Of a stretch of 64,000 nucleotides of DNA, positions 1 through 64,000 are shown one piece after another. Under the pieces are notes generated by a model. The model had not been told where the DNA came from. It did no database searches and worked only from the letters and a program-made list of their open reading frames with translations. This stretch comes from an uncultured Octadecabacter sp. GTDB lineage: Bacteria; Pseudomonadota; Alphaproteobacteria; Rhodobacterales; Rhodobacteraceae. The stretch covers positions 1-64,000 of the forward strand of contig CALAGN010000041.1 of NCBI GenBank assembly GCA_937891785.1, written 5' to 3'. Every line of letters starts with the position of its first letter. Position 1 is the stretch's first letter. The position numbers and the translations under genes are program-made.

Positions 1-296
1 TATAGTCTTGAGAGATTGCTGGAATATCCGCCCATCCAAGATGTTGTTGCCTCACGAAAGGCCTTCCTATCATCCTCTGAAGCTGTTCCGGATAGGACTT
101 GGTAGGTGAATCTTCTCTGTGCTTCTAGTCGGCGATCAAGAGCTACTGAGATAGCCTTGATTGCTTCCTTTGCTTCGGATCTTTCGTTTTCCTTAAGTCC
201 CTCGAGACTCCGATGCCGCCAAGTTCTTTGTTGAATTGTTGCGCCAATAATCGCGGCAAGCAGCCCTAGAAATAGAGTTGAAAAGAAACTTCCCAA
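1..296 (-). CDS. Partial membrane-anchored hypothetical protein, TTG start
   Basis: An uninterrupted minus-strand frame runs from a TTG at 296 off the left edge of the window (98 codons visible, C-terminus missing). GAGGAG lies six bases before the TTG, which decides this start. The protein opens with a short hydrophobic segment (residues about 4-21, LFLGLLAAIIGATI) followed by a charged, helix-prone stretch rich in Glu, Lys and Arg. That suggests a single N-terminal membrane anchor with a cytoplasmic helical region. Base composition is clearly more A+T-rich than the rest of the window, as expected for accessory or recently acquired DNA. No family is recognised. The non-ATG start and truncation make it easy to miss. 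Confidence 0.6.
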   Translation of the reverse strand, partial: MGSFFSTLFLGLLAAIIGATIQQRTWRHRSLEGLKENERSEAKEAIKAISVALDRRLEAQRRFTYQVLSGTASEDDRKAFREATTSWMGGYSSNLSRL

Positions 297-382
297 GGCT
301 GACTCCTCACTTTGTTATGGTCCAATGTTATGTTGGGTATTCTGTCGAAACAACCGTTATCATTTCGGTTGTGAAGAAGCCC

Positions 383-805
383 TCACTCCTCCACCTTCCC
401 CCGCAACGCTTTTACATCCCCACGCTGCTTCTTCGCGTCCACCCGTTTCCGCTTCTGATTAACCGACACCCGCGTTTTCACCCGCCGCTTTGGCACGAAC
501 AGCGCTTGCACAATCAACTCCGCCAGCCGTTCCCGTGCCAGTTCTCGGTTGCGGGCTTGCGAGCGGGTGTCTTGCACAAAGATCACCACCGCGCCCTCTT
601 TGGTCCAGCGTTGTCCGGCCAGTCGGCGCAGCCGCGTTTTCACGGGGCCTGTCAGGGCAGGCGAGCGTTCGGCCTCGAACCGTAGCTCCACCGCCGTGGA
701 CACTTTGTTTACGTTCTGACCACCGGGGCCAGAGGCGCGCGCAAAGCTTTCGCTCAACCCCCACGCGGCGATTGTGACGTTATCGTTGATCCGTAAATCG
801 TCCAT
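383..805 (-). CDS. arfB: Alternative ribosome-rescue factor / peptidyl-tRNA hydrolase ArfB
   Basis: A 140-residue class-I release-factor-like protein with the catalytic GGQ at residues 28-30 (context ASGPGGQNVNKVST) and a basic Lys/Arg-rich C-terminal tail. In the ArfB/YaeJ/ICT1 family this tail enters the empty mRNA channel of stalled ribosomes while GGQ hydrolyses the peptidyl-tRNA. Codon-recognition domains of RF1 and RF2 are absent, and the length fits the family. The ATG lies inside the third copy of an 11-bp tandem repeat (802-834), so its ribosome-binding region is repeat-derived (GGAAAGCGT before ATG). A terminator lies just upstream, so it probably has its own promoter. Confidence 0.93.
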   Translation of the reverse strand: MDDLRINDNVTIAAWGLSESFARASGPGGQNVNKVSTAVELRFEAERSPALTGPVKTRLRRLAGQRWTKEGAVVIFVQDTRSQARNRELARERLAELIVQALFVPKRRVKTRVSVNQKRKRVDAKKQRGDVKALRGKVEE

Positions 806-834
806 ACGCTTTCCATACGCTTTCCATACGCTTT
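802..834. repeat. Three tandem copies of 11-bp CCATACGCTTT
   Basis: Units at 802-812, 813-823 and 824-834 are identical, followed by a broken fourth copy (CCGTATAGC). The arfB start codon lies in the first unit as read on the plus strand. The same unit occurs three times, with two or so substitutions, at 59633-59665. The spacing of about one helical turn per unit would suit cooperative binding of a protein on one DNA face. Confidence 0.85.
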
Positions 835-843
835 CCGTATAGC

Positions 844-877
844 AAAAAGGGCCGCCCCGGCGATGGGACGGCCCTTT
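844..877 (-). terminator. Intrinsic terminator of the small minus-strand transcript
   Basis: AAAGGGCCG at 846-854 and CGGCCCTTT at 869-877 pair, extended by CCC/GGG across one mismatch, around a six-base loop. Read on the minus strand the stem ends in a run of five T. It closes the short unit that starts near 1030 and separates it from arfB. Confidence 0.8.
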
Positions 878-1030
878 CGAGTTCGCGGAGGTGGCGGTCG
901 GTTAGAACGCATCCACCTGAGATATTACATGGCCAAAGGCTGCTCTAGCCACGCACCTCCCAAGCTGTCCCGACACACTTCTCCAATCTCTCTAATGACA
1001 CTGGATCACCTCCTCTCGTTGTTTCGCCTA
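846..1030 (-). ncRNA. Candidate small RNA carrying a 16S-tail-complementary motif
   Basis: The interval between the transporter gene (ends 1081) and arfB holds a complete short unit on the minus strand: a -35-like TTGACA at 1063-1058, a plausible start near 1030, a 12-base perfect complement of the 16S rRNA tail at 1014-1003, a mini-ORF and an intrinsic terminator. The transcript would be about 180 nt. It could be a regulatory sRNA, a leader-peptide mRNA or a 30S-binding decoy. This is inferred from arrangement only. Confidence 0.4.
945..1001 (-). CDS. 18-residue mini-ORF with perfect extended Shine-Dalgarno
   Basis: GTG at 1001 opens an 18-codon frame that ends in TAG at 945. Two bases upstream of the GTG sits AGGAGGTGATCC (1014-1003), complementary over 12 of 12 bases to the 3' tail of bacterial 16S rRNA. 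A TTGACA lies 45 bases upstream and an intrinsic terminator 70 bases downstream. The peptide (N-terminus VSLERLEKCVG) matches no family I recognise. The extended Shine-Dalgarno may itself be the functional part, with the peptide incidental. Confidence 0.4.
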   Translation of the reverse strand: MSLERLEKCVGTAWEVRG

Positions 1031-1034
1031 AGGG

Positions 1035-1063
1035 CAGAAAAGCACAGATTTGGTATATGTCAA
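1035..1063 (-). promoter_or_regulatory. Promoter-like TTGACA / TTTCTG for the small transcript
   Basis: TTGACA at 1063-1058 matches the sigma-70 -35 consensus. A weak -10 (TTTCTG, 1040-1035) follows after 17 bases. Alphaproteobacterial -10 boxes are often poorly conserved. Confidence 0.4.
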
Positions 1064-1080
1064 AACAAAAATCGCAATCC

Positions 1081-1707
1081 CTAGGTTGGGCGTGACATCA
1101 GGCGCACGACAATCAGGCGGAACGGGATCAGGGCGAGCAGGGCAATCGCCAGCTTTACGCCCCAATCAGCCACGGCCAGCGTGACCCAAAGCGGGGCCTC
1201 TGGGCCAACAAGCAAAAAGGGCGCCGGCCCCTGCGCCCAAGTTATCTGCGCGTCCGCCGTCGCGCCAAACGACAGTAACCCACTGAAAGCAATGGTAAAA
1301 AACAGCGCCGTGTCGACAGTGGACCCGATCAACGTCGATGCCAGCGGAGCCCGCCACCACGCCCCGTCCCGCAGCCTTGTAAAGATCGCGATGTCCAAGG
1401 TTTGCGCCACAAGAAACGCCGTCGCCGAGCCGATCGCAACACGCAAAGCGACCGCCGGACCGAATTCAAGCATGACCTGGCTGCCGATCAGCGAACAGAT
1501 GATACCAATAATAAATCCAACAAAAACAACGCGCCGCGCCGGACCAACGCCATAAACGCGATTCATGATGTCCGTCACAAGGAAGGCAAACGGATAGGTA
1601 AACGCCCCCCACGTCAGCAGCCCATCAAGGATCAGGAATTGCACGAGGATATTGGAGGCCACGACAACGGCGGCCATGGCGATCACGCCAGGTAGGATGC
1701 GGGTCAT
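1081..1707 (-). CDS. yhhQ: Queuosine precursor transporter, YhhQ/VUT family
   Basis: A 208-residue integral membrane protein with about six hydrophobic helices and the YhhQ/COG1738 pattern ASNILVQF near the N-terminus, FAFLVTDIMNRVYG around residues 41-54 and the conserved SLIGSQ/STLIGSTVDT segments. E. coli YhhQ imports the queuosine precursors preQ0 and preQ1 across the inner membrane for tRNA modification. It is read in the same direction as mepA, with a 90-base gap, so it may be the last gene of the thioesterase-MFS-mepA-yhhQ run. The substrate is inferred from the family. Confidence 0.88.
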   Translation of the reverse strand: MTRILPGVIAMAAVVVASNILVQFLILDGLLTWGAFTYPFAFLVTDIMNRVYGVGPARRVVFVGFIIGIICSLIGSQVMLEFGPAVALRVAIGSATAFLVAQTLDIAIFTRLRDGAWWRAPLASTLIGSTVDTALFFTIAFSGLLSFGATADAQITWAQGPAPFLLVGPEAPLWVTLAVADWGVKLAIALLALIPFRLIVVRLMSRPT

Positions 1708-1797
1708 TTCATATTCCGTTTTGACAAGGGTGCGGCGACTTGGCCCCGTTACGGGACGCCTTCATCTAACGCCGCAAGACCCTTTGGTCAATCCGCG

Positions 1798-2724
1798 TTA
1801 TTCGGACTCCAGCACACCCGTGCACTGCACCGGAAGCCGCGCCATTGTCACTTCTCGGCGGGGCGTCGCGGGGGCCGCATTCGGGTCTGGCGGTGGCGGG
1901 TTGAGGATGTTGTCCACCCAGGTTTGGGCGTCGGCACAACCATCGCCACCGGGCGGGGGCGCCTGATCTTCGCAAGTGCGATCTCCCGGCGGACACGATA
2001 GCCGAACGTGGAAGTGATAGTGGTGACCATGCCATGGCCGGATCCTATTCAGCCACGCACGATCACCAGTAGCCCAGTTACACATCGCGACCTTAGCACC
2101 GGGAAACACGAAAATACGCGCGGTGCGTGGATCGCTTGCTGCGGCACGGATAACCTCCATGTGCTGGGTGGTCCAACGGTCGTTCGTATAAGCCCCAGCC
2201 GAGCGACGCATCGAGATTGATGATAACTCCTCGCGCTCACCACGTGTCAGGTTTAAACGGTTTGGCGGTAGCATCCAGATATCGGCATCAAGGCCTGTCT
2301 GATGGCTGGCATGGCCAGTTAGCATCGGCCCGCCACGCGGCTGCGACATGTCACCAACATAAAGACCGTCCCAACCGGGCAGCGTCGCGGCAAAGCGCGA
2401 CAGATCCTGCACAAAATCAACAGTAGTTGGATGCGCCCAGTTGCGGTTGCGCGACAGGCGCATGGCTTGCCACGTTGCGCCGGTCTCGGGCAGTTGCACC
2501 GCACCCGCCTGACAGCCACTCGCATACCCACCGTGCGATTCAGGCGTCTGCGCCGAAGGAGTCGACATCGCGCCAAACAGAGCCTTGGCCGCGCGGGTAT
2601 CGCCCGCGTTCTGTGTTGAAACTGTTGCAGCACCGGCGCGACTGGCCGGTGCTGCGATTTCAGTCCCGCGGCAAGCCGCGAGTGCCAAAACAAGCGATAG
2701 GGAAAATCCTAATCGGCGGACCAT
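1798..2724 (-). CDS. mepA: Penicillin-insensitive murein endopeptidase MepA, lipoprotein-like
   Basis: A 308-residue peptidase M74 homologue. The zinc-site motif HASHQTGLDADIWML and the late HYHFHVRL motif are present; in MepA such histidines and the aspartate bind zinc for cleavage of D-alanyl-meso-diaminopimelyl cross-links in peptidoglycan. The N-terminus is hydrophobic and has a lipobox-like LAAC at residues 15-18, so the protein may be lipid-anchored in the periplasm. The C-terminal extension is rich in Pro and Cys. Its ATG overlaps the end of the upstream MFS gene by 16 bases, which suggests translational coupling. Confidence 0.9.
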   Translation of the reverse strand: MVRRLGFSLSLVLALAACRGTEIAAPASRAGAATVSTQNAGDTRAAKALFGAMSTPSAQTPESHGGYASGCQAGAVQLPETGATWQAMRLSRNRNWAHPTTVDFVQDLSRFAATLPGWDGLYVGDMSQPRGGPMLTGHASHQTGLDADIWMLPPNRLNLTRGEREELSSISMRRSAGAYTNDRWTTQHMEVIRAAASDPRTARIFVFPGAKVAMCNWATGDRAWLNRIRPWHGHHYHFHVRLSCPPGDRTCEDQAPPPGGDGCADAQTWVDNILNPPPPDPNAAPATPRREVTMARLPVQCTGVLESE

Positions 2725-4088
2725 TCTGCGCGATCTCCGTCTTTGTTAACCCATCTTAGCAGTAATAATCCGATCAGGAAAAGAAAGATCACCGGCAAGA
2801 ACCCAAGCTGGTTATTCCCCGTCAGAAAAGTGAACAGCGTAATAAAGGCAGGTGCGAGAAATGCGGTCGCTTTGCCGGTTAACGCAAAAAGGCCAAATGC
2901 TTCGGCAGGGCGATCAGGGTGGGTGTGCCGCACCATCATCGAACGGCTTGCAGAATAAACCGCACCACCTGCGCCGCCAATGCAGGCACCGCAGACATAA
3001 AAGATGATATCAGGCAGGTTTGATCCCTGGGCAAGCGGGAAACCGAACAGTGCCTCGCGGGACATGCCGACAACCGTGATGCTGACAATGATCAGCACCC
3101 ATACCGCGACACGGATCACGGGCTTTGGCCCAAATCGCTGATCAGCGAGGCCTGAAAGCCACGTTACAATCGCGGCGGCAATTGCAGCGACTATACCGAA
3201 GACGCCGATCTGGATGGTCTGCCAATCAAGGACCAGTGCCGCATAGACACCACCAAAGGCATAGAGCGCGTTCAGTGCGTCGCGGTAGAACATCGACCCG
3301 ACCAGGAAATTCAGCAGGCTTTTTCGTTCGCGGACACTTTTGAGGGTTGCCCAAAGATCCCGGGCAACATCACCAAGCCTTGTCGACTTGCCCCCAAGAT
3401 GCGGATCGTCCCGCACCCACAAAAAGAATGGGATCATAAAGACAGCATACCATATCGCGATTAAGGGCCCAACAGAACGGGTGCCTTCTCGCATTTCGGG
3501 GTCCAGACCGAACAACGGAGGGTTTCCAAGCAAGGTTACGCCGGCGTCGCTCTCGGCTAATAAAAGGAGCATCACAAAAAGAGAGACAACTCCGCCCCAA
3601 TACCCGAACGCGGCACCAGACCCGCTGATGCGACCGATGTCTTCCTTTTTGCCAAGCGACGGGAGGATCGCATTCACAAAGTTAAGCCCGCTTTCCGCAG
3701 CGACGAAGCCGACGTAAAAAATCACCAGTATCCATATGATATTACTGCCATCTGGCATCAGGCCCCATAGCATCCATGTCGCAGCGATGTAGATGATCGA
3801 AAAGAACGCGATCCAAGGCATCTTGCGCCCGGAATTGTCGGCAAATGCCCCAAGGAAGGGGGCCGAAAACGCGATGACTAATCCTGCGACGGTTTGACCT
3901 GCAGACCACATGCCTTGGGCTTGGGCCTTGGCTGTTGATTCTTCTAGGCCTGTGCCGAGATAGTATTCGGCTGCTACGGCGGCGAAATAGGGGCCAAATA
4001 TGAATGTAAGTCCAAGCGTATAGAAGGGCTGCGATGCCCAATCAAAGGCCATCCATCCCCATATGCGTTTCTTGCTTATCGTTGCCAT
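2709..4088 (-). CDS. MFS permease of the UMF1 / Atg22-like family
   Basis: A 459-residue protein with about 12 hydrophobic helices. The N-terminal WGWMAFDWASQPFYTLGLTF segment and the later SRSMMVRHTHPDRPAEAFGLFAL segment are hallmarks of the UMF1 (COG2270) branch of the major facilitator superfamily. I chose the ATG at 4088 over an upstream in-frame start at 4145 because GGGGA precedes it and the extra 19 residues do not look like family sequence. The substrate is unknown; yeast Atg22 exports amino acids from the vacuole. It overlaps mepA and lies 66 bases downstream of a thioesterase gene. Confidence 0.85.
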   Translation of the reverse strand: MATISKKRIWGWMAFDWASQPFYTLGLTFIFGPYFAAVAAEYYLGTGLEESTAKAQAQGMWSAGQTVAGLVIAFSAPFLGAFADNSGRKMPWIAFFSIIYIAATWMLWGLMPDGSNIIWILVIFYVGFVAAESGLNFVNAILPSLGKKEDIGRISGSGAAFGYWGGVVSLFVMLLLLAESDAGVTLLGNPPLFGLDPEMREGTRSVGPLIAIWYAVFMIPFFLWVRDDPHLGGKSTRLGDVARDLWATLKSVRERKSLLNFLVGSMFYRDALNALYAFGGVYAALVLDWQTIQIGVFGIVAAIAAAIVTWLSGLADQRFGPKPVIRVAVWVLIIVSITVVGMSREALFGFPLAQGSNLPDIIFYVCGACIGGAGGAVYSASRSMMVRHTHPDRPAEAFGLFALTGKATAFLAPAFITLFTFLTGNNQLGFLPVIFLFLIGLLLLRWVNKDGDRAEWSAD

Positions 4089-4154
4089 TTTTTGACGTCC
4101 CCGCTGTTTTGCAAGGATAAGACCCGCAACGGCGCACTCTGGCAAGGATGCATC

Positions 4155-4724
4155 TTATGACGCTGGGTAAATTGGCGTAACTTCTTCGGCTGCCTGCATT
4201 GGTGGCCAGGGTCGCGTGGCCTTTGCGGCTATCCAATTGGCGACCCAGGCGGCAGGTGCGGGCCGCGGGTCAGTAATGCCAAGCGCGGCGATCAATTTCT
4301 CGGTTGGCACGGCGCGATTTTTCTCGACCACGGCAGTGCGAAACAGCGCGTGACTGGCGCATTCACCGTTCCGTTTGAACATCCCTTGTTCGATATAGAC
4401 AAAGCGCTCGTCCCATGTGGCAATGCGCGTGCGCGTTTCGTACTTTTCAAACGGAAGAATACGTCGGCGATATCGAATCGATGTCCCCGCAACTGTCAGC
4501 CCCCATTTGCGCTCTTTCAGCAACGCCCAAAGCCCCATACGCACAGCCGCCTGAAATCGCCCCAACTCGTAAAGCGTCAGGATGCGGCCGTTGTTCATCT
4601 CCATGAAGATGTCACAGTCCTGTGGCCAACAACGATGGTATGAAACATGCGGTTCAAGCGGCGACATCTTTGGCAGACGGCGCGCTTTGATAAGGGAATG
4701 GGCAAGGCGAACAAATGGATACAT
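4155..4724 (-). CDS. Acyl-CoA thioesterase-like protein, THEM6-type hotdog fold
   Basis: A 189-residue protein with a 4HBT-like hotdog region: CDIFMEMNNGRILTLYELGR at about residues 36-55 carries the Asp/Asn-containing active-site helix of this group, followed by strands around SIRYRRRILPFEKYETRTRI. The N-terminus MYPFVRLAHSLIKARR resembles the THEM6-like subgroup. AGGTGG five bases before the ATG at 4724 favours this start over a GTG nine bases upstream. Its natural acyl substrate cannot be told from sequence. It heads the minus-strand run thioesterase-MFS-mepA. Confidence 0.75.
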   Translation of the reverse strand: MYPFVRLAHSLIKARRLPKMSPLEPHVSYHRCWPQDCDIFMEMNNGRILTLYELGRFQAAVRMGLWALLKERKWGLTVAGTSIRYRRRILPFEKYETRTRIATWDERFVYIEQGMFKRNGECASHALFRTAVVEKNRAVPTEKLIAALGITDPRPAPAAWVANWIAAKATRPWPPMQAAEEVTPIYPAS

Positions 4725-4839
4725 GCATTCCACCTAACCTTGTTGACGTAAACGTCAAGCGGCGACCCGACGGAAAGGCATTGCCCTTTGGCCGCTGCGT
4801 GCTTACCTCTCCCTTCAACCGCAAATAAGGACCGTAAAC

Positions 4840-5127
4840 ATGCAATCTATCTTTCAGATCCTCATGCTCCTGATCGGCATTGTCCGGTTCTTTATCATCG
4901 CCCATTTTATCATGAGCTGGCTGATCAGTTTTCAGGTCCTCAACATCCGCCAGCCGTTCGTGTCACAGGTCTGGTATGGTCTTGGCCGTTTGCTTGATCC
5001 GATCTATGCCCCGATCCGCCGTATCTTGCCGCCAATGGGCGGACTTGACCTTGCGCCGCTTGTTGTGCTCATCGGGCTAGAAATCGTTAGAATTCTCCTG
5101 ATCAATAATTCGCAGATTTTCCTCTGA
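4840..5127 (+). CDS. YggT family membrane protein
   Basis: A 95-residue protein with two hydrophobic segments (residues about 3-30 and 70-90) separated by the family-typical LDPIYAPIRRILPPMGGLDLAP loop, abbreviated here to LDPIYAPIRRILP. YggT proteins are widespread small inner-membrane proteins of poorly defined role, linked in some bacteria to osmotic shock tolerance and cell division. AAGGA lies just upstream of the ATG. It is divergent from the thioesterase gene and followed by recQ after 76 bases. Confidence 0.9.
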   Translation: MQSIFQILMLLIGIVRFFIIAHFIMSWLISFQVLNIRQPFVSQVWYGLGRLLDPIYAPIRRILPPMGGLDLAPLVVLIGLEIVRILLINNSQIFL

Positions 5128-5203
5128 CTCTTGCCCCCGATTCCGGCTTGTGAGACTGTGCTGCTAACAAGCAGTTAACAACAATCTGACAGGTCTAACC
5201 GGC

Positions 5204-7237
5204 ATGAGCGCTGCCACGCTTCTTCGCGATGTATTCGGATTCGACGGTTTTCGCCCCGGCCAGCAAGAGATTGTTGAGGCGGTGACTGACGGGCGCAACA
5301 CGCTTGCGATCATGCCGACGGGTGGCGGCAAATCGCTGTGTTTCCAATTGCCTGCTTTGGTGCGTGACGGCGTCACGGTTGTGATTTCCCCACTTATCGC
5401 CCTAATGCGCGATCAGGTCCGCGGGCTGCACGAAGCGGGCGTCGAAGCTGGGGCGCTCACATCTGGCAATACGGAAGAGGAAACCGATGCCGTTTGGCGC
5501 GCGCTGGAACAAGGCACGCTCAAGCTGCTCTACATGGCACCTGAACGGCTTGCATCGGGTGGCACTCAGCGGATGCTGCGCGAGGCAGGCGTGTCGATGA
5601 TTTCCGTCGACGAGGCGCATTGTGTGTCCCAATGGGGCCACGATTTTCGGCCCGACTATCTGCGCATCGGTGAATTGCGCCGCGCTTTGGGCGTGCCGCT
5701 TGCCGCCTTCACCGCCACTGCCGACGCAGAAACCCGTGCCGAGATTGTTGAAAAGCTGTTCGATGGCGTGCAGCCGGAAACATTCCTACAGGGCTTTGAT
5801 CGCCCCAACATCCACCTTGCATTTGCCGCCAAGGACGGGCCGCGCACGCAAATTCTGAACTTTGCCAATGCGCGCAAAGGGCAATCTGGCATCGTCTATA
5901 CTGGCACGCGTGCGAAAACCGAAACGCTGGCGCGCGCGCTGGGCGAGGCGGGCCATACAGCCTGTCATTATCACGGCGGGATGGAGGCCGAGGCCCGCCG
6001 CATCGTAGAGCGCCGCTTTCAGCAAGAAGACAGGCTTATTGTCTGCGCTACGGTTGCGTTTGGGATGGGGATCGACAAACCTGATATTCGCTGGGTTGCC
6101 CACGCCGACCTGCCAAAATCCATCGAAAGCTACTATCAAGAAATCGGCCGTTCCGGGCGTGACGGTGCGCCTGCCGAAACCCTGACGTTATATGGCCCCG
6201 ATGATATCCGTTATCGCCGCCAGCAAATCGATGAAGGGCTGGCCCCGCCCGAACGCCGCGCTGCCGATCATGGCCGCCTGAATGCGCTGCTGGGTTTGGC
6301 CGAGGCGTTGACCTGTCGCCGCCAATCGCTTCTGACCTATTTTGGCGAAGACCCCGCCCCCTGCGGCAATTGCGATCTGTGCGATAAACCCGCCGATGTG
6401 TTTGATGGCACGACCCCAGTTCGCATGGCCTTGTCGGCTGCATTGCGCACTGATGAACGGTTCGGCGCTGGGCACCTGATCGATATCCTACTGGGCAACA
6501 TGACCGAAAAAGTCTCGCAGCGCAGCCACGACCAACTGCCTACTTTTGGCGTTGGCAAAGAATACAACCGCGTGCAGTGGCAAGCGATTTTCCGGCAGAT
6601 AATGGGCCACGACCTGATGCGCCCCGACGCCGAACGTCACGGCGCGCTTCGCATGACCGACAAAGCCCGCCCAATCCTGCGTGACGAAGAAACGATTCAG
6701 CTGCGCCGCGACACGATAAAGTCGGCCAAATCTGGCCCCAAGGTCCACCAGATGGTCAGCGAAGAGGACGCGCCGCTGTTGTCCGCACTCAAGGCGAAAC
6801 GCCGCTCTTATGCCGAACAACAAAGCGTGCCAGCCTATATCATCTTCAATGACAAGACCCTGATCGAAATGGCCGAAACACGGCCCCAAAATATGGACGA
6901 TATGGCGGGAATCGGCGGCGTCGGCGCAAAGAAACTCGAAAGCTATGGCGCGGGTTTTCTTGAGGTGATCAACGGCGAGGCCGAGCTGCAGCACCCAACG
7001 CGCCGCAAACTTGCTGGCCGCGCCGAGGGCGACATCTATGACCGTCTTTTGCAGGTTCAGGCCGATCTTGCGCGCGGGCCACATGGCGCCGACAAACCTA
7101 TGTCTTGCTCTGCTTCGCAACTGGCAAAAGTTGCGCAGAAAAAGCCGCCGGACATTGGCGCACTAACCCGTCTTGTCGGTGATCGACATGCTGAACGGTT
7201 TGGCGATGCCTTTCTTGAGGTTCTGTCCGAGGCTTGA
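5204..7237 (+). CDS. recQ: ATP-dependent DNA helicase RecQ
   Basis: A 677-residue superfamily-2 helicase. Walker A is TGGGKS with Lys43, the DEAH box is at residues 136-139, and the RecQ aromatic-rich loop VSQWGHDFRPDY follows. The RecQ zinc cysteines are C371, C387, C390 and C393. A winged helix follows, and an HRDC domain lies at about residues 520-600 (PQNMDDMAGIGGVGAKKLE). RecQ unwinds 3'-to-5' in RecF-pathway recombination and fork repair. The length is slightly longer than E. coli RecQ (about 610 residues) because of the tail after HRDC. Confidence 0.97.
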   Translation: MSAATLLRDVFGFDGFRPGQQEIVEAVTDGRNTLAIMPTGGGKSLCFQLPALVRDGVTVVISPLIALMRDQVRGLHEAGVEAGALTSGNTEEETDAVWRALEQGTLKLLYMAPERLASGGTQRMLREAGVSMISVDEAHCVSQWGHDFRPDYLRIGELRRALGVPLAAFTATADAETRAEIVEKLFDGVQPETFLQGFDRPNIHLAFAAKDGPRTQILNFANARKGQSGIVYTGTRAKTETLARALGEAGHTACHYHGGMEAEARRIVERRFQQEDRLIVCATVAFGMGIDKPDIRWVAHADLPKSIESYYQEIGRSGRDGAPAETLTLYGPDDIRYRRQQIDEGLAPPERRAADHGRLNALLGLAEALTCRRQSLLTYFGEDPAPCGNCDLCDKPADVFDGTTPVRMALSAALRTDERFGAGHLIDILLGNMTEKVSQRSHDQLPTFGVGKEYNRVQWQAIFRQIMGHDLMRPDAERHGALRMTDKARPILRDEETIQLRRDTIKSAKSGPKVHQMVSEEDAPLLSALKAKRRSYAEQQSVPAYIIFNDKTLIEMAETRPQNMDDMAGIGGVGAKKLESYGAGFLEVINGEAELQHPTRRKLAGRAEGDIYDRLLQVQADLARGPHGADKPMSCSASQLAKVAQKKPPDIGALTRLVGDRHAERFGDAFLEVLSEA

Positions 7238-7286
7238 GGATCGCGACACGCCTGCTATCTAAACGGTGAACGCCAAAGGATTGCCC

Positions 7287-8060
7287 ATGCTGACCGTCAT
7301 TTCCCCCGCCAAATCCCTCGATATGGACCCAGTGTCCATCACCTCAACCCAGCCAGAGTTTCAGGCCGATGCAGTGCGCCTTGCCAAGACGTCGCGCGGG
7401 CTGACCCTCAAAGGATTGCGCGACCTGATGGGCATTTCCGACGATCTGGCGCGCCTGAACCGTGATCGTTTTCGCGATTTTGTGGAAACGCCCGATGCAT
7501 CGGCGACTAAACCCGCCGCGCTCGCGTTCAATGGTGATACCTATCAGGGGCTCGAGGCCAAGACCCTCACCCAAGAGGACATGCGCTATGCCCAAGAGAA
7601 CCTGCGTATTTTGTCGGGTCTTTACGGGCTCTTGCGGCCTTTAGACGCGATCCAGCCCTATCGGTTGGAAATGGGCAGCCGACTGAAAACGCGGCGCGGA
7701 AAGTCGCTTTATGATTACTGGGGCGACACGATTGCCAAGGCACTGAACGCCCAAGCCGCGCAAGTTGACACCGACATCTTGGTGAATTGCGCGTCTCAAG
7801 AATACTTTGGCGCGGCGGACACCAAAGCGCTCAAGCTGCGGGTCATCACGCCTGTGTTTATGGAAGTAAAAGACGACAAACCGCGCATCGTCAGCTTTTT
7901 TGCCAAACGGGCGCGCGGCGCAATGGCGCGTCATATTATCGAAAGATGTGCGAAAACACCCGATGATCTGCGCGATTTCAACAGTGGCGGCTATGCATTT
8001 GATACTGACGTGTCTGACGGCGATAAAATGGTTTTCCTGCGCGATTACCCCGTTAACTGA
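7287..8060 (+). CDS. yaaA: Peroxide stress protein YaaA (UPF0246)
   Basis: A 257-residue protein starting LTVISPAKSLDM, the signature YaaA N-terminus, with the conserved NGDTYQGLEA and LSGLYGLLRPLD motifs and the C-terminal FNSGGYAFD. In E. coli YaaA is OxyR-induced, binds DNA and limits intracellular free iron and Fenton damage under hydrogen peroxide. I chose ATG 7287 because AAAGGA stands six bases before it; a GTG at 7266 is in frame but lacks a ribosome-binding site. It follows recQ by 49 bases and may be cotranscribed. Confidence 0.93.
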   Translation: MLTVISPAKSLDMDPVSITSTQPEFQADAVRLAKTSRGLTLKGLRDLMGISDDLARLNRDRFRDFVETPDASATKPAALAFNGDTYQGLEAKTLTQEDMRYAQENLRILSGLYGLLRPLDAIQPYRLEMGSRLKTRRGKSLYDYWGDTIAKALNAQAAQVDTDILVNCASQEYFGAADTKALKLRVITPVFMEVKDDKPRIVSFFAKRARGAMARHIIERCAKTPDDLRDFNSGGYAFDTDVSDGDKMVFLRDYPVN

Positions 8061-8162
8061 GCAATGGGTCAGGAAATCCTGATCGTCTCCGCCCATCGCT
8101 AATCTTGCATCATCGCCGAACAGGTGCCAACGTAACTATATTAAATAACCAGGAGATTTCCG

Positions 8163-11100
8163 ATGCGTGCATTTTTCGCGACGATAGTTTGTGGCCTCAT
8201 TGCTACCACCAGCTACGGCCAGGATGCTGTGCCGGACAGGCGCGCGGCGATCTCTCAAAACGTAGATTTCTACGGCTCTGACCTTGCCAACATTTTTGAC
8301 ACGTCACTGGATGCATGTCAGGCGGCCTGCCTTGCAAACACGGAATGTAGGGCGTTCACCTATAACCAACGTTCCGGCGCGTGTTTTCCAAAAGGCGACG
8401 TCACGCAGGTTGAACCCTATGATGGCGCGATCTCGGCGCGCATCTATTTGACAAATCCAGTAGTTTTGGCCCAAGTACAGGCCCGCACTGCTGAGCTGTC
8501 ATTCCTGCAAACAGCTGATTTAGCGCAGTCACGCCAGCTTGCCGACCAAATCGGACGGTATCATTCCTCGGACGAATTCCCCGCCGCAGAGCTGCTTGCT
8601 GCGGCGCGTTTGCGTGACGCAGACAACGACCGTCTTGGAGCGCTGAAATTCATTGGTGCAGCTCTTGCGGTAGTGGATACATCGGATCTTTGGCTCGAAT
8701 ATTCCCGCCGCGCCCGCATTGTTCCAAGTTCAAACAGCGATGAACAGTGGACCCTGCACAACCGCGCCTTGCCAGCTGCGATTAATGGATACTTACGCGC
8801 ACTGAGCGCCGCCGAACAAGCCGCTGCATTACTTGATCTTGCAGACGCCCTTGAGGCGGATGGACGTGGCCGCAACAGTATTTCTGCCTTGCGCCTGTCC
8901 AACAACATTCAGCCGCGCCGCGACACCCAGGCCAAGCTCGAACGCGCGATTGGCATGTTTGGTTTCCGCGTGTCCGATACCGAAGTCGAAAGCAACAGCG
9001 CCGCGCCACGTATCTGCGCGACGTTTAACGAACCACTGATCCAGGCTGGTGTGGATTACACCCCGTTTGTGCAGCTCCCTGATACAGCCCTGACCGTCGC
9101 AGTTGAGGACAACCAGATTTGCGTCGATGGCGTGACACACGGCAGCCGCTACCGCGTGGTTCTGCGCACCGGACTGCCTGCTGCCTCCGGCGAGGAGCTG
9201 ATCAACCCTATCGAACTAAGCTTTTACGTGCGCGATCGCACCCCCGGCGCGCGCTTTACAGGCCGCGCTTATGTCTTGCCCCGCACGGGCGAGGCGGCAC
9301 TTCCGATTGAAACAGTAAACACCGATGAGCTGACCCTGACCCTGCGTCGCGTCAGTGACCGCAACATCATCCGATCTATCCAAGACGGATACTTTGCCCG
9401 CCCGCTATATCCCTACCAAGAGGGGCAGTTTTCTGACGAAGTTGCCGAAGAAGTCTGGGAGGGAACTGCAACGGTTGCCAATGATCTGAACCGCGACATG
9501 ACCACCCGATTGCCGATGGACGACGCAATCGCGGGCCAATCCGCAGGAGTTTACGTTTTGTCGGCTGCCATCCCCGGGGCAAACCCCTACGATGCACCTG
9601 CTGCGACGCAGTGGTTCGTCTTGTCGGATTTGGGCATCGCGACGATGCTTGGCAATGATGGGTTAACCACCATCGTGCGTAGTTTGGGCGATGCGACCGC
9701 GCGCGAAGACGCGACAGTTACGCTGCTGTCACGCGCGAACACAGTGCTGGGAACAGCGCAAACTGACGCCGATGGTGTCGCCCGTTTTGCTGCTGGTTTA
9801 ACGCGTGGCACCGGATCATCCGCCCCCGCACTTGTGACGGTCGAACTGGCTGATGACATTGCATTTCTCTCGCTCACCGATCCTGCCTTTGATCTGTCAG
9901 ATCGCGGCGTCGAAGGGCGTGAACCCAGCCCGCCGATGAATGTTTTCCTTGCGACTGATCGCGGAGCATACCGCGCGGGCGAAACTATTCATGTGACGGC
10001 CCTGATGCGCGATGCAACTGCACGGGCGCTCCCCAACGTGCCGCTGACTGCGATCCTCTCGCGCCCTGACGGCGTGGAATACAGTCGCATCACGTCAACC
10101 GATGACCTTGCCGGTGGGCACGTGTTTGCGTTGCCCGTTGCGGGGTCGGCACCGCGTGGCACGTGGCAGATTGATCTTAAGGCTGATGTGGATGCGACCC
10201 CGCTTGCTACGCAATCAGTCCTGGTCGAAGATTTCCTGCCCGAGCGCATTGATTTCGATTTGGCCTTGCCCGGCACCCTGCGCCAAGGCGAGACCCCGCC
10301 GCTGACCATCACAGCGCGCTATCTTTTCGGCCCGCCCGCCGGTGATCTGCCGATCGAAGGCGAGGCATTGTTGCGGCCCGCGCAATCACTTGGCGGGTTC
10401 GAGGGCTATACTTTTGGCCGCCACGACGACCCTGTGAACGCCCGTGTGACGTCCTTGCCCGCAGCGCAAACTGCTGCGGATGGGTCGGCGCAGATCATGA
10501 TCGACTTGCCAGACGTAGACGCCGCTGGTCGTCCGCTTGAGCTGCGTATCACAACGCGTATCAGCGAAGGATCGGGTCGTCCCGTCGAGCGCCGAATTAC
10601 CGCGCCGGTCCTACCCGATGGCGCAATGATTGGTATTAAACCGCTGTTTGACGGCGTGATCGAAGAAAACGGTGACGCCCGCTTTGACGTGATTGGTCTT
10701 GCGCCCGACCTTAGCCCAGAACCGATGCAGGTGCAGTGGACTGTCAACCGCGTCAGCACCCGCTATCAGTGGTATCAAATTGGCGGGAATTGGAACTGGG
10801 ATCCGGTGACGACACGCACCCGGATCGCTACCGGAGAGGCCACCTTGGGTGCTGCCCAAACACAGATCAGCGCGCCCGTTGAATGGGGCCGCTACGAAGT
10901 TGTGATCGAGCGTCTTGATGGCAGCTATGTTGCTTCATCCGCTGATTTTTACGCGGGCTGGTATGCCCCTGCGGATACAGGAACGACACCTGATTTGCTT
11001 GAGGCTTCGCTTGATGCCGAAAGCTATGCCATCGGCGACACTGCAACTTTTCGCATCGTTCCGCGTTTTGCTGGCACAGCGGTTGTGACGGTGATGTCCG

Positions 11101-13589
11101 ACCGAGTGATTACCATAAAGACCGTCGAGGTGGTCGAAGGCGAGAACCTGATCGCTCTCCCCGTGACCGAGGAATGGGGCGCAGGTGCCTATGTCACGGC
11201 AAGCGTGATCCGCCCGATGGACGTGGCCGCAGGGCGCAATCCCGCGCGCGCGCTGGGCTTGTCCTATGCGCCTGTTGATCCGGCGGACAAAGCCCTTGAT
11301 GTATCGCTAAACTGGAACGGTGATGCCGCCCCGCGCGGCCCGCTGGATGTGTCCGTGCAGGTCGATGGGATAGCCGCTGGTGAAACTGCCTATGTAACGC
11401 TTGCGGCTGTTGATCTTGGCATCCTGAACCTGACGGGTTTCGAAAGCCCCGACCCGCAGTCCCATTATTTTGGCCAGCGAAAGCTGGGCGTTGAATTGCG
11501 CGATATCTATGGTCGCTTGATTGACGGCATGAATGGCGCGATGGGCACCGTGCGGTCGGGCGGAGATGCGATGGCGCAGATGTCCATGCAATCGCCGCCG
11601 CCGACCGAGGAACTTGTTGTCTTTTTTAGCGGCCCTGTGACGGTTGCCGCCGACGGAAGCGCGCAAGTTTCGTTTGATTTGCCGGCCTTCAACGGCACCT
11701 TGCGCCTGATGGCTGTCGCATGGACGCAGCGTGGTGTCGGCCAAGCAGAAGCTGACGTGGTGGTGCGCGATCCGGTTGTCGTTACGGCCAGCGCCCCACG
11801 GTTCCTTGCGCCAAACGATCGCAGTCGTTTGCTGATCGAAGTGGTTCACGCGGACGGAACCGCTGGCGAAATGCAACTTGAGTTGACCCAGAACGGGTTG
11901 CTGCTGGATGGCGCACTATTGCCTGACACGTTCATGCTGGCCGAGGGCGGCAAGACCACATTCACAGTTCCATTTGCAGCCCAAGACGTCGGTGATCACG
12001 GGTTTACCGTGCAATTAACGACGCCGGATGGGACGGTTCTGACACACGAATTGGCGATGCCGGTGCGCGCCAATGATCCCACCATTGGGCGCATGTCACG
12101 CTTTACGCTGGCGGCTGGCGACACATTTACCCTTGACGGCAATGTCTTCAACGGGCTTCAGGCTGGCACAGGCAGCGCGACCCTGTCGGTTGGCCCGCTT
12201 GCGCGTTTTGACGCGCCCGGCCTTTTGCAGACACTGGATCGCTATCCCTACGGGTGCACCGAACAGCTGACCTCGCGTGCGCTGCCACTGCTGTATTTTG
12301 ATGACGTGGCACAGGCTATGGGACTTGCAAATGCTGACCAGGTCGCGCAGCGGATTGATCAGGCGATCACCGAAATTCTTGCGAACCAATCAGCCAACGG
12401 AGCGTTTGGGCTTTGGCGGCCATCTTCGGGTGATCTGTGGCTTGATGCCTATGTGACCGACTTCCTAAGTCGCGCACGCGGGCGAGGGCACAACGTGCCG
12501 GACCGCGCGTTCCAATCGGCCATGGATAACCTGCTGAACCGCGTGAACTACGCGCCCGACTTTGAAGACGGCGGCGAAGACATCGCATATGCGCTGATGG
12601 TGCTTGCCCGCGAAGGCGCGGCCGCAGTTGGCGATTTGCGCTATTTTGCAGACGAACGCGCCACAGCGTTTTCGACACCGCTTGGCGCTGCCCAACTTGG
12701 GGCTGCACTGGCGTTCTACGGCGATCAAACCCGTGCCGACCGGATGTTTACGCAGGCGTCAGCGCAGCTTTCCCGCCGAATTAACGCGGACGAAGCACCG
12801 CTTTGGCGTATCGACTACGGAACGCGTTTGCGCGACAGCGCCGCGGTTCTCACGCTCGCAGTCGAGGCTGGATCGAATGCCGTTGATCGCGACCTGCTTA
12901 CCCGCCATATCGCCCGTCCGGGCGAATATGTGTCCACGCAGGAAGCAACTTGGACCCTGATGGCTGCGAATGCCTTGATCGACGATATGCGCGCGACTGG
13001 CATCACGATCAACGGGTCAGTGCCCGACGGACCACTTGTGCGCGTGATGCATGATGATGTCGCCGCGCAGCCGCTTCGCGTAGCCAACACTGGCGGCACC
13101 GAGACCGAATTGACGGTGACCACATTTGGTGTGCCGTCCAGCGATGAACCGGCGGGCGGAAACGGTTACGAAATCACTCGTGATTACTTCACGATGGAGG
13201 GCGACGCTGTCGATCCTGCCGCCGTTACGGTGGGCGCGCGTCTTGTGACTGTCATAACCGTTACCCCATTCGGGCGACGCGAAGCACGGCTTATGGTCAA
13301 CGACCCGCTTCCAGCTGGGTTCGAGATAGATAACCCCAACCTTTTGCAAGGCGGCGATATCCGGGCGCTCGGCTGGTTGGACCCGGTGCGTGGCGAAAAC
13401 GCGGAATTCCGATCCGAGCGATTCTTGGCGGCGGTAGATTGGCGTTCAGACAACGCATTTCGCCTCGCCTATGTTGTTCGGGCCGTTTCTCCGGGCGCTT
13501 TCCATCATCCGGCGGCAAGCGTCGAGGACATGTATCGGCCCCAGTATCGTGCCCGCACAGCAATAGGGCGCATTGTGATTAGCGAGTGA
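8163..13589 (+). CDS. Alpha-2-macroglobulin family protein with N-terminal PAN domain
   Basis: An 1808-residue secreted protein. Residues 1-20 form a signal peptide ending TTSYGQ; there is no clear lipobox. Residues about 30-95 form a PAN/Apple-like domain with paired cysteines (DACQAACLANTECRAFTYN). The body carries macroglobulin domains, including the MG-type DRGAYRAGETIHVTALMRD near residue 600. A CTEQ thioester motif lies at residues 1365-1368, followed by the helical thioester domain. Bacterial alpha-2-macroglobulins trap proteases in the periplasm and are typically paired with pbpC, as here: the stop overlaps the pbpC start. The PAN domain could bind protein or glycan ligands; that role is inferred. 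Confidence 0.93.
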   Translation: MRAFFATIVCGLIATTSYGQDAVPDRRAAISQNVDFYGSDLANIFDTSLDACQAACLANTECRAFTYNQRSGACFPKGDVTQVEPYDGAISARIYLTNPVVLAQVQARTAELSFLQTADLAQSRQLADQIGRYHSSDEFPAAELLAAARLRDADNDRLGALKFIGAALAVVDTSDLWLEYSRRARIVPSSNSDEQWTLHNRALPAAINGYLRALSAAEQAAALLDLADALEADGRGRNSISALRLSNNIQPRRDTQAKLERAIGMFGFRVSDTEVESNSAAPRICATFNEPLIQAGVDYTPFVQLPDTALTVAVEDNQICVDGVTHGSRYRVVLRTGLPAASGEELINPIELSFYVRDRTPGARFTGRAYVLPRTGEAALPIETVNTDELTLTLRRVSDRNIIRSIQDGYFARPLYPYQEGQFSDEVAEEVWEGTATVANDLNRDMTTRLPMDDAIAGQSAGVYVLSAAIPGANPYDAPAATQWFVLSDLGIATMLGNDGLTTIVRSLGDATAREDATVTLLSRANTVLGTAQTDADGVARFAAGLTRGTGSSAPALVTVELADDIAFLSLTDPAFDLSDRGVEGREPSPPMNVFLATDRGAYRAGETIHVTALMRDATARALPNVPLTAILSRPDGVEYSRITSTDDLAGGHVFALPVAGSAPRGTWQIDLKADVDATPLATQSVLVEDFLPERIDFDLALPGTLRQGETPPLTITARYLFGPPAGDLPIEGEALLRPAQSLGGFEGYTFGRHDDPVNARVTSLPAAQTAADGSAQIMIDLPDVDAAGRPLELRITTRISEGSGRPVERRITAPVLPDGAMIGIKPLFDGVIEENGDARFDVIGLAPDLSPEPMQVQWTVNRVSTRYQWYQIGGNWNWDPVTTRTRIATGEATLGAAQTQISAPVEWGRYEVVIERLDGSYVASSADFYAGWYAPADTGTTPDLLEASLDAESYAIGDTATFRIVPRFAGTAVVTVMSDRVITIKTVEVVEGENLIALPVTEEWGAGAYVTASVIRPMDVAAGRNPARALGLSYAPVDPADKALDVSLNWNGDAAPRGPLDVSVQVDGIAAGETAYVTLAAVDLGILNLTGFESPDPQSHYFGQRKLGVELRDIYGRLIDGMNGAMGTVRSGGDAMAQMSMQSPPPTEELVVFFSGPVTVAADGSAQVSFDLPAFNGTLRLMAVAWTQRGVGQAEADVVVRDPVVVTASAPRFLAPNDRSRLLIEVVHADGTAGEMQLELTQNGLLLDGALLPDTFMLAEGGKTTFTVPFAAQDVGDHGFTVQLTTPDGTVLTHELAMPVRANDPTIGRMSRFTLAAGDTFTLDGNVFNGLQAGTGSATLSVGPLARFDAPGLLQTLDRYPYGCTEQLTSRALPLLYFDDVAQAMGLANADQVAQRIDQAITEILANQSANGAFGLWRPSSGDLWLDAYVTDFLSRARGRGHNVPDRAFQSAMDNLLNRVNYAPDFEDGGEDIAYALMVLAREGAAAVGDLRYFADERATAFSTPLGAAQLGAALAFYGDQTRADRMFTQASAQLSRRINADEAPLWRIDYGTRLRDSAAVLTLAVEAGSNAVDRDLLTRHIARPGEYVSTQEATWTLMAANALIDDMRATGITINGSVPDGPLVRVMHDDVAAQPLRVANTGGTETELTVTTFGVPSSDEPAGGNGYEITRDYFTMEGDAVDPAAVTVGARLVTVITVTPFGRREARLMVNDPLPAGFEIDNPNLLQGGDIRALGWLDPVRGENAEFRSERFLAAVDWRSDNAFRLAYVVRAVSPGAFHHPAASVEDMYRPQYRARTAIGRIVISE

Positions 13590-15622
13590 AGCGTACCGCT
13601 CATGCGCTTGTGGCGGCGGTGCTGGTGATGGGGGCTGTGGCCGCTACGCATGACAAAGTGCAGGCTTGGGTGGCCGAAACGCAAATCCCACCGCTCGCTG
13701 TCGAAACGTCAGTCGAGGTGTTGGACCGGAACGGCGACCTGCTGCGCGCTTATACGGTCGCGGACGGGCGGTGGCGCATGGCTGTCGGGCTTGATGACGT
13801 TGATCCCGACTATATCGCCACCCTCGTCGCCTACGAGGATAAGCGGTTCTATGATCATGGCGGCGTTGATCTCGTCGCGATGTCGCGTGCGGTCGTGCAA
13901 GCATTTTGGAACGGGCGGGTTGTGTCTGGCGGGTCTACCCTCACGATGCAGGTAGCACGATTGCTTGAGGACGCAAGCACAGGAACGTTCTTAGGCAAGG
14001 TGCGCCAAATTCGTGTCGCTTGGGCGCTTGAGCAGCGTTTAAGCAAAGACGAAATTCTGACGCTTTACCTGAACCGCGCGCCCTTTGGCGGAAACATCGA
14101 AGGGGTGCGCGCGGCTTCTTTTGCTTGGCTGGGCAAACCACCATTTCGTCTGACACCTGCCGAAGCAGCCCTGCTTGTTGCATTGCCGCAATCGCCCGAG
14201 CGGCGCAGACCAGATAGATACCCGAGCGCGGCGCAGGCGGCGCGCGATCATGTTTTAAACCGGACCGCCCCGGCACTTGGTCTAACTGACGGTGCTTTGG
14301 GTGCCGCCACAACCGAGACTATTCCGACCCAGCGGCGCGATTTTCCGGCCCTTGCACCGCATCTTGCTGATCGCGCGCTTTCTAGCAATCCAACTGCCCC
14401 GCGCCACCGCCTCACGATTGACAGAGATTTGCAGCAACAGCTTGAACAGCTCGCGCTGGCGTCGCTGATGCCCGTGGGTGATCGTATGCAGATCGCGATA
14501 ATGGTCGCTGATCACCAGACTGGTGGCATTCTCGCCTCGGTCGGTTCGGCGGGGTTTCAGGCAGACGGCCGGCAAGGGTTCGTTGATATGACACAGGCTA
14601 TTCGTTCGCCGGGTTCAACACTAAAACCTCTTGTCTATGGACTCGCATTTGATCAAGGCATGGCGCATCCCGAAACGTTGATTGCCGACCAACCTGTCGA
14701 TTTTGATGGCTATGCGCCGCAAAATTTCGACGGGATGTATCGAGGCGAATTGCGGGTGCGTGAGGCGCTTCAGATGTCGCTGAACATTCCCGTAGTGAGC
14801 ATCCTTGACGCAATGGGGCCGCAACATCTGATCGCTGGGTTGCGCCGCGCAGGTGTTCAACCTCAAGTGCCCGGTGGTCGTGCAGGATTGGCGGTTGCAC
14901 TGGGTGGAGTGGGTATCTCACTTGAGGATCTTGTGCAGCTTTATGCGGGACTCGCAAATGGGGGCCAAATGATTGAGTTGCGCTGGAACAGCGACGAAAG
15001 ACCAATGCAATCTGGCCCGCAGATCATCGGGGACGTTGCCGCATGGCAGATCGCGGATATCCTGCTCGAAACGCCGCGACCGTTGGGTGTGCGCGGCACC
15101 GGAATCGCGTTCAAAACAGGGACATCCTATGGGCATCGCGATGCTTGGGCGGTCGGGTTCGATGGCCGACACGTGGTCGGTGTATGGATGGGGCGGCCCG
15201 ACGGCACGCCAGTGCCGGGTGCCTTTGGCGGTGATCTTGCGGCGCCGGTACTATTCGCGGCCTTTCAGCGGATCAAGGCGCGCGTTGATCCAATCGCGCC
15301 ACCGCCACCCGCGACACTTCTTGTGGGGACTGCGCAGCTCCCTCTGCCATTGCAACGCTTCCGCCCGCGCGGGCAAATTATCGCGCCAGCAGATGGCCCG
15401 CAGATTGTCTTTCCTCCTGACGGCGCGATTGTAGATGGAACCCAAATCACAGGCCGCATTCGCGACGGGCACGCGCCATTTATATGGCTCACGAATGGGG
15501 CACCTGTGGCGACAACGCAAACCCGTCAGTTTGATCTAACAGGGCTTGGCGTCGGCTTTTCGTCCCTGACGGTCATCGATGCGCATGGGCAAACGGCGCG
15601 GGCAGCATTTGAATTGCGCTAG
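13586..15622 (+). CDS. pbpC: Penicillin-binding protein 1C
   Basis: A 678-residue class A PBP. A short N-terminal membrane segment is followed by a glycosyltransferase domain with catalytic E84-D85 in EDKRFYDHGGVD. The transpeptidase domain has S344-xx-K347 (SPGSTLKP), S398-L-N400 and K510-T-G512. A C-terminal beta-rich region (about 600-678) matches the BiPBP_C extension of PBP1C. It polymerises glycan strands and is thought to repair wall damage together with alpha-2-macroglobulin. The GTG start overlaps the upstream stop (GTGA), so the two are translationally coupled. The end overlaps the convergent thiolase gene by four bases. Confidence 0.95.
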   Translation: MKRTAHALVAAVLVMGAVAATHDKVQAWVAETQIPPLAVETSVEVLDRNGDLLRAYTVADGRWRMAVGLDDVDPDYIATLVAYEDKRFYDHGGVDLVAMSRAVVQAFWNGRVVSGGSTLTMQVARLLEDASTGTFLGKVRQIRVAWALEQRLSKDEILTLYLNRAPFGGNIEGVRAASFAWLGKPPFRLTPAEAALLVALPQSPERRRPDRYPSAAQAARDHVLNRTAPALGLTDGALGAATTETIPTQRRDFPALAPHLADRALSSNPTAPRHRLTIDRDLQQQLEQLALASLMPVGDRMQIAIMVADHQTGGILASVGSAGFQADGRQGFVDMTQAIRSPGSTLKPLVYGLAFDQGMAHPETLIADQPVDFDGYAPQNFDGMYRGELRVREALQMSLNIPVVSILDAMGPQHLIAGLRRAGVQPQVPGGRAGLAVALGGVGISLEDLVQLYAGLANGGQMIELRWNSDERPMQSGPQIIGDVAAWQIADILLETPRPLGVRGTGIAFKTGTSYGHRDAWAVGFDGRHVVGVWMGRPDGTPVPGAFGGDLAAPVLFAAFQRIKARVDPIAPPPPATLLVGTAQLPLPLQRFRPRGQIIAPADGPQIVFPPDGAIVDGTQITGRIRDGHAPFIWLTNGAPVATTQTRQFDLTGLGVGFSSLTVIDAHGQTARAAFELR

Positions 15623-16794
15623 ATGCGTTCAATCGCCAGCGCAATGCCCTGCCCGCCGCCAATGCACATCGTAATCAACGCGCGTTTTCCGCCGATCCGC
15701 TCAAGCTCGTACATCGCCTTGACTGTGATGATCGCACCCGTTGCACCAACCGGATGGCCCAGCGCAATCGCCCCGCCATTCGGGTTCACGCGGGCAGGGT
15801 CAAACCCAAGCTCGGCACTTACAGCGAGGGCCTGAGAGGCAAATGCTTCGTTCGATTCGATCACGTCAAAGTCGTCTGGACCAAGACCCGTTTTCATGAA
15901 TAGGTTTTTCACAGCCGGGACAGGGCCAATACCCATAACCTCGGGGCGAACTCCGGCGTGCCCGTATCCCAACACCCGGAACTTCGGCTCTAATCCGGCC
16001 CCAATGGCTGAATCAAGCCGCGCAAGGACAATCGCAGCCGCACCATCATTGATGCCCGAAGCGTTGCCAGCGGTGACGGTGCCGTCCTTTTGAAAGACGG
16101 TGCGTAGACCCGCAAGCGCTTGGGCTGTTGTGGCCTTTGGGTGCTCATCACGCTCAAAGGCAGTCTCCTCGCGGCGCTTTTTAACTGTGACAGGCGTGAT
16201 TTGACTTTCAAAGTAGCCCTGCGCAATCGCGTTTGCCGCGCGCTCTTGGCTTTGCAAGGCAAAATTATCTTGTGCCGCACGGCTGACCCCGTATTCGGCC
16301 GCCACATTTTCGGCCGTGATGCCCATATGTCCCGTCCCAAAAGGACAATTAAGTGCGCCCAGCATCATGTCGCGTGTGGTCACATCACCCATTTTGGCGC
16401 CCCAGCGCTGATCTTGAATGATGAACGGCGACCTGCTCATGCATTCTGCACCGCCGGCAAGGCCAAATTTTGCATCCCCCAGCATAAGCGACTGAACAAC
16501 CGACACGATAGCCTGCACACCTGACCCGCAAAGTCGGTTCACGTTCATCGCCGGAACGCTATCTGGCACGCCCGCGTCCATCGCGGCGACCCGCGACAAA
16601 TACATGTCACGCGGTTCGGTGTTGATCACGTGACCAAAGGCAACATGGCCGATCTGATCTCCGTCGATACCAGCGCGATCAAGCGCGGCTTTCGCAACCG
16701 TGCTGCCCAATTCGATTGGCGGCGTCCCTGCCAATGCACCACCAAATGCACCAATTGCGGTCCGTGCCCCGCTTAGGATTACGATTTCTGACAT
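15619..16794 (-). CDS. Acetyl-CoA acetyltransferase (thiolase II)
   Basis: A 391-residue thiolase of the usual length. The acyl-accepting Cys89 is in NRLCGSGVQ, the active-site His347 in GGAIALGHPVGATGA, and the acid/base Cys377 in CIGGGQG. The enzyme condenses two acetyl-CoA into acetoacetyl-CoA, or the reverse, for polyhydroxybutyrate synthesis or ketone/short-chain acid use. No phaB or phaC is nearby, so the pathway cannot be fixed from context. Next to it lies kbl, which releases or uses acetyl-CoA, on the opposite strand with a 94-base divergent gap. Confidence 0.93.
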   Translation of the reverse strand: MSEIVILSGARTAIGAFGGALAGTPPIELGSTVAKAALDRAGIDGDQIGHVAFGHVINTEPRDMYLSRVAAMDAGVPDSVPAMNVNRLCGSGVQAIVSVVQSLMLGDAKFGLAGGAECMSRSPFIIQDQRWGAKMGDVTTRDMMLGALNCPFGTGHMGITAENVAAEYGVSRAAQDNFALQSQERAANAIAQGYFESQITPVTVKKRREETAFERDEHPKATTAQALAGLRTVFQKDGTVTAGNASGINDGAAAIVLARLDSAIGAGLEPKFRVLGYGHAGVRPEVMGIGPVPAVKNLFMKTGLGPDDFDVIESNEAFASQALAVSAELGFDPARVNPNGGAIALGHPVGATGAIITVKAMYELERIGGKRALITMCIGGGQGIALAIERI

Positions 16795-16888
16795 TCCAAG
16801 CCCTCCGGTTCATGCTTGACCTCAGACTAAAATGCGCGCCGTCTGATGCCTAGCATGACGTGCCGTAATTTTTTGGGAAAACACAAAC

Positions 16889-18073
16889 ATGACTTCATTC
16901 CTGCACGACGCCACCGCGCGACTAGATGAAATCCGTGCCGACGGGCTTTGGAAGACCGAGCGCGAGATTTCGTCGCCACAAGGCACGCATATAACGGTTG
17001 GCGGACGTAGACTGATCAACCTTTGCGCCAATAACTACCTTGGGCTTGCGAACCACCCCGCGCTTGTTTCCGCTGCAAAGGACACCTTGGATACGCATGG
17101 CTTTGGCATGGCGTCGGTCCGGTTCATTTGCGGCACCCAAGACTTGCATCGGCGCCTCGAACATCGACTGGCTGCGTTCCTTGGGCACGACGACAGTATT
17201 TTGTTTGCCGCCTGTTTTGACGCGAATGGTGCAGTGTTTGAGACACTTTTGACCCCAGAGGATGCCGTAATTTCTGATGCGCTGAACCATGCGTCGATTA
17301 TTGATGGTATCCGGCTTAGCAAAGCCAAGCGGTATCGTTATGCCACGTCTGACATGAACGATCTTGAAGCGCAGTTGCGTGCGGCTCGTGCAGATGGCGC
17401 GCGCCATATCATGATTGCGACGGATGGCGTGTTCTCGATGGATGGCACCCTCGCCAAACTGCCCGAAATTCGCGCGCTCGCCGATCAGTTCGACGCGATT
17501 GTCATGGTCGATGACTGCCATGCGACCGGCTTTATGGGGCCAAAAGGGCAGGGGACGCCCGCGCATTTTGGCCTTCAAGTTGATGTAACAACTGGCACGT
17601 TGGGCAAGGCGTTGGGTGGCGCGATTGGCGGCTATATTGCGGGGCCGCAGCCTGTGGTTGACCTGCTGCGCCAACGTGCGCGGCCCTATTTATTCTCGAA
17701 TGCTTTGCCGCCATGTGTGGTCGCGGCAGGTCTGGCTGTGCTTGATCTTGTGGAAAGCGGCGATGACTTGCGAAGCACACTTTTTGATAACGCAGCGTTC
17801 TGGCGGGCTGGGCTGACAGAAGCCGGGTTCGACCTTCTGCCTGGTGAACACCCGATCATTCCGGTGATGACCTATGATGCCCACAAGGCGCAGGCACTTG
17901 CCGCGCAATTGTTCGATATGGGTGTCTACGTGTCAGGATTTTTCTTTCCGGTCGTTCCCAAGGGGCAGGCGCGTATTCGCACCCAGATGAATGCCGCGTT
18001 GTCCCGCGATGACCTTGAAGCCGCCTTGGCTGCATTTGCGCAGGCAGGCAAGAACACCGGAGTGATTTCATGA
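16889..18073 (+). CDS. kbl: Glycine C-acetyltransferase (2-amino-3-ketobutyrate CoA ligase)
   Basis: A 394-residue PLP enzyme of the alpha-oxoamine synthase family. The pyridoxal phosphate lysine is K240 in [14 protein letters not shown], preceded by the conserved [10 protein letters not shown] segment; [10 protein letters not shown] lies near the N-terminus. It cleaves 2-amino-3-ketobutyrate with CoA to glycine and acetyl-CoA. Length and end segments fit E. coli Kbl. It overlaps tdh by four bases (ATGA), forming the threonine-to-glycine pathway. Confidence 0.96.
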
Positions 18074-19107
18074 GCAATCAGATGAAAGCGCTTGTCAAAG
18101 CAAAGCCCGAAGTTGGTCTGTGGCTGGAGCGCGCGCCAGTGCCGGAAATCGGCCACGATGACGTTTTGATCCGCATCAAAAAGACGGGCATTTGCGGCAC
18201 CGATATTCACATCTGGAATTGGGACGAATGGGCGGCGCATACGGTTCCGGTCCCGATGATTACCGGCCATGAATTCGCCGGCGAGATCGTCGAGATTGGG
18301 CGTGACGTCCATGATCTGTCGATCGGGCAGCGGTGCTCAGGCGAGGGGCATTTAATCGGCAAAACAAGCCGTCAAAGCCGCGCTGGCAAGTTCCACCTTG
18401 ATCCGGGAACGCGCGGAATTGGTGTGAATGAACAAGGGGCGTTCGCTGAATACCTGCGCCTGCCCGCGTTTAACGTCGTGCCATTGTCTGACGCGATCGA
18501 TGACGAGATCGGCGCGATCCTTGATCCTTTAGGCAACGCTGTACATACCGCCCTTTCGTTTGATCTGATCGGAGAGGATGTGTTGATTACAGGTGCCGGC
18601 CCCATCGGAATTATGGCAGCAGCCGTCGCACGTCACGTTGGTGCCCGTCATGTTGTGATCACCGATGTTAATCAGGACAGGCTCGACCTTGCGGGACAAG
18701 TGGCGGATGTGGTGCCAGTCAACGTCACAACGCAGGATTTGGCCGAAACAGTGTCGAATCTAAAAATGAAGCAGGGCTTTGATGTCGGGCTGGAAATGTC
18801 AGGCAATCAGCGCGCGCTTGACCAGATGGTCGAGAGCCTTGTGATGGGGGGACGCATTGCGCTGTTGGGTATTCCACCAGGCAAAAGCCCCGTTGATTGG
18901 TCGCGCATCGTCTTCAAGGCTATCACGATCAAGGGCGTGTATGGCCGTGAGATTTTCGAGACATGGTACAAGATGATTGCGATGCTCGAAAACGGGTTGG
19001 ACGTGCGCAAGGTGATCACTCATCGGTTTGCAGTCGATGACTTCCGCGACGGTTTCGCCGCCATGCTTTCAGGTCAAAGCGGCAAGGTTGTTCTGGACTG
19101 GACCTGA
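18070..19107 (+). CDS. tdh: L-threonine 3-dehydrogenase, structural zinc site lost
   Basis: A 345-residue medium-chain dehydrogenase. Catalytic zinc ligands are kept: C42 in [10 protein letters not shown] and the HE pair in [10 protein letters not shown]. The NAD-binding fold shows [10 protein letters not shown]. It oxidises threonine to 2-amino-3-ketobutyrate, the substrate of the adjacent Kbl. The lobe that in E. coli TDH holds a structural zinc with four cysteines reads [20 protein letters not shown] here, with G, S, S and D at the cysteine positions, so the second zinc is probably absent. Otherwise the gene looks intact, including [14 protein letters not shown]. Confidence 0.94.
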
Positions 19108-19137
19108 AAACAACCGAACCCAATAAGGGGGCGAAAT

Positions 19138-19251
19138 ATGCGAAGCCGGATCATCGACGCGCTGCGGTTCATCCGTGTAGCAGTCGTATCTTATGCGATT
19201 GCCACGACCTTGCCGATTGTTCTGATCGCTGCAATCGAGGTGTTCACTTAA
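19138..19251 (+). CDS. 37-residue single-span membrane peptide
   Basis: ATG at 19138 is preceded by AAGGGGG at good spacing and opens a 37-codon frame ending in TAA. After a short basic N-terminus (MRSRIIDALRFIR) comes a hydrophobic helix from about residue 13 to 35. It lies 30 bases after tdh and 46 bases before the ABC ATPase gene. Strong ribosome-binding site and clean membrane topology argue for a real small protein, but no family is recognised. Confidence 0.5.
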   Translation: MRSRIIDALRFIRVAVVSYAIATTLPIVLIAAIEVFT

Positions 19252-19297
19252 CCGATGCGCCCTTGCCGTTTCTGTCCCGCTCTGGGATGACTGGGGC

Positions 19298-19954
19298 ATG
19301 CTTTTAGTCGCGCGCAATGTAGAAAAATCATTTCCCTCGGCGGATGGCCCAGTTGCTGTGCTTCGCGGGATTGGTCTTGATCTTTGTGCGCACGAAACCT
19401 TGGCTTTAACCGGCGAAAGTGGAAGCGGGAAAAGCACGCTCTTGCATTTGATTGGCGGGCTGGATGCACCCGATGCAGGGTCCATTCTGGTCGACGGTCA
19501 CGATATTGCTAACATGGGCGACAAAGCCCGCGCAAAAATGCGACGCGAGACGGTGGGCGTGATATTCCAACAGTTCAATCTCATTCCATCGCTCAATGTC
19601 AGCGACAACATCAGCTTTCAGGCGCGGCTTGCGGGGCGTCACGATCCGGCATGGGACGATACGCTGATCACGCGAATGGGGCTCGGCGCACATGTCCACA
19701 AATTTCCCGAACAGCTTTCGGGTGGCCAGCAGCAGCGCGTCGCCATTGCGCGCACGCTTGCAGCGCGGCCCGCGCTGGTGCTTGCGGATGAACCGACCGG
19801 AAATCTGGACGAGCAAACCGCCGACGCCGTTCTTGATATTATGCTGCAGCTTGTCGCCGAAACCGGCGCAGGATTGCTTATGGTGACGCATTCACAACGT
19901 CTGGCAAAACGGATGGGCCGACGGGTGCATTTGCGGGCAGGTCACGTCGTATGA
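19298..19954 (+). CDS. ABC transporter ATP-binding protein, LolD/MacB type
   Basis: A 218-residue ATPase with Walker A GESGSGKSTLLH, Q-loop FQQFNLIPSLNV, signature LSGGQQQRVAIART and Walker B VLADEPTGNLDE. The Q-loop wording is typical of the LolD/MacB/FtsE group that works with FtsX-like permeases, and the next gene is exactly that. The overlap with the permease is four bases. Together with the CrtC/AttH-like gene downstream this resembles the agrobacterial attEFGH arrangement. The substrate is unknown. Confidence 0.9.
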   Translation: MLLVARNVEKSFPSADGPVAVLRGIGLDLCAHETLALTGESGSGKSTLLHLIGGLDAPDAGSILVDGHDIANMGDKARAKMRRETVGVIFQQFNLIPSLNVSDNISFQARLAGRHDPAWDDTLITRMGLGAHVHKFPEQLSGGQQQRVAIARTLAARPALVLADEPTGNLDEQTADAVLDIMLQLVAETGAGLLMVTHSQRLAKRMGRRVHLRAGHVV

Positions 19955-22347
19955 TCCGTGCAGGGTTGCAGGCCCTGTTGTCGCATTGGTGGCGAAATCC
20001 TTTGCAGCTTGTAACCTTGCTTGGTGGGCTCGCTTTGGCCACAGCACTTTGGTCCGGCGTGCAGGGCGTCAACGCCGAAGCCCGTCAAAGTTATGATGCC
20101 GCTGCTGCGACGCTGGGCGAGGTGCAGTTTGCCCAACTCCTGCCCGCTAGTGGCGACCAGATCAGCGAGGCCACCTATATTGCGCTGCGCCGCACCGGGT
20201 GGTTGGTCAGCCCCGTCATCGAAGGACGACGAGAGAACGTGCGTATCGTAGGCATCGACCCACTCACAGCACCGGGAACCATAGGCCCGATAACGTTGAC
20301 CCCCGGCACGGACGTCGCAGCGTTCTTGACGGGCAGGGGGCAGGTCTTTGGAACCACCCAAACACTGGCCGCCCTGCGCGGCCTGATCGACGCCGATCTT
20401 GTCGAGGCCAGTGATATCGCCCCAAACGTCGCAATCACGGATATCGGGGTCGCCCAACGGATCTTGGGGCTTGAGGGGCAGTTGTCGCGCCTTATCGTTG
20501 CCCCGCAACAGCCGCTTGGGCAGGCATCGCTTGCGGATATCGCACCCCAGTTGACACTGCGCCAACCCCAAGGCGGCACAGATGTGGCGCGTTTGACTGA
20601 CAGTTTTCACCTCAACCTTACGGCTTTTGGCCTGCTGGCGTTTGCGGTCGGTATCTTTATCGTCAACGGCGCAATTGGCCTTGCGTTTGAACAGCGGCGC
20701 AGCGTGGTGCGGACCCTGCGCGCGCTCGGTTTCCCCCTGCACGTGCTGATCGCCCTAATGGCGGTTGAATTGCTTGTGCTTGCGCTGGTGGCCGGGGGTT
20801 TGGGCATCTTTCTAGGGTATCTGATTGCGGCGGCCCTTTTGCCAGATGTTGCCGCAACCCTACGCGGTCTTTACGGGGCCGAAGTGTCGGGTGATCTGCA
20901 GTTGCGCCCGTCGTGGTGGCTTTCGGGCATGGCGATTGCCGTCGGCGGCACAGGGATGGCCGCAGCATCATCCCTCTGGCGGCTGGCACGAATGCCGCTG
21001 CTTGCGGCCGCACGCCCGCGCGCTTGGGCGATGGCCGCGGGAAAGGGCGCGGGTTGGAAGGGTTTGATTTCTGTTGCCCTTTTACTGGCATCGCTTTTGG
21101 TGATCGTCCTTGGCAAGGGTCTATTACTGGGGTTTTTCGCCCTTGGCGCTCTTTTGATCGGCGCAGCCCTTGGGTTGCCGCTTGTGTTGGATCGGGTGCT
21201 CGCACTTGGCCAGTCGATGGGAAAAAGCGTGACCGCCAGCTGGTTCTGGGCCGACACACGACAGCAATTGCCGGGCCTTTCGCTGGCTCTTATGGCGCTT
21301 CTGCTGGCGATGGCTGCGAATGTGGGTGTTTCAACGATGGTCTCCAGTTTCCGGCTTACGTTCGTCGGCTTCCTTGACCAGCGGCTCTCGTCCGAGCTTT
21401 ATGTCTATGCAGATGATCCTGCACAGGCCGAACAGCTTGTTGCCTACCTCGCACCGCGCGTTGACGCGATTTTGCCTATCCAGTCGGTTCAGGCCGATCT
21501 GGCAGGGCTGCCTTCGGAAATCTACGGCTATCGCCAGCATGCGACCTATTCGGACAACTGGCAATTTCTGACGTCCGTGGATGATGCATGGGGCGTCTTG
21601 GGGCGTGGTGAAGGTGTCATCATAAACGAGCAACTATATCGCCGCGCCAATTTGAATTTGGGCGATGAAATCTTGATCGCCCCTGCGGTCTATCTGCCGA
21701 TCGTTGGCATCTATGGCGACTATGGCAACCCGATCGGACAGGCTGTCGTCACCGAGGCGCTGTTTGTTCAGGTATTTCCCACCTCCGTCCCGCTTCGCTT
21801 TGGGCTGCGCTTGCCGTCGCAGGATGTGCCGGCCTTGTCCGCCAGTTTGCGCGATGAGTTTGGATTGAGCGCGGGCAATCTGATCAATCAGGCAGGGATC
21901 AAAGCGTTCTCGCTGAATGTATTCGAGCGGACTTTTACCGTCACGACTGCGCTGAATTTCCTGACGCTGGCCGTCGCTGCATTTGCTATTCTGATGAGCT
22001 TGCTGACACTGGCAGGAATGCGTCTTCCGCAGCTTGCACCGGTTTGGGCGCTCGGGCTGACGCGGGCACAGATTGGTCGGCTTGAATTGGTGCGCGCTAT
22101 CATTTTGGCCGTGGTGACAACGCTGCTGGCGCTGCCACTTGGCCTTGCCCTTGCGTGGGTACTTTTGGCCGTGGTCAACGTCGAAGCCTTTGGCTGGCGG
22201 TTGCCACTCTACCTGTTCCCGCTCGATTATTTGCGGCTCGGTGCGTTTGCATTAATCGCAGCGGCTCTTGCAGCACTTTGGCCGGCAATACGTTTGGCGC
22301 GCACTCCGGCGACCGATCTTTTGAAAGTGTTTGCAAATGAACGCTAG
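19951..22347 (+). CDS. FtsX-like ABC transporter permease
   Basis: A 798-residue membrane protein with one N-terminal transmembrane segment, a periplasmic region, a first FtsX-like helix block around residues 210-300, further hydrophobic blocks around 360-470, a second periplasmic domain, and a C-terminal FtsX block (about 670-798). Two FtsX domains in one chain, with one ATPase, match AttF/AttG-like fused permeases. Such mechanotransmission permeases move or release substrates at the outer face of the inner membrane rather than pumping across it. It overlaps the downstream gene by 11 bases. Confidence 0.88.
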   Translation: MIRAGLQALLSHWWRNPLQLVTLLGGLALATALWSGVQGVNAEARQSYDAAAATLGEVQFAQLLPASGDQISEATYIALRRTGWLVSPVIEGRRENVRIVGIDPLTAPGTIGPITLTPGTDVAAFLTGRGQVFGTTQTLAALRGLIDADLVEASDIAPNVAITDIGVAQRILGLEGQLSRLIVAPQQPLGQASLADIAPQLTLRQPQGGTDVARLTDSFHLNLTAFGLLAFAVGIFIVNGAIGLAFEQRRSVVRTLRALGFPLHVLIALMAVELLVLALVAGGLGIFLGYLIAAALLPDVAATLRGLYGAEVSGDLQLRPSWWLSGMAIAVGGTGMAAASSLWRLARMPLLAAARPRAWAMAAGKGAGWKGLISVALLLASLLVIVLGKGLLLGFFALGALLIGAALGLPLVLDRVLALGQSMGKSVTASWFWADTRQQLPGLSLALMALLLAMAANVGVSTMVSSFRLTFVGFLDQRLSSELYVYADDPAQAEQLVAYLAPRVDAILPIQSVQADLAGLPSEIYGYRQHATYSDNWQFLTSVDDAWGVLGRGEGVIINEQLYRRANLNLGDEILIAPAVYLPIVGIYGDYGNPIGQAVVTEALFVQVFPTSVPLRFGLRLPSQDVPALSASLRDEFGLSAGNLINQAGIKAFSLNVFERTFTVTTALNFLTLAVAAFAILMSLLTLAGMRLPQLAPVWALGLTRAQIGRLELVRAIILAVVTTLLALPLGLALAWVLLAVVNVEAFGWRLPLYLFPLDYLRLGAFALIAAALAALWPAIRLARTPATDLLKVFANER

Positions 22348-23377
22348 GGCACTCTTGTTTTGCCTGCTGTTCCCTTTTGCGGCAATTGCCCAAGGTTTTG
22401 CCGGATTGGGCAGCGCTGCGGATGGATTTGCGGTTCCGGCGCCTGCGCCGGTTTTTGACTTCCCGACAGATCACGCTTTGCATCCTGATTTTCGAATTGA
22501 ATGGTGGTATCTGACTGCAAATATAACCGGACCTGACGGGACGGACTACGGGCTGCAATGGACCCTGTTCCGGTCGGCCCTTGCGCCCGAGGCAGCGAAC
22601 GGCTGGCAATCGCCGCAATTGTGGATGGGCCATGCCGCGCTGACGACACCAGACCAGCATTTTGTGACCGAAAGGCTTGCGCGTGGCGGGATTGGGCAGG
22701 CGGGCGTGAGCGCTGATCCTTTTGCGGCTTGGATCGACGATTGGACGCTGGCAGGCCCCGGTTTTGACCAGCTTCGCATGACAGCCTCGGGGCCCGATTT
22801 TGCTTATGACGTGGCCCTGACTGCGGAGGGACCGTTGGTGTTTCACGGCGCCGATGGCTATTCTGTCAAATCGGGTGACGGGCAGGCATCTTATTACTAT
22901 TCACAGCCCCGTTACGCTTTGAGCGGTGTAATCACTTTGCCCGACGGAACTGTGCCTGTGACAGGGTCGGCATGGCTTGACCGCGAATGGTCGTCCCAGC
23001 CGCTTTCGGATAATCAGACGGGCTGGGACTGGTTTTCGTTGTCGTTCGAATCGGGCGACAAATTGATGGGCTTCTTGCTGCGCCAAAGCGATGGCACCAG
23101 CTTTTCATCGGCGACGTGGATCGGACATGATGGCACGGTTGCCGCTTACAGTGATGGCGCTTTTGCAGCGCGTCCGGTTGAACAGTCGCAAGTCGCTGGC
23201 GGTGATATCCCCACAACATGGCAAGTCACCCTGCCAGATCGCGGCGTCGACGTGACTGTTTCGGCGATCAACAGAAATGCGTGGATGAACGTCACCATTC
23301 CCTATTGGGAGGGTCCGGTGCGAATTACCGGCAGTCACGATGGGCGCGGATACCTTGAAATGACGGGGTATGAGTGA
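22337..23377 (+). CDS. CrtC/AttH-like lipocalin-fold protein
   Basis: A 346-residue secreted protein with signal peptide (ALLFCLLFPFAAIAQG). It has the hallmarks of the CrtC N-terminal/AttH family: DFPTDHALHPDFRIEWWY, YGLQWTLFRSAL, WLDREWSSQPL with GWDWFSL. CrtC proteins hydrate carotenoids in phototrophs; AttH-like members accompany ABC transporters and may handle a lipid-like ligand. No carotenoid genes are nearby, so the transporter partnership is more likely. I chose ATG 22337, since the frame before it is only two codons and lies within the permease end. Confidence 0.85.
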   Translation: MNARALLFCLLFPFAAIAQGFAGLGSAADGFAVPAPAPVFDFPTDHALHPDFRIEWWYLTANITGPDGTDYGLQWTLFRSALAPEAANGWQSPQLWMGHAALTTPDQHFVTERLARGGIGQAGVSADPFAAWIDDWTLAGPGFDQLRMTASGPDFAYDVALTAEGPLVFHGADGYSVKSGDGQASYYYSQPRYALSGVITLPDGTVPVTGSAWLDREWSSQPLSDNQTGWDWFSLSFESGDKLMGFLLRQSDGTSFSSATWIGHDGTVAAYSDGAFAARPVEQSQVAGGDIPTTWQVTLPDRGVDVTVSAINRNAWMNVTIPYWEGPVRITGSHDGRGYLEMTGYE

Positions 23378-23436
23378 CGCAGACGTGACAATCGCGCCAA
23401 TGGCCCACCCCGCGCGGCTGGGCTAAGGACCACCCT

Positions 23437-25620
23437 ATGAATAATTCATTCCCGCTCGTCCAAGACCTTGTCCTTATCGGCGGTGGCCACACCCACGCGC
23501 TTGTTTTGCGAAAATGGGGGATGAAGCTGCTGGCGGGTGTGCGTGTGACCGTGATCAACCCAGGTCCGACAGCGCCTTATTCGGGCATGCTTCCTGGCTT
23601 TGTTGCGGGTCACTACAAGCGCGATGATCTCGATATCGACTTGATCCAGCTTGCACGCTTTGCTGGCGCGCGGGTGATCAACGGCAAGGCAACGGGTATT
23701 GATCTTGCGCGCCGCGAAATCACAGTGTCGGGGCGTCCGCCCATCGCTTATGACGTTGCCTCGCTTGATGTGGGGATCACCTCTGAAATGCCAAACCTGT
23801 CAGGTTTCGCCGACCACGGCATACCGGCCAAACCGCTTAGCGTTTTTGCCGCGCGCTGGGATGCTTTCCGCAAAACGGCCCAAGACCCAAGCGTTGCGGT
23901 AATTGGCGGCGGTGTGGCTGGGGCAGAACTGGCGATGGCGATGGCGCATGCCCTTCGCGTGCGCGGTCATGATCCCAAGGTTCATCTTATCGACCATGGC
24001 CGCATCCTTGATGGTTTCGGCGCAACAGCGCATCGCCTCTTTTTAGAGGGCCTCGCTGATGAAGGCGTCGAACTGGTCGAGAATGCTACGGTTACCAAGG
24101 TAACAGCCCAAGGCGTGACCCTCGCGGACGGGCGCGAGATTGCGGCGACCTTTGTGAACGGTGCAGCAGGTGCTCGGCCGCACGACTGGCTTGCCGAAAC
24201 TGGCCTTGATCTGCAAGACGGGTTCGTGAATGTCGGCCCCGATTTGCGCAGTAGCGACGATGCTGTGTTCGCGGTTGGTGATTGCGCCAATATGACCCGC
24301 GCCCCGCGGCCCAAGGCCGGCGTCTATGCGGTGCGCCAAGCGCCTGTGCTGTTCGATAACCTGCGCGCAGTATTGTCCGGCGACGCGCTGCGCGACTACC
24401 ACCCGCAAAAAGACTACCTCAAACTTATTTCTCTTGGTCAGAAATCCGCACTTGCCGAAAAGCTTGGCACAGCCCGCAGGGGGGCACTTCTGTGGCGCTG
24501 GAAGGATAGGATCGACCGCAAATTCATGGGCCAATTCCGCGATCTACCCCAGATGGAACAGCCAAAGGCACCTTTGACGGCAGCGATTGGTCTTACGGAC
24601 GCGATCGGCGACAAACCCATGTGCGGCGGTTGCGGCGCAAAAGTAGGGCGCAGTGCGCTGCGCGAGGTTCTCTCGGCTATGCCGCCGCATGACCGCGACG
24701 ATGTGCAAAGCCTCGCCGGTGATGACGCTGCCATTCTGCGCACGGGTAACGCGATGCAGGTGATGACAACCGACCACCTGCGCGCCTTTTCCAACGATCC
24801 GGTCATCATGACCCGTATCGCCGCCGTTCATGCGCTGGGCGATTGCTGGGCGATGGGCGCGGCACCGCAGGCCGCGACGATCAACATCATTCTACCGCGC
24901 CTGTCTGCCGCACTTCAAAAACGCACGCTGAATGAAATCATGCGGACTGCCGATGACGTAATGCGCGCGGCGGGCGCGGCCATTGTCGGTGGGCACACCT
25001 CGCTTGGCGATGAGTTAACGATTGGTTTCACGATCACTGGACTGGTTGACGCTGCGCCGATCACGATCGCAGGGGCCAAACCCGGCGATGTGCTGATCCT
25101 GACCAAGCCAATCGGATCGGGCGTCATCATGGCCGCCGAGATGGCGGGCGTGGCGCATGGCGCCGATGTGATCACAGCGCTTGATTTGATGTCTCAGCCG
25201 CAGGGCAAGGCGGCCAAGATTCTGTCGAAAGCACACGCAATGACGGATGTGACAGGCTTTGGCTTAGCTGGGCATTTGGCTGGAATGTGCGAGGCATCGG
25301 GCGTCGGCGCGACCCTCAATCTGGATAATATCCCGCTAATGCAGGGCACGCTTGATCTCTCTGAGCACGGTGTAAAATCGACACTGTTTCTCGATAATCG
25401 GTCGTCAGCAGTGTCTATAAACGGCGTTTCGGGTACGCGTGCTGATCTTCTTTTTGATCCGCAGACCGCTGGTGGGTTGCTGGCAGCCGTGAGCGCAAAG
25501 ACCGCCCCAGCAATTCTTATGAAACTACAGGCTGCGGGTTACACTGCCGCGATTATCGGGGATGTTGTCGCAGGTGATAAGGCAATAAATGTGATCACAA
25601 CTTCGCAACCGCCTGCCTGA
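23437..25620 (+). CDS. selD: FAD/NAD oxidoreductase fused to selenide, water dikinase SelD
   Basis: A 727-residue fusion. Residues about 8-340 form a pyridine nucleotide-disulfide oxidoreductase domain (LIGGGHTHALVLRKWG, then VAVIGGGVAGAELAMAMA and FAVGDCANM). Residues about 390-727 form SelD with C399-xx-K402 (CGGCGAKVG) and the ATP-binding GDDAA and GGHTSLGDE segments. SelD makes selenophosphate from selenide and ATP. The fused redox domain may reduce or channel the selenium source; this is inferred. The adjacent convergent mnmH uses selenophosphate. No selA, selB or selC is in the window. Confidence 0.95.
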   Translation: MNNSFPLVQDLVLIGGGHTHALVLRKWGMKLLAGVRVTVINPGPTAPYSGMLPGFVAGHYKRDDLDIDLIQLARFAGARVINGKATGIDLARREITVSGRPPIAYDVASLDVGITSEMPNLSGFADHGIPAKPLSVFAARWDAFRKTAQDPSVAVIGGGVAGAELAMAMAHALRVRGHDPKVHLIDHGRILDGFGATAHRLFLEGLADEGVELVENATVTKVTAQGVTLADGREIAATFVNGAAGARPHDWLAETGLDLQDGFVNVGPDLRSSDDAVFAVGDCANMTRAPRPKAGVYAVRQAPVLFDNLRAVLSGDALRDYHPQKDYLKLISLGQKSALAEKLGTARRGALLWRWKDRIDRKFMGQFRDLPQMEQPKAPLTAAIGLTDAIGDKPMCGGCGAKVGRSALREVLSAMPPHDRDDVQSLAGDDAAILRTGNAMQVMTTDHLRAFSNDPVIMTRIAAVHALGDCWAMGAAPQAATINIILPRLSAALQKRTLNEIMRTADDVMRAAGAAIVGGHTSLGDELTIGFTITGLVDAAPITIAGAKPGDVLILTKPIGSGVIMAAEMAGVAHGADVITALDLMSQPQGKAAKILSKAHAMTDVTGFGLAGHLAGMCEASGVGATLNLDNIPLMQGTLDLSEHGVKSTLFLDNRSSAVSINGVSGTRADLLFDPQTAGGLLAAVSAKTAPAILMKLQAAGYTAAIIGDVVAGDKAINVITTSQPPA

Positions 25621-26647
25621 TCCGCACTGCCAGATCATCGCGACCTGCACGATCAAGGGTATTTGCCTTTAGGACAACCACTACGGCATGGTCGTGACTG
25701 GCGCGCGATTTCGCATATGCCGGATCGTAATGCTCGGACATAAGCGCCCCTGCAAGGCCAAGGTTGTCACCCGCGTTCAACAGGCTCAGCCAGTGATCCA
25801 CAATGACATGACCTTGATGTCGACGCAGGATTTCTAGCCGGGCACGCAACCGGATTGGGTCGGCGATAATGTCGCAATAGGCCTCGATCAGCCAGGCGGC
25901 TCGAGCATCAAGGGGCGCATCAATCTGAATGCGTGGCGCGGGGACCATCTTGGCCCAAACGGCGGGGGGAATGATAAGCTTGCCGATCTTGCTGCTCTCA
26001 GCTTCGACAATGGTGATCTTGGTGGGATCAAGACGCTGGAACGCGCAGGCGACCAAAGCCTCGAATCGCTTCTGACTTGGCTGGCCCTCGGGCAATCCAC
26101 CCAAGAGCGATCCGCGATGCCCCGCCAGACCTTCAAGATCCACCGTCTGCACGCCCATCGCGGCCAGGCGGGCCAGAATGTCAGTTTTGGCAGTGCCCGT
26201 ATTGCCATCAAGCAACACCAGCCTATGCGGTAGGGCGGCGTCGTACATTGCCGCGTGAACCAATCGTCGGTAGCTTTGATAGCCACCGTCAATCAGATCT
26301 GCGCGCCAACCGATTTGTTGCAAAATGCTGGCAAACGATCCCGACCTTTGCCCGCCACGCCAGCAGTAGATAGCGGGTCGCCAACTGCCGTCAAAACCGG
26401 CTAACGGGCCGGCAATATGATCAGCGGCATTGCGTGACACCAGCGCAGCACCGACCTTGCGGGCTTCAAACGGCGCGACCTGTTTATAGATCGTTCCGAC
26501 CGCGGCGCGTTCCTCATTGGACAGCACAGGCAAATTGATCGCACCGGGGATATGATCCTCGGCGAACTCGGCAGGGCTGCGAACATCGATTAGCGCGTCG
26601 TAGCCATGATCAAGAAGGGCCGCGAGGGTATCAAATTTGACTGACAT
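25595..26647 (-). CDS. mnmH: tRNA 2-selenouridine synthase
   Basis: A 350-residue protein with an N-terminal rhodanese domain (DVRSPAEFAEDHIPGAINLP; reactive Cys in YCWRGGQRSGS) and a C-terminal P-loop domain (LLDGNTGTAKTDILARL). MnmH/SelU replaces sulfur by selenium at the wobble 2-thiouridine of Glu, Gln and Lys tRNAs, using selenophosphate. Its 3' end overlaps the convergent selD fusion by 26 bases, so the two selenium genes form a compact tail-to-tail pair. Confidence 0.95.
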   Translation of the reverse strand: MSVKFDTLAALLDHGYDALIDVRSPAEFAEDHIPGAINLPVLSNEERAAVGTIYKQVAPFEARKVGAALVSRNAADHIAGPLAGFDGSWRPAIYCWRGGQRSGSFASILQQIGWRADLIDGGYQSYRRLVHAAMYDAALPHRLVLLDGNTGTAKTDILARLAAMGVQTVDLEGLAGHRGSLLGGLPEGQPSQKRFEALVACAFQRLDPTKITIVEAESSKIGKLIIPPAVWAKMVPAPRIQIDAPLDARAAWLIEAYCDIIADPIRLRARLEILRRHQGHVIVDHWLSLLNAGDNLGLAGALMSEHYDPAYAKSRASHDHAVVVVLKANTLDRAGRDDLAVRIRQAVAKL

Positions 26648-26797
26648 AGCGCGGTTCTAGCCTGCGGGCGATGCAGGCGAAAGCATCAAGTTATATTGCG
26701 GTGCGGCCCACACATGCCGGTTTCGTGCAGTGATACTAGGTGTTGACCTTACGCCAAACGCCGAAAGCCGTGGGCCGGATCGCACAAGGCAAAGGCT

Positions 26798-27583
26798 TCA
26801 CTTTGGCACCAACGGTACACGGCCCTTGTCCGCAAGTGTCCAGACGTCCCGCCCCTCAAACACTGCGGGCACCAGCGTGCGGCCATATCCGGCACCACCG
26901 TCTAGATTGACGCGATTGCCGTGATGTTGGGGATGATCGAGGGCGGTGTGGCCATGCACGACCAACCGTCCATGATCGCGTGTATCGTCAAGCCAGCCAT
27001 CACGAATCCAAATCAAGTCTTCTTCGGATTGCGCATCAAGCGGGACACCCGGGCGGATACCGGCGTGGACGAACAAAAGGTCGTTCGTAACATGGGTCAA
27101 TTCGCACGTCTCAAGGAAATCGAGGTGCGCCCTGGGCACGGCGTCCTGTGCCAGTGTCACAAGCTGATCGCGATATTGGGCAGGAATAGGGTCTAAACCA
27201 TTACGCAGAAGGGCATCGCCGCCACCATCAGGATGGTGAAAACTGTCCAAAGCTCCATAAGACGACAGCGTCATCGGCCCACCCAGAGCCGTATGCAGCC
27301 AGCCCTTGCCCGATGCGATCATTGGGTCGGTCGATGTGCCGTCACGCACAAACCGCGTAAACATCCGGTCGTGATTGCCGCGCAGTACATGCCAAGGCCG
27401 ACCAGCAGCGACACCGTCAATCAGCCGTTGTATGACACCGCGGCTGTCTGGCCCACGGTCAGTATAGTCACCTAGAAACACGATTTGCGCATCCGGCCCG
27501 CCGTCTGCGTCGATCAGCGCAAGGGCGCGGTCAAGCTGTTCGGAGTGTCCGTGAATGTCGCCGACGGCGTAGATGGGCTGCAT
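26798..27583 (-). CDS. Calcineurin-like metallophosphoesterase
   Basis: A 261-residue PrpA/ApaH-like phosphoesterase. The PPP-family motifs are GDIHGH near residue 8, GDYTDRGPDS and GNHD, followed by later metal-ligand histidines (VVHGHTALD). It may dephosphorylate proteins or cleave diadenosine polyphosphates; the sequence cannot settle which. ATG 27583 has GAGG five bases upstream, so the 36 residues before it in the open frame are excluded. It lies downstream of serA in the same direction, after a hairpin. Confidence 0.88.
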   Translation of the reverse strand: MQPIYAVGDIHGHSEQLDRALALIDADGGPDAQIVFLGDYTDRGPDSRGVIQRLIDGVAAGRPWHVLRGNHDRMFTRFVRDGTSTDPMIASGKGWLHTALGGPMTLSSYGALDSFHHPDGGGDALLRNGLDPIPAQYRDQLVTLAQDAVPRAHLDFLETCELTHVTNDLLFVHAGIRPGVPLDAQSEEDLIWIRDGWLDDTRDHGRLVVHGHTALDHPQHHGNRVNLDGGAGYGRTLVPAVFEGRDVWTLADKGRVPLVPK

Positions 27584-27679
27584 GGGAACCTCGATGGGTA
27601 AAGTGGTTGGGACGCTGCTTGGCAGAGCGTGGAGCCTTTGGCGAAAGTTATTCTGGAAGAGTAAAGTCCAAGGGTGGCG

Positions 27680-27698
27680 CCCGACCATCACAGTCGGG
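27680..27698 (-). terminator. Hairpin after serA
   Basis: CCCGAC (680-685) and GTCGGG (693-698), both in the 27,000 range, pair around a seven-base loop just past the serA stop. There is no long T run, so this may be a weak or factor-assisted terminator. Confidence 0.4.
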
Positions 27699-27706
27699 TG
27701 CGGTTT

Positions 27707-29299
27707 TCAGACCTCAAAGGTAAGCGGTTTAACTTGGGTGAACAGCCCCGTCGCCTTGAGCTTTTTGATGATTGGCGCGGGCACCACATCATCTACGTAA
27801 AGCAGCGCAATCGCTTCGCCTTTGGCAGCGGACCGGCCAAGGGTAAAGTTCGCGATGTTGACGTTGTTTTCGCCCATCGTCATGCCCAAGGTGCCGATGA
27901 TACCGGGCACGTCTTCGTTGGTGGTATAAAGCATATGCGCGCCGACTTCGGCATCTATGTTGATACCTTTGATCTGGATAAAGCGCGGCTTGCCATCACT
28001 AAACACCGTGCCCGCAATCGACCGTTCGCGCTTGTCCGTCACGACTGTCACTTTGATATAACCGTCAAAGCTTCCTGACTGATCCTGCTTGGTCGTCGAA
28101 ATCTGGATGCCGCGTTCTTTGGCTATCACCGGCGCGCTGACCATATTGGTGTCGGGGTTGGCCTTTTTCATGATGCCCGCAATGGCCGCGGCAGTCAGCG
28201 CCTTAAGGTTCATTTCGCTGACAACACCGTCAAACAGGATGTTGATTGCTTTGATCGGTTCGTCCGTCATCTGACCGATAAAGTTGCCAAGATGGCCCGA
28301 CAGTTTGATCCACGGCCCCATGAATTTGGCTTCTTCGGCAGTCACGGACGGCATGTTGAGCGCGTTGGTCACGGCCCCCGTCAAAAGGTAGTCCGACATT
28401 TGTTCAGCAACTTGCAGCGCCACGTTTTCCTGCGCTTCGGTTGTGGCCGCGCCAAGGTGCGGCGTGACGACCACATTTGGCAGGTTGAACAGCGGGCTGT
28501 TTGTGGCTGGTTCGACGGCAAACACATCAAATGCCGCACCAGCGACGTGGCCGGACTTCAGCGCTTCGGCCAATGCGGCTTCGTCAACCAGCCCGCCCCG
28601 CGCGCAGTTCACGATCCGTACGCCCTTTTTCAGCTTGGCGATGTTTTCAGCTGACAGGATATTCGCGGTTTGGTCCGTGAGCGGCACATGCAACGTGATG
28701 AAATCAGCCTTGGCCAGCAATTCGTCCAGTTCGACCTTATGCACACCCATCTGCTCGGCTTTTTCTTCACCAAGGTAGGGGTCATAGGCCATGACTTTCA
28801 TCTTGAGGCCCAACGCGCGGTCACAGACAATCCCGCCGATATTGCCTGCGCCAATCACACCAAGGGTTTTGCCAGTCAGTTCGACGCCCATGAATTTCGA
28901 CTTTTCCCATTTTCCGGCATGGGTCGAAGCGCTGGCTTCGGGGATCTGGCGCGCCACGGAAAACATCATCGCAATGGCGTGTTCGGCGGTGGTGATCATG
29001 TTGCCAAACGGCGTGTTCATGACGATTATGCCAGCCTTTGAGGCCGCGTCTTTGTCCACGTTGTCAGTGCCAATGCCGGCGCGGCCGATCACCTTTAATT
29101 TGGTCGCCGCCTTGATCAATTTTTCAGTCGCTTTGGTGGCGCTGCGAATGGCAAGGCCGTCATATTGATCAATGATTGACAGCAGCTTTTCTTTGTCTTT
29201 GCCCAGTTCGGGCATGAAATCCACGTCGATTCCGCGATCGCGGAAAATCTGCACGGCGGTTTCAGAAAGTTTGTCGGAGACGAGTACTTTGGGAGCCAT
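27707..29299 (-). CDS. serA: D-3-phosphoglycerate dehydrogenase
   Basis: A 530-residue enzyme of the long SerA type: substrate-binding domain, NAD domain with GAGNIGGIVCDRA and the ARGGLVDEAAL and HLGAATTEAQ catalytic segments, an intervening domain, and a C-terminal ACT domain (GIIGTLGMTMGENNVNIANF) that senses serine in this family. It oxidises 3-phosphoglycerate to 3-phosphohydroxypyruvate, the first step of serine synthesis. serC is immediately upstream in the same direction, separated by two hairpins, so they are probably one operon. Confidence 0.97.
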   Translation of the reverse strand: MAPKVLVSDKLSETAVQIFRDRGIDVDFMPELGKDKEKLLSIIDQYDGLAIRSATKATEKLIKAATKLKVIGRAGIGTDNVDKDAASKAGIIVMNTPFGNMITTAEHAIAMMFSVARQIPEASASTHAGKWEKSKFMGVELTGKTLGVIGAGNIGGIVCDRALGLKMKVMAYDPYLGEEKAEQMGVHKVELDELLAKADFITLHVPLTDQTANILSAENIAKLKKGVRIVNCARGGLVDEAALAEALKSGHVAGAAFDVFAVEPATNSPLFNLPNVVVTPHLGAATTEAQENVALQVAEQMSDYLLTGAVTNALNMPSVTAEEAKFMGPWIKLSGHLGNFIGQMTDEPIKAINILFDGVVSEMNLKALTAAAIAGIMKKANPDTNMVSAPVIAKERGIQISTTKQDQSGSFDGYIKVTVVTDKRERSIAGTVFSDGKPRFIQIKGINIDAEVGAHMLYTTNEDVPGIIGTLGMTMGENNVNIANFTLGRSAAKGEAIALLYVDDVVPAPIIKKLKATGLFTQVKPLTFEV

Positions 29300-29328
29300 T
29301 TGTTTGGTCCTTGCTTATGAGTCGCGCG

Positions 29329-29383
29329 CCGGATTTGATCCGGGGCCTATTGTTGAAAGGGAGGGGCCCGGCGCAGGGCCGGG
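29329..29383 (-). promoter_or_regulatory. Two hairpins in the serC-serA gap
   Basis: CCGGAT/ATCCGG (29329-29343) with a three-base loop, and CCCGGC/GCCGGG (29367-29383) with a five-base loop, fill most of the 91-base gap. Both resemble GC-rich palindromes seen between operon genes in alphaproteobacteria. They may shield transcript ends or tune relative serC and serA expression. Confidence 0.45.
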
Positions 29384-29390
29384 ACGCATG

Positions 29391-30536
29391 TTATTGAACG
29401 GCGATTTCAGCCTCGAAGGCCCAGTCGAGCCATGGCAGCATCGCCTCAACGTCTGAGGTATCAATCGTGGCGCCGCACCAAATCCGCAGGCCCGCAGGGG
29501 CATCGCGGTAGGCACCAATATCAAGCGCCACACCTTCGTCGGCCAGTCGCTTGGCGACCGCTTTGGCAAAAGCAGCACCGTCGGCGATGCGATCATCGGT
29601 GAACTTTAGGCAAACGCTGGTATTGGACCGTGTGGCGGGATCAACGGCCAGATTGGCGATCCAGTCCCGTGCGGCACAGAAATTCCATACAGCACGCGCA
29701 TTGGCATCGGCGCGGTGGCGCAACCCGTCCAGCCCGCCGATGGATTTCGCCCATTTCAGCGCGAACAAATAGTCTTCGACACACAGCATCGACGGCGTGT
29801 TAATCGTCTCACCGACAAAAATGCCTTCGATCAGTTTGCCGCCTTTGGTCATGCGGAAAATTTTCGGCAGGGGCCAAGCAGGGGTGTAGCTTTCTAGCCG
29901 TTCAACGGCACGGGGCGACAGGATGATCATGCCATGCGCCGCCTCGCCACCCATGACTTTTTGCCAGCTGAATGTCGTCACATCCAGCTTGTCCCAAGGC
30001 AGGTCTTGGGCAAATGCGGCGCTGGTCGCGTCACAGATCGTCAGGCCCGCACGGCTCGCTGGGATTGCATCGCCATTGGCCATGCGTACGCCGGATGTTG
30101 TGCCGTTCCATGTGAAAACGACATCGTTGTCGTAGTTCAGGGCGGTCATATCGACAATCTTGCCATAATCAGCCGTATGCGCAGTGGCTTCGATCTTCAG
30201 TTGCTTGACCACATCCGTGACCCAGCCCGCGCCAAAGCTTTCCCAAGCGACCATTTCGGCAGGGCGTTCACCCAGCAGCGACCACATTGCCATTTCCATG
30301 GCACCCGTGTCGGATGCAGGCACGATGCCGATACGATAATCAGCGGGCACGCCCAAAATCTCGCGGGTGAGATCAATCGCTAGTTTGAGTTTGGCTTTCC
30401 CCTCGGCAGCGCGATGCGAACGGCCCAAAGGGGCGTCAGCCAATGCGTTCGGTGTCCATGTGGGGGGTTTGGCGCAGGGGCCAGAAGAAAAACGTGCGTT
30501 ATGCGGCCGCACGGCCGGTTTCGTCGTCGTCACCAT
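29391..30536 (-). CDS. serC: Phosphoserine aminotransferase
   Basis: A 381-residue class-V aminotransferase; the N-terminus [18 protein letters not shown] and [14 protein letters not shown] are typical of the alphaproteobacterial/archaeal SerC group, and [14 protein letters not shown] carries the pyridoxal phosphate lysine. It converts phosphohydroxypyruvate to phosphoserine. ATG 30536 has an AGGA-type site upstream; the 49 further residues in the open frame are poorly protein-like and fall in the structured leader. The transcript continues to serA. Confidence 0.94.
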
Positions 30537-30660
30537 TGCTGGTATCCTCACAGATATGCGCCCTTCGTTGGGGAAGGGTGTCCCAATGACGCTGATAGGC
30601 CCATTGCTGCGGCGCGGCAAGATGAAAAAAGGACCAAATGCGACGGAGTGAACTGCTTTT
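30537..30660 (-). promoter_or_regulatory. serC 5' leader with two hairpins, serC-motif candidate
   Basis: Between the divergent promoter region and the serC start lie a hairpin at 30604-30620 (seven pairs including one wobble) and a second at 30561-30578 (CCCTTC/GAAGGG, six-base loop), then the ribosome-binding site. A structured RNA named the serC motif has been described upstream of serC in alphaproteobacteria. Position and layout agree, but I cannot compare to its covariance model here. Confidence 0.4.
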
Positions 30661-30679
30661 CCGGCGTGTGGAGGGCTAG

Positions 30680-30703
30680 ACATATTAGTAAATATGAATA
30701 TGT
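30680..30703. promoter_or_regulatory. Inverted repeat between serC and the hydroxylase gene
   Basis: ACATATT (30680-30686) and AATATGT (30697-30703) are perfect inverted arms ten bases apart in an A+T-rich divergent promoter region. The right arm ends only seven bases before the ATG at 30711, so a bound repressor would affect that gene directly. Confidence 0.4.
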
Positions 30704-30710
30704 TTAGTTC

Positions 30711-31517
30711 ATGGATAACCTAATTGCACACGAAGCCCTGTGGAGGGGCGCTGTTTTTGTCGCGATCCTCGCGGCTATGGTTCTGTGGGAACTCGCAGCA
30801 CCTGCGCGCCGCACCGATATCCCGCGCTTGATTCGCTGGACGAACAACTTTGGGTTGGTCGTGCTGGATACGCTGGTCATGCGCCTTGTTTTCCCGATCC
30901 TTGCGGTCGGCGTTGCTGCCCTCGCAACGCAGCGCGGATGGGGGCTGTTTGGATGGCTAGATTTTTATAGTCTCTGGGCGGTGGTCATTGGCTTCCTGCT
31001 GCTTGACCTTGCTATCTATGCGCAACACATCGTGTTTCATAAGGTGCCGATCTTGTGGCGGTTGCACCGGATGCATCACACCGATCCGCACTTTGATATG
31101 AGCACGGCGCTGCGGTTTCACCCGATCGAAATTGTGCTGTCGATGGTCATCAAAATCGGTGTTGTTATTGCGCTTGGGCTTTCGCCCGTCACAATCATTC
31201 TGTTTGAAATTGCGCTGAACGGAACGGCACTTTTCAATCATTCCAACGCGCGTCTGCCTGCGTGGGCGGAAAAGCCGGTTCGTTGGCTGCTGGTCACGCC
31301 TGACATGCACCGCGTCCACCACTCTGAAATCCGCGCGGAAACTGACAGTAACTACGGATTTTGCCTGCCGTGGTGGGACAGAATATTCCGCACCTATCGC
31401 GACCAGCCCAAACTTGGCCATGACGATATGGTGATCGGTGTCGGCAAATACGGTGAACAGCGCGAACAGTGGCTTGACCGCCTGCTGATACAGCCGTTTC
31501 GGTCCGACCGAAAATAG
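30711..31517 (+). CDS. Sterol desaturase / fatty acid hydroxylase family protein
   Basis: A 268-residue membrane protein with four hydrophobic segments and the di-iron histidine boxes HIVFH, HRMHH ([20 protein letters not shown]) and HRVHHS. Family members hydroxylate or desaturate lipid chains or sterols. The actual lipid cannot be inferred. It diverges from serC and is followed by serB after 69 bases on the same strand. The N-terminus starts close to a palindromic operator candidate, with no clear Shine-Dalgarno. Confidence 0.88.
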
Positions 31518-31586
31518 GGCAACACACGATCCTCTGGTGCCTTTGGTCAAGATGTGCTTTTTGCACTCCGAACCAAAGGATTGATC

Positions 31587-32456
31587 ATGTTCGTTGCATC
31601 CCTGATTGCCAAAGCTGGTGGGCTTGATCCCGCGCTTGTCCACGCCCTGCGCAATGCCTGGGGCGGTGGCGATGCGATCTGGCTGTCACCGGACGAGGCG
31701 GCGGAATTCGCGCTCGCCCGACTACCCGACAATATGGCCGAGGTTTGGACAGACCTGCAAACCCAATCCGTCGATCTGGTTGTTCAACCGATCGCGAACC
31801 GTCGCAAAAAGATGCTGATCGCCGATATGGACAGCACGATGATACAACAGGAATGCATTGATGAACTGGCCGACGAGGCGGGCGTTGGCGCGCGTGTTGC
31901 TGACATTACCGCACGCGCCATGAACGGCGAGTTGGATTTTGAGGGTGCGATTGATGAACGCGTGAGCCTGCTTGCCGGACTGGGCGTGGATATCATCGAC
32001 CATGTGCTGGACACGCGCATCACCTACATGCCCGGCGGGCGCGAGTTGGTGCAAACGATGAAGGCACAGGGGGCCTATGCGGCGCTCGTGTCCGGTGGGT
32101 TTACGGCTTTCACCGCCAAAGTTGCTGTTGATCTGGGGTTCGATGAAAACCGCGCCAACACGCTTGGCGTTGAGGGTGGCAAGCTCACAGGGCAAGTCGT
32201 GCGCCCGATCCTTGGACAAGCGGCCAAGCTGAACGCGCTGAACGAGATTGCCGCGCGGCTTGTCATTGACCCAAGTGACGCGCTCGCCGTGGGTGACGGC
32301 ATGAACGATCTGCTGATGTTGTCCAATGCGGGAACGGGTGTGGCGCTGCATGGCAAGCCCGCGTTGCAAGCTAAATGCGATGTGCGGATAAATCACGGCG
32401 ATCTGACCGCGCTCTTGTTCATCCAAGGCTATGCCCGCGACGAATTCATTACCTAA
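31587..32456 (+). CDS. serB: Phosphoserine phosphatase
   Basis: A 289-residue HAD phosphatase. DMDSTMIQQECIDELAD holds the nucleophile aspartate; later motifs are LVSGGFTAFT, the lysine in LGQAAKLNAL, and GDGMNDLLML. It hydrolyses phosphoserine to serine, the last step after the nearby serA and serC. ATG 31587 with AAAGGA seven bases upstream is preferred over the GTG-like open start 33 bases earlier. Its stop TAA overlaps the next start (TAATG). Confidence 0.96.
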   Translation: MFVASLIAKAGGLDPALVHALRNAWGGGDAIWLSPDEAAEFALARLPDNMAEVWTDLQTQSVDLVVQPIANRRKKMLIADMDSTMIQQECIDELADEAGVGARVADITARAMNGELDFEGAIDERVSLLAGLGVDIIDHVLDTRITYMPGGRELVQTMKAQGAYAALVSGGFTAFTAKVAVDLGFDENRANTLGVEGGKLTGQVVRPILGQAAKLNALNEIAARLVIDPSDALAVGDGMNDLLMLSNAGTGVALHGKPALQAKCDVRINHGDLTALLFIQGYARDEFIT

Positions 32457-33214
32457 TGTTTGAGGTCAGTACCGAAATTCTTTTGCTGCTGATGGCGGCG
32501 GCCTTTGTCGCGGGGATTGTCGATTCGATCGCCGGTGGTGGTGGTTTGATCACACTGCCGGTTTTGGTGATTGCGGGTGCGCCGCCCCTCACGGCGATTG
32601 CAACGAACAAAGTGCAAGGTGTGTTTGGCGCGGCCACGGCGGCCTTTACCTATGCGCGCGGCGGACATGTGAATCTACGCCGTCAATGGAAGGCCGCCCT
32701 CGTCGCATTCGTCGCTGCCATCATCGGCGCACTGCTCACATCCTCGCTGCCGACCGAAGTGATCCGCTTTGGACTGCCTGTCCTGCTCATCGCGATTGCG
32801 TTGTTCTTTGCGCTGAAACCGGGCCTGAACGATCTGGACCGTACCGCGCGACTGACACCGCTGGCATTCACCCTCACGCTTGTTCCGCTAATCGGATTTT
32901 ATGACGGACTGATCGGGCCGGGGGCTGGATCGTTTTATATGATCGGCTTTGTGGCGCTTGCAGGGTATGGCGTGCTCAAGGCCACTGCCCACACCAAGCT
33001 GCTTAACTTCGCGAGTAACTTTGGCGGCATCGTCGCCTATGCGATCGTAGCACAACCTTGGTGGTTTGTCGGCTTGGCGATGGGCGCGGCACAAATAGCT
33101 GGGGCCTATGTGGGGTCACGTCTTGCCATGCGGATCGGGTCGCGGCTGATCAAACCACTGGTGGTGATTGCTGCAACCGCGCTGGCCCTGAAACTGGTCT
33201 GGGATATGATCTAA
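32456..33214 (+). CDS. TSUP (TauE/SafE) family permease
   Basis: A 252-residue membrane protein with about eight hydrophobic helices and the TSUP pattern AGIVDSIAGGGGLITLPVL near residue 20, repeated in the second half as YDGLIGPGAGSFYMIGF. The family exports sulfite, sulfoacetate or related anions, but the substrate here is unknown. It starts on the last base of the serB stop, so translation is coupled. The end overlaps the convergent asparaginase by four bases. Confidence 0.9.
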   Translation: MFEVSTEILLLLMAAAFVAGIVDSIAGGGGLITLPVLVIAGAPPLTAIATNKVQGVFGAATAAFTYARGGHVNLRRQWKAALVAFVAAIIGALLTSSLPTEVIRFGLPVLLIAIALFFALKPGLNDLDRTARLTPLAFTLTLVPLIGFYDGLIGPGAGSFYMIGFVALAGYGVLKATAHTKLLNFASNFGGIVAYAIVAQPWWFVGLAMGAAQIAGAYVGSRLAMRIGSRLIKPLVVIAATALALKLVWDMI

Positions 33215-34197
33215 AGAACAGGGTGCATCTCGCCTGTGTCCCATCCATTCCGGTTCAAAATACGCGGTGTCCGGTATTTCATCGCGGTCGGGTGATTTGG
33301 GTCCAACACTCCAAGACGCACGAGTATATCGGCAATGACGCAATCACGCGCACGGCCAGCCCCGTCTACGATCTTGAGAGCGACGCCAATGCGTTGTTCT
33401 GGGATGATTGCGACAAAGACCCCCTCGGCCCCTGATTTCACAACCACCTTACCCTCCATAGCTTCCATCAGGTCGGTGCTGGACTGCGCCTTGCCCGCGA
33501 CAAGTTCGGGAAAGGTGGCAATGGCCTGCGTCAGCCGCGCGGCGGATCTTGAACGTAGGTCGTTGCGGTCCTGTGCGGTGGCAAAAAACGCCATAGCACG
33601 AGCAAGGCCGTGTACTGTTGTCGCAAAGTTCGGGGCCGAGCATCCGTCGATGCCGTGACGCGGGCTGTCTGCCTGCGTCACATCTTCGAATGACTGTTTG
33701 AAGGCAACCTGAAGCGGGTGATCAATCTCAACGTATTCGGGTCCCGCCTTCAAGTGTTTGACCACAGTCAGGAAGCCTGAGTGTTTGCCCGAACATTCGT
33801 TGTGGTACTGGCACGGGCTGCTGTCAGTTTTGATCAACGCGTTACGCGCGTCGATGTCGGCAGGCGCGGCAGGGCCGCATCGAAAATCACTATCTGTAAA
33901 GCCCAGTGTTGCGATCCAATTACGCACAAGGGTTGTGTGGACAGCTGCCGCGCTATGGGATGCGCAGGCCAGGGCAAGCTGTTCATCATTCAACCCAAAG
34001 GCATCCGCCGCACCACTTTCCAGCAGCGGCAGGGCTTGGATCATCTTGCAAGACGAGCGTGGAAAAATCACCGTGTCGGGGTCGCCCCAGGCCTCAATAA
34101 TCTGCCCCGAGCCATCACAAATCACCGCATGTCCTTGATGCGCGGATTCCAACATCCCGCCACGCCATAGTTCGACCAAAGTAACAGGTTTGCCCAT
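33211..34197 (-). CDS. Asparaginase, Rhizobium-type
   Basis: A 328-residue protein of the PF06089 type, unrelated to E. coli AnsA/AnsB. Key segments are PRSSCKMIQALPLLESG, with the Ser-x-x-Lys tandem of this group, the cysteine- and histidine-rich CQYHNECSGKHSGFL, and GIDGCSAPNF. Members hydrolyse asparagine to aspartate and ammonia and use a zinc-assisted serine mechanism. A small gap separates it from the divergent ialB-like gene. Confidence 0.9.
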   Translation of the reverse strand: MGKPVTLVELWRGGMLESAHQGHAVICDGSGQIIEAWGDPDTVIFPRSSCKMIQALPLLESGAADAFGLNDEQLALACASHSAAAVHTTLVRNWIATLGFTDSDFRCGPAAPADIDARNALIKTDSSPCQYHNECSGKHSGFLTVVKHLKAGPEYVEIDHPLQVAFKQSFEDVTQADSPRHGIDGCSAPNFATTVHGLARAMAFFATAQDRNDLRSRSAARLTQAIATFPELVAGKAQSSTDLMEAMEGKVVVKSGAEGVFVAIIPEQRIGVALKIVDGAGRARDCVIADILVRLGVLDPNHPTAMKYRTPRILNRNGWDTGEMHPVL

Positions 34198-34388
34198 TTC
34201 GCTCTCCTAAAGGTGATTTCAGCGGCTTTCCGCGCAATTAGGGGGGGTAATAAGGCTTTCCCCTAGGCGCAAATTCTTGTTATCCCTACACGTATCGAGT
34301 TGAAATACGTCAGACCAGCCGTAAGATGCCACAAGATGTATCAGGCGGGCCAGACACCAGAGGCAAAGACAGCTTGGAGGCTGTAGAT

Positions 34389-34919
34389 ATGACTTCAGCA
34401 TTTTCACGTGTGATTGGCGTTGCGACCGCCCTCATGATTGCGGGCAGCGTTTCCGCACAAGACGAAAGCGCCAACCGCGTTGCTGCAAATACCGATTGGT
34501 CCGTTTTTGTCGAAGACAGCCCGCAAGAGTGCTGGGGCGTTTCAGCCCCCAAGGAAACTGTCAACACACTTGACGGTCAGCCCGTCGCAGTGCGTCGCAG
34601 TGAAATCCTGCTGTTTGTCTTTTACCGTCCGGGTGCGGGCGTTCGGGGCCAAGTAACATTTACAGGCGGCTACCCTTTCGCGGGCGGCTCGACGGTGGAA
34701 ATGGACATCGGCGGCACCAAGTTTGAGCTGTTCACCGAAAGCGAATGGGCTTGGCCCGCCACCCCCGAAGATGACGCGGCTATCGTCGCCGCTATGCGTC
34801 GCGGTGCCGGTGCCATCCTGACTGCACGTTCGGGGCGCGGCACACAGACAGTCGATTCGTTCTCGCTCGTGGGCTTTACGGCCGCCATTGAAGAGGCCGA
34901 GCGCCGCTGCGCTAGCTAG
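34389..34919 (+). CDS. Invasion-associated locus B (IalB) family protein
   Basis: A 176-residue secreted protein: signal peptide through VSAQDES, then the IalB-like [18 protein letters not shown], the [14 protein letters not shown] strand and a late [19 protein letters not shown]. IalB proteins occur in many non-pathogenic alphaproteobacteria and are periplasmic proteins of uncertain role. GGAGG eight bases before the ATG at 34389 supports the start; the longer open frame runs upstream without a ribosome-binding site. Confidence 0.85.
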
Positions 34920-34946
34920 GCCACGCAATATCACCAAGAATTCAAC

Positions 34947-34975
34947 GGGGTCGGTTTTCTTTGGAAACCGGCCCC
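34947..34975 (+). terminator. 13-bp hairpin between ialB-like gene and rlmN
   Basis: GGGGTCGGTTTTC (34947-34959) pairs with GAAACCGGCCCC-side sequence (34963-34975) around a three-base loop, with two G-T pairs. No T run follows on either strand, so efficiency is uncertain. Confidence 0.5.
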
Positions 34976-35022
34976 GAATCCTATATGGGACCACTTCTAA
35001 CCCTAACCCCCCGAGGTTCACC

Positions 35023-36210
35023 ATGTCGGCCACTGCACCGATCACCCAAGATGTCATGACCATCAAGCGCGTCCTTCCCGACGGGCCAACAAATATCGTC
35101 GGCCTGACCCGCGATGCCATGCATGATGCTCTGATCGCGGCTGGTACGCCCGAAAAGCAAGCCAAGATGCGGGTGAACCAGATCTGGCAGTGGATTTACC
35201 ATTGGGGCGTGCGTGATTTCGCCGAAATGACGAACCTGTCCAAGGGTTTCCGCGCAAAACTGGCCGATACCTTCGTGATTGCCCTGCCCGAAGTCGTGAC
35301 CCGCGAGGTCAGCAAAGACGGAACCCGCAAATATCTGGTGCGCATTGCAGGCGGTCACGAGGTCGAGGTGGTCTATATCCCCGAAACCGATCGCGGCACG
35401 CTGTGCATTTCCAGCCAAGTCGGTTGCACGCTGACATGCAGTTTTTGTCACACCGGAACCCAGAAACTGGTTCGCAATCTGACTGCGGGTGAAATCATCG
35501 GTCAGGTCATGTTGGCCCGCGATGATCTGGACGGCTGGCCCGAAAAGGGCATCAGCACCGCTGATCAGGCCCCGCGCCTGCTGTCCAACGTCGTACTGAT
35601 GGGCATGGGCGAGCCACTTTATAATTTCGAAAACGTGCGCGATGCGATGAAGATCGCGATGGACGGCGAAGGCATCGCCCTGTCGCGTCGCCGCATCACG
35701 CTGTCTACTTCTGGCGTCGTTCCCGAAATCGCGCGCACAGCGCAGGAAATCGGCTGCCAACTGGCGGTGTCGTTCCACGCTACGACCGATGAAGTGCGCG
35801 ATACGCTGGTGCCAATCAACAAGCGCTGGAATATTGAAGCCCTGCTGAACGTCCTGCGCGAATACCCCAAGGTTTCCAATTCAGAACGGATCACGTTTGA
35901 ATATGTGATGCTGAAAGATGTGAACGACAGCGACGAAGATGCGCGACGTTTGGTGAAACTGATTGACGGAATCCCCGCCAAGATCAACTTGATCCCGTTC
36001 AACGAATGGCCCGGCGCACCCTACACACGCAGTGACAAAGCGCGGATCGAAGCATTCGCCGAAATCGTCTATCGTGCTGGATACGCCAGCCCGATCCGCC
36101 GTCCACGCGGCGAAGATATCATGGCCGCCTGCGGTCAGCTGAAATCGGCTACGGAACGTGAACGTAAATCGCGCAAACAGATCGAGGCCGAAACAGGCAC
36201 GGGTCGCTAA
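35023..36210 (+). CDS. rlmN: Dual-specificity 23S rRNA/tRNA methyltransferase RlmN
   Basis: A 395-residue radical SAM enzyme. The [4Fe-4S] cysteines lie in [11 protein letters not shown], the glycine-rich SAM segment in [13 protein letters not shown], and the C-terminal methyl-carrying cysteine in DIMAACGQL. It methylates A2503 of 23S rRNA and A37 of some tRNAs. GAGG seven bases before ATG 35023 fixes the start; the open frame begins much earlier at 34888 but has no such site. Length fits the family. Confidence 0.97.
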
Positions 36211-36501
36211 CCCCCCGCCAATTTCGCTTTTTGGGATAGAATGCAAACAGGTCCGTTTCGATTGTGATCCTGTTTTGTAGATCCACGCCATGGCGCTTTT
36301 CAGTCTTTGTCATGCAATCATAGGCATAGACGTCGTGGCGACCCTTCAAAAGTAGGACATAATCCGAATTTTCAAATTATAATCGGAACCGTTCCAGAAA
36401 CCCCAACATGCTTCGCGGCGGGTATTGCTGTGCAAACCGCACGGCTTCGAATTCGAAACCTGTTAACCGACGATTCAGTAGAATCGCGCCACGTTGGCAG
36501 C
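36211..36501. other. Intergenic region with a 12-bp palindrome
   Basis: This stretch after rlmN is more A+T-rich than its surroundings. A minus-strand open frame starting with TTG at 36349 is not convincing. TTCGAATTCGAA at 36446-36457 is a perfect palindrome 44 bases before the small gene at 36502. No RNA gene is visible. Confidence 0.6.
36446..36457. promoter_or_regulatory. Perfect 12-bp palindrome TTCGAATTCGAA
   Basis: The perfect dyad sits just upstream of a small gene that may encode a DNA-binding protein. Such an arrangement is common for autoregulators; binding is inferred, not shown. Confidence 0.35.
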
Positions 36502-36705
36502 ATGGATCAAACACTCACAGTTCAATTGAAAATTGCCGCCCCTATGGAAGAAGCATTGCGCCTGGCCGCTCGGGAAGATGAAACAACCCTTGGTCATGTG
36601 GTGCGTGACGCAATCGCGCGCGAAATCAGGCGACGGCGACTTATTCAAGCTGCCGCTGCCAAAATTCCACGTGGTGGCCCGAATGAACCAGTCATGGCAT
36701 CTTAG
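36502..36705 (+). CDS. Small ribbon-helix-helix-like protein
   Basis: A 67-residue protein. A likely strand (QTLTVQLKIA) is followed by two helices (PMEEALRLAAREDETTLGHV and RDAIAREIRRRRLIQAA), the layout of Arc/MetJ/CopG-type DNA-binding proteins. ATG 36502 starts the compact part; the longer open frame from 36307 has no protein-like sequence. No clear Shine-Dalgarno is seen. No toxin gene follows, so an antitoxin role is unsupported; a palindrome lies upstream. Confidence 0.5.
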   Translation: MDQTLTVQLKIAAPMEEALRLAAREDETTLGHVVRDAIAREIRRRRLIQAAAAKIPRGGPNEPVMAS

Positions 36706-36863
36706 GCCAGCAACGCCCACGCCTCGTCTGCAGATAGTATGGCAGGGCGTTCGCAGGTCGCTGTCATATCGACAAAGCTGCGGGTTTCGGCCGCGCGCAA
36801 GGTGCCGGTCACGACCTCAACTGCATGCACAGCGGTAGTTGGCGCGCGGCGTTCCCCTGTCAT
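36702..36863 (-). CDS. 53-residue ORF after a P-loop fragment
   Basis: ATG at 36863 opens two bases after the stop of the P-loop fragment (TAGGATG) and the frame ends in TAA at 36702, overlapping the convergent small gene by four bases. The second half (VVTGTLRAAETRSFVDMTAT and DEAWALLA) looks like a protein C-terminus rather than random sequence. It may be the remains of a longer gene. No family is recognised. Confidence 0.3.
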   Translation of the reverse strand: MTGERRAPTTAVHAVEVVTGTLRAAETRSFVDMTATCERPAILSADEAWALLA

Positions 36864-36864
36864 C

Positions 36865-36930
36865 CTAATTCGCGACGCCAATCGTCGTCTTGCCCGATCC
36901 CGACACGCCCTTGACCAGAACTGCGCGCAT
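36865..36930 (-). pseudogene. Truncated P-loop kinase N-terminus (gluconokinase-like)
   Basis: The 21-codon frame starts with ATG overlapping the TGA of the LOG-family gene (TGATG) and contains a complete Walker A motif, VKGVSGSGKTTIG, then stops with TAG. The wording resembles the first residues of gluconate kinases (GntK), whose P-loop lies right at the N-terminus. The rest of the kinase (about 150 residues) is absent. A gene remnant is the simplest reading. Confidence 0.5.
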
Positions 36931-37778
36931 CACCGCCCCGGAATGACACCGCGCTTTTCGCCGGCACCTTGCCAATTGGCAATCGCTTCAACGGCTTCGT
37001 CCGCCGTTTCGACAAAGCGGAACAGCTCCAGATCCTCCTGTGATATCGTGCCGGCTTCGGCCAGCGCATCCCAATTGATGATTTTTTCCCAGAACGCGCG
37101 ACCAAACAGCAGGAACGGCACGCGCTCCATCCGGCCTGTTTGGATCAGGGTCAGCGCCTCGAATGTCTCATCCAAAGTGCCAAAGCCACCGGGGAAAACG
37201 CAGATTGCCTTGGCGCGCATCAGAAAATGCATCTTGCGGATCGCAAAGTAGTGAAAGTTGAAACACAGCTCTGGCGTGACGTATTCGTTGGGCGCCTGTT
37301 CGTGCGGCAAAACGATATTCAACCCGATGCTTTTGCCGCCCGCGTCCTGCGCACCGCGGTTTCCCGCTTCCATCACGCCTGGGCCACCACCCGTGACGAT
37401 GACGTTCTCAAGCGACTCGGTTTTCATCCCCTCAGCGGTGACGATGCGGGCAAACTTGCGGGCCTCATCATAGTATTTTGATAGATCGGCAAGGGTCTTT
37501 GTACGGGCTTTATCCTTGTTGTCGGGGGCTGGAATGCGCGCACCACCAAACATCACGATCGTGGAGTTCACGCCCGCCTCGTTCATCAGCAATTCAGGTT
37601 TGAGCAACTCAAGCTGAAGTCGAACAGGGCGCAGTTCATCGCGGCACATGAAATCGGAATCGGCGAAGGCCAACGCATAAGATGGTGCGCGCGTTTGCGG
37701 TGTGTCGGGGATTTGGCGCGCTGTTTCGCGGTCCTCGCCACTACGGCGAAACGGATGGCGATGCGGATCGTCTTTCAT
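36930..37778 (-). CDS. TIGR00730 / LOG-family Rossmann-fold protein
   Basis: A 282-residue protein of the longer LOG type with an extra N-terminal segment of about 80 residues. The two signatures of the family are present: GGGPGVMEAGNRGA and PGGFGTLDE. LOG proteins release free base from nucleoside 5'-monophosphates, either cytokinin activation or nucleotide salvage. The start at 37778 is chosen because AGGAG precedes it; the 17 residues before are not conserved in style. The end is translationally coupled to a P-loop remnant. Confidence 0.88.
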   Translation of the reverse strand: MKDDPHRHPFRRSGEDRETARQIPDTPQTRAPSYALAFADSDFMCRDELRPVRLQLELLKPELLMNEAGVNSTIVMFGGARIPAPDNKDKARTKTLADLSKYYDEARKFARIVTAEGMKTESLENVIVTGGGPGVMEAGNRGAQDAGGKSIGLNIVLPHEQAPNEYVTPELCFNFHYFAIRKMHFLMRAKAICVFPGGFGTLDETFEALTLIQTGRMERVPFLLFGRAFWEKIINWDALAEAGTISQEDLELFRFVETADEAVEAIANWQGAGEKRGVIPGR

Positions 37779-37940
37779 AGAAACTGCTCCTGATGTTGTT
37801 GCAATTTGTCTGGCAGGGTTGGCGGGCAAAGTCCAATAACAGGAACGCTAGCCGCTTGGTTCATCCTCAAGTGATTGCGTGGCGGCCCCGCCGCCGCTAT
37901 AGCGCTGACAAACCTGTCCTTTGCCGAGCCGGAGAAAACC

Positions 37941-38768
37941 ATGTCCAATGAAGCCCTAGAGACCGCAATCGAAGCCGCTTGGGAGGCGCGCGACGGCATT
38001 TCACCCGCAACAACCGGCGAGGTCCGCGAGGCGATCGAAGACACGCTGAACGCTTTGGAATCAGGCGTGCTGCGCGTGGCTGAACGGCGTGAAAACGGCG
38101 ACTGGCACGTTAATCAGTGGGCCAAGAAAGCGGTGCTGCTTTCCTTCCGCCTGAATGATATGGAAACGATCCCGGGCGGCAACGGCGCATCCACATGGTG
38201 GGACAAGGTTCCCTCAAAGTTCGACAACTGGGGCGAAAACCAGTGGCGCGAGGCAGGCTTTCGCGCCGTGCCCGGCTCTATCGTGCGCCGCTCGGCCTTT
38301 ATCGGCAAGAACGTCGTGCTGATGCCGTCATTCGTGAATATCGGCGCATATGTCGACGAAGGGTCCATGGTTGATGGTTGGGCGACAGTCGGCAGCTGCG
38401 CACAGATCGGCAAGAACGTGCACTTGTCCGGCGGCGTCGGCATCGGTGGCGTGCTGGAGCCAATGCAGGCTGGCCCGACGATCATCGAAGACAACTGCTT
38501 TATCGGTGCGCGCTCTGAAGTGGTCGAAGGCTGCATCGTCCGTGAAGGATCGGTCCTTGGGATGGGCGTGTTCATTGGCCAATCCACCAAGATCGTTGAT
38601 CGTGAAACGGGCGAATTCACCTATGGCGAAGTGCCGCCCTATTCGGTCGTCGTCGCGGGCTCTATGCCATCCAAGAACGGTATCAACCTGTATTGCGCAG
38701 TGATCGTTAAGCGCGTCGATGAACGCACACGGTCCAAGACGGCAATCAACGAACTGCTGCGAGATTAA
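37941..38768 (+). CDS. dapD: Tetrahydrodipicolinate N-succinyltransferase
   Basis: A 275-residue hexapeptide-repeat enzyme. The left-handed beta helix covers about residues 100-230, with [20 protein letters not shown]-like repeats, [14 protein letters not shown] and a conserved lysine-containing [10 protein letters not shown] loop. It succinylates tetrahydrodipicolinate in the succinylase route to diaminopimelate and lysine. GGAG lies just upstream of ATG 37941. dapE lies about 2.8 kb downstream on the same strand, beyond a stretch of decayed genes. Confidence 0.97.
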
Positions 38769-38812
38769 TCAGGGCGGGTTTGTTCACGGCCCGCACCCCC
38801 GAAAGGCAAGAA

Positions 38813-39166
38813 ATGTCTGACGCTCCGAAAGTAAAAAAACCGTCTCGACAGCAGATCTTTACCCTGCTTGTCGAGGTGGGCCGCAAAGACGGTGACGGCT
38901 TGCCCAAAGCTGCCACAGGTGCTGCGCTGATGATCTACGCCAGCGGTGTGGACGAGGCCGAAGCCGTGCGCGAAACCGTTGCGATCCTCAAGCAGGCAGA
39001 TATGAATCCGCTCGATGTTTCGGGATACGGCACACTGGATGAACGCCTCGCCGAGGGGCACGACATCGCGGATGATGAAAAAGAGCTCATGGCGCGCGCT
39101 TTGGCTGAAAACAGCGTGATCGTCGCACAAATGACGCCGTTTTTCGAGGACGAAAAACCAGACTAA
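38813..39166 (+). CDS. Conserved hypothetical protein
   Basis: A 117-residue, soluble acidic protein with a basic first segment (PKVKKPSRQQIF) followed by helix-rich sequence. No signal peptide, membrane segment or known motif is visible. AAAGGCA precedes the ATG. It sits 44 bases after dapD in the same direction and probably shares its transcript. The end overlaps the convergent pseudogene by four bases. I do not recognise its family. Confidence 0.75.
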   Translation: MSDAPKVKKPSRQQIFTLLVEVGRKDGDGLPKAATGAALMIYASGVDEAEAVRETVAILKQADMNPLDVSGYGTLDERLAEGHDIADDEKELMARALAENSVIVAQMTPFFEDEKPD

Positions 39167-39651
39167 CCGCTAGCAGGTCCGAACCATTTTAACCGGATTG
39201 CTTCATAGGTGCCGTTTTCACGCAGGCGTAGCAAAGACTGATTGATTTCCTCCGCCAAGGGGCTGCCCGATTGCAGTGCGATCCCATAGCTTTCGGGCAA
39301 GAATACTGGCCCCGCCAACTTTGCAATTTCGGCCCCGTCCGTGGTGACATAATAGGCCAGAATGGGCGCATCAAAGACAACTACGTTTACGTCACCGGCT
39401 TCAAAGGCATCGACCTCATCGCTGGACACCATATCGAGCATGTCTTTAAAGCTGTCGGCGCGGATAAACTCGTAGCTTTGGCCAAGATCGGTCATCACGC
39501 TGGCCCAGAGATCGATTGAGAAACCGACGTTTTGCCCGTCTTCGACCATCGAGAAGGGTGCCTGTGTAATGGTCGCGACCCTAAGATCCTACGCCAAAAC
39601 GCCCGACGCAAAGCCGACAAACGCGCAAACCAATATGCCGAAAATCCGCAT
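39163..39651 (-). pseudogene. Amber-interrupted, shortened family-3 solute-binding protein
   Basis: A start at 39651 with GGGGG upstream encodes a clean signal peptide (MRIFGILVCAFVGFASGVLA) and then TAG at 39591-39589. The same frame continues uninterrupted as DLRVATITQAPFSMVEDG through the SBP_bac_3-like NVGFSIDLWASVM and ends GTYEAIRLKWFGPASG. A single C-to-T change of CAG would create this stop. The body is also short: roughly 140 residues against about 220 for a complete two-lobe domain, with the middle missing. Both defects mark a dead gene, probably once a glutamate-receptor-like or amino-acid binding protein. Confidence 0.75.
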
Positions 39652-39711
39652 TGTCGCCCCCGAAATAAATTAGCCTTACGTGGTCAATTGCATGTTGGGC
39701 AATGCTGCTGG

Positions 39712-40728
39712 CTAGGCTCTGGCCGATTCTGTTAGGGTAAGTGCCTCAAAGCCATGCAACACTGGGATCTCAAGATCAGTCGCCATCGGTCGCAATTCTG
39801 GCGGTAGGTCTCGGAGGATCGAATGTCGCAAGACACCGGGATCGCCCAAGAGCGGGCGGACATCAAAGCTTTCGAGTGGCGTGCCGTTGACGATGATCAC
39901 GGCTGGCCTGTCGAGCAGGATGTGGTGGTAACGGACGGTAAGCGGGCGCGAATCAACCGCCAGTACGGCGCGATGATCAACAAGATGTCGCGCTGCCGCT
40001 ATCACCTCTTCCTTGCCAAAAAGATATTCAATGTTAGACCCCGACAGGTATAACCGTTGATCCTGTCCCACCAAGAAATTCCGCGTCACGCCATAATAGG
40101 GTGCGCGCAATAGACATGGCGCATACCGGCCCCGCGCGGGCAACAGATGCGAGCCGGCCCAACGTACCTGCGCGTCATCCCCATCAAGGGTTGTTACAAT
40201 GTCACCCGGGCGAAACGTCTCGATCGCCTTTTGGCCTTTCGGCGTTTCTATTGTCGCGTTCTCGCCAATCGATGGCATAGGCCCCGCGGGTTCGATGTCG
40301 TCAGACAAAGCAGCAAAATGCAGGCTCGCATCTGTTTTGCACAGAAAATGATCGGCCATAAGTCGCGTGGCATCGCGCATCGACAGCGGGAATGGTGCGC
40401 TTACCTCGGTCTGGAATAGCTTGCCGTGATCAGGAAGATAGAGGCTCAAAGTGCCATGTCGCGCTGGGCAATCCCAAGAATAGGTAATCTGCACGACATT
40501 TTCAAAAGTGTCCAAGTCGGTAGCAAGCTCTCGTGACAAGTGCTGCGCCCCATGCCGCATAAGCAACCGCAACGTCCCGTCGGTATCAAGGCAAAGCGTT
40601 AGCGCCGACGGCCACGGGTCACGCACAAGAAGACTGTCCGGGTCAGGCGCGGGGCCGCGGTTGGCATGACCAAGGCCCACTGCACTCAGGACGCCCTCGC
40701 TCGCATCTCGTAGGCCAATCCAACTCAT
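39712..40728 (-). CDS. Hint-domain protein lacking the catalytic cysteine
   Basis: About 338 residues. The C-terminal half is Hint_2-like: ATIETPKGQKAIETFRPGDI, VRWAGS, the LFGKEEVIAAARHLVD segment, and YHHILLDR with NGTPLESF. Active members of this fold start with Cys (CFxxGT) and contain an SPQHR-like histidine; here the positions read N and DQR, so self-splicing or auto-cleavage looks impossible. The N-terminal half is unassigned. ATG 40728 (SWIGLRD) is preferred over 40788, which lies within the decayed neighbour and has no ribosome-binding site. It is probably secreted or surface-associated in relatives. Confidence 0.65.
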   Translation of the reverse strand: MSWIGLRDASEGVLSAVGLGHANRGPAPDPDSLLVRDPWPSALTLCLDTDGTLRLLMRHGAQHLSRELATDLDTFENVVQITYSWDCPARHGTLSLYLPDHGKLFQTEVSAPFPLSMRDATRLMADHFLCKTDASLHFAALSDDIEPAGPMPSIGENATIETPKGQKAIETFRPGDIVTTLDGDDAQVRWAGSHLLPARGRYAPCLLRAPYYGVTRNFLVGQDQRLYLSGSNIEYLFGKEEVIAAARHLVDHRAVLAVDSRPLTVRYHHILLDRPAVIIVNGTPLESFDVRPLLGDPGVLRHSILRDLPPELRPMATDLEIPVLHGFEALTLTESARA

Positions 40729-40750
40729 GCTCGGGTCATCCACGTCATAT

Positions 40751-41254
40751 TCAAGCTGCCGCCTCCGCCAATAAGAGCCGGGCTTCATAGTTGCGAAGCG
40801 TGCGCCGCGCGGCAGGGCTATTTCCCCCGCCGATCGTTCGAATTAGCGTGCCGGCGACGAAACATGGGACTGTTTCGACCGCGACAAAGCCAACGTCACT
40901 TTCCAGCACGTTGTGCGGTCCATCAACGCTATCGACCTTATCGGTAAAGCAGACAGCTTCGTTATCTGTGTCTGTCGTAATATCGAAGGTGCCATTGATA
41001 CAGGCGCTAACCATATCGTTGAATACTGAGCTGGAATACTTGGGGTATTCATCTGATGAAGACACGAACTGCATCTTCATTGTGTCACCGGTCGGGGTGA
41101 AATCGATGCTAAGGAATGACGCATCATATGGGCTCATCCGTGCGATTGCATTGAAGTCGGTATCGCCACCGCACAAATTGCATCCGCCATCTGCATCGCA
41201 GACGCGTTTGTGTTGTATCCCTGCTCGCTTGCCGCAACCATTTGCCCCAACCAT
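40751..41254 (-). pseudogene. Collapsed choice-of-anchor-L / Hint pseudogene
   Basis: The open frame reads DFNAIARMSPYDASFLSIDF, FTPTGDTMKMQFVSSSDEYP, the typical core of a choice-of-anchor-L domain, then VPCFVAGTLIRT, which is the start of a Hint domain, and then loses similarity. The N-terminal part (YNTNASAMQMADAI) lies in another frame near 41239-41175. Thus at least one frameshift, one internal deletion and loss of most of the Hint domain have occurred. Intact homologues in Rhodobacterales are longer secreted proteins. Confidence 0.65.
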
Positions 41255-41529
41255 TATGTTGGAGGCAGTTCAGACGGAATCGCGCTTTACGTGCGCGTTA
41301 ACCTATATCTTGTGGCTTTTACTGCTCGCCACGGACCATCTTGGGTCTCTTTGATGTCTGCCCTGCCTCGGGTCTATTATTAACATCATCCTAGGCCAAT
41401 TTATCCTTTCATGTGAGTGTTTTATGGCGCTTTGTTGATGTGATCTAAAAATGTGTCGCATGCGCGCCACAGGCCAGTTTGCATCGGGTCTTACGGCGCG
41501 CTACGTCTTGGACGTTAAAGGAGTCCACT

Positions 41530-42684
41530 ATGACCAAACTTATTGATCCAGTTGACCTAACGGCAAAGCTTGTGCGCTGCGCCTCGGTAACACCCGTAGA
41601 AGGCGGCGCCCTGATCTTGCTTGAGAACCTGCTGGGGGGTGCGGGGTTTGACTGCACGCGGGTCGATCGTAATGGCGTGTGCAACCTGTTCGCCCGTTGG
41701 GGCGACAAGGGGGCCGCGCGATCATTTGGGTTCAACGGCCATACGGATGTCGTACCGATAGGCGATGCCGCGGCATGGACGCATGACCCGTTCGGTGCAG
41801 ATATTGTCGATGGCTACCTTTATGGACGCGGCGCGACGGACATGAAATCTGGCGTGGCCGCATTTGCCGCTGCCGCCGTGGATTTCGTGCGCGACACTCC
41901 GCCCGACGGCGCGATTATCCTGGCGATCACAGGTGACGAGGAAGGCCCGTCAGTGGACGGGACAATAGCACTGCTGGACTGGATGACGACGCAAGGCGAA
42001 GCCATGAGCGATTGCCTTGTCGGCGAGCCGACCTGCGTGCAAGAAATGGGCGACATGATCAAGATCGGGCGACGCGGATCGATGACCGCGCATTTCACAG
42101 TGACCGGTAAACAGGGCCACTCTGCCTATCCGCACCTCGCGCTTAATCCGCTGCCCGCGATGGCGCGATTGATGGATCGTCTGGCAAGCCACACTCTCGA
42201 TACCGGCACCGCTCATTTTGACCCCTCCACCCTCGCCATTGTGACCATCGACACCGGCAATCCCGCCACCAACGTGATCCCCGCACACTGTCGCGCCAGC
42301 GTGAATATCCGGTTTAACGACACGCACACCGGCGAAAGCCTCACCGGATGGCTGCGTGATATGGCCGATTCGGTACAGGATGAAATCGGCGTCAGCATCA
42401 CGATGGACGTCGATTTGTCGGGCGAGGCCTTCTTGACCCCTCCGGGCGCTCTGTCTGCGCTGATCGTTGACGCTATGCGGGCCGAAACTGGACGCACGCC
42501 TGAATTGTCCACCACAGGCGGAACATCGGACGCGCGTTTCGTCAAAGATCACTGCGCTGTTGTGGAATGTGGGCTAGTCGGCAAACGGATGCATCAAGTC
42601 GATGAACGTGTGCCTGTGGCCGATATCGCCACTCTCAAAGCAATCTATACACGCGTGTTGCAGGCCTATTTCAGCCAGCCCTGA
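41530..42684 (+). CDS. dapE: Succinyl-diaminopimelate desuccinylase
   Basis: A 384-residue M20 metallopeptidase-fold enzyme. Metal-site motifs are [27 protein letters not shown], the catalytic [11 protein letters not shown] and the C-terminal [14 protein letters not shown]. It removes succinate from N-succinyl-LL-diaminopimelate in lysine and peptidoglycan synthesis. AAAGGAG seven bases before ATG 41530 sets the start. rnr follows after 20 bases and is probably cotranscribed. Confidence 0.97.
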
Positions 42685-42704
42685 CCCGTGCTAGGGCTGG
42701 CCCC

Positions 42705-44963
42705 ATGAAACGCATTCCCTCCAAAGATGAAATCCTGAAATGGATTTCCGATAATCCCACCCAGTCAGCCAAACGCGATATCGCCAAGGCGTTCGGGATC
42801 AAAGGTGCTGCGCGCATCGACCTCAAACAGATCCTGCGCGAGCTGGAAGACAGCGGCCAGATCGTGCGGCCCAAGAAGACGTATCGCGATCCAAACAGTC
42901 TGCCACCTGTGTCGGTTCTTGAGATCGTCGGGCCGGACAAAGACGGAGATCTGATCGCGCGGCCAATGGAGTGGCATAGCGACGGCGACCCGCCCGTGAT
43001 CATGTATATTCCGGGCAAGACCGATCCGGCGCTGGGCGCAGGTGACCGCATTCTCGGACGCCTCACTGTGGAACGCGGCGAAGGTTTTGCATATACCGCC
43101 CGGTTGATCCGCCGCATTGGCACCAACCCACTGCGTGTTTTGGGCATATTCCGGCGCGGATCAGAAGGGGGCCGTATTCTGCCGATCGAAAAAGGGTCGG
43201 ACAATGAATGGACGGTCGCCAACGATGCCATGAACGGTGCCAAAGACGGCGAATTGGTCGAGGCCGAACAGGCCGGCCCAAAGGGGCGCATGGGCCTGCC
43301 CAAAGCACGGATCGTTGCCCGCCTTGGCGATCCAACCGCACCGCGTGCCGTGTCGCTGATCGCGATCCACCAGCATGGCATCCCCGATCATTTCCCCGAT
43401 GAAGTCGTGGCCGAAGCCGACGCGGCGAAAACGGCTACCATTCAGGGCCGCGAAGACCTGCAAAACCTGCCGCTGATCACCATCGATCCATGGGATGCGC
43501 GCGACCGCGACGATGCCTGCCTTGTGCAGCCCGACGATGATCCCAAGAACGCCAACGGACATATCCTTTGGGTCGCGATTGCTGATGTGGCGCATTATGT
43601 GACCACGGGGTCCGCGCTCGACCGCGAGGCGCGCAAGCGTGGTAATTCTACCTATTTCCCTGATCGTGTCGTGCCGATGCTGCCCGATACCCTGTCGGGC
43701 GATCTGTGTTCGCTGCACGAAAACGTGCCGCGCGCTTGTATTGCCGTGCGGATGCGGGTCAACGCGGCGGGCCAAAAGGTCGATCACAGCTTTCACCGTG
43801 GGTTGATGCGGTCCATCGCCTCGCTGAACTACGAAGAAGTGCAGGCGGGCATGAACGACGCGCCAAATGACAAAGTTGCGCCGATCCTCGACGATATCAT
43901 CCGCCCGCTCTATGCCTGTTACGAAAGCCTGAAAAAGGCACGCAACGCCCGCCAGCCGCTAGAACTCGACCTGCCTGAACGACAGATCGTGATCAACGAT
44001 GAAGGCCACGTTACGGCTGTGAATTTCAAAGAGCGCCTTGATGCCCACCGCATGATCGAGGAATTCATGGTGATGGCCAATGTTGCTGCCGCCGAAACCC
44101 TGATTGCGAAAGAAACGCAGCTTCTGTTCCGCGTTCACGAAGAACCCAGCCCCGAAAAGCTGGAAGCGTTGCGCGAGGTTGCTGCCGCCAGTGGCCTGAC
44201 GCTTGCAAAGGGACAGGTGCTGCAAACATCGCATCTGAACCGACTCTTGAAACAGGCCGAAGGCACCCCCGACGACGAATTGATTAATATGGCGACACTG
44301 CGGTCGATGACGCGGGCTTATTACAACCCTGAAAACTTTGGTCACTTCGGGTTGGCCCTGCGCAACTACGCGCATTTCACCTCGCCGATCCGGCGTTACA
44401 GCGACCTGATCGTGCATCGCGCCCTGATCAAAGCCCATGGATGGGGCAAGGACGGGTTGACCGCCGAAGATGTTGATCGTCTCGACGACACGGCCAAGCT
44501 GATCAGTGATACAGAACGCCGCTCGATGATGGCCGAACGCGACACAACAGACCGCTACCTTGCCGCCTATCTGTCCGACCGTGTGGGTGCGGAAATGGAA
44601 GGCCGGATCAGCGGCATAGCCCGCTTTGGTGTGTTCGTGAAACTGGATGAAACCGGTGCCGATGCCCTCGTGCCGATGCGTAACCTTGGCGGCGAATACT
44701 TCCGCCATGACCCAGACAGCCAAACGCTGACTGGGTCAGATACGGGCGTGGTGATCCGGCTGGGTCAGCCCGTCACCGTGGCCCTGACCGAAGCGGTTCC
44801 AGACACGGGCGGGTTGGTCGTTGATCTTTTGCGCCTTGACGGACGTGCAGTGGCCAAAAGCGGATCACGCGCCGGTCGCGGAACGCCGCCCAGACGCAAA
44901 CAAGGGTCGGCACGCAAGAAGTCCGACAAGACCGCCCGCAAGGTCAAACGCAGCCGCACATAA
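42705..44963 (+). CDS. rnr: Ribonuclease R
   Basis: A 752-residue RNase II-family exoribonuclease. Residues 1-80 form a helix-turn-helix-like domain, two cold-shock domains follow, then the RNB domain with DPWDARDRDDACLV (catalytic aspartates) and FTSPIRRYSDLIVHRAL, then an S1 domain (MEGRISGIARFGVFVKLDE). The C-terminus is a basic Lys/Arg tail as in RNase R. It degrades structured RNA 3' to 5'. A short hairpin at 44997-45021 may end the transcript. Confidence 0.97.
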   Translation: MKRIPSKDEILKWISDNPTQSAKRDIAKAFGIKGAARIDLKQILRELEDSGQIVRPKKTYRDPNSLPPVSVLEIVGPDKDGDLIARPMEWHSDGDPPVIMYIPGKTDPALGAGDRILGRLTVERGEGFAYTARLIRRIGTNPLRVLGIFRRGSEGGRILPIEKGSDNEWTVANDAMNGAKDGELVEAEQAGPKGRMGLPKARIVARLGDPTAPRAVSLIAIHQHGIPDHFPDEVVAEADAAKTATIQGREDLQNLPLITIDPWDARDRDDACLVQPDDDPKNANGHILWVAIADVAHYVTTGSALDREARKRGNSTYFPDRVVPMLPDTLSGDLCSLHENVPRACIAVRMRVNAAGQKVDHSFHRGLMRSIASLNYEEVQAGMNDAPNDKVAPILDDIIRPLYACYESLKKARNARQPLELDLPERQIVINDEGHVTAVNFKERLDAHRMIEEFMVMANVAAAETLIAKETQLLFRVHEEPSPEKLEALREVAAASGLTLAKGQVLQTSHLNRLLKQAEGTPDDELINMATLRSMTRAYYNPENFGHFGLALRNYAHFTSPIRRYSDLIVHRALIKAHGWGKDGLTAEDVDRLDDTAKLISDTERRSMMAERDTTDRYLAAYLSDRVGAEMEGRISGIARFGVFVKLDETGADALVPMRNLGGEYFRHDPDSQTLTGSDTGVVIRLGQPVTVALTEAVPDTGGLVVDLLRLDGRAVAKSGSRAGRGTPPRRKQGSARKKSDKTARKVKRSRT

Positions 44964-44996
44964 CGGCATGGGCGGATTGCCCCGCTATCGTGTGTT

Positions 44997-45021
44997 GATT
45001 GCTTCCCGATTGGAAGCAATC
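44997..45021 (+). terminator. 10-bp hairpin after rnr
   Basis: GATTGCTTCC (44997-45006) and GGAAGCAATC (45012-45021) form a perfect stem with a five-base loop. No T run follows. It overlaps the upstream region of the next gene, so it could also be a leader element or operator. Confidence 0.45.
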
Positions 45022-45064
45022 GGGATACCCTTTCGTCAAAATGTCATTGAGTCGGGCGTCATTC

Positions 45065-46330
45065 ATGCGTGTACTATCGCGTTTCGCAATCCTTGTTACG
45101 CTTATGGTTGCCGGTCTGGCGCAGGCTAACCCCGGCCTGCCGGAGCGGTCTTTGCGCCCTGAAATGCGTCCTGCCATCCCTGACGTAGTCCCAGCGCAAA
45201 GCGCTGCAGATAATCGTGGGCTGCAACGCTGGATCGAAGTTTTTCGCACCCGCGCAACGGCGCAGGGAATCACCTCGGGCACCTTTGATTCGGCGTTTCG
45301 CGGGGTGCGTTACAACGCTGAAATCATCCAGCGTGACCGCAACCAATCGGAATTCATTAAGACGATCTGGGAATATCTTGATACCGCCGCATCAGACACC
45401 CGCGTGCGCAATGGCCAAGCGGCCATGCGACAGAACGCGGCGCTGCTTGATGCAATCGAGGCGCGCTATGGCGTCGAAAAAGAAGTCGTCGTCGCCGTTT
45501 GGGGCCTCGAGAGTTCCTATGGCGCCTTTCGCGGTTCCGAACCTCTGATCGAAGCATTGGCGACCCTTGCATATGACGGGCGGCGCGGGCGGTTCTTTGA
45601 ACAGCAGTTGATTGCCGCGCTCAAAATCACCCAGAACGGCGATGTGGCCCCAAGCAACATGACCGGAAGCTGGGCAGGGGCTATGGGTCACACACAGTTC
45701 ATCCCGACGTCATACCTTGCGTATGCCGTGGATTTTACAGGAGACGGGCGGCGCGATATCTGGTCTGACAATCCCGCCGACGCCCTTGCATCTACTGCTG
45801 CGTATCTGGCGAACTTTGGCTGGATCAGCGGCCAGCCGTGGGGTGTCGAAGTGCAGCTGCCAAGCGGGTTCGATTACACACAGGCAAACCGCCGTATAGA
45901 ACAATTGCCCAGTGAATGGGCGCGCCTTGGCGTTACGGGAATCGACGGGCGCATGGTGCCGGACTACGGCGATGCCTCGGTCCTGCTACCGGCAGGGGCG
46001 CAAGGTGCCGCTTTCCTTATCTTCCACAATTTCAGCGTGATCGAACGCTATAACACCGCCGATGCCTATGTGGTCGGTGTGGGCCATCTGGCCGACCGGA
46101 TCGGCGGTGGGCGCGAAATTCAGGCGGATTGGCCACGCAATGATCGTGCATTGGTTTTTGCGGAACGTCAGGAATTGCAGCGACGGTTGACGGCGGCGGG
46201 GCATAATACCCAAGGGATCGACGGACGTATTGGCCCCCTGACGATTGACGCAATCCGAAGTTACCAGCGCAGTCAGGGCTTGGTGCCTGACGGCTATGCG
46301 CCGCTGTCGCTACTTGCGCGGCTGCGTTAA
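45065..46330 (+). CDS. Lytic murein transglycosylase with peptidoglycan-binding domain
   Basis: A 421-residue MltB-type enzyme. A signal peptide (MRVLSRFAILVTLMVAGLAQA) is followed by the SLT_2/3 catalytic region with WGLESSYGAF, containing the catalytic Glu, and GAMGHTQFIPTSYLAYAVDF. The C-terminus has a PG_binding_1 module (LQRRLTAAGHNTQGIDGRIG). It cleaves glycan strands to 1,6-anhydromuropeptides in the periplasm. The ATG at 45065 is preferred since the signal peptide begins there. The end overlaps the convergent methyltransferase by 21 bases. Confidence 0.92.
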   Translation: MRVLSRFAILVTLMVAGLAQANPGLPERSLRPEMRPAIPDVVPAQSAADNRGLQRWIEVFRTRATAQGITSGTFDSAFRGVRYNAEIIQRDRNQSEFIKTIWEYLDTAASDTRVRNGQAAMRQNAALLDAIEARYGVEKEVVVAVWGLESSYGAFRGSEPLIEALATLAYDGRRGRFFEQQLIAALKITQNGDVAPSNMTGSWAGAMGHTQFIPTSYLAYAVDFTGDGRRDIWSDNPADALASTAAYLANFGWISGQPWGVEVQLPSGFDYTQANRRIEQLPSEWARLGVTGIDGRMVPDYGDASVLLPAGAQGAAFLIFHNFSVIERYNTADAYVVGVGHLADRIGGGREIQADWPRNDRALVFAERQELQRRLTAAGHNTQGIDGRIGPLTIDAIRSYQRSQGLVPDGYAPLSLLARLR

Positions 46331-47179
46331 CACCATCATCAGATAGGTATTATTGGCGGCAAAGCTGTCGCGATTGCGGCTTTGCTCCATCAGGCGCTGC
46401 TTAAGCCGTGTGCGTTTGCGGGTGTTGATGAAAAGACGCAGGACACGATCCATCAGCCACCGGCTTTTGGGGCGCTTTGCGACAAGCTCTTGATCCACAC
46501 GTTCGATTGCATGACCAACGATATTGAACAGCCCTTGTTCGATATCGACGGACGGGGCAACAACGCTCGTCACGTCTACTTCGGAAATGACGTCGAGCTG
46601 TAGATCAGCGACGGCCTTGCGAAACCGGACAACCCCATGGCCACCGCCGACTGTGGCACGGACTGGATCGGCGCGAAAACCTTCGCTGCGGAAACAATCC
46701 GCAATCACGATCCGGCCTTCGGGTGCAAGCAACGTCAGACATTTTGGCATGCCGTCTGACAGCGGGATATACTGAAAGCTTTCGGAAAAGAGACAGATAT
46801 CAAAGGTCGCGTCGCTTTGGAAATCTTCGAACATCATCTCGTGCACAACAGCATCTGGTGCATTTGCACGGCAGCGCTCGGCCAGAAACGCCGAGGGAAT
46901 GACGATCTCTACGTGATGACCAAGCGCGATCAGCTTTCCAGCCGTTACGCCCGACCCGCCGCCAATATCAAGAATGCGGCACGGTTCTTTGGGCAAATAG
47001 GTAAAAAGCCGATCAGTATAAGCCTCTTGGGCGGCGCCCAAATTGGCTGCGCAAACGTCCAGACCCGTCCAATCTCCATAGTGAAGATTTTCGGTTCCCG
47101 TCAGCCATTTCGCAAACGTCAGGCTCACATCGAGGCCAATGGCCCGCGTATCTATTATTTTTGCTGTCATAGTGGGCAT
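46310..47179 (-). CDS. SAM-dependent methyltransferase, class I
   Basis: A 289-residue protein with SAM motif I ILDIGGGSGVTAGKLIALGH, followed by post-I and an FDICLFSESFQYIPL motif that resembles motif II of small-molecule methyltransferases. The C-terminal third (DQELVAKRPKSRWLMDRVL, basic) has no clear match. Substrate unknown. No convincing Shine-Dalgarno; start at 47179 or 47170. It is convergent with the transglycosylase gene. Confidence 0.8.
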   Translation of the reverse strand: MPTMTAKIIDTRAIGLDVSLTFAKWLTGTENLHYGDWTGLDVCAANLGAAQEAYTDRLFTYLPKEPCRILDIGGGSGVTAGKLIALGHHVEIVIPSAFLAERCRANAPDAVVHEMMFEDFQSDATFDICLFSESFQYIPLSDGMPKCLTLLAPEGRIVIADCFRSEGFRADPVRATVGGGHGVVRFRKAVADLQLDVISEVDVTSVVAPSVDIEQGLFNIVGHAIERVDQELVAKRPKSRWLMDRVLRLFINTRKRTRLKQRLMEQSRNRDSFAANNTYLMMVLTQPRK

Positions 47180-47209
47180 TTATTCAATCGGGGTAAGGCA
47201 ACACAAGGG

Positions 47210-47707
47210 CTATTGCTGAAACTCCGGCAAGCACGCCGCACCGCGCATACAAGATTCGACCGTGGCAATATCTGTAGGGGTCGGTTGCTGAAAAATCCAA
47301 ATCGGGCAGGGACCGACACGCAAGACATCACCATCCGTAGTACGTTCCACAAAGGCGAGGATCGGACCGTCAGCGCCAAGGTGCCCACACCAGTGACCAC
47401 CCATGCATTGCAACTCGACCACAATATCGCGCGGTTCAATGTCAACGAACCCGCGTGCCGAAAGCCCTTTGCCATGAAATCGGGTGATAAAAGGCGCAGG
47501 CGGCGCAGTCACCAAACCATCGGAATTGCGCACCTCGGCCACCTGCGAGCCAGCATGGTCCAAGGCCCCGTAAAGCACCGTGTAACGGGCGTCAGACTCA
47601 GCCGCGCTGGTAAACGAGCTGGCCGGATCAGGCTCCGTGCACGACAGCGCCGTGGCGGGAAACGGAAGCGACATACAAAGAGAAGTTGCAAGCGCGACCC
47701 CCCTCAT
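47210..47707 (-). CDS. Hypothetical secreted protein
   Basis: A 165-residue protein with an N-terminal signal peptide ([16 protein letters not shown]) and six or more cysteines, suggesting disulfide bonds in the periplasm. No known domain is recognised. It overlaps the end of rppH by four bases (ATGA), so it is the last gene of the rsfS-to-rppH operon. Confidence 0.7.
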
Positions 47708-48186
47708 ATCAACCCCGCAAATTCATCCAAAACTTGCATGTAAACCGCGCGTTTGAACGGTATGATGCTGTCCAGCAGGTCCGATGGCGGCATCCACTTC
47801 CAGCGGGAAAATTCAGGGTGGTCGGTCATAATATTGATCTGATCATCAGTGCCGGTGAACCGTAAAAGGAACCATTTCTGTTCTTGTCCGCGATAGCGGC
47901 CTTTCCAGATATTTGGCACTACGTCATGGGGTAAATCATAGGGCAGCCAGCCGGCACTTTCACCTGCGACACTGACCAAATCAGCCGTCACACCGGTTTC
48001 TTCCCATAATTCGCGTAGGGCGGCATCGCGGGCATCTTCGCCCTTGTCCACTCCGCCTTGCGGCATCTGCCAAGCATCGTGATCACGGTCGTTACGCTGG
48101 CCGACAAATACATGGCCGTCGCCGTTCACCAGCATTAACCCCACGCAGGGGCGATAGGGCAGGCGCGCGATATCTTCGGGTGTCAT
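47704..48186 (-). CDS. rppH: RNA pyrophosphohydrolase
   Basis: A 160-residue Nudix enzyme with the full Nudix box [20 protein letters not shown] and TGV completing it, plus the preceding [14 protein letters not shown] segment. It removes pyrophosphate from 5'-triphosphate RNA to trigger decay. GAGG upstream of ATG 48186 sets the start. It follows ctpA by 17 bases in a single operon; the ctpA-rppH pairing recurs in alphaproteobacteria. Confidence 0.95.
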
Positions 48187-48203
48187 AGCGCCTGCCTCTT
48201 TCA

Positions 48204-49541
48204 TCATTGTGCCGCTTTTGGACCAAGTACCGACAACCCCTTAAGAATGTCGATCGCATAGGCCAGTTGATAGTCCTCTTCGCGCAGCGCAGCGGCGTCT
48301 TCGGCACGCGCACGATCTGCTTGGATTTGGCGAATTTCGTCCTCGGACAGGCTGTCGTTATCCAAGGCACCGCGCAAATCCGCTTCGGACCGGAAGCTGC
48401 GCTGTTCTTCTACTTCTTCGCTTTCTTCCACGCGGCGCGGCTGTACGACGATAATATCGGGTGAAATGCCCAACGCCTGAATCGAACGACCCGACGGTGT
48501 GTAGTAGCGCGCCGTAGTCAGGCGCATCGCCCCGTCACCGCGCAGCGGCATAACGGTCTGAACCGATCCTTTGCCGAAGGAATTTGTGCCAATGACAATC
48601 GCGCGGCGATGATCTTGCAAAGCACCTGCAACGATTTCCGAGGCCGAGGCAGATCCGCCATTGATCAACACGACAATCGGCAAACCACCGACCAGATCAC
48701 CGGCGTTTGCGTTAAAGCGCTCGCCATCAGCAGGGTCGCGACCACGTGTCGAAACGATCTCGCCCGCCTCAAGGAAGGCGTCAGATACAAGGATCGCCTG
48801 GCGCAGCAAGCCGCCAGGGTTGTTACGCAGATCAAGCACAAGGCCGTTGACGTTTTCTATGCCGCCCGCCTCTTCGACCTGCTCGGCCAGAAGGTCGCGC
48901 ATGCTGTCATAGGTTTGATCGCTGAAGGTTGTAATGCGCAGGACAACAGTGTCGCCCTCGGTGCGGGTGCGTACGGCTGTTAGTTTGATCGTGTCACGGA
49001 TGATTGACACATCAAACGGCTCAACCTCGCCCTCGCGGACAACGGTAATTACGATTTCCGACCCCACAGGGCCACGCATCAATTCAACTGCATCATCAAG
49101 GGTCAGCCCAAGCAGGCTTTCGCCGTCCACCGCCGTGATAAAATCACCGGACATCATTCCGGCAATATCGGCAGGGGTGCCGTCAATCGGCGATACGACC
49201 TTTACGAAGCCCTCTTCTTGCGTGACCTCGATCCCCAGACCGCCAAATTCGCCGCGTGTTTGCACGCGCATGTCGGCAGCATCGTCGGGCGAAAGATAGC
49301 TGGAATGCGGATCAAGCGACGTCAGCATACCGTCAATCGCGGCCTCGATCAGATCGGCCTCGTTCACTTCCTCAACGTATTGCGCGCGGATCCGTTCAAA
49401 GATGTCTCCAAACAGATCAAGTTGCTCGTAGACGCTTGCATTGCGGGTGGCCTCTTGGGCGACAAGCGGCCCTGCAATCTGTGTTGTGGCAATCGCACCG
49501 GCGATTGTTCCAACAGCTGCGGCCATAAAGAACTTTTTCAT
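48204..49541 (-). CDS. ctpA: Carboxyl-terminal processing protease, S41 family
   Basis: A 445-residue periplasmic protease. A signal peptide ([20 protein letters not shown]) is followed by a PDZ domain ([20 protein letters not shown]) and the S41 catalytic core with Ser in [18 protein letters not shown] and Lys in [12 protein letters not shown]. CtpA cleaves C-termini of cell envelope proteins such as peptidoglycan hydrolases. GGA lies just before ATG 49541. It lies 13 bases after envC, which encodes a partner of septal hydrolases. Confidence 0.95.
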
Positions 49542-49554
49542 TATTATTCCTACC

Positions 49555-50670
49555 TCATTCCAACGCGAACCATGTCGCGGGATCAACGGGACTCTGCCCT
49601 TCTCTGACCTCAAGATAAAGCGTTTGTGTCCGATTTCCGGACACACCTTGCGCGCTTTCGCTCAAAATCGCGTCAACTTCTGGTGATTCACCACCCATCA
49701 GACCCACCGGCGATCCGGCAGGCAGAACTTGCCCGACTTCGCCGAATACCTCGGCCATGCCAGCAAAGACCCACAACACGTCTGCTGCAGGCTCCAGAAT
49801 GGTAACGTTTCCATATTGCAGCAGCGGCCCGCGATAGCGCACGGTCGCAACGCCCGGCGTGGTGACAAGGGCACGCGGACGCGCCGCGATGAGCACACCT
49901 GGGCGGCTGATCCCTGCAGCATCGGGCTGTTCAAACCCGCGCAGGATTGTGCCCTGCACGGGCAGATCAAGACCACCAGCGGCAGCCGCGTCCAAAGGCG
50001 CGGAAACACCGCCATCAATGGCGCGCAACAGTCCGCCCGCAAATGCATCAAGCGTGTCGGTGCTGGCAATCAAAAGAGCGGTTTGCACTGCATCTTCGGT
50101 AAACCGCTGCGGCAGGTCCGTGCGGTCCGAAATCGCCGCACTTAGCTGTGCACGTGCATCCTGTGCACCGGCCAATCCGTTGCCAAGCAGACCAGCAGCG
50201 CGATCCTGAAGCGCGCGCAGGGCTGTGATTTCCTCTAGTTGGACGCGCAAAGCGTCCACATCGGCCTGAAGGGCGGGCGTTACATCCGACAGCATCATGC
50301 CTGCGCGGGCTGTGCCGGTTGGCCCCGAAGGGTGCAGCAGCAGCAACGGCGCGGGCGCGCGGCCCATGGTTTGCAACACGCCCAGCAGCCGGGCAACGTC
50401 GTCGCTGCGCGCGGCCAGATCTTGTTCAATGGTGCGCTGGCGGATCGCCGCGCGGCGCAGTCCGTCGCGCAGGGCCACAAGCCCGTCCTCATAAGCGCGC
50501 ACAGTTTGCGTAAGCGCCGCAACACGGTCACGCGAATCACCTGCAGCCGCAAGTGCCGCGCCTGCTTCCTCAAGCCGATCCGCAGCCGCGATTGCCGCCG
50601 CCGTCGGGTCGCTTTGGGCAAACGCAGCACTGCCAAGACAGCAGCAAAGAAGGGTAACGCGCAGGATCAC
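49555..50670 (-). CDS. envC: Murein hydrolase activator EnvC-like, degenerate LytM
   Basis: A 371-residue protein with signal peptide (TLLCCCLGSAAFAQS), a coiled-coil region (residues about 25-180, RDRVAALTQTVRAYEDG) and a C-terminal M23/LytM fold (RPGVLIAARPRALVTTPG, ending TLYLEVREGQSPVDPATWF). The zinc-binding His and Asp of active LytM proteases are absent, as in E. coli EnvC, which activates amidases at the septum. The GTG start overlaps the gpmI stop (GTGA), so it is coupled. Confidence 0.9.
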   Translation of the reverse strand: MILRVTLLCCCLGSAAFAQSDPTAAAIAAADRLEEAGAALAAAGDSRDRVAALTQTVRAYEDGLVALRDGLRRAAIRQRTIEQDLAARSDDVARLLGVLQTMGRAPAPLLLLHPSGPTGTARAGMMLSDVTPALQADVDALRVQLEEITALRALQDRAAGLLGNGLAGAQDARAQLSAAISDRTDLPQRFTEDAVQTALLIASTDTLDAFAGGLLRAIDGGVSAPLDAAAAGGLDLPVQGTILRGFEQPDAAGISRPGVLIAARPRALVTTPGVATVRYRGPLLQYGNVTILEPAADVLWVFAGMAEVFGEVGQVLPAGSPVGLMGGESPEVDAILSESAQGVSGNRTQTLYLEVREGQSPVDPATWFALE

Positions 50671-52184
50671 TTTATTAAGGTTTCCCCGGTCATTTCCGTA
50701 GGTTTTTCGATGTTCATGAGTTGCAGCAGGGTTGGCGCCAAATCGGCCAGACGACCGTTGCGCAGGCTTGCCCCCTTTGGGCCTCCAACTAGAATTACCG
50801 GAACGGGGTTCGTCGTATGCGCTGTATGCGGCCCGCCGGTTTCAGGATCGACCATCACTTCGCAGTTGCCATGATCCGCCGTGACGATCATCGCCCCCCC
50901 CGCCTTTTCCAAAGCATCCAGCACACGACCAAGGCCGGTATCGACGGCGTGGCAGGCCACCATCGCTGCCTGCAAATCACCCGTATGCCCAACCATGTCG
51001 GGGTTCGCGTAGTTGCACACGATCAGGTCATAGCCATCGTTGATCGCTCCAACAAACGCATCCGTGACCTCAACCGAGGACATCTCTGGTTGCAGATCAT
51101 AGGTCGCCACCTTGGGTGACGGAGCGAGATAGCGATCTTCGCCCACTTCAGGCGCTTCCTTGCCGCCATTCAAAAAGAACGTCACATGCGGATACTTTTC
51201 GGTTTCGGCGACGCGGAACTGACGCAACCCTTTGCTGGCAACCCACGCGCCCAGCGTGTTGACGATTCTGCGCTTGGGAAAGCTCGCATCAAGCCATTTG
51301 GCATGCGCGTCCGAGTATTCCACCATCCCCAGCAGCACCGCAAACGGCGGTAAATCACCGCGCGCGAACCCGTCAAAATCGGGTTGGGCAATCGCAGCCA
51401 AAATCTCGCGTGCGCGATCTGCGCGAAAGTTCAGGCAAAACAGCCCGTCACCATTTGCGACGCCGTCATATCCATCCAATACCGTCGGCAGAATAAATTC
51501 GTCGTTCTCACCGCGGGTACGCGCGGCGGCAATCGCACCCGCCGCATCACTAGCCGTCAGCCCCTCACCATCAATCATTGCGCGGTAAGCTTTTTCGACA
51601 CGCTCCCAACGGTTGTCCCGATCGAGCGCGTAATAGCGGCCCGACACGGTAGCGATGCTGACACCACGCGGCAGGGCATCTACCAATTGCGTCATAAATC
51701 CTTCGGCGGAAACTGGCGCAACATCGCGCCCATCGGTGATCGCGTGGATCACAACTGGCACGCCAGCATCGGCAATCATGTTGGCTGCAGCGATCATATG
51801 CAGCACATGCGCATGCACGCCGCCATTCGACACAACGCCCATTAAATGCGCGCGACCACCTGTGCCCTTCAGCGTGTCAATAAATTTCAGAATTGCGGCG
51901 TTGTCAAAAAACGCCCCGTCCTCGATCGCCAGATCAATCTGGCCAAGGTCCATCGCCACCACTCGGCCAGCGCCTATATTTGTATGCCCCACCTCGGAAT
52001 TTCCCATCTGGCCTGCAGGTAGGCCTGCATCATGACCGTGGGTTATCAGCTGCGCATGCGGGCAATCGCGCATGATCAAATCGAAGTTGGGGGTATCGGC
52101 AAGGGCAGGGGCGTTCGCCGTGGTGTCGGCACGTTTGCCCCAGCCATCCAGAATGCATAAAACGACAGGTTTGGGTGTGGTCAT
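50667..52184 (-). CDS. gpmI: 2,3-bisphosphoglycerate-independent phosphoglycerate mutase
   Basis: A 505-residue enzyme. ILDGWG near residue 12 holds a metal aspartate, the phosphoserine is S63 in GNSEVGHTNIGAG, and late metal sites appear as TADHGNCEVM. It interconverts 3- and 2-phosphoglycerate in glycolysis. GGAGA before ATG 52184 sets the start over the longer open frame. It is followed with overlap by envC and preceded by rlmH in the same operon. Confidence 0.96.
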   Translation of the reverse strand: MTTPKPVVLCILDGWGKRADTTANAPALADTPNFDLIMRDCPHAQLITHGHDAGLPAGQMGNSEVGHTNIGAGRVVAMDLGQIDLAIEDGAFFDNAAILKFIDTLKGTGGRAHLMGVVSNGGVHAHVLHMIAAANMIADAGVPVVIHAITDGRDVAPVSAEGFMTQLVDALPRGVSIATVSGRYYALDRDNRWERVEKAYRAMIDGEGLTASDAAGAIAAARTRGENDEFILPTVLDGYDGVANGDGLFCLNFRADRAREILAAIAQPDFDGFARGDLPPFAVLLGMVEYSDAHAKWLDASFPKRRIVNTLGAWVASKGLRQFRVAETEKYPHVTFFLNGGKEAPEVGEDRYLAPSPKVATYDLQPEMSSVEVTDAFVGAINDGYDLIVCNYANPDMVGHTGDLQAAMVACHAVDTGLGRVLDALEKAGGAMIVTADHGNCEVMVDPETGGPHTAHTTNPVPVILVGGPKGASLRNGRLADLAPTLLQLMNIEKPTEMTGETLIK

Positions 52185-52235
52185 GACGCTCTCCGCTTGA
52201 GTTGGCCAAGTCATACCCCAACGCCGCACAATCCT

Positions 52236-52706
52236 CTAGACGCGATGATAGGGCGCACCCGCAAGGATCGACGCCGCGCGGTATAATTGTTCGGACAACA
52301 TTACGCGGGCCAGCATATGCGGCCATACCATTTTCCCCAATGACAGCGCTGCATCGGCACGTTGGCGCAAGGTCGGGTCAATCCCGTCCGCACCGCCAAT
52401 CACAAACGCCAGATCACCGCGCCCCTGATCACGCCAGCCCGCAAGGGTATTCGCAAAATCCGGCGAAGTTTGAACCTTGCCGCGTTCGTCCAGCACACAT
52501 AGCACTGCACCATCAGGCACCGCTTTGGACAACAAAGCAGCTTCGGCAGCCATGCCGCCGCCCTTTTTGTCTTCAACTTCGATAAGGTTTACTGGCCCCA
52601 GACCCAACGCGCGCCCCGTGCGGTCAAACCGCGTTAGGTAGTCGTCGATCAAGTCACGCTCGGGGCCGGCACGCAGCCGACCCACAGCGCAGATATGCAC
52701 CCGCAT
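52236..52706 (-). CDS. rlmH: 23S rRNA (pseudouridine-1915-N3)-methyltransferase
   Basis: A 156-residue SPOUT methyltransferase. It ends with LSEQLYRAASILAGAPYHR, the typical RlmH C-terminus, and has the SAM loop VIGGADGIDPTLRQRA. The enzyme methylates pseudouridine 1915 of 23S rRNA late in 70S assembly. It starts on the last base of the rsfS stop (TAATG), the common rsfS-rlmH coupling. Confidence 0.96.
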   Translation of the reverse strand: MRVHICAVGRLRAGPERDLIDDYLTRFDRTGRALGLGPVNLIEVEDKKGGGMAAEAALLSKAVPDGAVLCVLDERGKVQTSPDFANTLAGWRDQGRGDLAFVIGGADGIDPTLRQRADAALSLGKMVWPHMLARVMLSEQLYRAASILAGAPYHRV

Positions 52707-53074
52707 TAATGGGCCGTTGTGGCCGTATCAACGCTTGTAGGCTGCCACATCTTTTCAAGCTGGTAGAACTCGCGCACTTCGGGGCGGAAGACATGGACAA
52801 TCACGTCGCCCGCATCAACCAGAACCCAGTCGCCGACATCTTTGCCTTCGACTTTGGAAATCACGCCGAATTCAGATTTAAGCCGGTCCGTAAGTTTTTC
52901 AGCTATAGCCGACACCTGACGGGTCGAGCGCCCAGAGGCCACGACCATATAGTCGCCAATCTCGGACTTGCCGCGCAGATTGATCTGCACAACGTCTTCG
53001 GCTTTGTCGTCATCAAGTGATTTAAGGATCGCAGCAAGCAGAGTATCTGCGGTTGCAGTTTTCGGGGCCGTCAT
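52706..53074 (-). CDS. rsfS: Ribosome silencing factor RsfS
   Basis: A 122-residue Iojap/RsfS protein with conserved AEDVVQINLRGKSEIGDYMV, followed by the late DWVLVDAGDVIVHVF and REFYQLEKMW. RsfS binds the large subunit protein L14 to block subunit joining when nutrients run low. It begins the operon with rlmH and gpmI. The start is the ATG after AAGGCCGGCGCA. Confidence 0.95.
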   Translation of the reverse strand: MTAPKTATADTLLAAILKSLDDDKAEDVVQINLRGKSEIGDYMVVASGRSTRQVSAIAEKLTDRLKSEFGVISKVEGKDVGDWVLVDAGDVIVHVFRPEVREFYQLEKMWQPTSVDTATTAH

Positions 53075-53296
53075 TGCGCCGGCCTTACGATCAGCGACAT
53101 GGGTCGCCTGCGTGGAAAGAGACAGTTCATTGTCCTCCTAATGCGCGCCGTCCAATGGCCCCGACGCTGGACCTTGCCCAAACTTAACAAGCTGCCCATG
53201 ACAATTCAATGAACAGCATGCGTATCTTGTCGTGTTTGCGCGCTCTTGCTAAGGTTCAGCCCAAGCCGCGCACCAACAACAGGAGGGGTCGTCGCA

Positions 53297-53362
53297 ATGA
53301 AACGCTATCACGATCGCACGCGCGGCCCCGTCTTAGCCCTGCAAAACATCTTGCAGGGCTGA
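53297..53362 (+). CDS. 21-residue mini-ORF, possible leader peptide
   Basis: AGGAGGGG lies nine bases before ATG 53297, and the frame MKRYHDRTRGPVLALQNILQG ends in TGA. A perfect 10-bp hairpin (53334-53359) covers its last third. Arrangement, strength of the ribosome-binding site and position 82 bases before an ABC-F gene suggest a translated leader. No sequence family is recognised. Confidence 0.4.
   Translation: MKRYHDRTRGPVLALQNILQG
53334..53359 (+). promoter_or_regulatory. Perfect hairpin overlapping the mini-ORF end
   Basis: AGCCCTGCAA and TTGCAGGGCT form 10 pairs around AACATC. No T run follows, so a simple terminator is unlikely; an RNA element that a translating ribosome would open is possible. 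Confidence 0.5.
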
Positions 53363-53443
53363 CAATAGGGTCACATTTTCTTGCACCCTTGGTCAGCCAT
53401 TTCTGGCGGCATTGCGCCGTGATTTTCCTGAACCGAGAGTATT

Positions 53444-54964
53444 ATGTCCTTGATCACCCTTAAAAACGTGGGCGTTGCGCTTGCAGACCCGCTTTTCACC
53501 GGCCTTGACCTGTCCTTGCCCAAAGGCTGCCGCATGGGCCTTGTTGCCGCGAACGGCGGTGGCAAGACCACGTTGCTACATTGCATCGCTGGCCTAACTG
53601 ACCCGACCACCGGCGACATCACAACCGCGCGCGGTTTGCGCGTGGGTTTCATGCAACAGATTGTCCCCCAAGCACTGCGTGACCTGACGCTTTACGATGC
53701 CGTGCTGGCCGCAATGCCACCCGAGCAGGCCGATTATGAAAGCTGGCGGGTCGATATCGTGCTTGATGATCTGGCGATTCCCCATGACTTGCGCACCCGC
53801 CCGTTGGGTAAACTGTCGGGGGGCTGGCAACGTATGGCTTTGCTGGCGCGCGAAATGGTGCGCGACCCCGATGCGATGCTGATGGACGAACCCACCAATC
53901 ACCTTGATCTGATGCGGATCGGGCAGTTGCAGACCTATATGGCGAACCTGCCGCGCGACATGCCGATGCTGATTGCAAGCCATGACCGTGCGTTTCTGGA
54001 TGCCGTCACCACGCACACCCTGTTCCTGCGTAGCGCCAATTCGCGGGTATTCGCGTTGCCCTACAGCGCTGCGCGTGACGCGCTTGACGAAGCCGACGCC
54101 GCTGATGCCCGCCGTTTTGATAACGACATGAAACAGGCCAGCCAATTGCGGCGCCAAGCGGCCAAGTTAAAAAATATCGGCGTCAATTCGGGATCGGACC
54201 TACTAATCACCAAGACCAAGCAGCTCAAGGACCGCGCGGATAAACTCGAAGACGCCGCGCGCCCCGCCCATAAGGACCGCACCGCAGGCTTGATCAAACT
54301 GTCCAACGCCGACACCCACGCCAAGGCGCTTGTTGCCTTTGACGATGTGGCCGTCACCACGCCGGACGGTCGCGTGCTGTTCAAGACGGGAAAAATCTGG
54401 ATCAACCGCGGTGACCGCATCGTGTTGCTGGGGCCGAATGGCACAGGAAAGACGCGGCTGGTCGATATGGTCCAACGTGCGATCGACGGCGAAGTCGCTG
54501 GCATACGCGCCGCACCAACGCTTGTGATGGGCTATTCCGATCAGGGCGTGACCCAGCTTGATCCAAACGACACCCCGATGCAGGCGATCACAGCGCGGTT
54601 TGATGTTGGTGACCAGCGCGCGCGGGGGTTACTGGCGGGGGCCGGTTTCACAATCGACCATCAGAACGCTAAAACCGCGATCCTGTCAGGCGGGCAGAAA
54701 TCGCGGCTTGCAATGGTCGTGCTGCGCCTGACGAACCCGAATTTCTATCTGCTGGATGAGCCGACCAACCACATCGACATCGACGGTCAAGAAGCGCTGC
54801 AATCCGAGCTGGAAAAGCACGAGGTCAGCTGCCTGCTTGTCAGCCACGACCGCACATTCGTGCGCGAAACGGGCACGCGGTTCTGGGAGATCAGGGGTAA
54901 ACGGCTGATCGAGGTCGACAGCCCCGAGCCGTTCTTTGCAGCGGCGTTGGGCGAGGGCGGCTAG
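53444..54964 (+). CDS. ABC-F family ATPase
   Basis: A 506-residue protein with two ABC domains and no membrane segments. Domain one: Walker A ANGGGKTTLLH, signature LSGGWQRMALLARE, Walker B LMDEPTNHLD. The linker, about residues 215-300, is charged and helical (P-site tRNA interaction motif region). Domain two: GPNGTGKTRLV, LSGGQKSRLAMV, LLDEPTNHID. ABC-F proteins act on the ribosome in translation elongation or drug protection. The subgroup cannot be stated. The mini-ORF and hairpin upstream suggest possible translational control. Confidence 0.92.
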   Translation: MSLITLKNVGVALADPLFTGLDLSLPKGCRMGLVAANGGGKTTLLHCIAGLTDPTTGDITTARGLRVGFMQQIVPQALRDLTLYDAVLAAMPPEQADYESWRVDIVLDDLAIPHDLRTRPLGKLSGGWQRMALLAREMVRDPDAMLMDEPTNHLDLMRIGQLQTYMANLPRDMPMLIASHDRAFLDAVTTHTLFLRSANSRVFALPYSAARDALDEADAADARRFDNDMKQASQLRRQAAKLKNIGVNSGSDLLITKTKQLKDRADKLEDAARPAHKDRTAGLIKLSNADTHAKALVAFDDVAVTTPDGRVLFKTGKIWINRGDRIVLLGPNGTGKTRLVDMVQRAIDGEVAGIRAAPTLVMGYSDQGVTQLDPNDTPMQAITARFDVGDQRARGLLAGAGFTIDHQNAKTAILSGGQKSRLAMVVLRLTNPNFYLLDEPTNHIDIDGQEALQSELEKHEVSCLLVSHDRTFVRETGTRFWEIRGKRLIEVDSPEPFFAAALGEGG

Positions 54965-54978
54965 ACGCAGCCTTGTCG

Positions 54979-56244
54979 CTAACCAAATTGCGCGGCATCA
55001 TTTGCGCGTGCGTCAACTGGCGCCCGCGCAAGCCCCTCGATCGAGATCCGCGCTTGCCCTAGCCTTGGATGCAGCTTGTTGGCCAAAACCCATGCGCCAA
55101 CCAACCCTGCTCCCCCTGCGATGAAAACTCCTGAAACGGGCGTGACCAACAAAACCAGCCATGCGACGCCAGGCGTCAAAATGCCCGAAACATCGCGAAA
55201 GCTGGAATATATCGCTGACATTTCGGTGCGTTCTGATGGTTTGACTGCAAGTAAGAACGGCAGGCCACCCGAGACGTCCAATAGGATCAAAAAGAATGAC
55301 CCCATCATCAGACACGTTACCGCCACCAAAGGAGTGCCATGTGGCAAACCCGCCAGCAGGAACAAAAGCCCGGACAGCAAAAAACCCGTTCTGACGGTTG
55401 TCCGCACAGAACTTCGCTGCATGAATCGCAGCATCAGTGGGGTCAAAAACAGGGCGCCGTTCGAAATCGAGAGAGCAATGCCGCCCGTTTGTTCGTCCAG
55501 CCCGTTCTTGACTGCATAAATTGGCAGGTAGACCACATAAACCCACCACCCGCAGGATCGGATGACCGCAAAAAGCCAGCCCGTGATCAAACGTGGTTGT
55601 TTGAAAAATCGCTGGAAAAACGCGAAAGGGTTGGCGGGGGCAGCACGGCTTTTGGTGATCAATTTGCCGTTTCCAAGGCGCATCACGAGGAACACAATCA
55701 TCATCACGAACGCCGCCACTGCCGAGATCAGAAACGGCGCAGGCGGCCACCAGCTATATAGAAACACGCCCAAAACAGGGCCGACAGTCCACCCCAAAGC
55801 GCTATAGAACAAGCGCGATGTCTCAAGCTGGCCTAGTTCGACCTTGGAAACATAGTCCAGCACATAGGCGTTAAAACAAACGAACGTCATGACAGTGGCG
55901 GATGTCGTAAGGCCAAGACCGGCGATAACCAAATAGGGTAACTCAAGTGACGCCAGCAGCGCGCCTGCAGAAAACATCAATGTTCCGAAAACATAGACCC
56001 AGCGTCTGGGCACGAAACGGATCAGATAAGGGACCAGCAAGCCAACAAAAAGAGAGATAAGGCCAATGATGAAATAGACTTCTGATATTATCGCAGCGTC
56101 TTTGAACGCGCGATACATCACAAGCGGGAACACCGAAATCAGGATGCCGCGAGCAATGGCCTCGGCCCCGGCCAAAACGGCAAAACCGCGCACGCCGGGC
56201 GCAGGCGCGTGGCGCAGCCATTCGGGTATTCTACGTTCATGCAT
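54979..56244 (-). CDS. Major facilitator superfamily transporter
   Basis: A 421-residue protein with about 12 hydrophobic helices. The first segment (GFAVLAGAEAIARGILISVFP) and the loop LIRFVPRRWVYVFGTLMF fit the MFS drug/solute transporter fold. The C-terminus is cytoplasmic and basic. No substrate can be assigned. It is on the strand opposite to the ABC-F gene and tail-to-tail with it, 14 bases apart. Confidence 0.82.
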   Translation of the reverse strand: MHERRIPEWLRHAPAPGVRGFAVLAGAEAIARGILISVFPLVMYRAFKDAAIISEVYFIIGLISLFVGLLVPYLIRFVPRRWVYVFGTLMFSAGALLASLELPYLVIAGLGLTTSATVMTFVCFNAYVLDYVSKVELGQLETSRLFYSALGWTVGPVLGVFLYSWWPPAPFLISAVAAFVMMIVFLVMRLGNGKLITKSRAAPANPFAFFQRFFKQPRLITGWLFAVIRSCGWWVYVVYLPIYAVKNGLDEQTGGIALSISNGALFLTPLMLRFMQRSSVRTTVRTGFLLSGLLFLLAGLPHGTPLVAVTCLMMGSFFLILLDVSGGLPFLLAVKPSERTEMSAIYSSFRDVSGILTPGVAWLVLLVTPVSGVFIAGGAGLVGAWVLANKLHPRLGQARISIEGLARAPVDARANDAAQFG

Positions 56245-56341
56245 ATAATCAGCTCAAGATAACTCAACGCTATCAAGGGCAATTCTGCCAGACTTGCATC
56301 GCCAGTTGCGACCCAATGTCGTTTTTCAGTGATTGCGGCGC

Positions 56342-57688
56342 TTAGTCGATTACTTTGGTTCCCAACTGCGACCCTTCTAGCACCTTCACCTCGCGTTGCG
56401 GGAACGGAATGCTGATGCCGTTTTCGGCAAAGGCGTCCCATAGGGCAAGGTAAACATTGCCGCGAATATTGGTCAGCCCGCCGGTTGGGTCTTTGATCCA
56501 GAACCGCAGAACATAATCCACGCTGCTGTCACCAAAGCCGACGATATGGCAAACGGGAGGTTGGAATGTCAGTACACGGTCCACACTTTTGGCCGCAGCA
56601 ATCGCGATGCGCCTGACCTCGTGCGGGTTATCGCCGTAGGCCGTGCCAAAAAAGATATCGAGCCGGACAAAATCGTTGGAATGTGACCAGTTGATCACCT
56701 GCGTCGTGATCAAGTCTTCGTTCGGGATCAGGTATTCGCGCCCGTCCCGTGTCGTGATGCTGACGTATCGCGCGCCAAGGCTGTTGATCCAGCCAAATGT
56801 CTCGCCGACGGTAATCACGTCGCCGGGCTTGATGGACTTATCAAACAGAATGATGACGCCCGACACAAGGTTCGACACGACCTTTTGCAAACCGAAACCA
56901 AGGCCGATACCAATCGCACCCGACAGCACCGCAAGGCCCGTCAGATCAAAACCAACCGCCTTGAGCCCGACAAAAAACGCGATGCCATAAAGGGCGATCT
57001 GTAAGAATTTGACCACCAGCACCCGCATGGATGGGCTGATATCTTCGTTCGCCTGAATCCGTGCCGAAATGGTGCGCAACACAAATCGCGCCACGAAAAA
57101 GAACAACCCGACAATGAACACCGCATGCAACAACACCCAGACCGAGAGACGAAAATCCCCAACCTCAAGGGCAATACCGTCCAGCAGTTGTTCCGCCTGA
57201 TCGGTGAGCCCCAGGATACGCAGCGTGACCCAAGACCACGCGCCATAACGCACCAGCGTACGAATGAAGCGATTGCCGATCAGGCGGGTCGCAAACGTCA
57301 CGATCAGCCAGGCAAGCGCAAGATTCGAGATCACGGCAAGTAAGTAAGATCGGCTGGGCCATGTGACCTCGCGCATGATCGCAACTGTCATCCAGATCAG
57401 TGCGACAAACACAATCCCGCGCAGCCGTTTGTGGATCACCAACAAGATGCGCAGCCGCCATTTCGGCCAGCCATCGCGTGTCCGCATCCAGTCGTGCAGG
57501 CGCGGTGCAATAAGCTTCGCAATCAAATGCGCAACGGCAAAAACCCCAAATGCAATTGCGATTTGATATGCGTTCCATGGGCGCAGCAGGCTTTCCAGAA
57601 ACGCCTGTGCCTGCCCAATCAGTCCTTGACCAACTTCGTAAATATCACCCACCTGTGCGGCGAGGTCCTGTTGCTCATCGGGTTCCAT
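56342..57688 (-). CDS. Small-conductance mechanosensitive channel, MscS family
   Basis: A 448-residue MscS homologue with an N-terminal extension of four to five hydrophobic helices, then the conserved pore helix and beta domain: GIGLGFGLQKVVSNLVSGVI, DKSIKPGDVITVGETFGWI and RDGREYLIPNEDLIT. The C-terminus ends in INWSHSNDFVRLDI. MscS channels open under membrane tension to release solutes on osmotic downshift. It is transcribed toward the MFS gene with a 97-base gap. Confidence 0.92.
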   Translation of the reverse strand: MEPDEQQDLAAQVGDIYEVGQGLIGQAQAFLESLLRPWNAYQIAIAFGVFAVAHLIAKLIAPRLHDWMRTRDGWPKWRLRILLVIHKRLRGIVFVALIWMTVAIMREVTWPSRSYLLAVISNLALAWLIVTFATRLIGNRFIRTLVRYGAWSWVTLRILGLTDQAEQLLDGIALEVGDFRLSVWVLLHAVFIVGLFFFVARFVLRTISARIQANEDISPSMRVLVVKFLQIALYGIAFFVGLKAVGFDLTGLAVLSGAIGIGLGFGLQKVVSNLVSGVIILFDKSIKPGDVITVGETFGWINSLGARYVSITTRDGREYLIPNEDLITTQVINWSHSNDFVRLDIFFGTAYGDNPHEVRRIAIAAAKSVDRVLTFQPPVCHIVGFGDSSVDYVLRFWIKDPTGGLTNIRGNVYLALWDAFAENGISIPFPQREVKVLEGSQLGTKVID

Positions 57689-57989
57689 GCGGGCCTCTCG
57701 TTTTCAGGCATTGTGCATGGTGACGTTGAAACGGGCAAGCGCGACCTCCGCGCGCAACGCCAAAGCACATCGTAACCACGTCAAATCTCCCATAAACCTT
57801 GCGAGACGGCTTCAGGAGGTATATCTGCCACTTCATGAAGAAGGTTTTTGACATGGACGACCGCGCACGCCTGCCCTGGCGGTTCTATGGTGCGTCCTGC
57901 ACAATTCTCGCGAATCTATGACAGCGTGCGCTTTGGCGCAGCTATTCTGACGACCCCTCAAATCATGCACATTTATACGGGAGAGGACC
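57689..57989 (+). promoter_or_regulatory. leuC upstream region with short ORF and hairpin
   Basis: The 301-base gap before leuC contains a 28-codon frame (57835-57921) 15 bases after AGGAGG, and a hairpin at 57923-57943 (AGCGTGCGC/GCGCAGCT with one bulge). The peptide is not leucine-rich, so classical attenuation is not supported. The region may still be a leader. No RNA family is visible. Confidence 0.35.
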
Positions 57990-59396
57990 ATGTCCCCCAA
58001 AACGCTCTATGACAAAATCTGGGATGCCCACGTCGCCGACGAGGCCGACGACGGCACCTGCCTGCTCTATATTGACCGTCACTTGGTTCACGAAGTGACC
58101 AGCCCGCAAGCCTTTGAGGGCCTGCGCATGACGAACCGCTCGGTGCGCGCGCCTGATAAAACGATCGCCGTGCCGGACCACAACGTGCCCACGACGCTGG
58201 ATCGTGCCAACGCTGAAACCATGACCGAAGATTCGCGCATTCAGGTCGAAGCGCTAGACAAGAACGCCAAGGATTTCGGCATTCACTACTATCCAGTGAG
58301 TGACGTCCGTCAGGGCATCGTCCACATCGTTGGCCCTGAACAGGGTTGGACGTTGCCGGGCATGACGGTCGTTTGCGGCGACAGCCACACTGCGACCCAC
58401 GGCGCATTTGGTGCGCTGGCGCATGGTATCGGCACATCCGAGGTCGAACATGTTCTGGCGACACAAACGCTGATCCAGAAGAAATCGAAAAACATGAAGG
58501 TCGAGATCACCGGAAAACTGATGCCCGGTGTCACTGCCAAAGACGTTACCATGTCGGTGATCGGCGTAACCGGCACTGCCGGCGGCACAGGCTATGTCAT
58601 CGAATACTGTGGCGAAGCGATCCGCGATTTGTCCATGGAAGGGCGCATGACCGTCTGCAACATGGCAATCGAAGGCGGCGCGCGCGCTGGCCTGATTGCG
58701 CCAGACGAAACGACTTACGCTTATTGCAAAGGTCGCCCGCACGCCCCCAAGGGCGCGCAGTGGGAAACCGCGCAAGCATGGTGGGAAACGCTCTATACCG
58801 ACGACGATGCACACTGGGACAAAGTCGTTACATTGCGTGGCGAAGATATTGCGCCATCCGTCACTTGGGGCACATCCCCCGAAGACGTTTTGCCGATCAC
58901 CGCTGTCGTTCCAGACCCGTCGTCGTTCAAAGGCGGCAAGGTTGATGCAGCTAAACGCGCGATTGACTACATGGGCCTGACCCCCGGTCAGAAACTCACC
59001 GATATCGAAATCGACACCGTCTTCATCGGCTCTTGCACCAACGGGCGCATCGAAGATCTGCGCGCAGCGGCTGCAATCCTCAAGGGCAAAAAAATCAAGG
59101 ACGGGTTGCGCGCGATGATTGTGCCGGGGTCTGGCCTTGTGCGTGCCCAAGCCGAAGAAGAAGGGCTTGCCGATATCTTCAAGGATGCCGGTTTTGAATG
59201 GCGCATGGCGGGCTGTTCTATGTGCCTTGCGATGAACCCAGACCAGTTGGCCGAAGGCGAACGCTGCGCCTCCACCTCCAACCGGAACTTTGAAGGGCGT
59301 CAGGGCTATAAGGGCCGCACGCATCTGGTATCCCCCGCCATGGCGGCCGCTGCTGCAATTACGGGCCGCCTGACTGACGTGCGGGACCTGATGTAA
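57990..59396 (+). CDS. leuC: 3-isopropylmalate dehydratase large subunit
   Basis: A 468-residue aconitase-fold protein. Iron-sulfur cysteines lie in [17 protein letters not shown] and [14 protein letters not shown]; the substrate loop [20 protein letters not shown] is present. It isomerises 2- to 3-isopropylmalate in leucine synthesis with LeuD. The stop TAATG overlaps the start of a small membrane gene, and leuD follows after it. The GGAGAGGACC before the ATG sets the start. Confidence 0.97.
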
Positions 59397-59596
59397 TGCC
59401 ACGTGAAGTCTTTATATTCGCGGGAATCGGCGCGTGCGCTGTCTTCGTAGTGGGGGCCGTGGTGCCGTTTCCTTCGGCTGAAGTGCAGAATGCACTGGCT
59501 TTTCAACACAGGGGCCTCATTTGGCCCATAACCATCGCAGGTGCGGCCTTGGGCGGCCTTTGGGGGTACTATGTATCCGGACGGAGAAAAGAATAG
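59396..59596 (+). CDS. 66-residue two-helix membrane protein between leuC and leuD
   Basis: The ATG overlaps the leuC stop by one base (TAATG), implying coupled translation. Two hydrophobic segments, VFIFAGIGACAVFVVGAV and LIWPITIAGAALGGLWGYYV, are joined by a short polar loop; the C-terminus is basic (GRRKE). No family is recognised. Its position inside the leucine operon makes it a likely real gene. Confidence 0.7.
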   Translation: MPREVFIFAGIGACAVFVVGAVVPFPSAEVQNALAFQHRGLIWPITIAGAALGGLWGYYVSGRRKE

Positions 59597-59632
59597 CGGC
59601 CAAATCCGGAAATCAAAAAATCATACCCCCAG

Positions 59633-59665
59633 CCATACGGTTTCCATACGCTTTCCATATGGTTT
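59633..59665. repeat. Three 11-bp repeats related to those at 802-834
   Basis: Units at 59633-59643 (CCATACGGTTT), 59644-59654 (CCATACGCTTT) and 59655-59665 (CCATATGGTTT). The middle unit is identical to those at 802-834 and spacing is the same. It lies in the gap before leuD. Confidence 0.8.
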
Positions 59666-59727
59666 CTGGGTCTTACCGCGCCGTTAACAAAGATGAAGAT
59701 TGAGATTGAAAAGGGTTAACGCCCGTA

Positions 59728-59745
59728 GGGTGGGTGGAGCCCACC
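59728..59745 (+). promoter_or_regulatory. Small hairpin before leuD
   Basis: GGTGGG (59729-59734) and CCCACC (59740-59745) pair around TGGAG. It lies just before the leuD ribosome-binding site. Confidence 0.3.
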
Positions 59746-59767
59746 ACACCCCGAAAAGGACAATAAG

Positions 59768-60373
59768 ATGGATAAGTTCGACAAACTCTCCGGTATCGCC
59801 GCGCCCATGCCTTTGGTGAATATCGACACAGATATGATCATCCCAAAGATGTTCCTCAAGACGATCAAACGGTCGGGCCTTGGCGTGAACCTGTTTGATG
59901 AAATGCGCTTTGATCGCCAGGGCAACGAGATCGCTGATTTCGTGCTCAACCAACCGGCCTACCGCGAGGCGTCGATCCTTGTGGCAGGCGACAATTTCGG
60001 CTGTGGATCGTCGCGTGAACACGCGCCTTGGGCGATTGCCGATTTTGGCATCCGCTGCGTGATTTCCACCAGCTTTGCTGATATTTTCTACAGTAACTGT
60101 TTCAAGAACGGCATTCTGCCGATCGTGTTGCCCGAAGAGCAGCGCGACATTCTGCTGAAGGATTCCGAGAATGGCGCGAACGCCCGTATCGAGGTTGATC
60201 TTGAAGCGCAAACCATCACGTCTTCGGATGGCGAAGTGTTCACCTTCGAGGTTGATAGCTTTAAAAAGCACTGCTTGATGAACGGACTCGACGATATTGG
60301 ACTGACCATGGAAAAGGTCGCATCAATTGACGCATTCGAAGCGTCAGCTGGTGCCGAGCGCCCTTGGGTCTAA
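59768..60373 (+). CDS. leuD: 3-isopropylmalate dehydratase small subunit
   Basis: A 201-residue swivel domain protein. It starts with [19 protein letters not shown] and carries [17 protein letters not shown], the typical LeuD signature. It forms the active dehydratase with LeuC. AAAAGGA lies before ATG 59768. A perfect 10-bp hairpin follows its stop. Confidence 0.97.
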
Positions 60374-60382
60374 TCAAAACAC

Positions 60383-60410
60383 TACGCGGGCCCAACCTGT
60401 GGCCCGCGTA
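60383..60410 (+). terminator. Strong GC-rich hairpin after leuD
   Basis: TACGCGGGCC (60383-60392) and GGCCCGCGTA (60401-60410) pair perfectly around an eight-base loop ten bases after the leuD stop. No T run; probably the end of the leucine operon. Confidence 0.6.
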
Positions 60411-60605
60411 ACGGGCCCGTCCGCTGGATCTTTGAACGCCCACAACATCTAGATGAAGACCGCGGCAGGCCCACCGCATTTGGGGTCTGCCTTGGTTCCG
60501 CTGCACAATGGTTGCAAAGTCGCACCACCTTTGCCGCAAAACTGCCCCAGATATTTCGTTAGCTTTAACAAAGACTTGTGAAGTGAAGCTAATCTGGGCA
60601 AAAAT

Positions 60606-61544
60606 ATGGCAAATATGAGGCATTCCGCCACAAACGAGCGGATTTATACCGGGACAAGGGAGCGGCAAAGTATCGCCCCCGACCGTATTGAGGGTGGTTG
60701 GACAGTGATTTCACGGCTAGCAGGCATTTTGGCACGCGCATTTCTTGTCGTGTTGTTGATCGCAACACCATCTGTTTTGTTGGTGAACACAACGCCTGAC
60801 ACAACGCAAATCGTTGTCCTTGTGGCGATTCTCGCTGCTGTATTTACGATGGTCGAATATAACTCGACGTACCCCAGCCTCGTGGAATTCCGCGACGCGC
60901 CACCGTTTAATCGCATCCGGTTCCTGTCGCTATTCACTACTGTTTTCGTACTGACTGTGATTGCACGCGGCAAAGATGCGCCGACAACGATCACGTTGTT
61001 TTTCAACGCACTCGGGTCGCGGATCGGAGAGTTGATTGATTTCCCCTATTCGCCAGTACGACTTGTGGTGCTGATGATGCCAAGCGACGTTGACGACGCA
61101 CTGATTGAGTCCGTGCGGACTGCGGCCGGTTTAAGCTATCTGGTGTCGATCCTGTCTCTCGCCATTTTTGTTCTCATACTGCGCGGCAAAGGCTGGCCGC
61201 GCCAGCTTGGTGGTTTCAACGTCTGGATAAACCTGCCGACATTTGACCCAACCGCCGGCGGTGATGTCGTGGATCGCCTAAAACGTGATGGCCACGTTAA
61301 CCTTATCTTAGGATTCCTGCTGCCATTTATTATTCCAGCATTTGTGAAACTGGCGGCAGACATGTTCAATCCGGTAAGCCTCGCCAATGATCACACCCTT
61401 ATCTGGACGATGACCGCATGGGCATTTCTTCCGGCCAGTCTGATTATGCGCGGGATCGCAATGATGCGCGTCGCGCAGATGATCGTCGATCAGCGCGCAC
61501 GCGCCTATGCAGTGTCCAAATTTGCGGGTGCATTGCCAGCCTGA
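60606..61544 (+). CDS. Hypothetical multi-span membrane protein
   Basis: A 312-residue protein with about seven hydrophobic segments, in two groups around residues 38-110 and 180-305. Between lie charged loops, including GRGKGWPRQLGGFNVWINLP-like sequence. No known domain. I keep ATG 60606, although an internal ATG nearby is possible. It is followed by a longer gene that overlaps it by 127 bases. Confidence 0.7.
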   Translation: MANMRHSATNERIYTGTRERQSIAPDRIEGGWTVISRLAGILARAFLVVLLIATPSVLLVNTTPDTTQIVVLVAILAAVFTMVEYNSTYPSLVEFRDAPPFNRIRFLSLFTTVFVLTVIARGKDAPTTITLFFNALGSRIGELIDFPYSPVRLVVLMMPSDVDDALIESVRTAAGLSYLVSILSLAIFVLILRGKGWPRQLGGFNVWINLPTFDPTAGGDVVDRLKRDGHVNLILGFLLPFIIPAFVKLAADMFNPVSLANDHTLIWTMTAWAFLPASLIMRGIAMMRVAQMIVDQRARAYAVSKFAGALPA

Positions 61545-62605
61545 TACTGCTGATCGGGTCCGGCTTGCCCTTGCCCGCGACGGCTGACACCTACCGCATT
61601 GCCACCTTCGCGGCACCACTTAGCCGCGATGGCCCAGGGCTTCTGTTGCGTGACATAACCAAAGCCGAAGACCCGCAAATTGCGGCGATTATTGCGGTTA
61701 TCGTGCAAAATGCGCCTGACATTCTGGTGCTGACTGATTTCGACTTTGATCATGGTGGCGCTGCTCTCGCCGCATTTAGTCTGGCGCTTGGCCTGGCGGG
61801 CCACGAGATGCCTCATCATTTTGCACGCAGGCCAAATACTGGCATGTCTACGGGCCTCGACCTTGATGGAAATGGTCGTCTGGGTGATGCGCGGGATTCC
61901 CAAGGTTATGGGCGTTTCGCCGGGGATGGCGGTATGGCAATCTTGTCGCGGTTCCCGTTTGATACAGATCAGACGCGCGACTTTTCCGACCTGTTGTGGC
62001 GTGATCTGTCTGGCGCGACATTGCCGCCGATGACCGCTGAAATCAACGCGATACAGCGCTTGTCTGAAACGGGGCATTGGGTTTTGCCGGTGCTGCCGGA
62101 CGAAGGACCGCCGATTATGTTGATGGCCTATAGTGCCACACCACCCGTCTTTGATGGTCCCGAAGATCGCAACGGGCTGCGCAACCGCGACGAAACCCGG
62201 TTCTGGCAATTGTTCCTTGATGGGGCCTGGAGCGATCCGCCTGACGGGCATTTCATTGTGATAGGCAACGCGAATCTAGACCCAAGTGACGGCCAAGGTT
62301 TCAGCGAAACCATGGCGGCCCTGTTGTCCGACTCGCGCTTGCAAGACCCACAGCCAGCCAGCCGTGGCGCGATGCAGGATGCAGACGCGGCGCATCGTGG
62401 CGATCCGGCCCGTGATACGGTCGAGTGGCCAGCTGATGGGCCGGGCAATCTGCGCGTCAGTTATGTGATCCCCTCGTCCGACTGGCAGGTCGCAGGTGCG
62501 GGCGTGTTTTGGCCCGCTGCCGATGATCCGGCCGCGGTGCTATTGGGCGCCGACGGGCTTGCTGCTGGTGCGCACCGTCTTGTCTGGGTGGACGTCAGCG
62601 GGTAG
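61418..62605 (+). CDS. Secreted endonuclease/exonuclease/phosphatase family protein
   Basis: A 395-residue frame. After a charged N-terminus a signal-like helix (IASLILLIGSGLPLPATA) appears around residues 39-56. The mature part shows the EEP-fold ILVLTDFDFDHGG, GMAILSRFPF and GNANLDPSDGQG segments of DNase I-like enzymes. The metal-binding residues are partly altered (GNANLD where GDxN is typical), so activity is uncertain. Only one ATG (61418) lies before the signal segment, creating a 127-base overlap; a non-ATG start further in is possible. Confidence 0.75.
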   Translation: MGISSGQSDYARDRNDARRADDRRSARTRLCSVQICGCIASLILLIGSGLPLPATADTYRIATFAAPLSRDGPGLLLRDITKAEDPQIAAIIAVIVQNAPDILVLTDFDFDHGGAALAAFSLALGLAGHEMPHHFARRPNTGMSTGLDLDGNGRLGDARDSQGYGRFAGDGGMAILSRFPFDTDQTRDFSDLLWRDLSGATLPPMTAEINAIQRLSETGHWVLPVLPDEGPPIMLMAYSATPPVFDGPEDRNGLRNRDETRFWQLFLDGAWSDPPDGHFIVIGNANLDPSDGQGFSETMAALLSDSRLQDPQPASRGAMQDADAAHRGDPARDTVEWPADGPGNLRVSYVIPSSDWQVAGAGVFWPAADDPAAVLLGADGLAAGAHRLVWVDVSG

Positions 62606-63448
62606 GCCCGCAAGCATCACTTCACGCACATTGATCGCACGAAAACCGGGTAACAGACGGTCGAACTTCGCCGCACCGATCCAATGTGACATGTTCCAAA
62701 GGTAGTGCATCTCGCGCATTTCACGCGCCAGTTCCCAGACCGGCGATAGCACTGTAAACACCCACCACGGAAAGGCAGACACCCCGTAGGTTTTGCCCGT
62801 GGCGTCATCAAGAACCGCCTTGAAATCGTTGATGCTAAAGGCGTGGCCAGGAAACGGGACGTCTTCAAAATTGGTTAATTCTGCGCGCATTTCCGCGAGC
62901 GCAACCGCGGCACGCGCCCAATCGGGCAGGTAGCAATAGGCGTGCAACACATCGGACGGCCCCATCGCGGTCAGTTTCGGTTTGCGTACATCACGCAGCA
63001 TCATCATCGACATGGCGTCGCCGTTTCGCATCGGGTCAATGAAACTGCCCGCGCGCAACACAATCGTTTGCACACCTGACGCTGCAAAGCTCTGTTCCAT
63101 TTCGACACGGACGCGGCCTTTGCGGGTCACAGGTGCCTGCGGTGTGTCTTCGTTCAACTCGCCTCCCTTGGCGCCAAAGTTATAGACATTGCCGGGGATA
63201 ACCACGGTCGCACCACTGGCCTTGGCCGCTGCAACGACCTGCTGGGTTATCGCAGGAATCGTGTTTTCCCAGTCATGATAGGCGGGCGGGTTTAGCCCGT
63301 TCACGATCACATCCGCGCCCATCGCCGCCTGCGTCATATCCGATCCGCGATCATAGCGGCGCACGGTCCAACCAGCGTTCATAAAGGCTTGGGCGGCGTG
63401 GCTACCGATCTTGCCAGTCGCCCCTAGAATCAAAACGGTCTGTGTCAT
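62540..63448 (-). CDS. NAD(P)-binding protein, NmrA/SDR-like
   Basis: A 302-residue Rossmann protein starting TVLILGATGKIGSHAAQAFM, with the glycine-rich GxxGxxG motif, and later VVIPGNVYNFGAKGGE and RVEMEQSFAASGVQTIVLRA, seen in extended or atypical SDRs. It may be an epimerase or a redox sensor. ATG 63448 has GAGGG upstream. It diverges from the LysR gene, whose regulator may control it. The 3' end overlaps the convergent EEP gene by 66 bases. Confidence 0.82.
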   Translation of the reverse strand: MTQTVLILGATGKIGSHAAQAFMNAGWTVRRYDRGSDMTQAAMGADVIVNGLNPPAYHDWENTIPAITQQVVAAAKASGATVVIPGNVYNFGAKGGELNEDTPQAPVTRKGRVRVEMEQSFAASGVQTIVLRAGSFIDPMRNGDAMSMMMLRDVRKPKLTAMGPSDVLHAYCYLPDWARAAVALAEMRAELTNFEDVPFPGHAFSINDFKAVLDDATGKTYGVSAFPWWVFTVLSPVWELAREMREMHYLWNMSHWIGAAKFDRLLPGFRAINVREVMLAGLPADVHPDKTVRTSSKPVGAQ

Positions 63449-63528
63449 GGTTTGCCCTCTTGGTGTGTTATTGCGATAAGATGGGCCATGCCTATTAGAA
63501 TGGGAATTGCCGAAAATCGCAGATCGTG

Positions 63529-63548
63529 TATTCATTTATGAATGAATA
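63529..63548. promoter_or_regulatory. Palindrome at the LysR start
   Basis: TATTCAT (63529-63535) and ATGAATA (63542-63548) are perfect inverted arms; a nested perfect dyad ATTCATTTATGAAT lies at 63530-63543. It overlaps the LysR ATG and lies in the divergent gap, fitting autoregulation. Confidence 0.45.
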
Positions 63549-64000
63549 ATTCCCTAAATACCCTCGACTGGTCCCTCGTGCAGGCCTTCCTTGCCGTGGC
63601 TGAAACGGGCAGTCTTTCAGCGGCCGCGCGGAGTTTGAAGGCAAGCCAGCCCACGCTTGGCCGTCAGATCAAAGCGATTGAAACACAGCTTGGCGCCACG
63701 CTGTTTCATCGGCAAGCACGCGGCTTTGCCCTCACGGAAACTGGCGCAGCCCTCGTGGCCCCCGCGAGTGCTATGCGTGATGCGATGCTGCAAATCACCC
63801 TGACGGCCGCAGGTCGCGAGGCGAAACTGGCCGGCACCGTCCGGATCACGGCCAGCATGGCGACCTCGCTTTATCACTTACCCCAGATCGTTGCCGATAT
63901 CCGCATCGCTGAACCTGATATCGCGATAGAGCTAGCCCCAAGCGACGACAGCCGCAATCTGCTGTTCCGGGAGGCCGATATCGCTGTGCGCATGTATCGC
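63542..64000 (+). CDS. LysR family transcriptional regulator (partial)
   Basis: The first 153 codons of a LysR-type regulator. The N-terminal helix-turn-helix (WSLVQAFLAVAETGSLSAAA, then SLKASQPTLGRQIKAIETQL) is complete and the LysR substrate domain begins; the gene runs off the right edge. It diverges from the NmrA/SDR-like gene, a typical target layout. The ATG at 63542 lies within a palindrome. Confidence 0.93.
   Translation, partial: MNNSLNTLDWSLVQAFLAVAETGSLSAAARSLKASQPTLGRQIKAIETQLGATLFHRQARGFALTETGAALVAPASAMRDAMLQITLTAAGREAKLAGTVRITASMATSLYHLPQIVADIRIAEPDIAIELAPSDDSRNLLFREADIAVRMYR

Follow-up and report, generated by a model that had tools for sequence, protein, structure and literature searches.

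The unit at positions 1063-844 on the minus strand of the window, the 64,000-nucleotide stretch of DNA analysed here, is by its identity and anatomy very probably a small-RNA gene related to the Caulobacter RNA CC2171. Judged from sequence comparison, it represents, within the Rhodobacteraceae, a small-RNA gene that occurs in many families of the Alphaproteobacteria. The features conserved across lineages are a strong match to the tail of the 16S rRNA, a start codon, a stop, a fold and a terminator. The best overall explanation is that the unit encodes a mini-mRNA on which 30S subunits dock and which would switch between a closed and a ribosome-bound form; the probability of this reading was put at roughly 0.4. 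The arrangement described in the first-pass annotation was recovered on the minus strand, where TTGACA, AGGAGGTGATCC, the GTG ORF, its TAG stop and the terminator were all located. The features of the unit and of its two neighbours are the following.

1081-1707, minus strand: gene of a yhhQ-type transporter (Vut_1, PF02592; Pfam 1.4e-27), ending just upstream of the promoter
1058-1063, minus strand: -35-like box TTGACA, the putative own promoter, read from the sequence, within the yhhQ-arfB gap
1001-1017, minus strand: complement of the 16S rRNA tail, GAGAGGAGGTGATCCAG, 17 nt with one G-U at 1015
1013-1007, minus strand: Shine-Dalgarno (SD) sequence GGAGGTG, inside the anti-16S block
982-1005, minus strand: hairpin P2 (1005-997 with 990-982), from alifold, with the start codon in its 5' arm
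945-1001, minus strand: mini-ORF VSLERLEKCVGTAWEVRG, GTG at 1001-999, 18 codons, TAG at 947-945
894-976, minus strand: helix P3 (976-970 with 901-894), enclosing P4 and the inner hairpin
967-958 with 923-914, minus strand: helix P4, inside P3
949-943 with 938-932, minus strand: inner hairpin, inside P3
887-893, minus strand: CACCUCC, a copy of the 16S anti-Shine-Dalgarno, forming helix P1 with GGAGGUG at 1013-1007
844-876, minus strand: intrinsic terminator, stem 876-865 with 858-847, U-run 848-844
383-805, minus strand: arfB (RF-1 domain, PF00472; Pfam 6.7e-21), the next gene downstream

The only clear Rfam match of the unit was to the Caulobacter sRNA CC2171 (RF01867), which aligned over its full length with 36.9 bits and an E value of 1.7e-6 (321 bases). 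Since the gathering score of 75 bits was not reached, the unit is regarded as a relative of RF01867 and is not filed as a member. The families ftsZ-DE, RefA9, Atu_C4, suhB, RcsR1 and P34 were rejected as identities, with E values of only 0.36 to 8.7. All 15 homologous loci tested matched CC2171 below the gathering score, and 5 of 8 loci of other subtypes matched it too. When whole genomes were searched with RF01867, the window locus was the only match in its own genome at E ≤ 1e-5 (E 4.3e-6). At this threshold 46 of 289 class genomes, with 32 family codes, were positive, 9 of the 289 above the gathering score, and the one positive among 14 controls was Caulobacter vibrioides. The window's sole Rfam match above threshold was a serC leader RNA (RF00517) at 30537-30588 on the minus strand, with 64.6 bits.

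The likeness to CC2171 lies in the 5' block AACAA..GAAAGGAGGUGAUCCAGUGUC followed by an NTG triplet, in the similar length, in the terminal hairpin and in the full-length cmscan alignment. The window reads AACAACGAGAGGAGGTGATCCAGTGTC in this block, with one base different (1015, a G-U with the 16S tail), and the 3' intrinsic terminator of CC2171 is also present in the window unit. The interior, in contrast, aligned poorly, and the CAUUGUC:GACAAUG stem of CC2171 is absent as such. The CC2171 score comes mainly from the 5' block and the terminator, so that the interior offers little evidence of homology. In 44 distinct Rhodobacterales-type pairs, with varying registers and uncorrected for kinship, the stretch behind the start codon scored 10.43 for complementarity to the pre-terminator stretch of its own locus and 9.80 (sd 0.19) for swapped partners, 1 of 2000 swaps being as high. 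Loci L028, L219 and L235 look intermediate in sequence. The unit likely works as CC2171 does.

A blastn search with the unit yielded homologs in many genomes of the same family, and these had the promoter box, the anti-16S block, the ORF, interior motifs and the terminator in common. At E ≤ 0.001 a covariance model of 53 homologs matched 111 of the 120 genomes of the family and had no match in 9. Near-full-length copies (178 nt or more, at least 40 bits) were present in 104 of the 120 genomes, at least 22 of which had also supplied the model; the other matches were short pieces. One strong copy per genome was found in the searched genomes. The alignment of 53 homologs (A1) was drawn from 62 Rhodobacterales-type loci, that is, 56 synteny loci together with L005, L011, L014, L015, L018 and L021. 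Loci L006, L016, L059, L069, L075, L087, L109, L130 and L169 were omitted as duplicates or because of misplaced terminators, L075 for brevity of the list. A length criterion reduced the SHC group from 51 sequences to 39, and the groups that were folded did not include the 10 'misc' loci. The check in relatives proposed by the first-pass annotation thus came out positively: the anti-16S block, the mini-ORF and the stems were kept, and compensatory changes were present.

The same annotation had called the unit self-contained, which is supported. Because no sigma-70 promoter passed the consensus scan on either strand of window positions 1-3000, the promoter call rests on the conservation of its -35 box. 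Exact TTGAC was found 54-50 nt before GGAGG in 31 of the 53 Rhodobacterales-type loci, and a looser -35-like box in 47. In Rhodobacter-like loci such as L087 and L170 the -35 region upstream of the unit resembles an inverted repeat with imperfections, TTGACAAACACAAAATCTGTGTCA, and might be an operator. The terminator stem had 95.2% of its cells paired, with changes on both sides in 11 of 12 pairs. A terminator-like hairpin followed the ORF in 158 of 174 loci, 6 of these 158 being weak, and the search found none in the other 16.

The central feature of the unit is the match to the 16S tail. The 12-base complement reported earlier, AGGAGGTGATCC, is present at 1014-1003 and is the sole exact copy in the 64 kb, but the pairing really spans 17 nt with one G-U. 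The segment GAGAGGAGGTGATCCAG (1017-1001) pairs over these 17 nt with CTGGATCACCTCCTTTC, the 16S end of the same-family genome L199, whose 16S tail reads CTGGATCACCTCCTTTCTAAGG. Real 16S ends were obtained from two genomes, L191 and the same-family L199. The 16S gene of the own genome was not found, a search with RF00177 giving no match there, and the pattern GGTTGGATCACCTCC located the 16S tail in 0 of 7 genomes. The tail sequence was present in 16 of 20 genomes, nearly always on the complementary strand of the element itself, and the 16S end used as a query matched many plasmid records. Most relatives carry GAAAGGAGGTGATCCAG where the window has GAGAGGAGGTGATCCAG; the window version of the core AAAGGAGGTG is AGAGGAGGTG.

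The duplex of the block with the 16S tail was calculated at about -30 to -32 kcal/mol (32.3 returned in the window unit), versus -13.1 kcal/mol for the best tail duplex among 41 mechanically listed ORFs of at least 200 amino acids in the window, with several starts allowed. In the own genome (3.32 Mb) the first 11 bases of the motif, AGGAGGTGATC, are present three times, against once for the reversed pattern, and neither of the other two copies has the rest of the arrangement. The match thus exceeds what chance would give.

The core AAAGGAGGTG, with an NTG start next to it, was retained in all 40 divergent relatives fetched. These were 20 of the weakest matches to the family model and 20 matches to the CC2171 model, picked by hand and not by the exact pattern; as both search models weigh the block itself, its constancy is partly due to selection of the sample. 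The GATCC part of the block varied among the 40, so pairing with the full tail, beyond a strong SD, is not strictly required. The exact 17-base pattern GGAGGTGATCCANTGTC was found in 37 of 385 class genomes, one copy each, and its reversed control in none. A scan of named genomes gave at least 118 stretches with this pattern; among those listed, 105 were from Alphaproteobacteria, 4 from Gammaproteobacteria and 9 without a class rank. The non-alphaproteobacterial records L112, L124 and L146 look like chance matches. An ordinary strong ribosome-binding site before a leader peptide, with an incidental long match, would have a precedent in the extended SD pairing described for S. aureus in the available text of PMC13009471. 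Retention of the core in 40/40 relatives and the 37/385 count against a control of 0 speak against an incidental match, and this reading is very improbable. Binding of 30S subunits is a prediction from the pairing.

The mini-ORF is probably translated, which is supported by a start base that is never C, a length fixed at 18 codons and the alternation of three stops. The base before TG in 159 distinct loci was G in 124, A in 28, T in 7 and C in 0, and the start base in 39 of the 40 divergent relatives was A in 21, G in 17 and T in 1. All 53 aligned homologs had exactly 18 codons; 51 began with GTG and 2 with ATG, and they ended with TAG (24), TGA (19) or TAA (10) and never with TGG. Rfam types CC2171 as 'Gene; sRNA', whereas these start and stop codons argue for translation. 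Of the roles left open in the first-pass annotation, a translated micropeptide is thus favoured by sequence evolution as far as translation is concerned.

Whether the peptide itself matters depends on the lineage. In the Rhodobacterales type the omega-like ratio was 0.62 in frame versus 1.01 and 1.00 in the other frames; the peptide of this type may thus be under some constraint, which would favour a peptide role there. Outside this type, as tested with ORFs of fewer than 40 codons, the ratio was 1.07 in frame versus 1.01 and 0.72 (175 pairs), so no constraint on the peptide was apparent and a peptide role at the level of the class was judged unlikely. The unit could be the mRNA of a functional micropeptide, with the RNA fold only regulating its synthesis, and the selected appearance of the start and stop codons, the constant length and the low ratio in the Rhodobacterales type all speak for it. 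The peptides of other lineages, however, were unrelated in sequence and length (14 to 33 codons in 101 ORFs under 40 codons), and the near-invariant codons of the Rhodobacterales type (TTG 48/52, GAG 52/52) are what a constraint on the RNA would give. This explanation is unlikely. In L032, L105, L135 and L147, the last three from Azospirillum, the ORF behind this 5' block is 56-59 codons long and begins like a signal peptide; the block may drive a small secreted protein in these loci.

The consensus fold of the 53 homologs contains 48 pairs with 89.5% of cells paired. Changes on both sides of a pair occurred in 147 cells versus 59.6 in shuffles (0/500), and sliding the partners gave much lower values, controls that leave some effect of relatedness among the homologs. 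P3 had both-sided changes in 4 of its 6 pairs and 93.1% of cells paired. In P4, the weakest helix, all 8 pairs had such changes and 72.0% of cells were paired, and in the inner hairpin 5 of 6 pairs had them, with 75.2-83.5% of cells paired. Hairpin P2, with a G-G mismatch 999/988 in the window, had 95.2% of cells paired, mostly invariant or changed on one side. P1 had 97.0% of cells paired and 0 pairs changed on both sides; since its SD side is invariant, the support for this helix is one-sided.

Unlike in CC2171, the SD of the window lineage is buried by CACCUCC. The mean P(unpaired) of the SD was 0.05 in 45 of the 53 Rhodobacterales-type RNAs versus 0.29 with the downstream sequence shuffled, and it was below 0.2 in 93% of these 45 RNAs versus 34% of the shuffled controls. 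The sequence C[AG][CT]CTCC was found 3' of the stop in 47 of the 53 sequences. The variants CAUCUCC and CGCCUCC keep the pairing, and it is partly lost in L058 and L066. In the 11 Bradyrhizobium loci, grouped by their common peptide KRCHLAG, P(unpaired) was 0.10 versus 0.24 in the control, and the partner was a segment within the ORF. In such loci, for example L086 (7234-7403), the SD GAGGTGATCCAG, the in-ORF TCACCTCGCTGGGATC and a later CCAGCGAG could pair in different combinations, in a switch-like manner. Values near the controls were obtained for the 39 CC2171-like (0.35 versus 0.27) and the 25 SSE RNAs (0.32 versus 0.29). A closed/open switch is therefore not general, because sequestration exceeded the control only in the Rhodobacterales and Bradyrhizobium forms.

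The same CACCUCC could act in trans as an anti-Shine-Dalgarno seed on target mRNAs, which would make the unit an antisense sRNA. Its frequency 3' of the ORF in the Rhodobacterales type fits this, and seeds of this kind are reported for the Caulobacter RNAs SisA-D in the available text of PMC12559287. Elsewhere, however, C[AG][CT]CTCC followed the ORF in 0 of 39 CC2171-like, 1 of 25 SSE and 0 of 11 Bradyrhizobium sequences. In the Rhodobacterales type it is buried together with the SD: CACCUCC is predicted to be paired (P1 97.0%, mean P(unpaired) of the SD 0.05), so that it would lack the accessible C-rich seed expected of such an RNA. An antisense role, which would also leave the start and stop codons unexplained, is improbable.

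The neighbours of the unit differ between the types. Of 56 Rhodobacterales-type loci, 53 had yhhQ upstream and 47 had arfB downstream on the same strand. In 33 of these 47 loci the arfB match started no more than 60 nt from the hairpin, and in 43 no more than 133 nt; L001 and L059 represent the same locus in these counts, and a few hairpins are wrongly placed. Because of this closeness arfB may depend on read-through. In the Rhodobacterales the unit might then act on arfB as a 5' leader or attenuator: with ribosomes in short supply the RNA would stay closed, and arfB expression would be set by termination or read-through at 876-844; the short distances would leave little room for a separate promoter. 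On the other hand, 9 of the 56 loci showed no arfB downstream, and in 8 of these the flank was about 1.5 kb or longer; in 4 loci arfB lay 0.6-1 kb away. P1 and the terminator, moreover, do not overlap in the consensus fold, which also speaks against an anti-terminator, and no structures excluding the terminator were evident in this fold. Among 112 loci of other types yhhQ was found in 0 and arfB downstream in 0, two having arfB upstream on the opposite strand. Of the 81 named loci among them, as judged with a rough composition-based ORF heuristic, 44 had the next called ORF on the same strand, 32 had a convergent one and 5 had none. The leader reading is accordingly quite unlikely. A class-wide tie to arfB or yhhQ was ruled out by synteny, and the link to arfB that the first-pass annotation had found tempting lacks support as a general explanation.

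No other fixed neighbour emerged, since 20 scanned of 30 picked neighbour proteins had mixed or unmatched functions. The unit lies upstream of an RNase R gene in L071, L073, L133 and L175 (Bosea/Allobosea) and in L089 (Methylobacterium), and it is divergent from prfC/RF3 in L114, L132, L142 and L155 (Microvirga); these genes were identified with NCBIfam for L071 (RNase R) and L114 (RF3) and for the others via their blastp cluster. With arfB, translation-related neighbours thus occur in three lineages, which may be chance. Between the terminator and arfB of the window, at 803-836, are three head-to-tail copies of the 11-base ATACGCTTTCC (plus strand). On the minus strand each copy supplies an ATG, three in all; the listed arfB start is the last of these, and the repeat may influence the choice of the arfB start.

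Docking of 30S subunits on a mini-mRNA, the preferred reading, would proceed as follows. In the Rhodobacterales form the resting RNA would be closed, because CACCUCC holds GGAGGUG and P2 holds the start codon. The real 16S tail would then displace the CACCUCC copy. On average about 11 kcal/mol is needed to open the block (13.9 in the window unit), and the duplex with the tail returns about 31, so displacement appears possible and binding of the tail should win, kinetics allowing. Association with the 30S subunit would depend on GAAAGGAGG. The captured subunit would initiate, traverse the short ORF, unfold the inner helices and depart at the stop. The output would be docking or initiation on the RNA itself, which could soak up, sense or stabilise 30S subunits or the 16S 3' end. 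Since the peptides of other lineages are unconstrained, the conserved property is probably docking or initiation and not the peptide or control of arfB. That 30S docking is the selected function can be proposed only tentatively on these sequence comparisons. It is more doubtful that, throughout the class, the RNA has been selected to pair with the 16S 3' tail and so gauges or buffers free 30S subunits, with a copy of the tail closing it in the Rhodobacterales and Bradyrhizobium and the ORF mainly releasing the docked subunit.

Known RNAs resemble the unit in part. The rnTrpL RNA ends at an attenuator terminator. Like the unit, rnTrpL/peTrpL of S. meliloti is a short alphaproteobacterial RNA with a tiny translated ORF; in the available text of PMC10117765, however, it is leaderless and tied to trpE, whereas the unit has an extreme SD and is without a fixed downstream gene. 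The extended-SD sites of S. aureus share the extended pairing near a start codon, but the accessible part of PMC13009471 presents them as a general feature of initiation, and here one dedicated RNA has up to 17 pairs. According to PMC4117421, translation occurs for two of the ncRNAs described earlier in Caulobacter. A docking mechanism of this kind is not named in the available portions of PMC4117421, PMC12559287, PMC5082802, PMC2873474, PMC4809877 and PMC10117765, and among the titles listed in the literature searches none dealt with this RNA or named an RNA with such a mode of action.

What Rfam describes as a Caulobacter sRNA is apparently a single branch of a far larger family (46/289 class genomes), the most constant element of which is the 16S-tail match with the start codon and not an antisense seed. 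At the least, the results suggest that the CC2171-related sRNA family be re-annotated as carrying a small, probably translated ORF. If 30S docking is true, the RNA would be a natural probe of the free ribosome supply in alphaproteobacteria.
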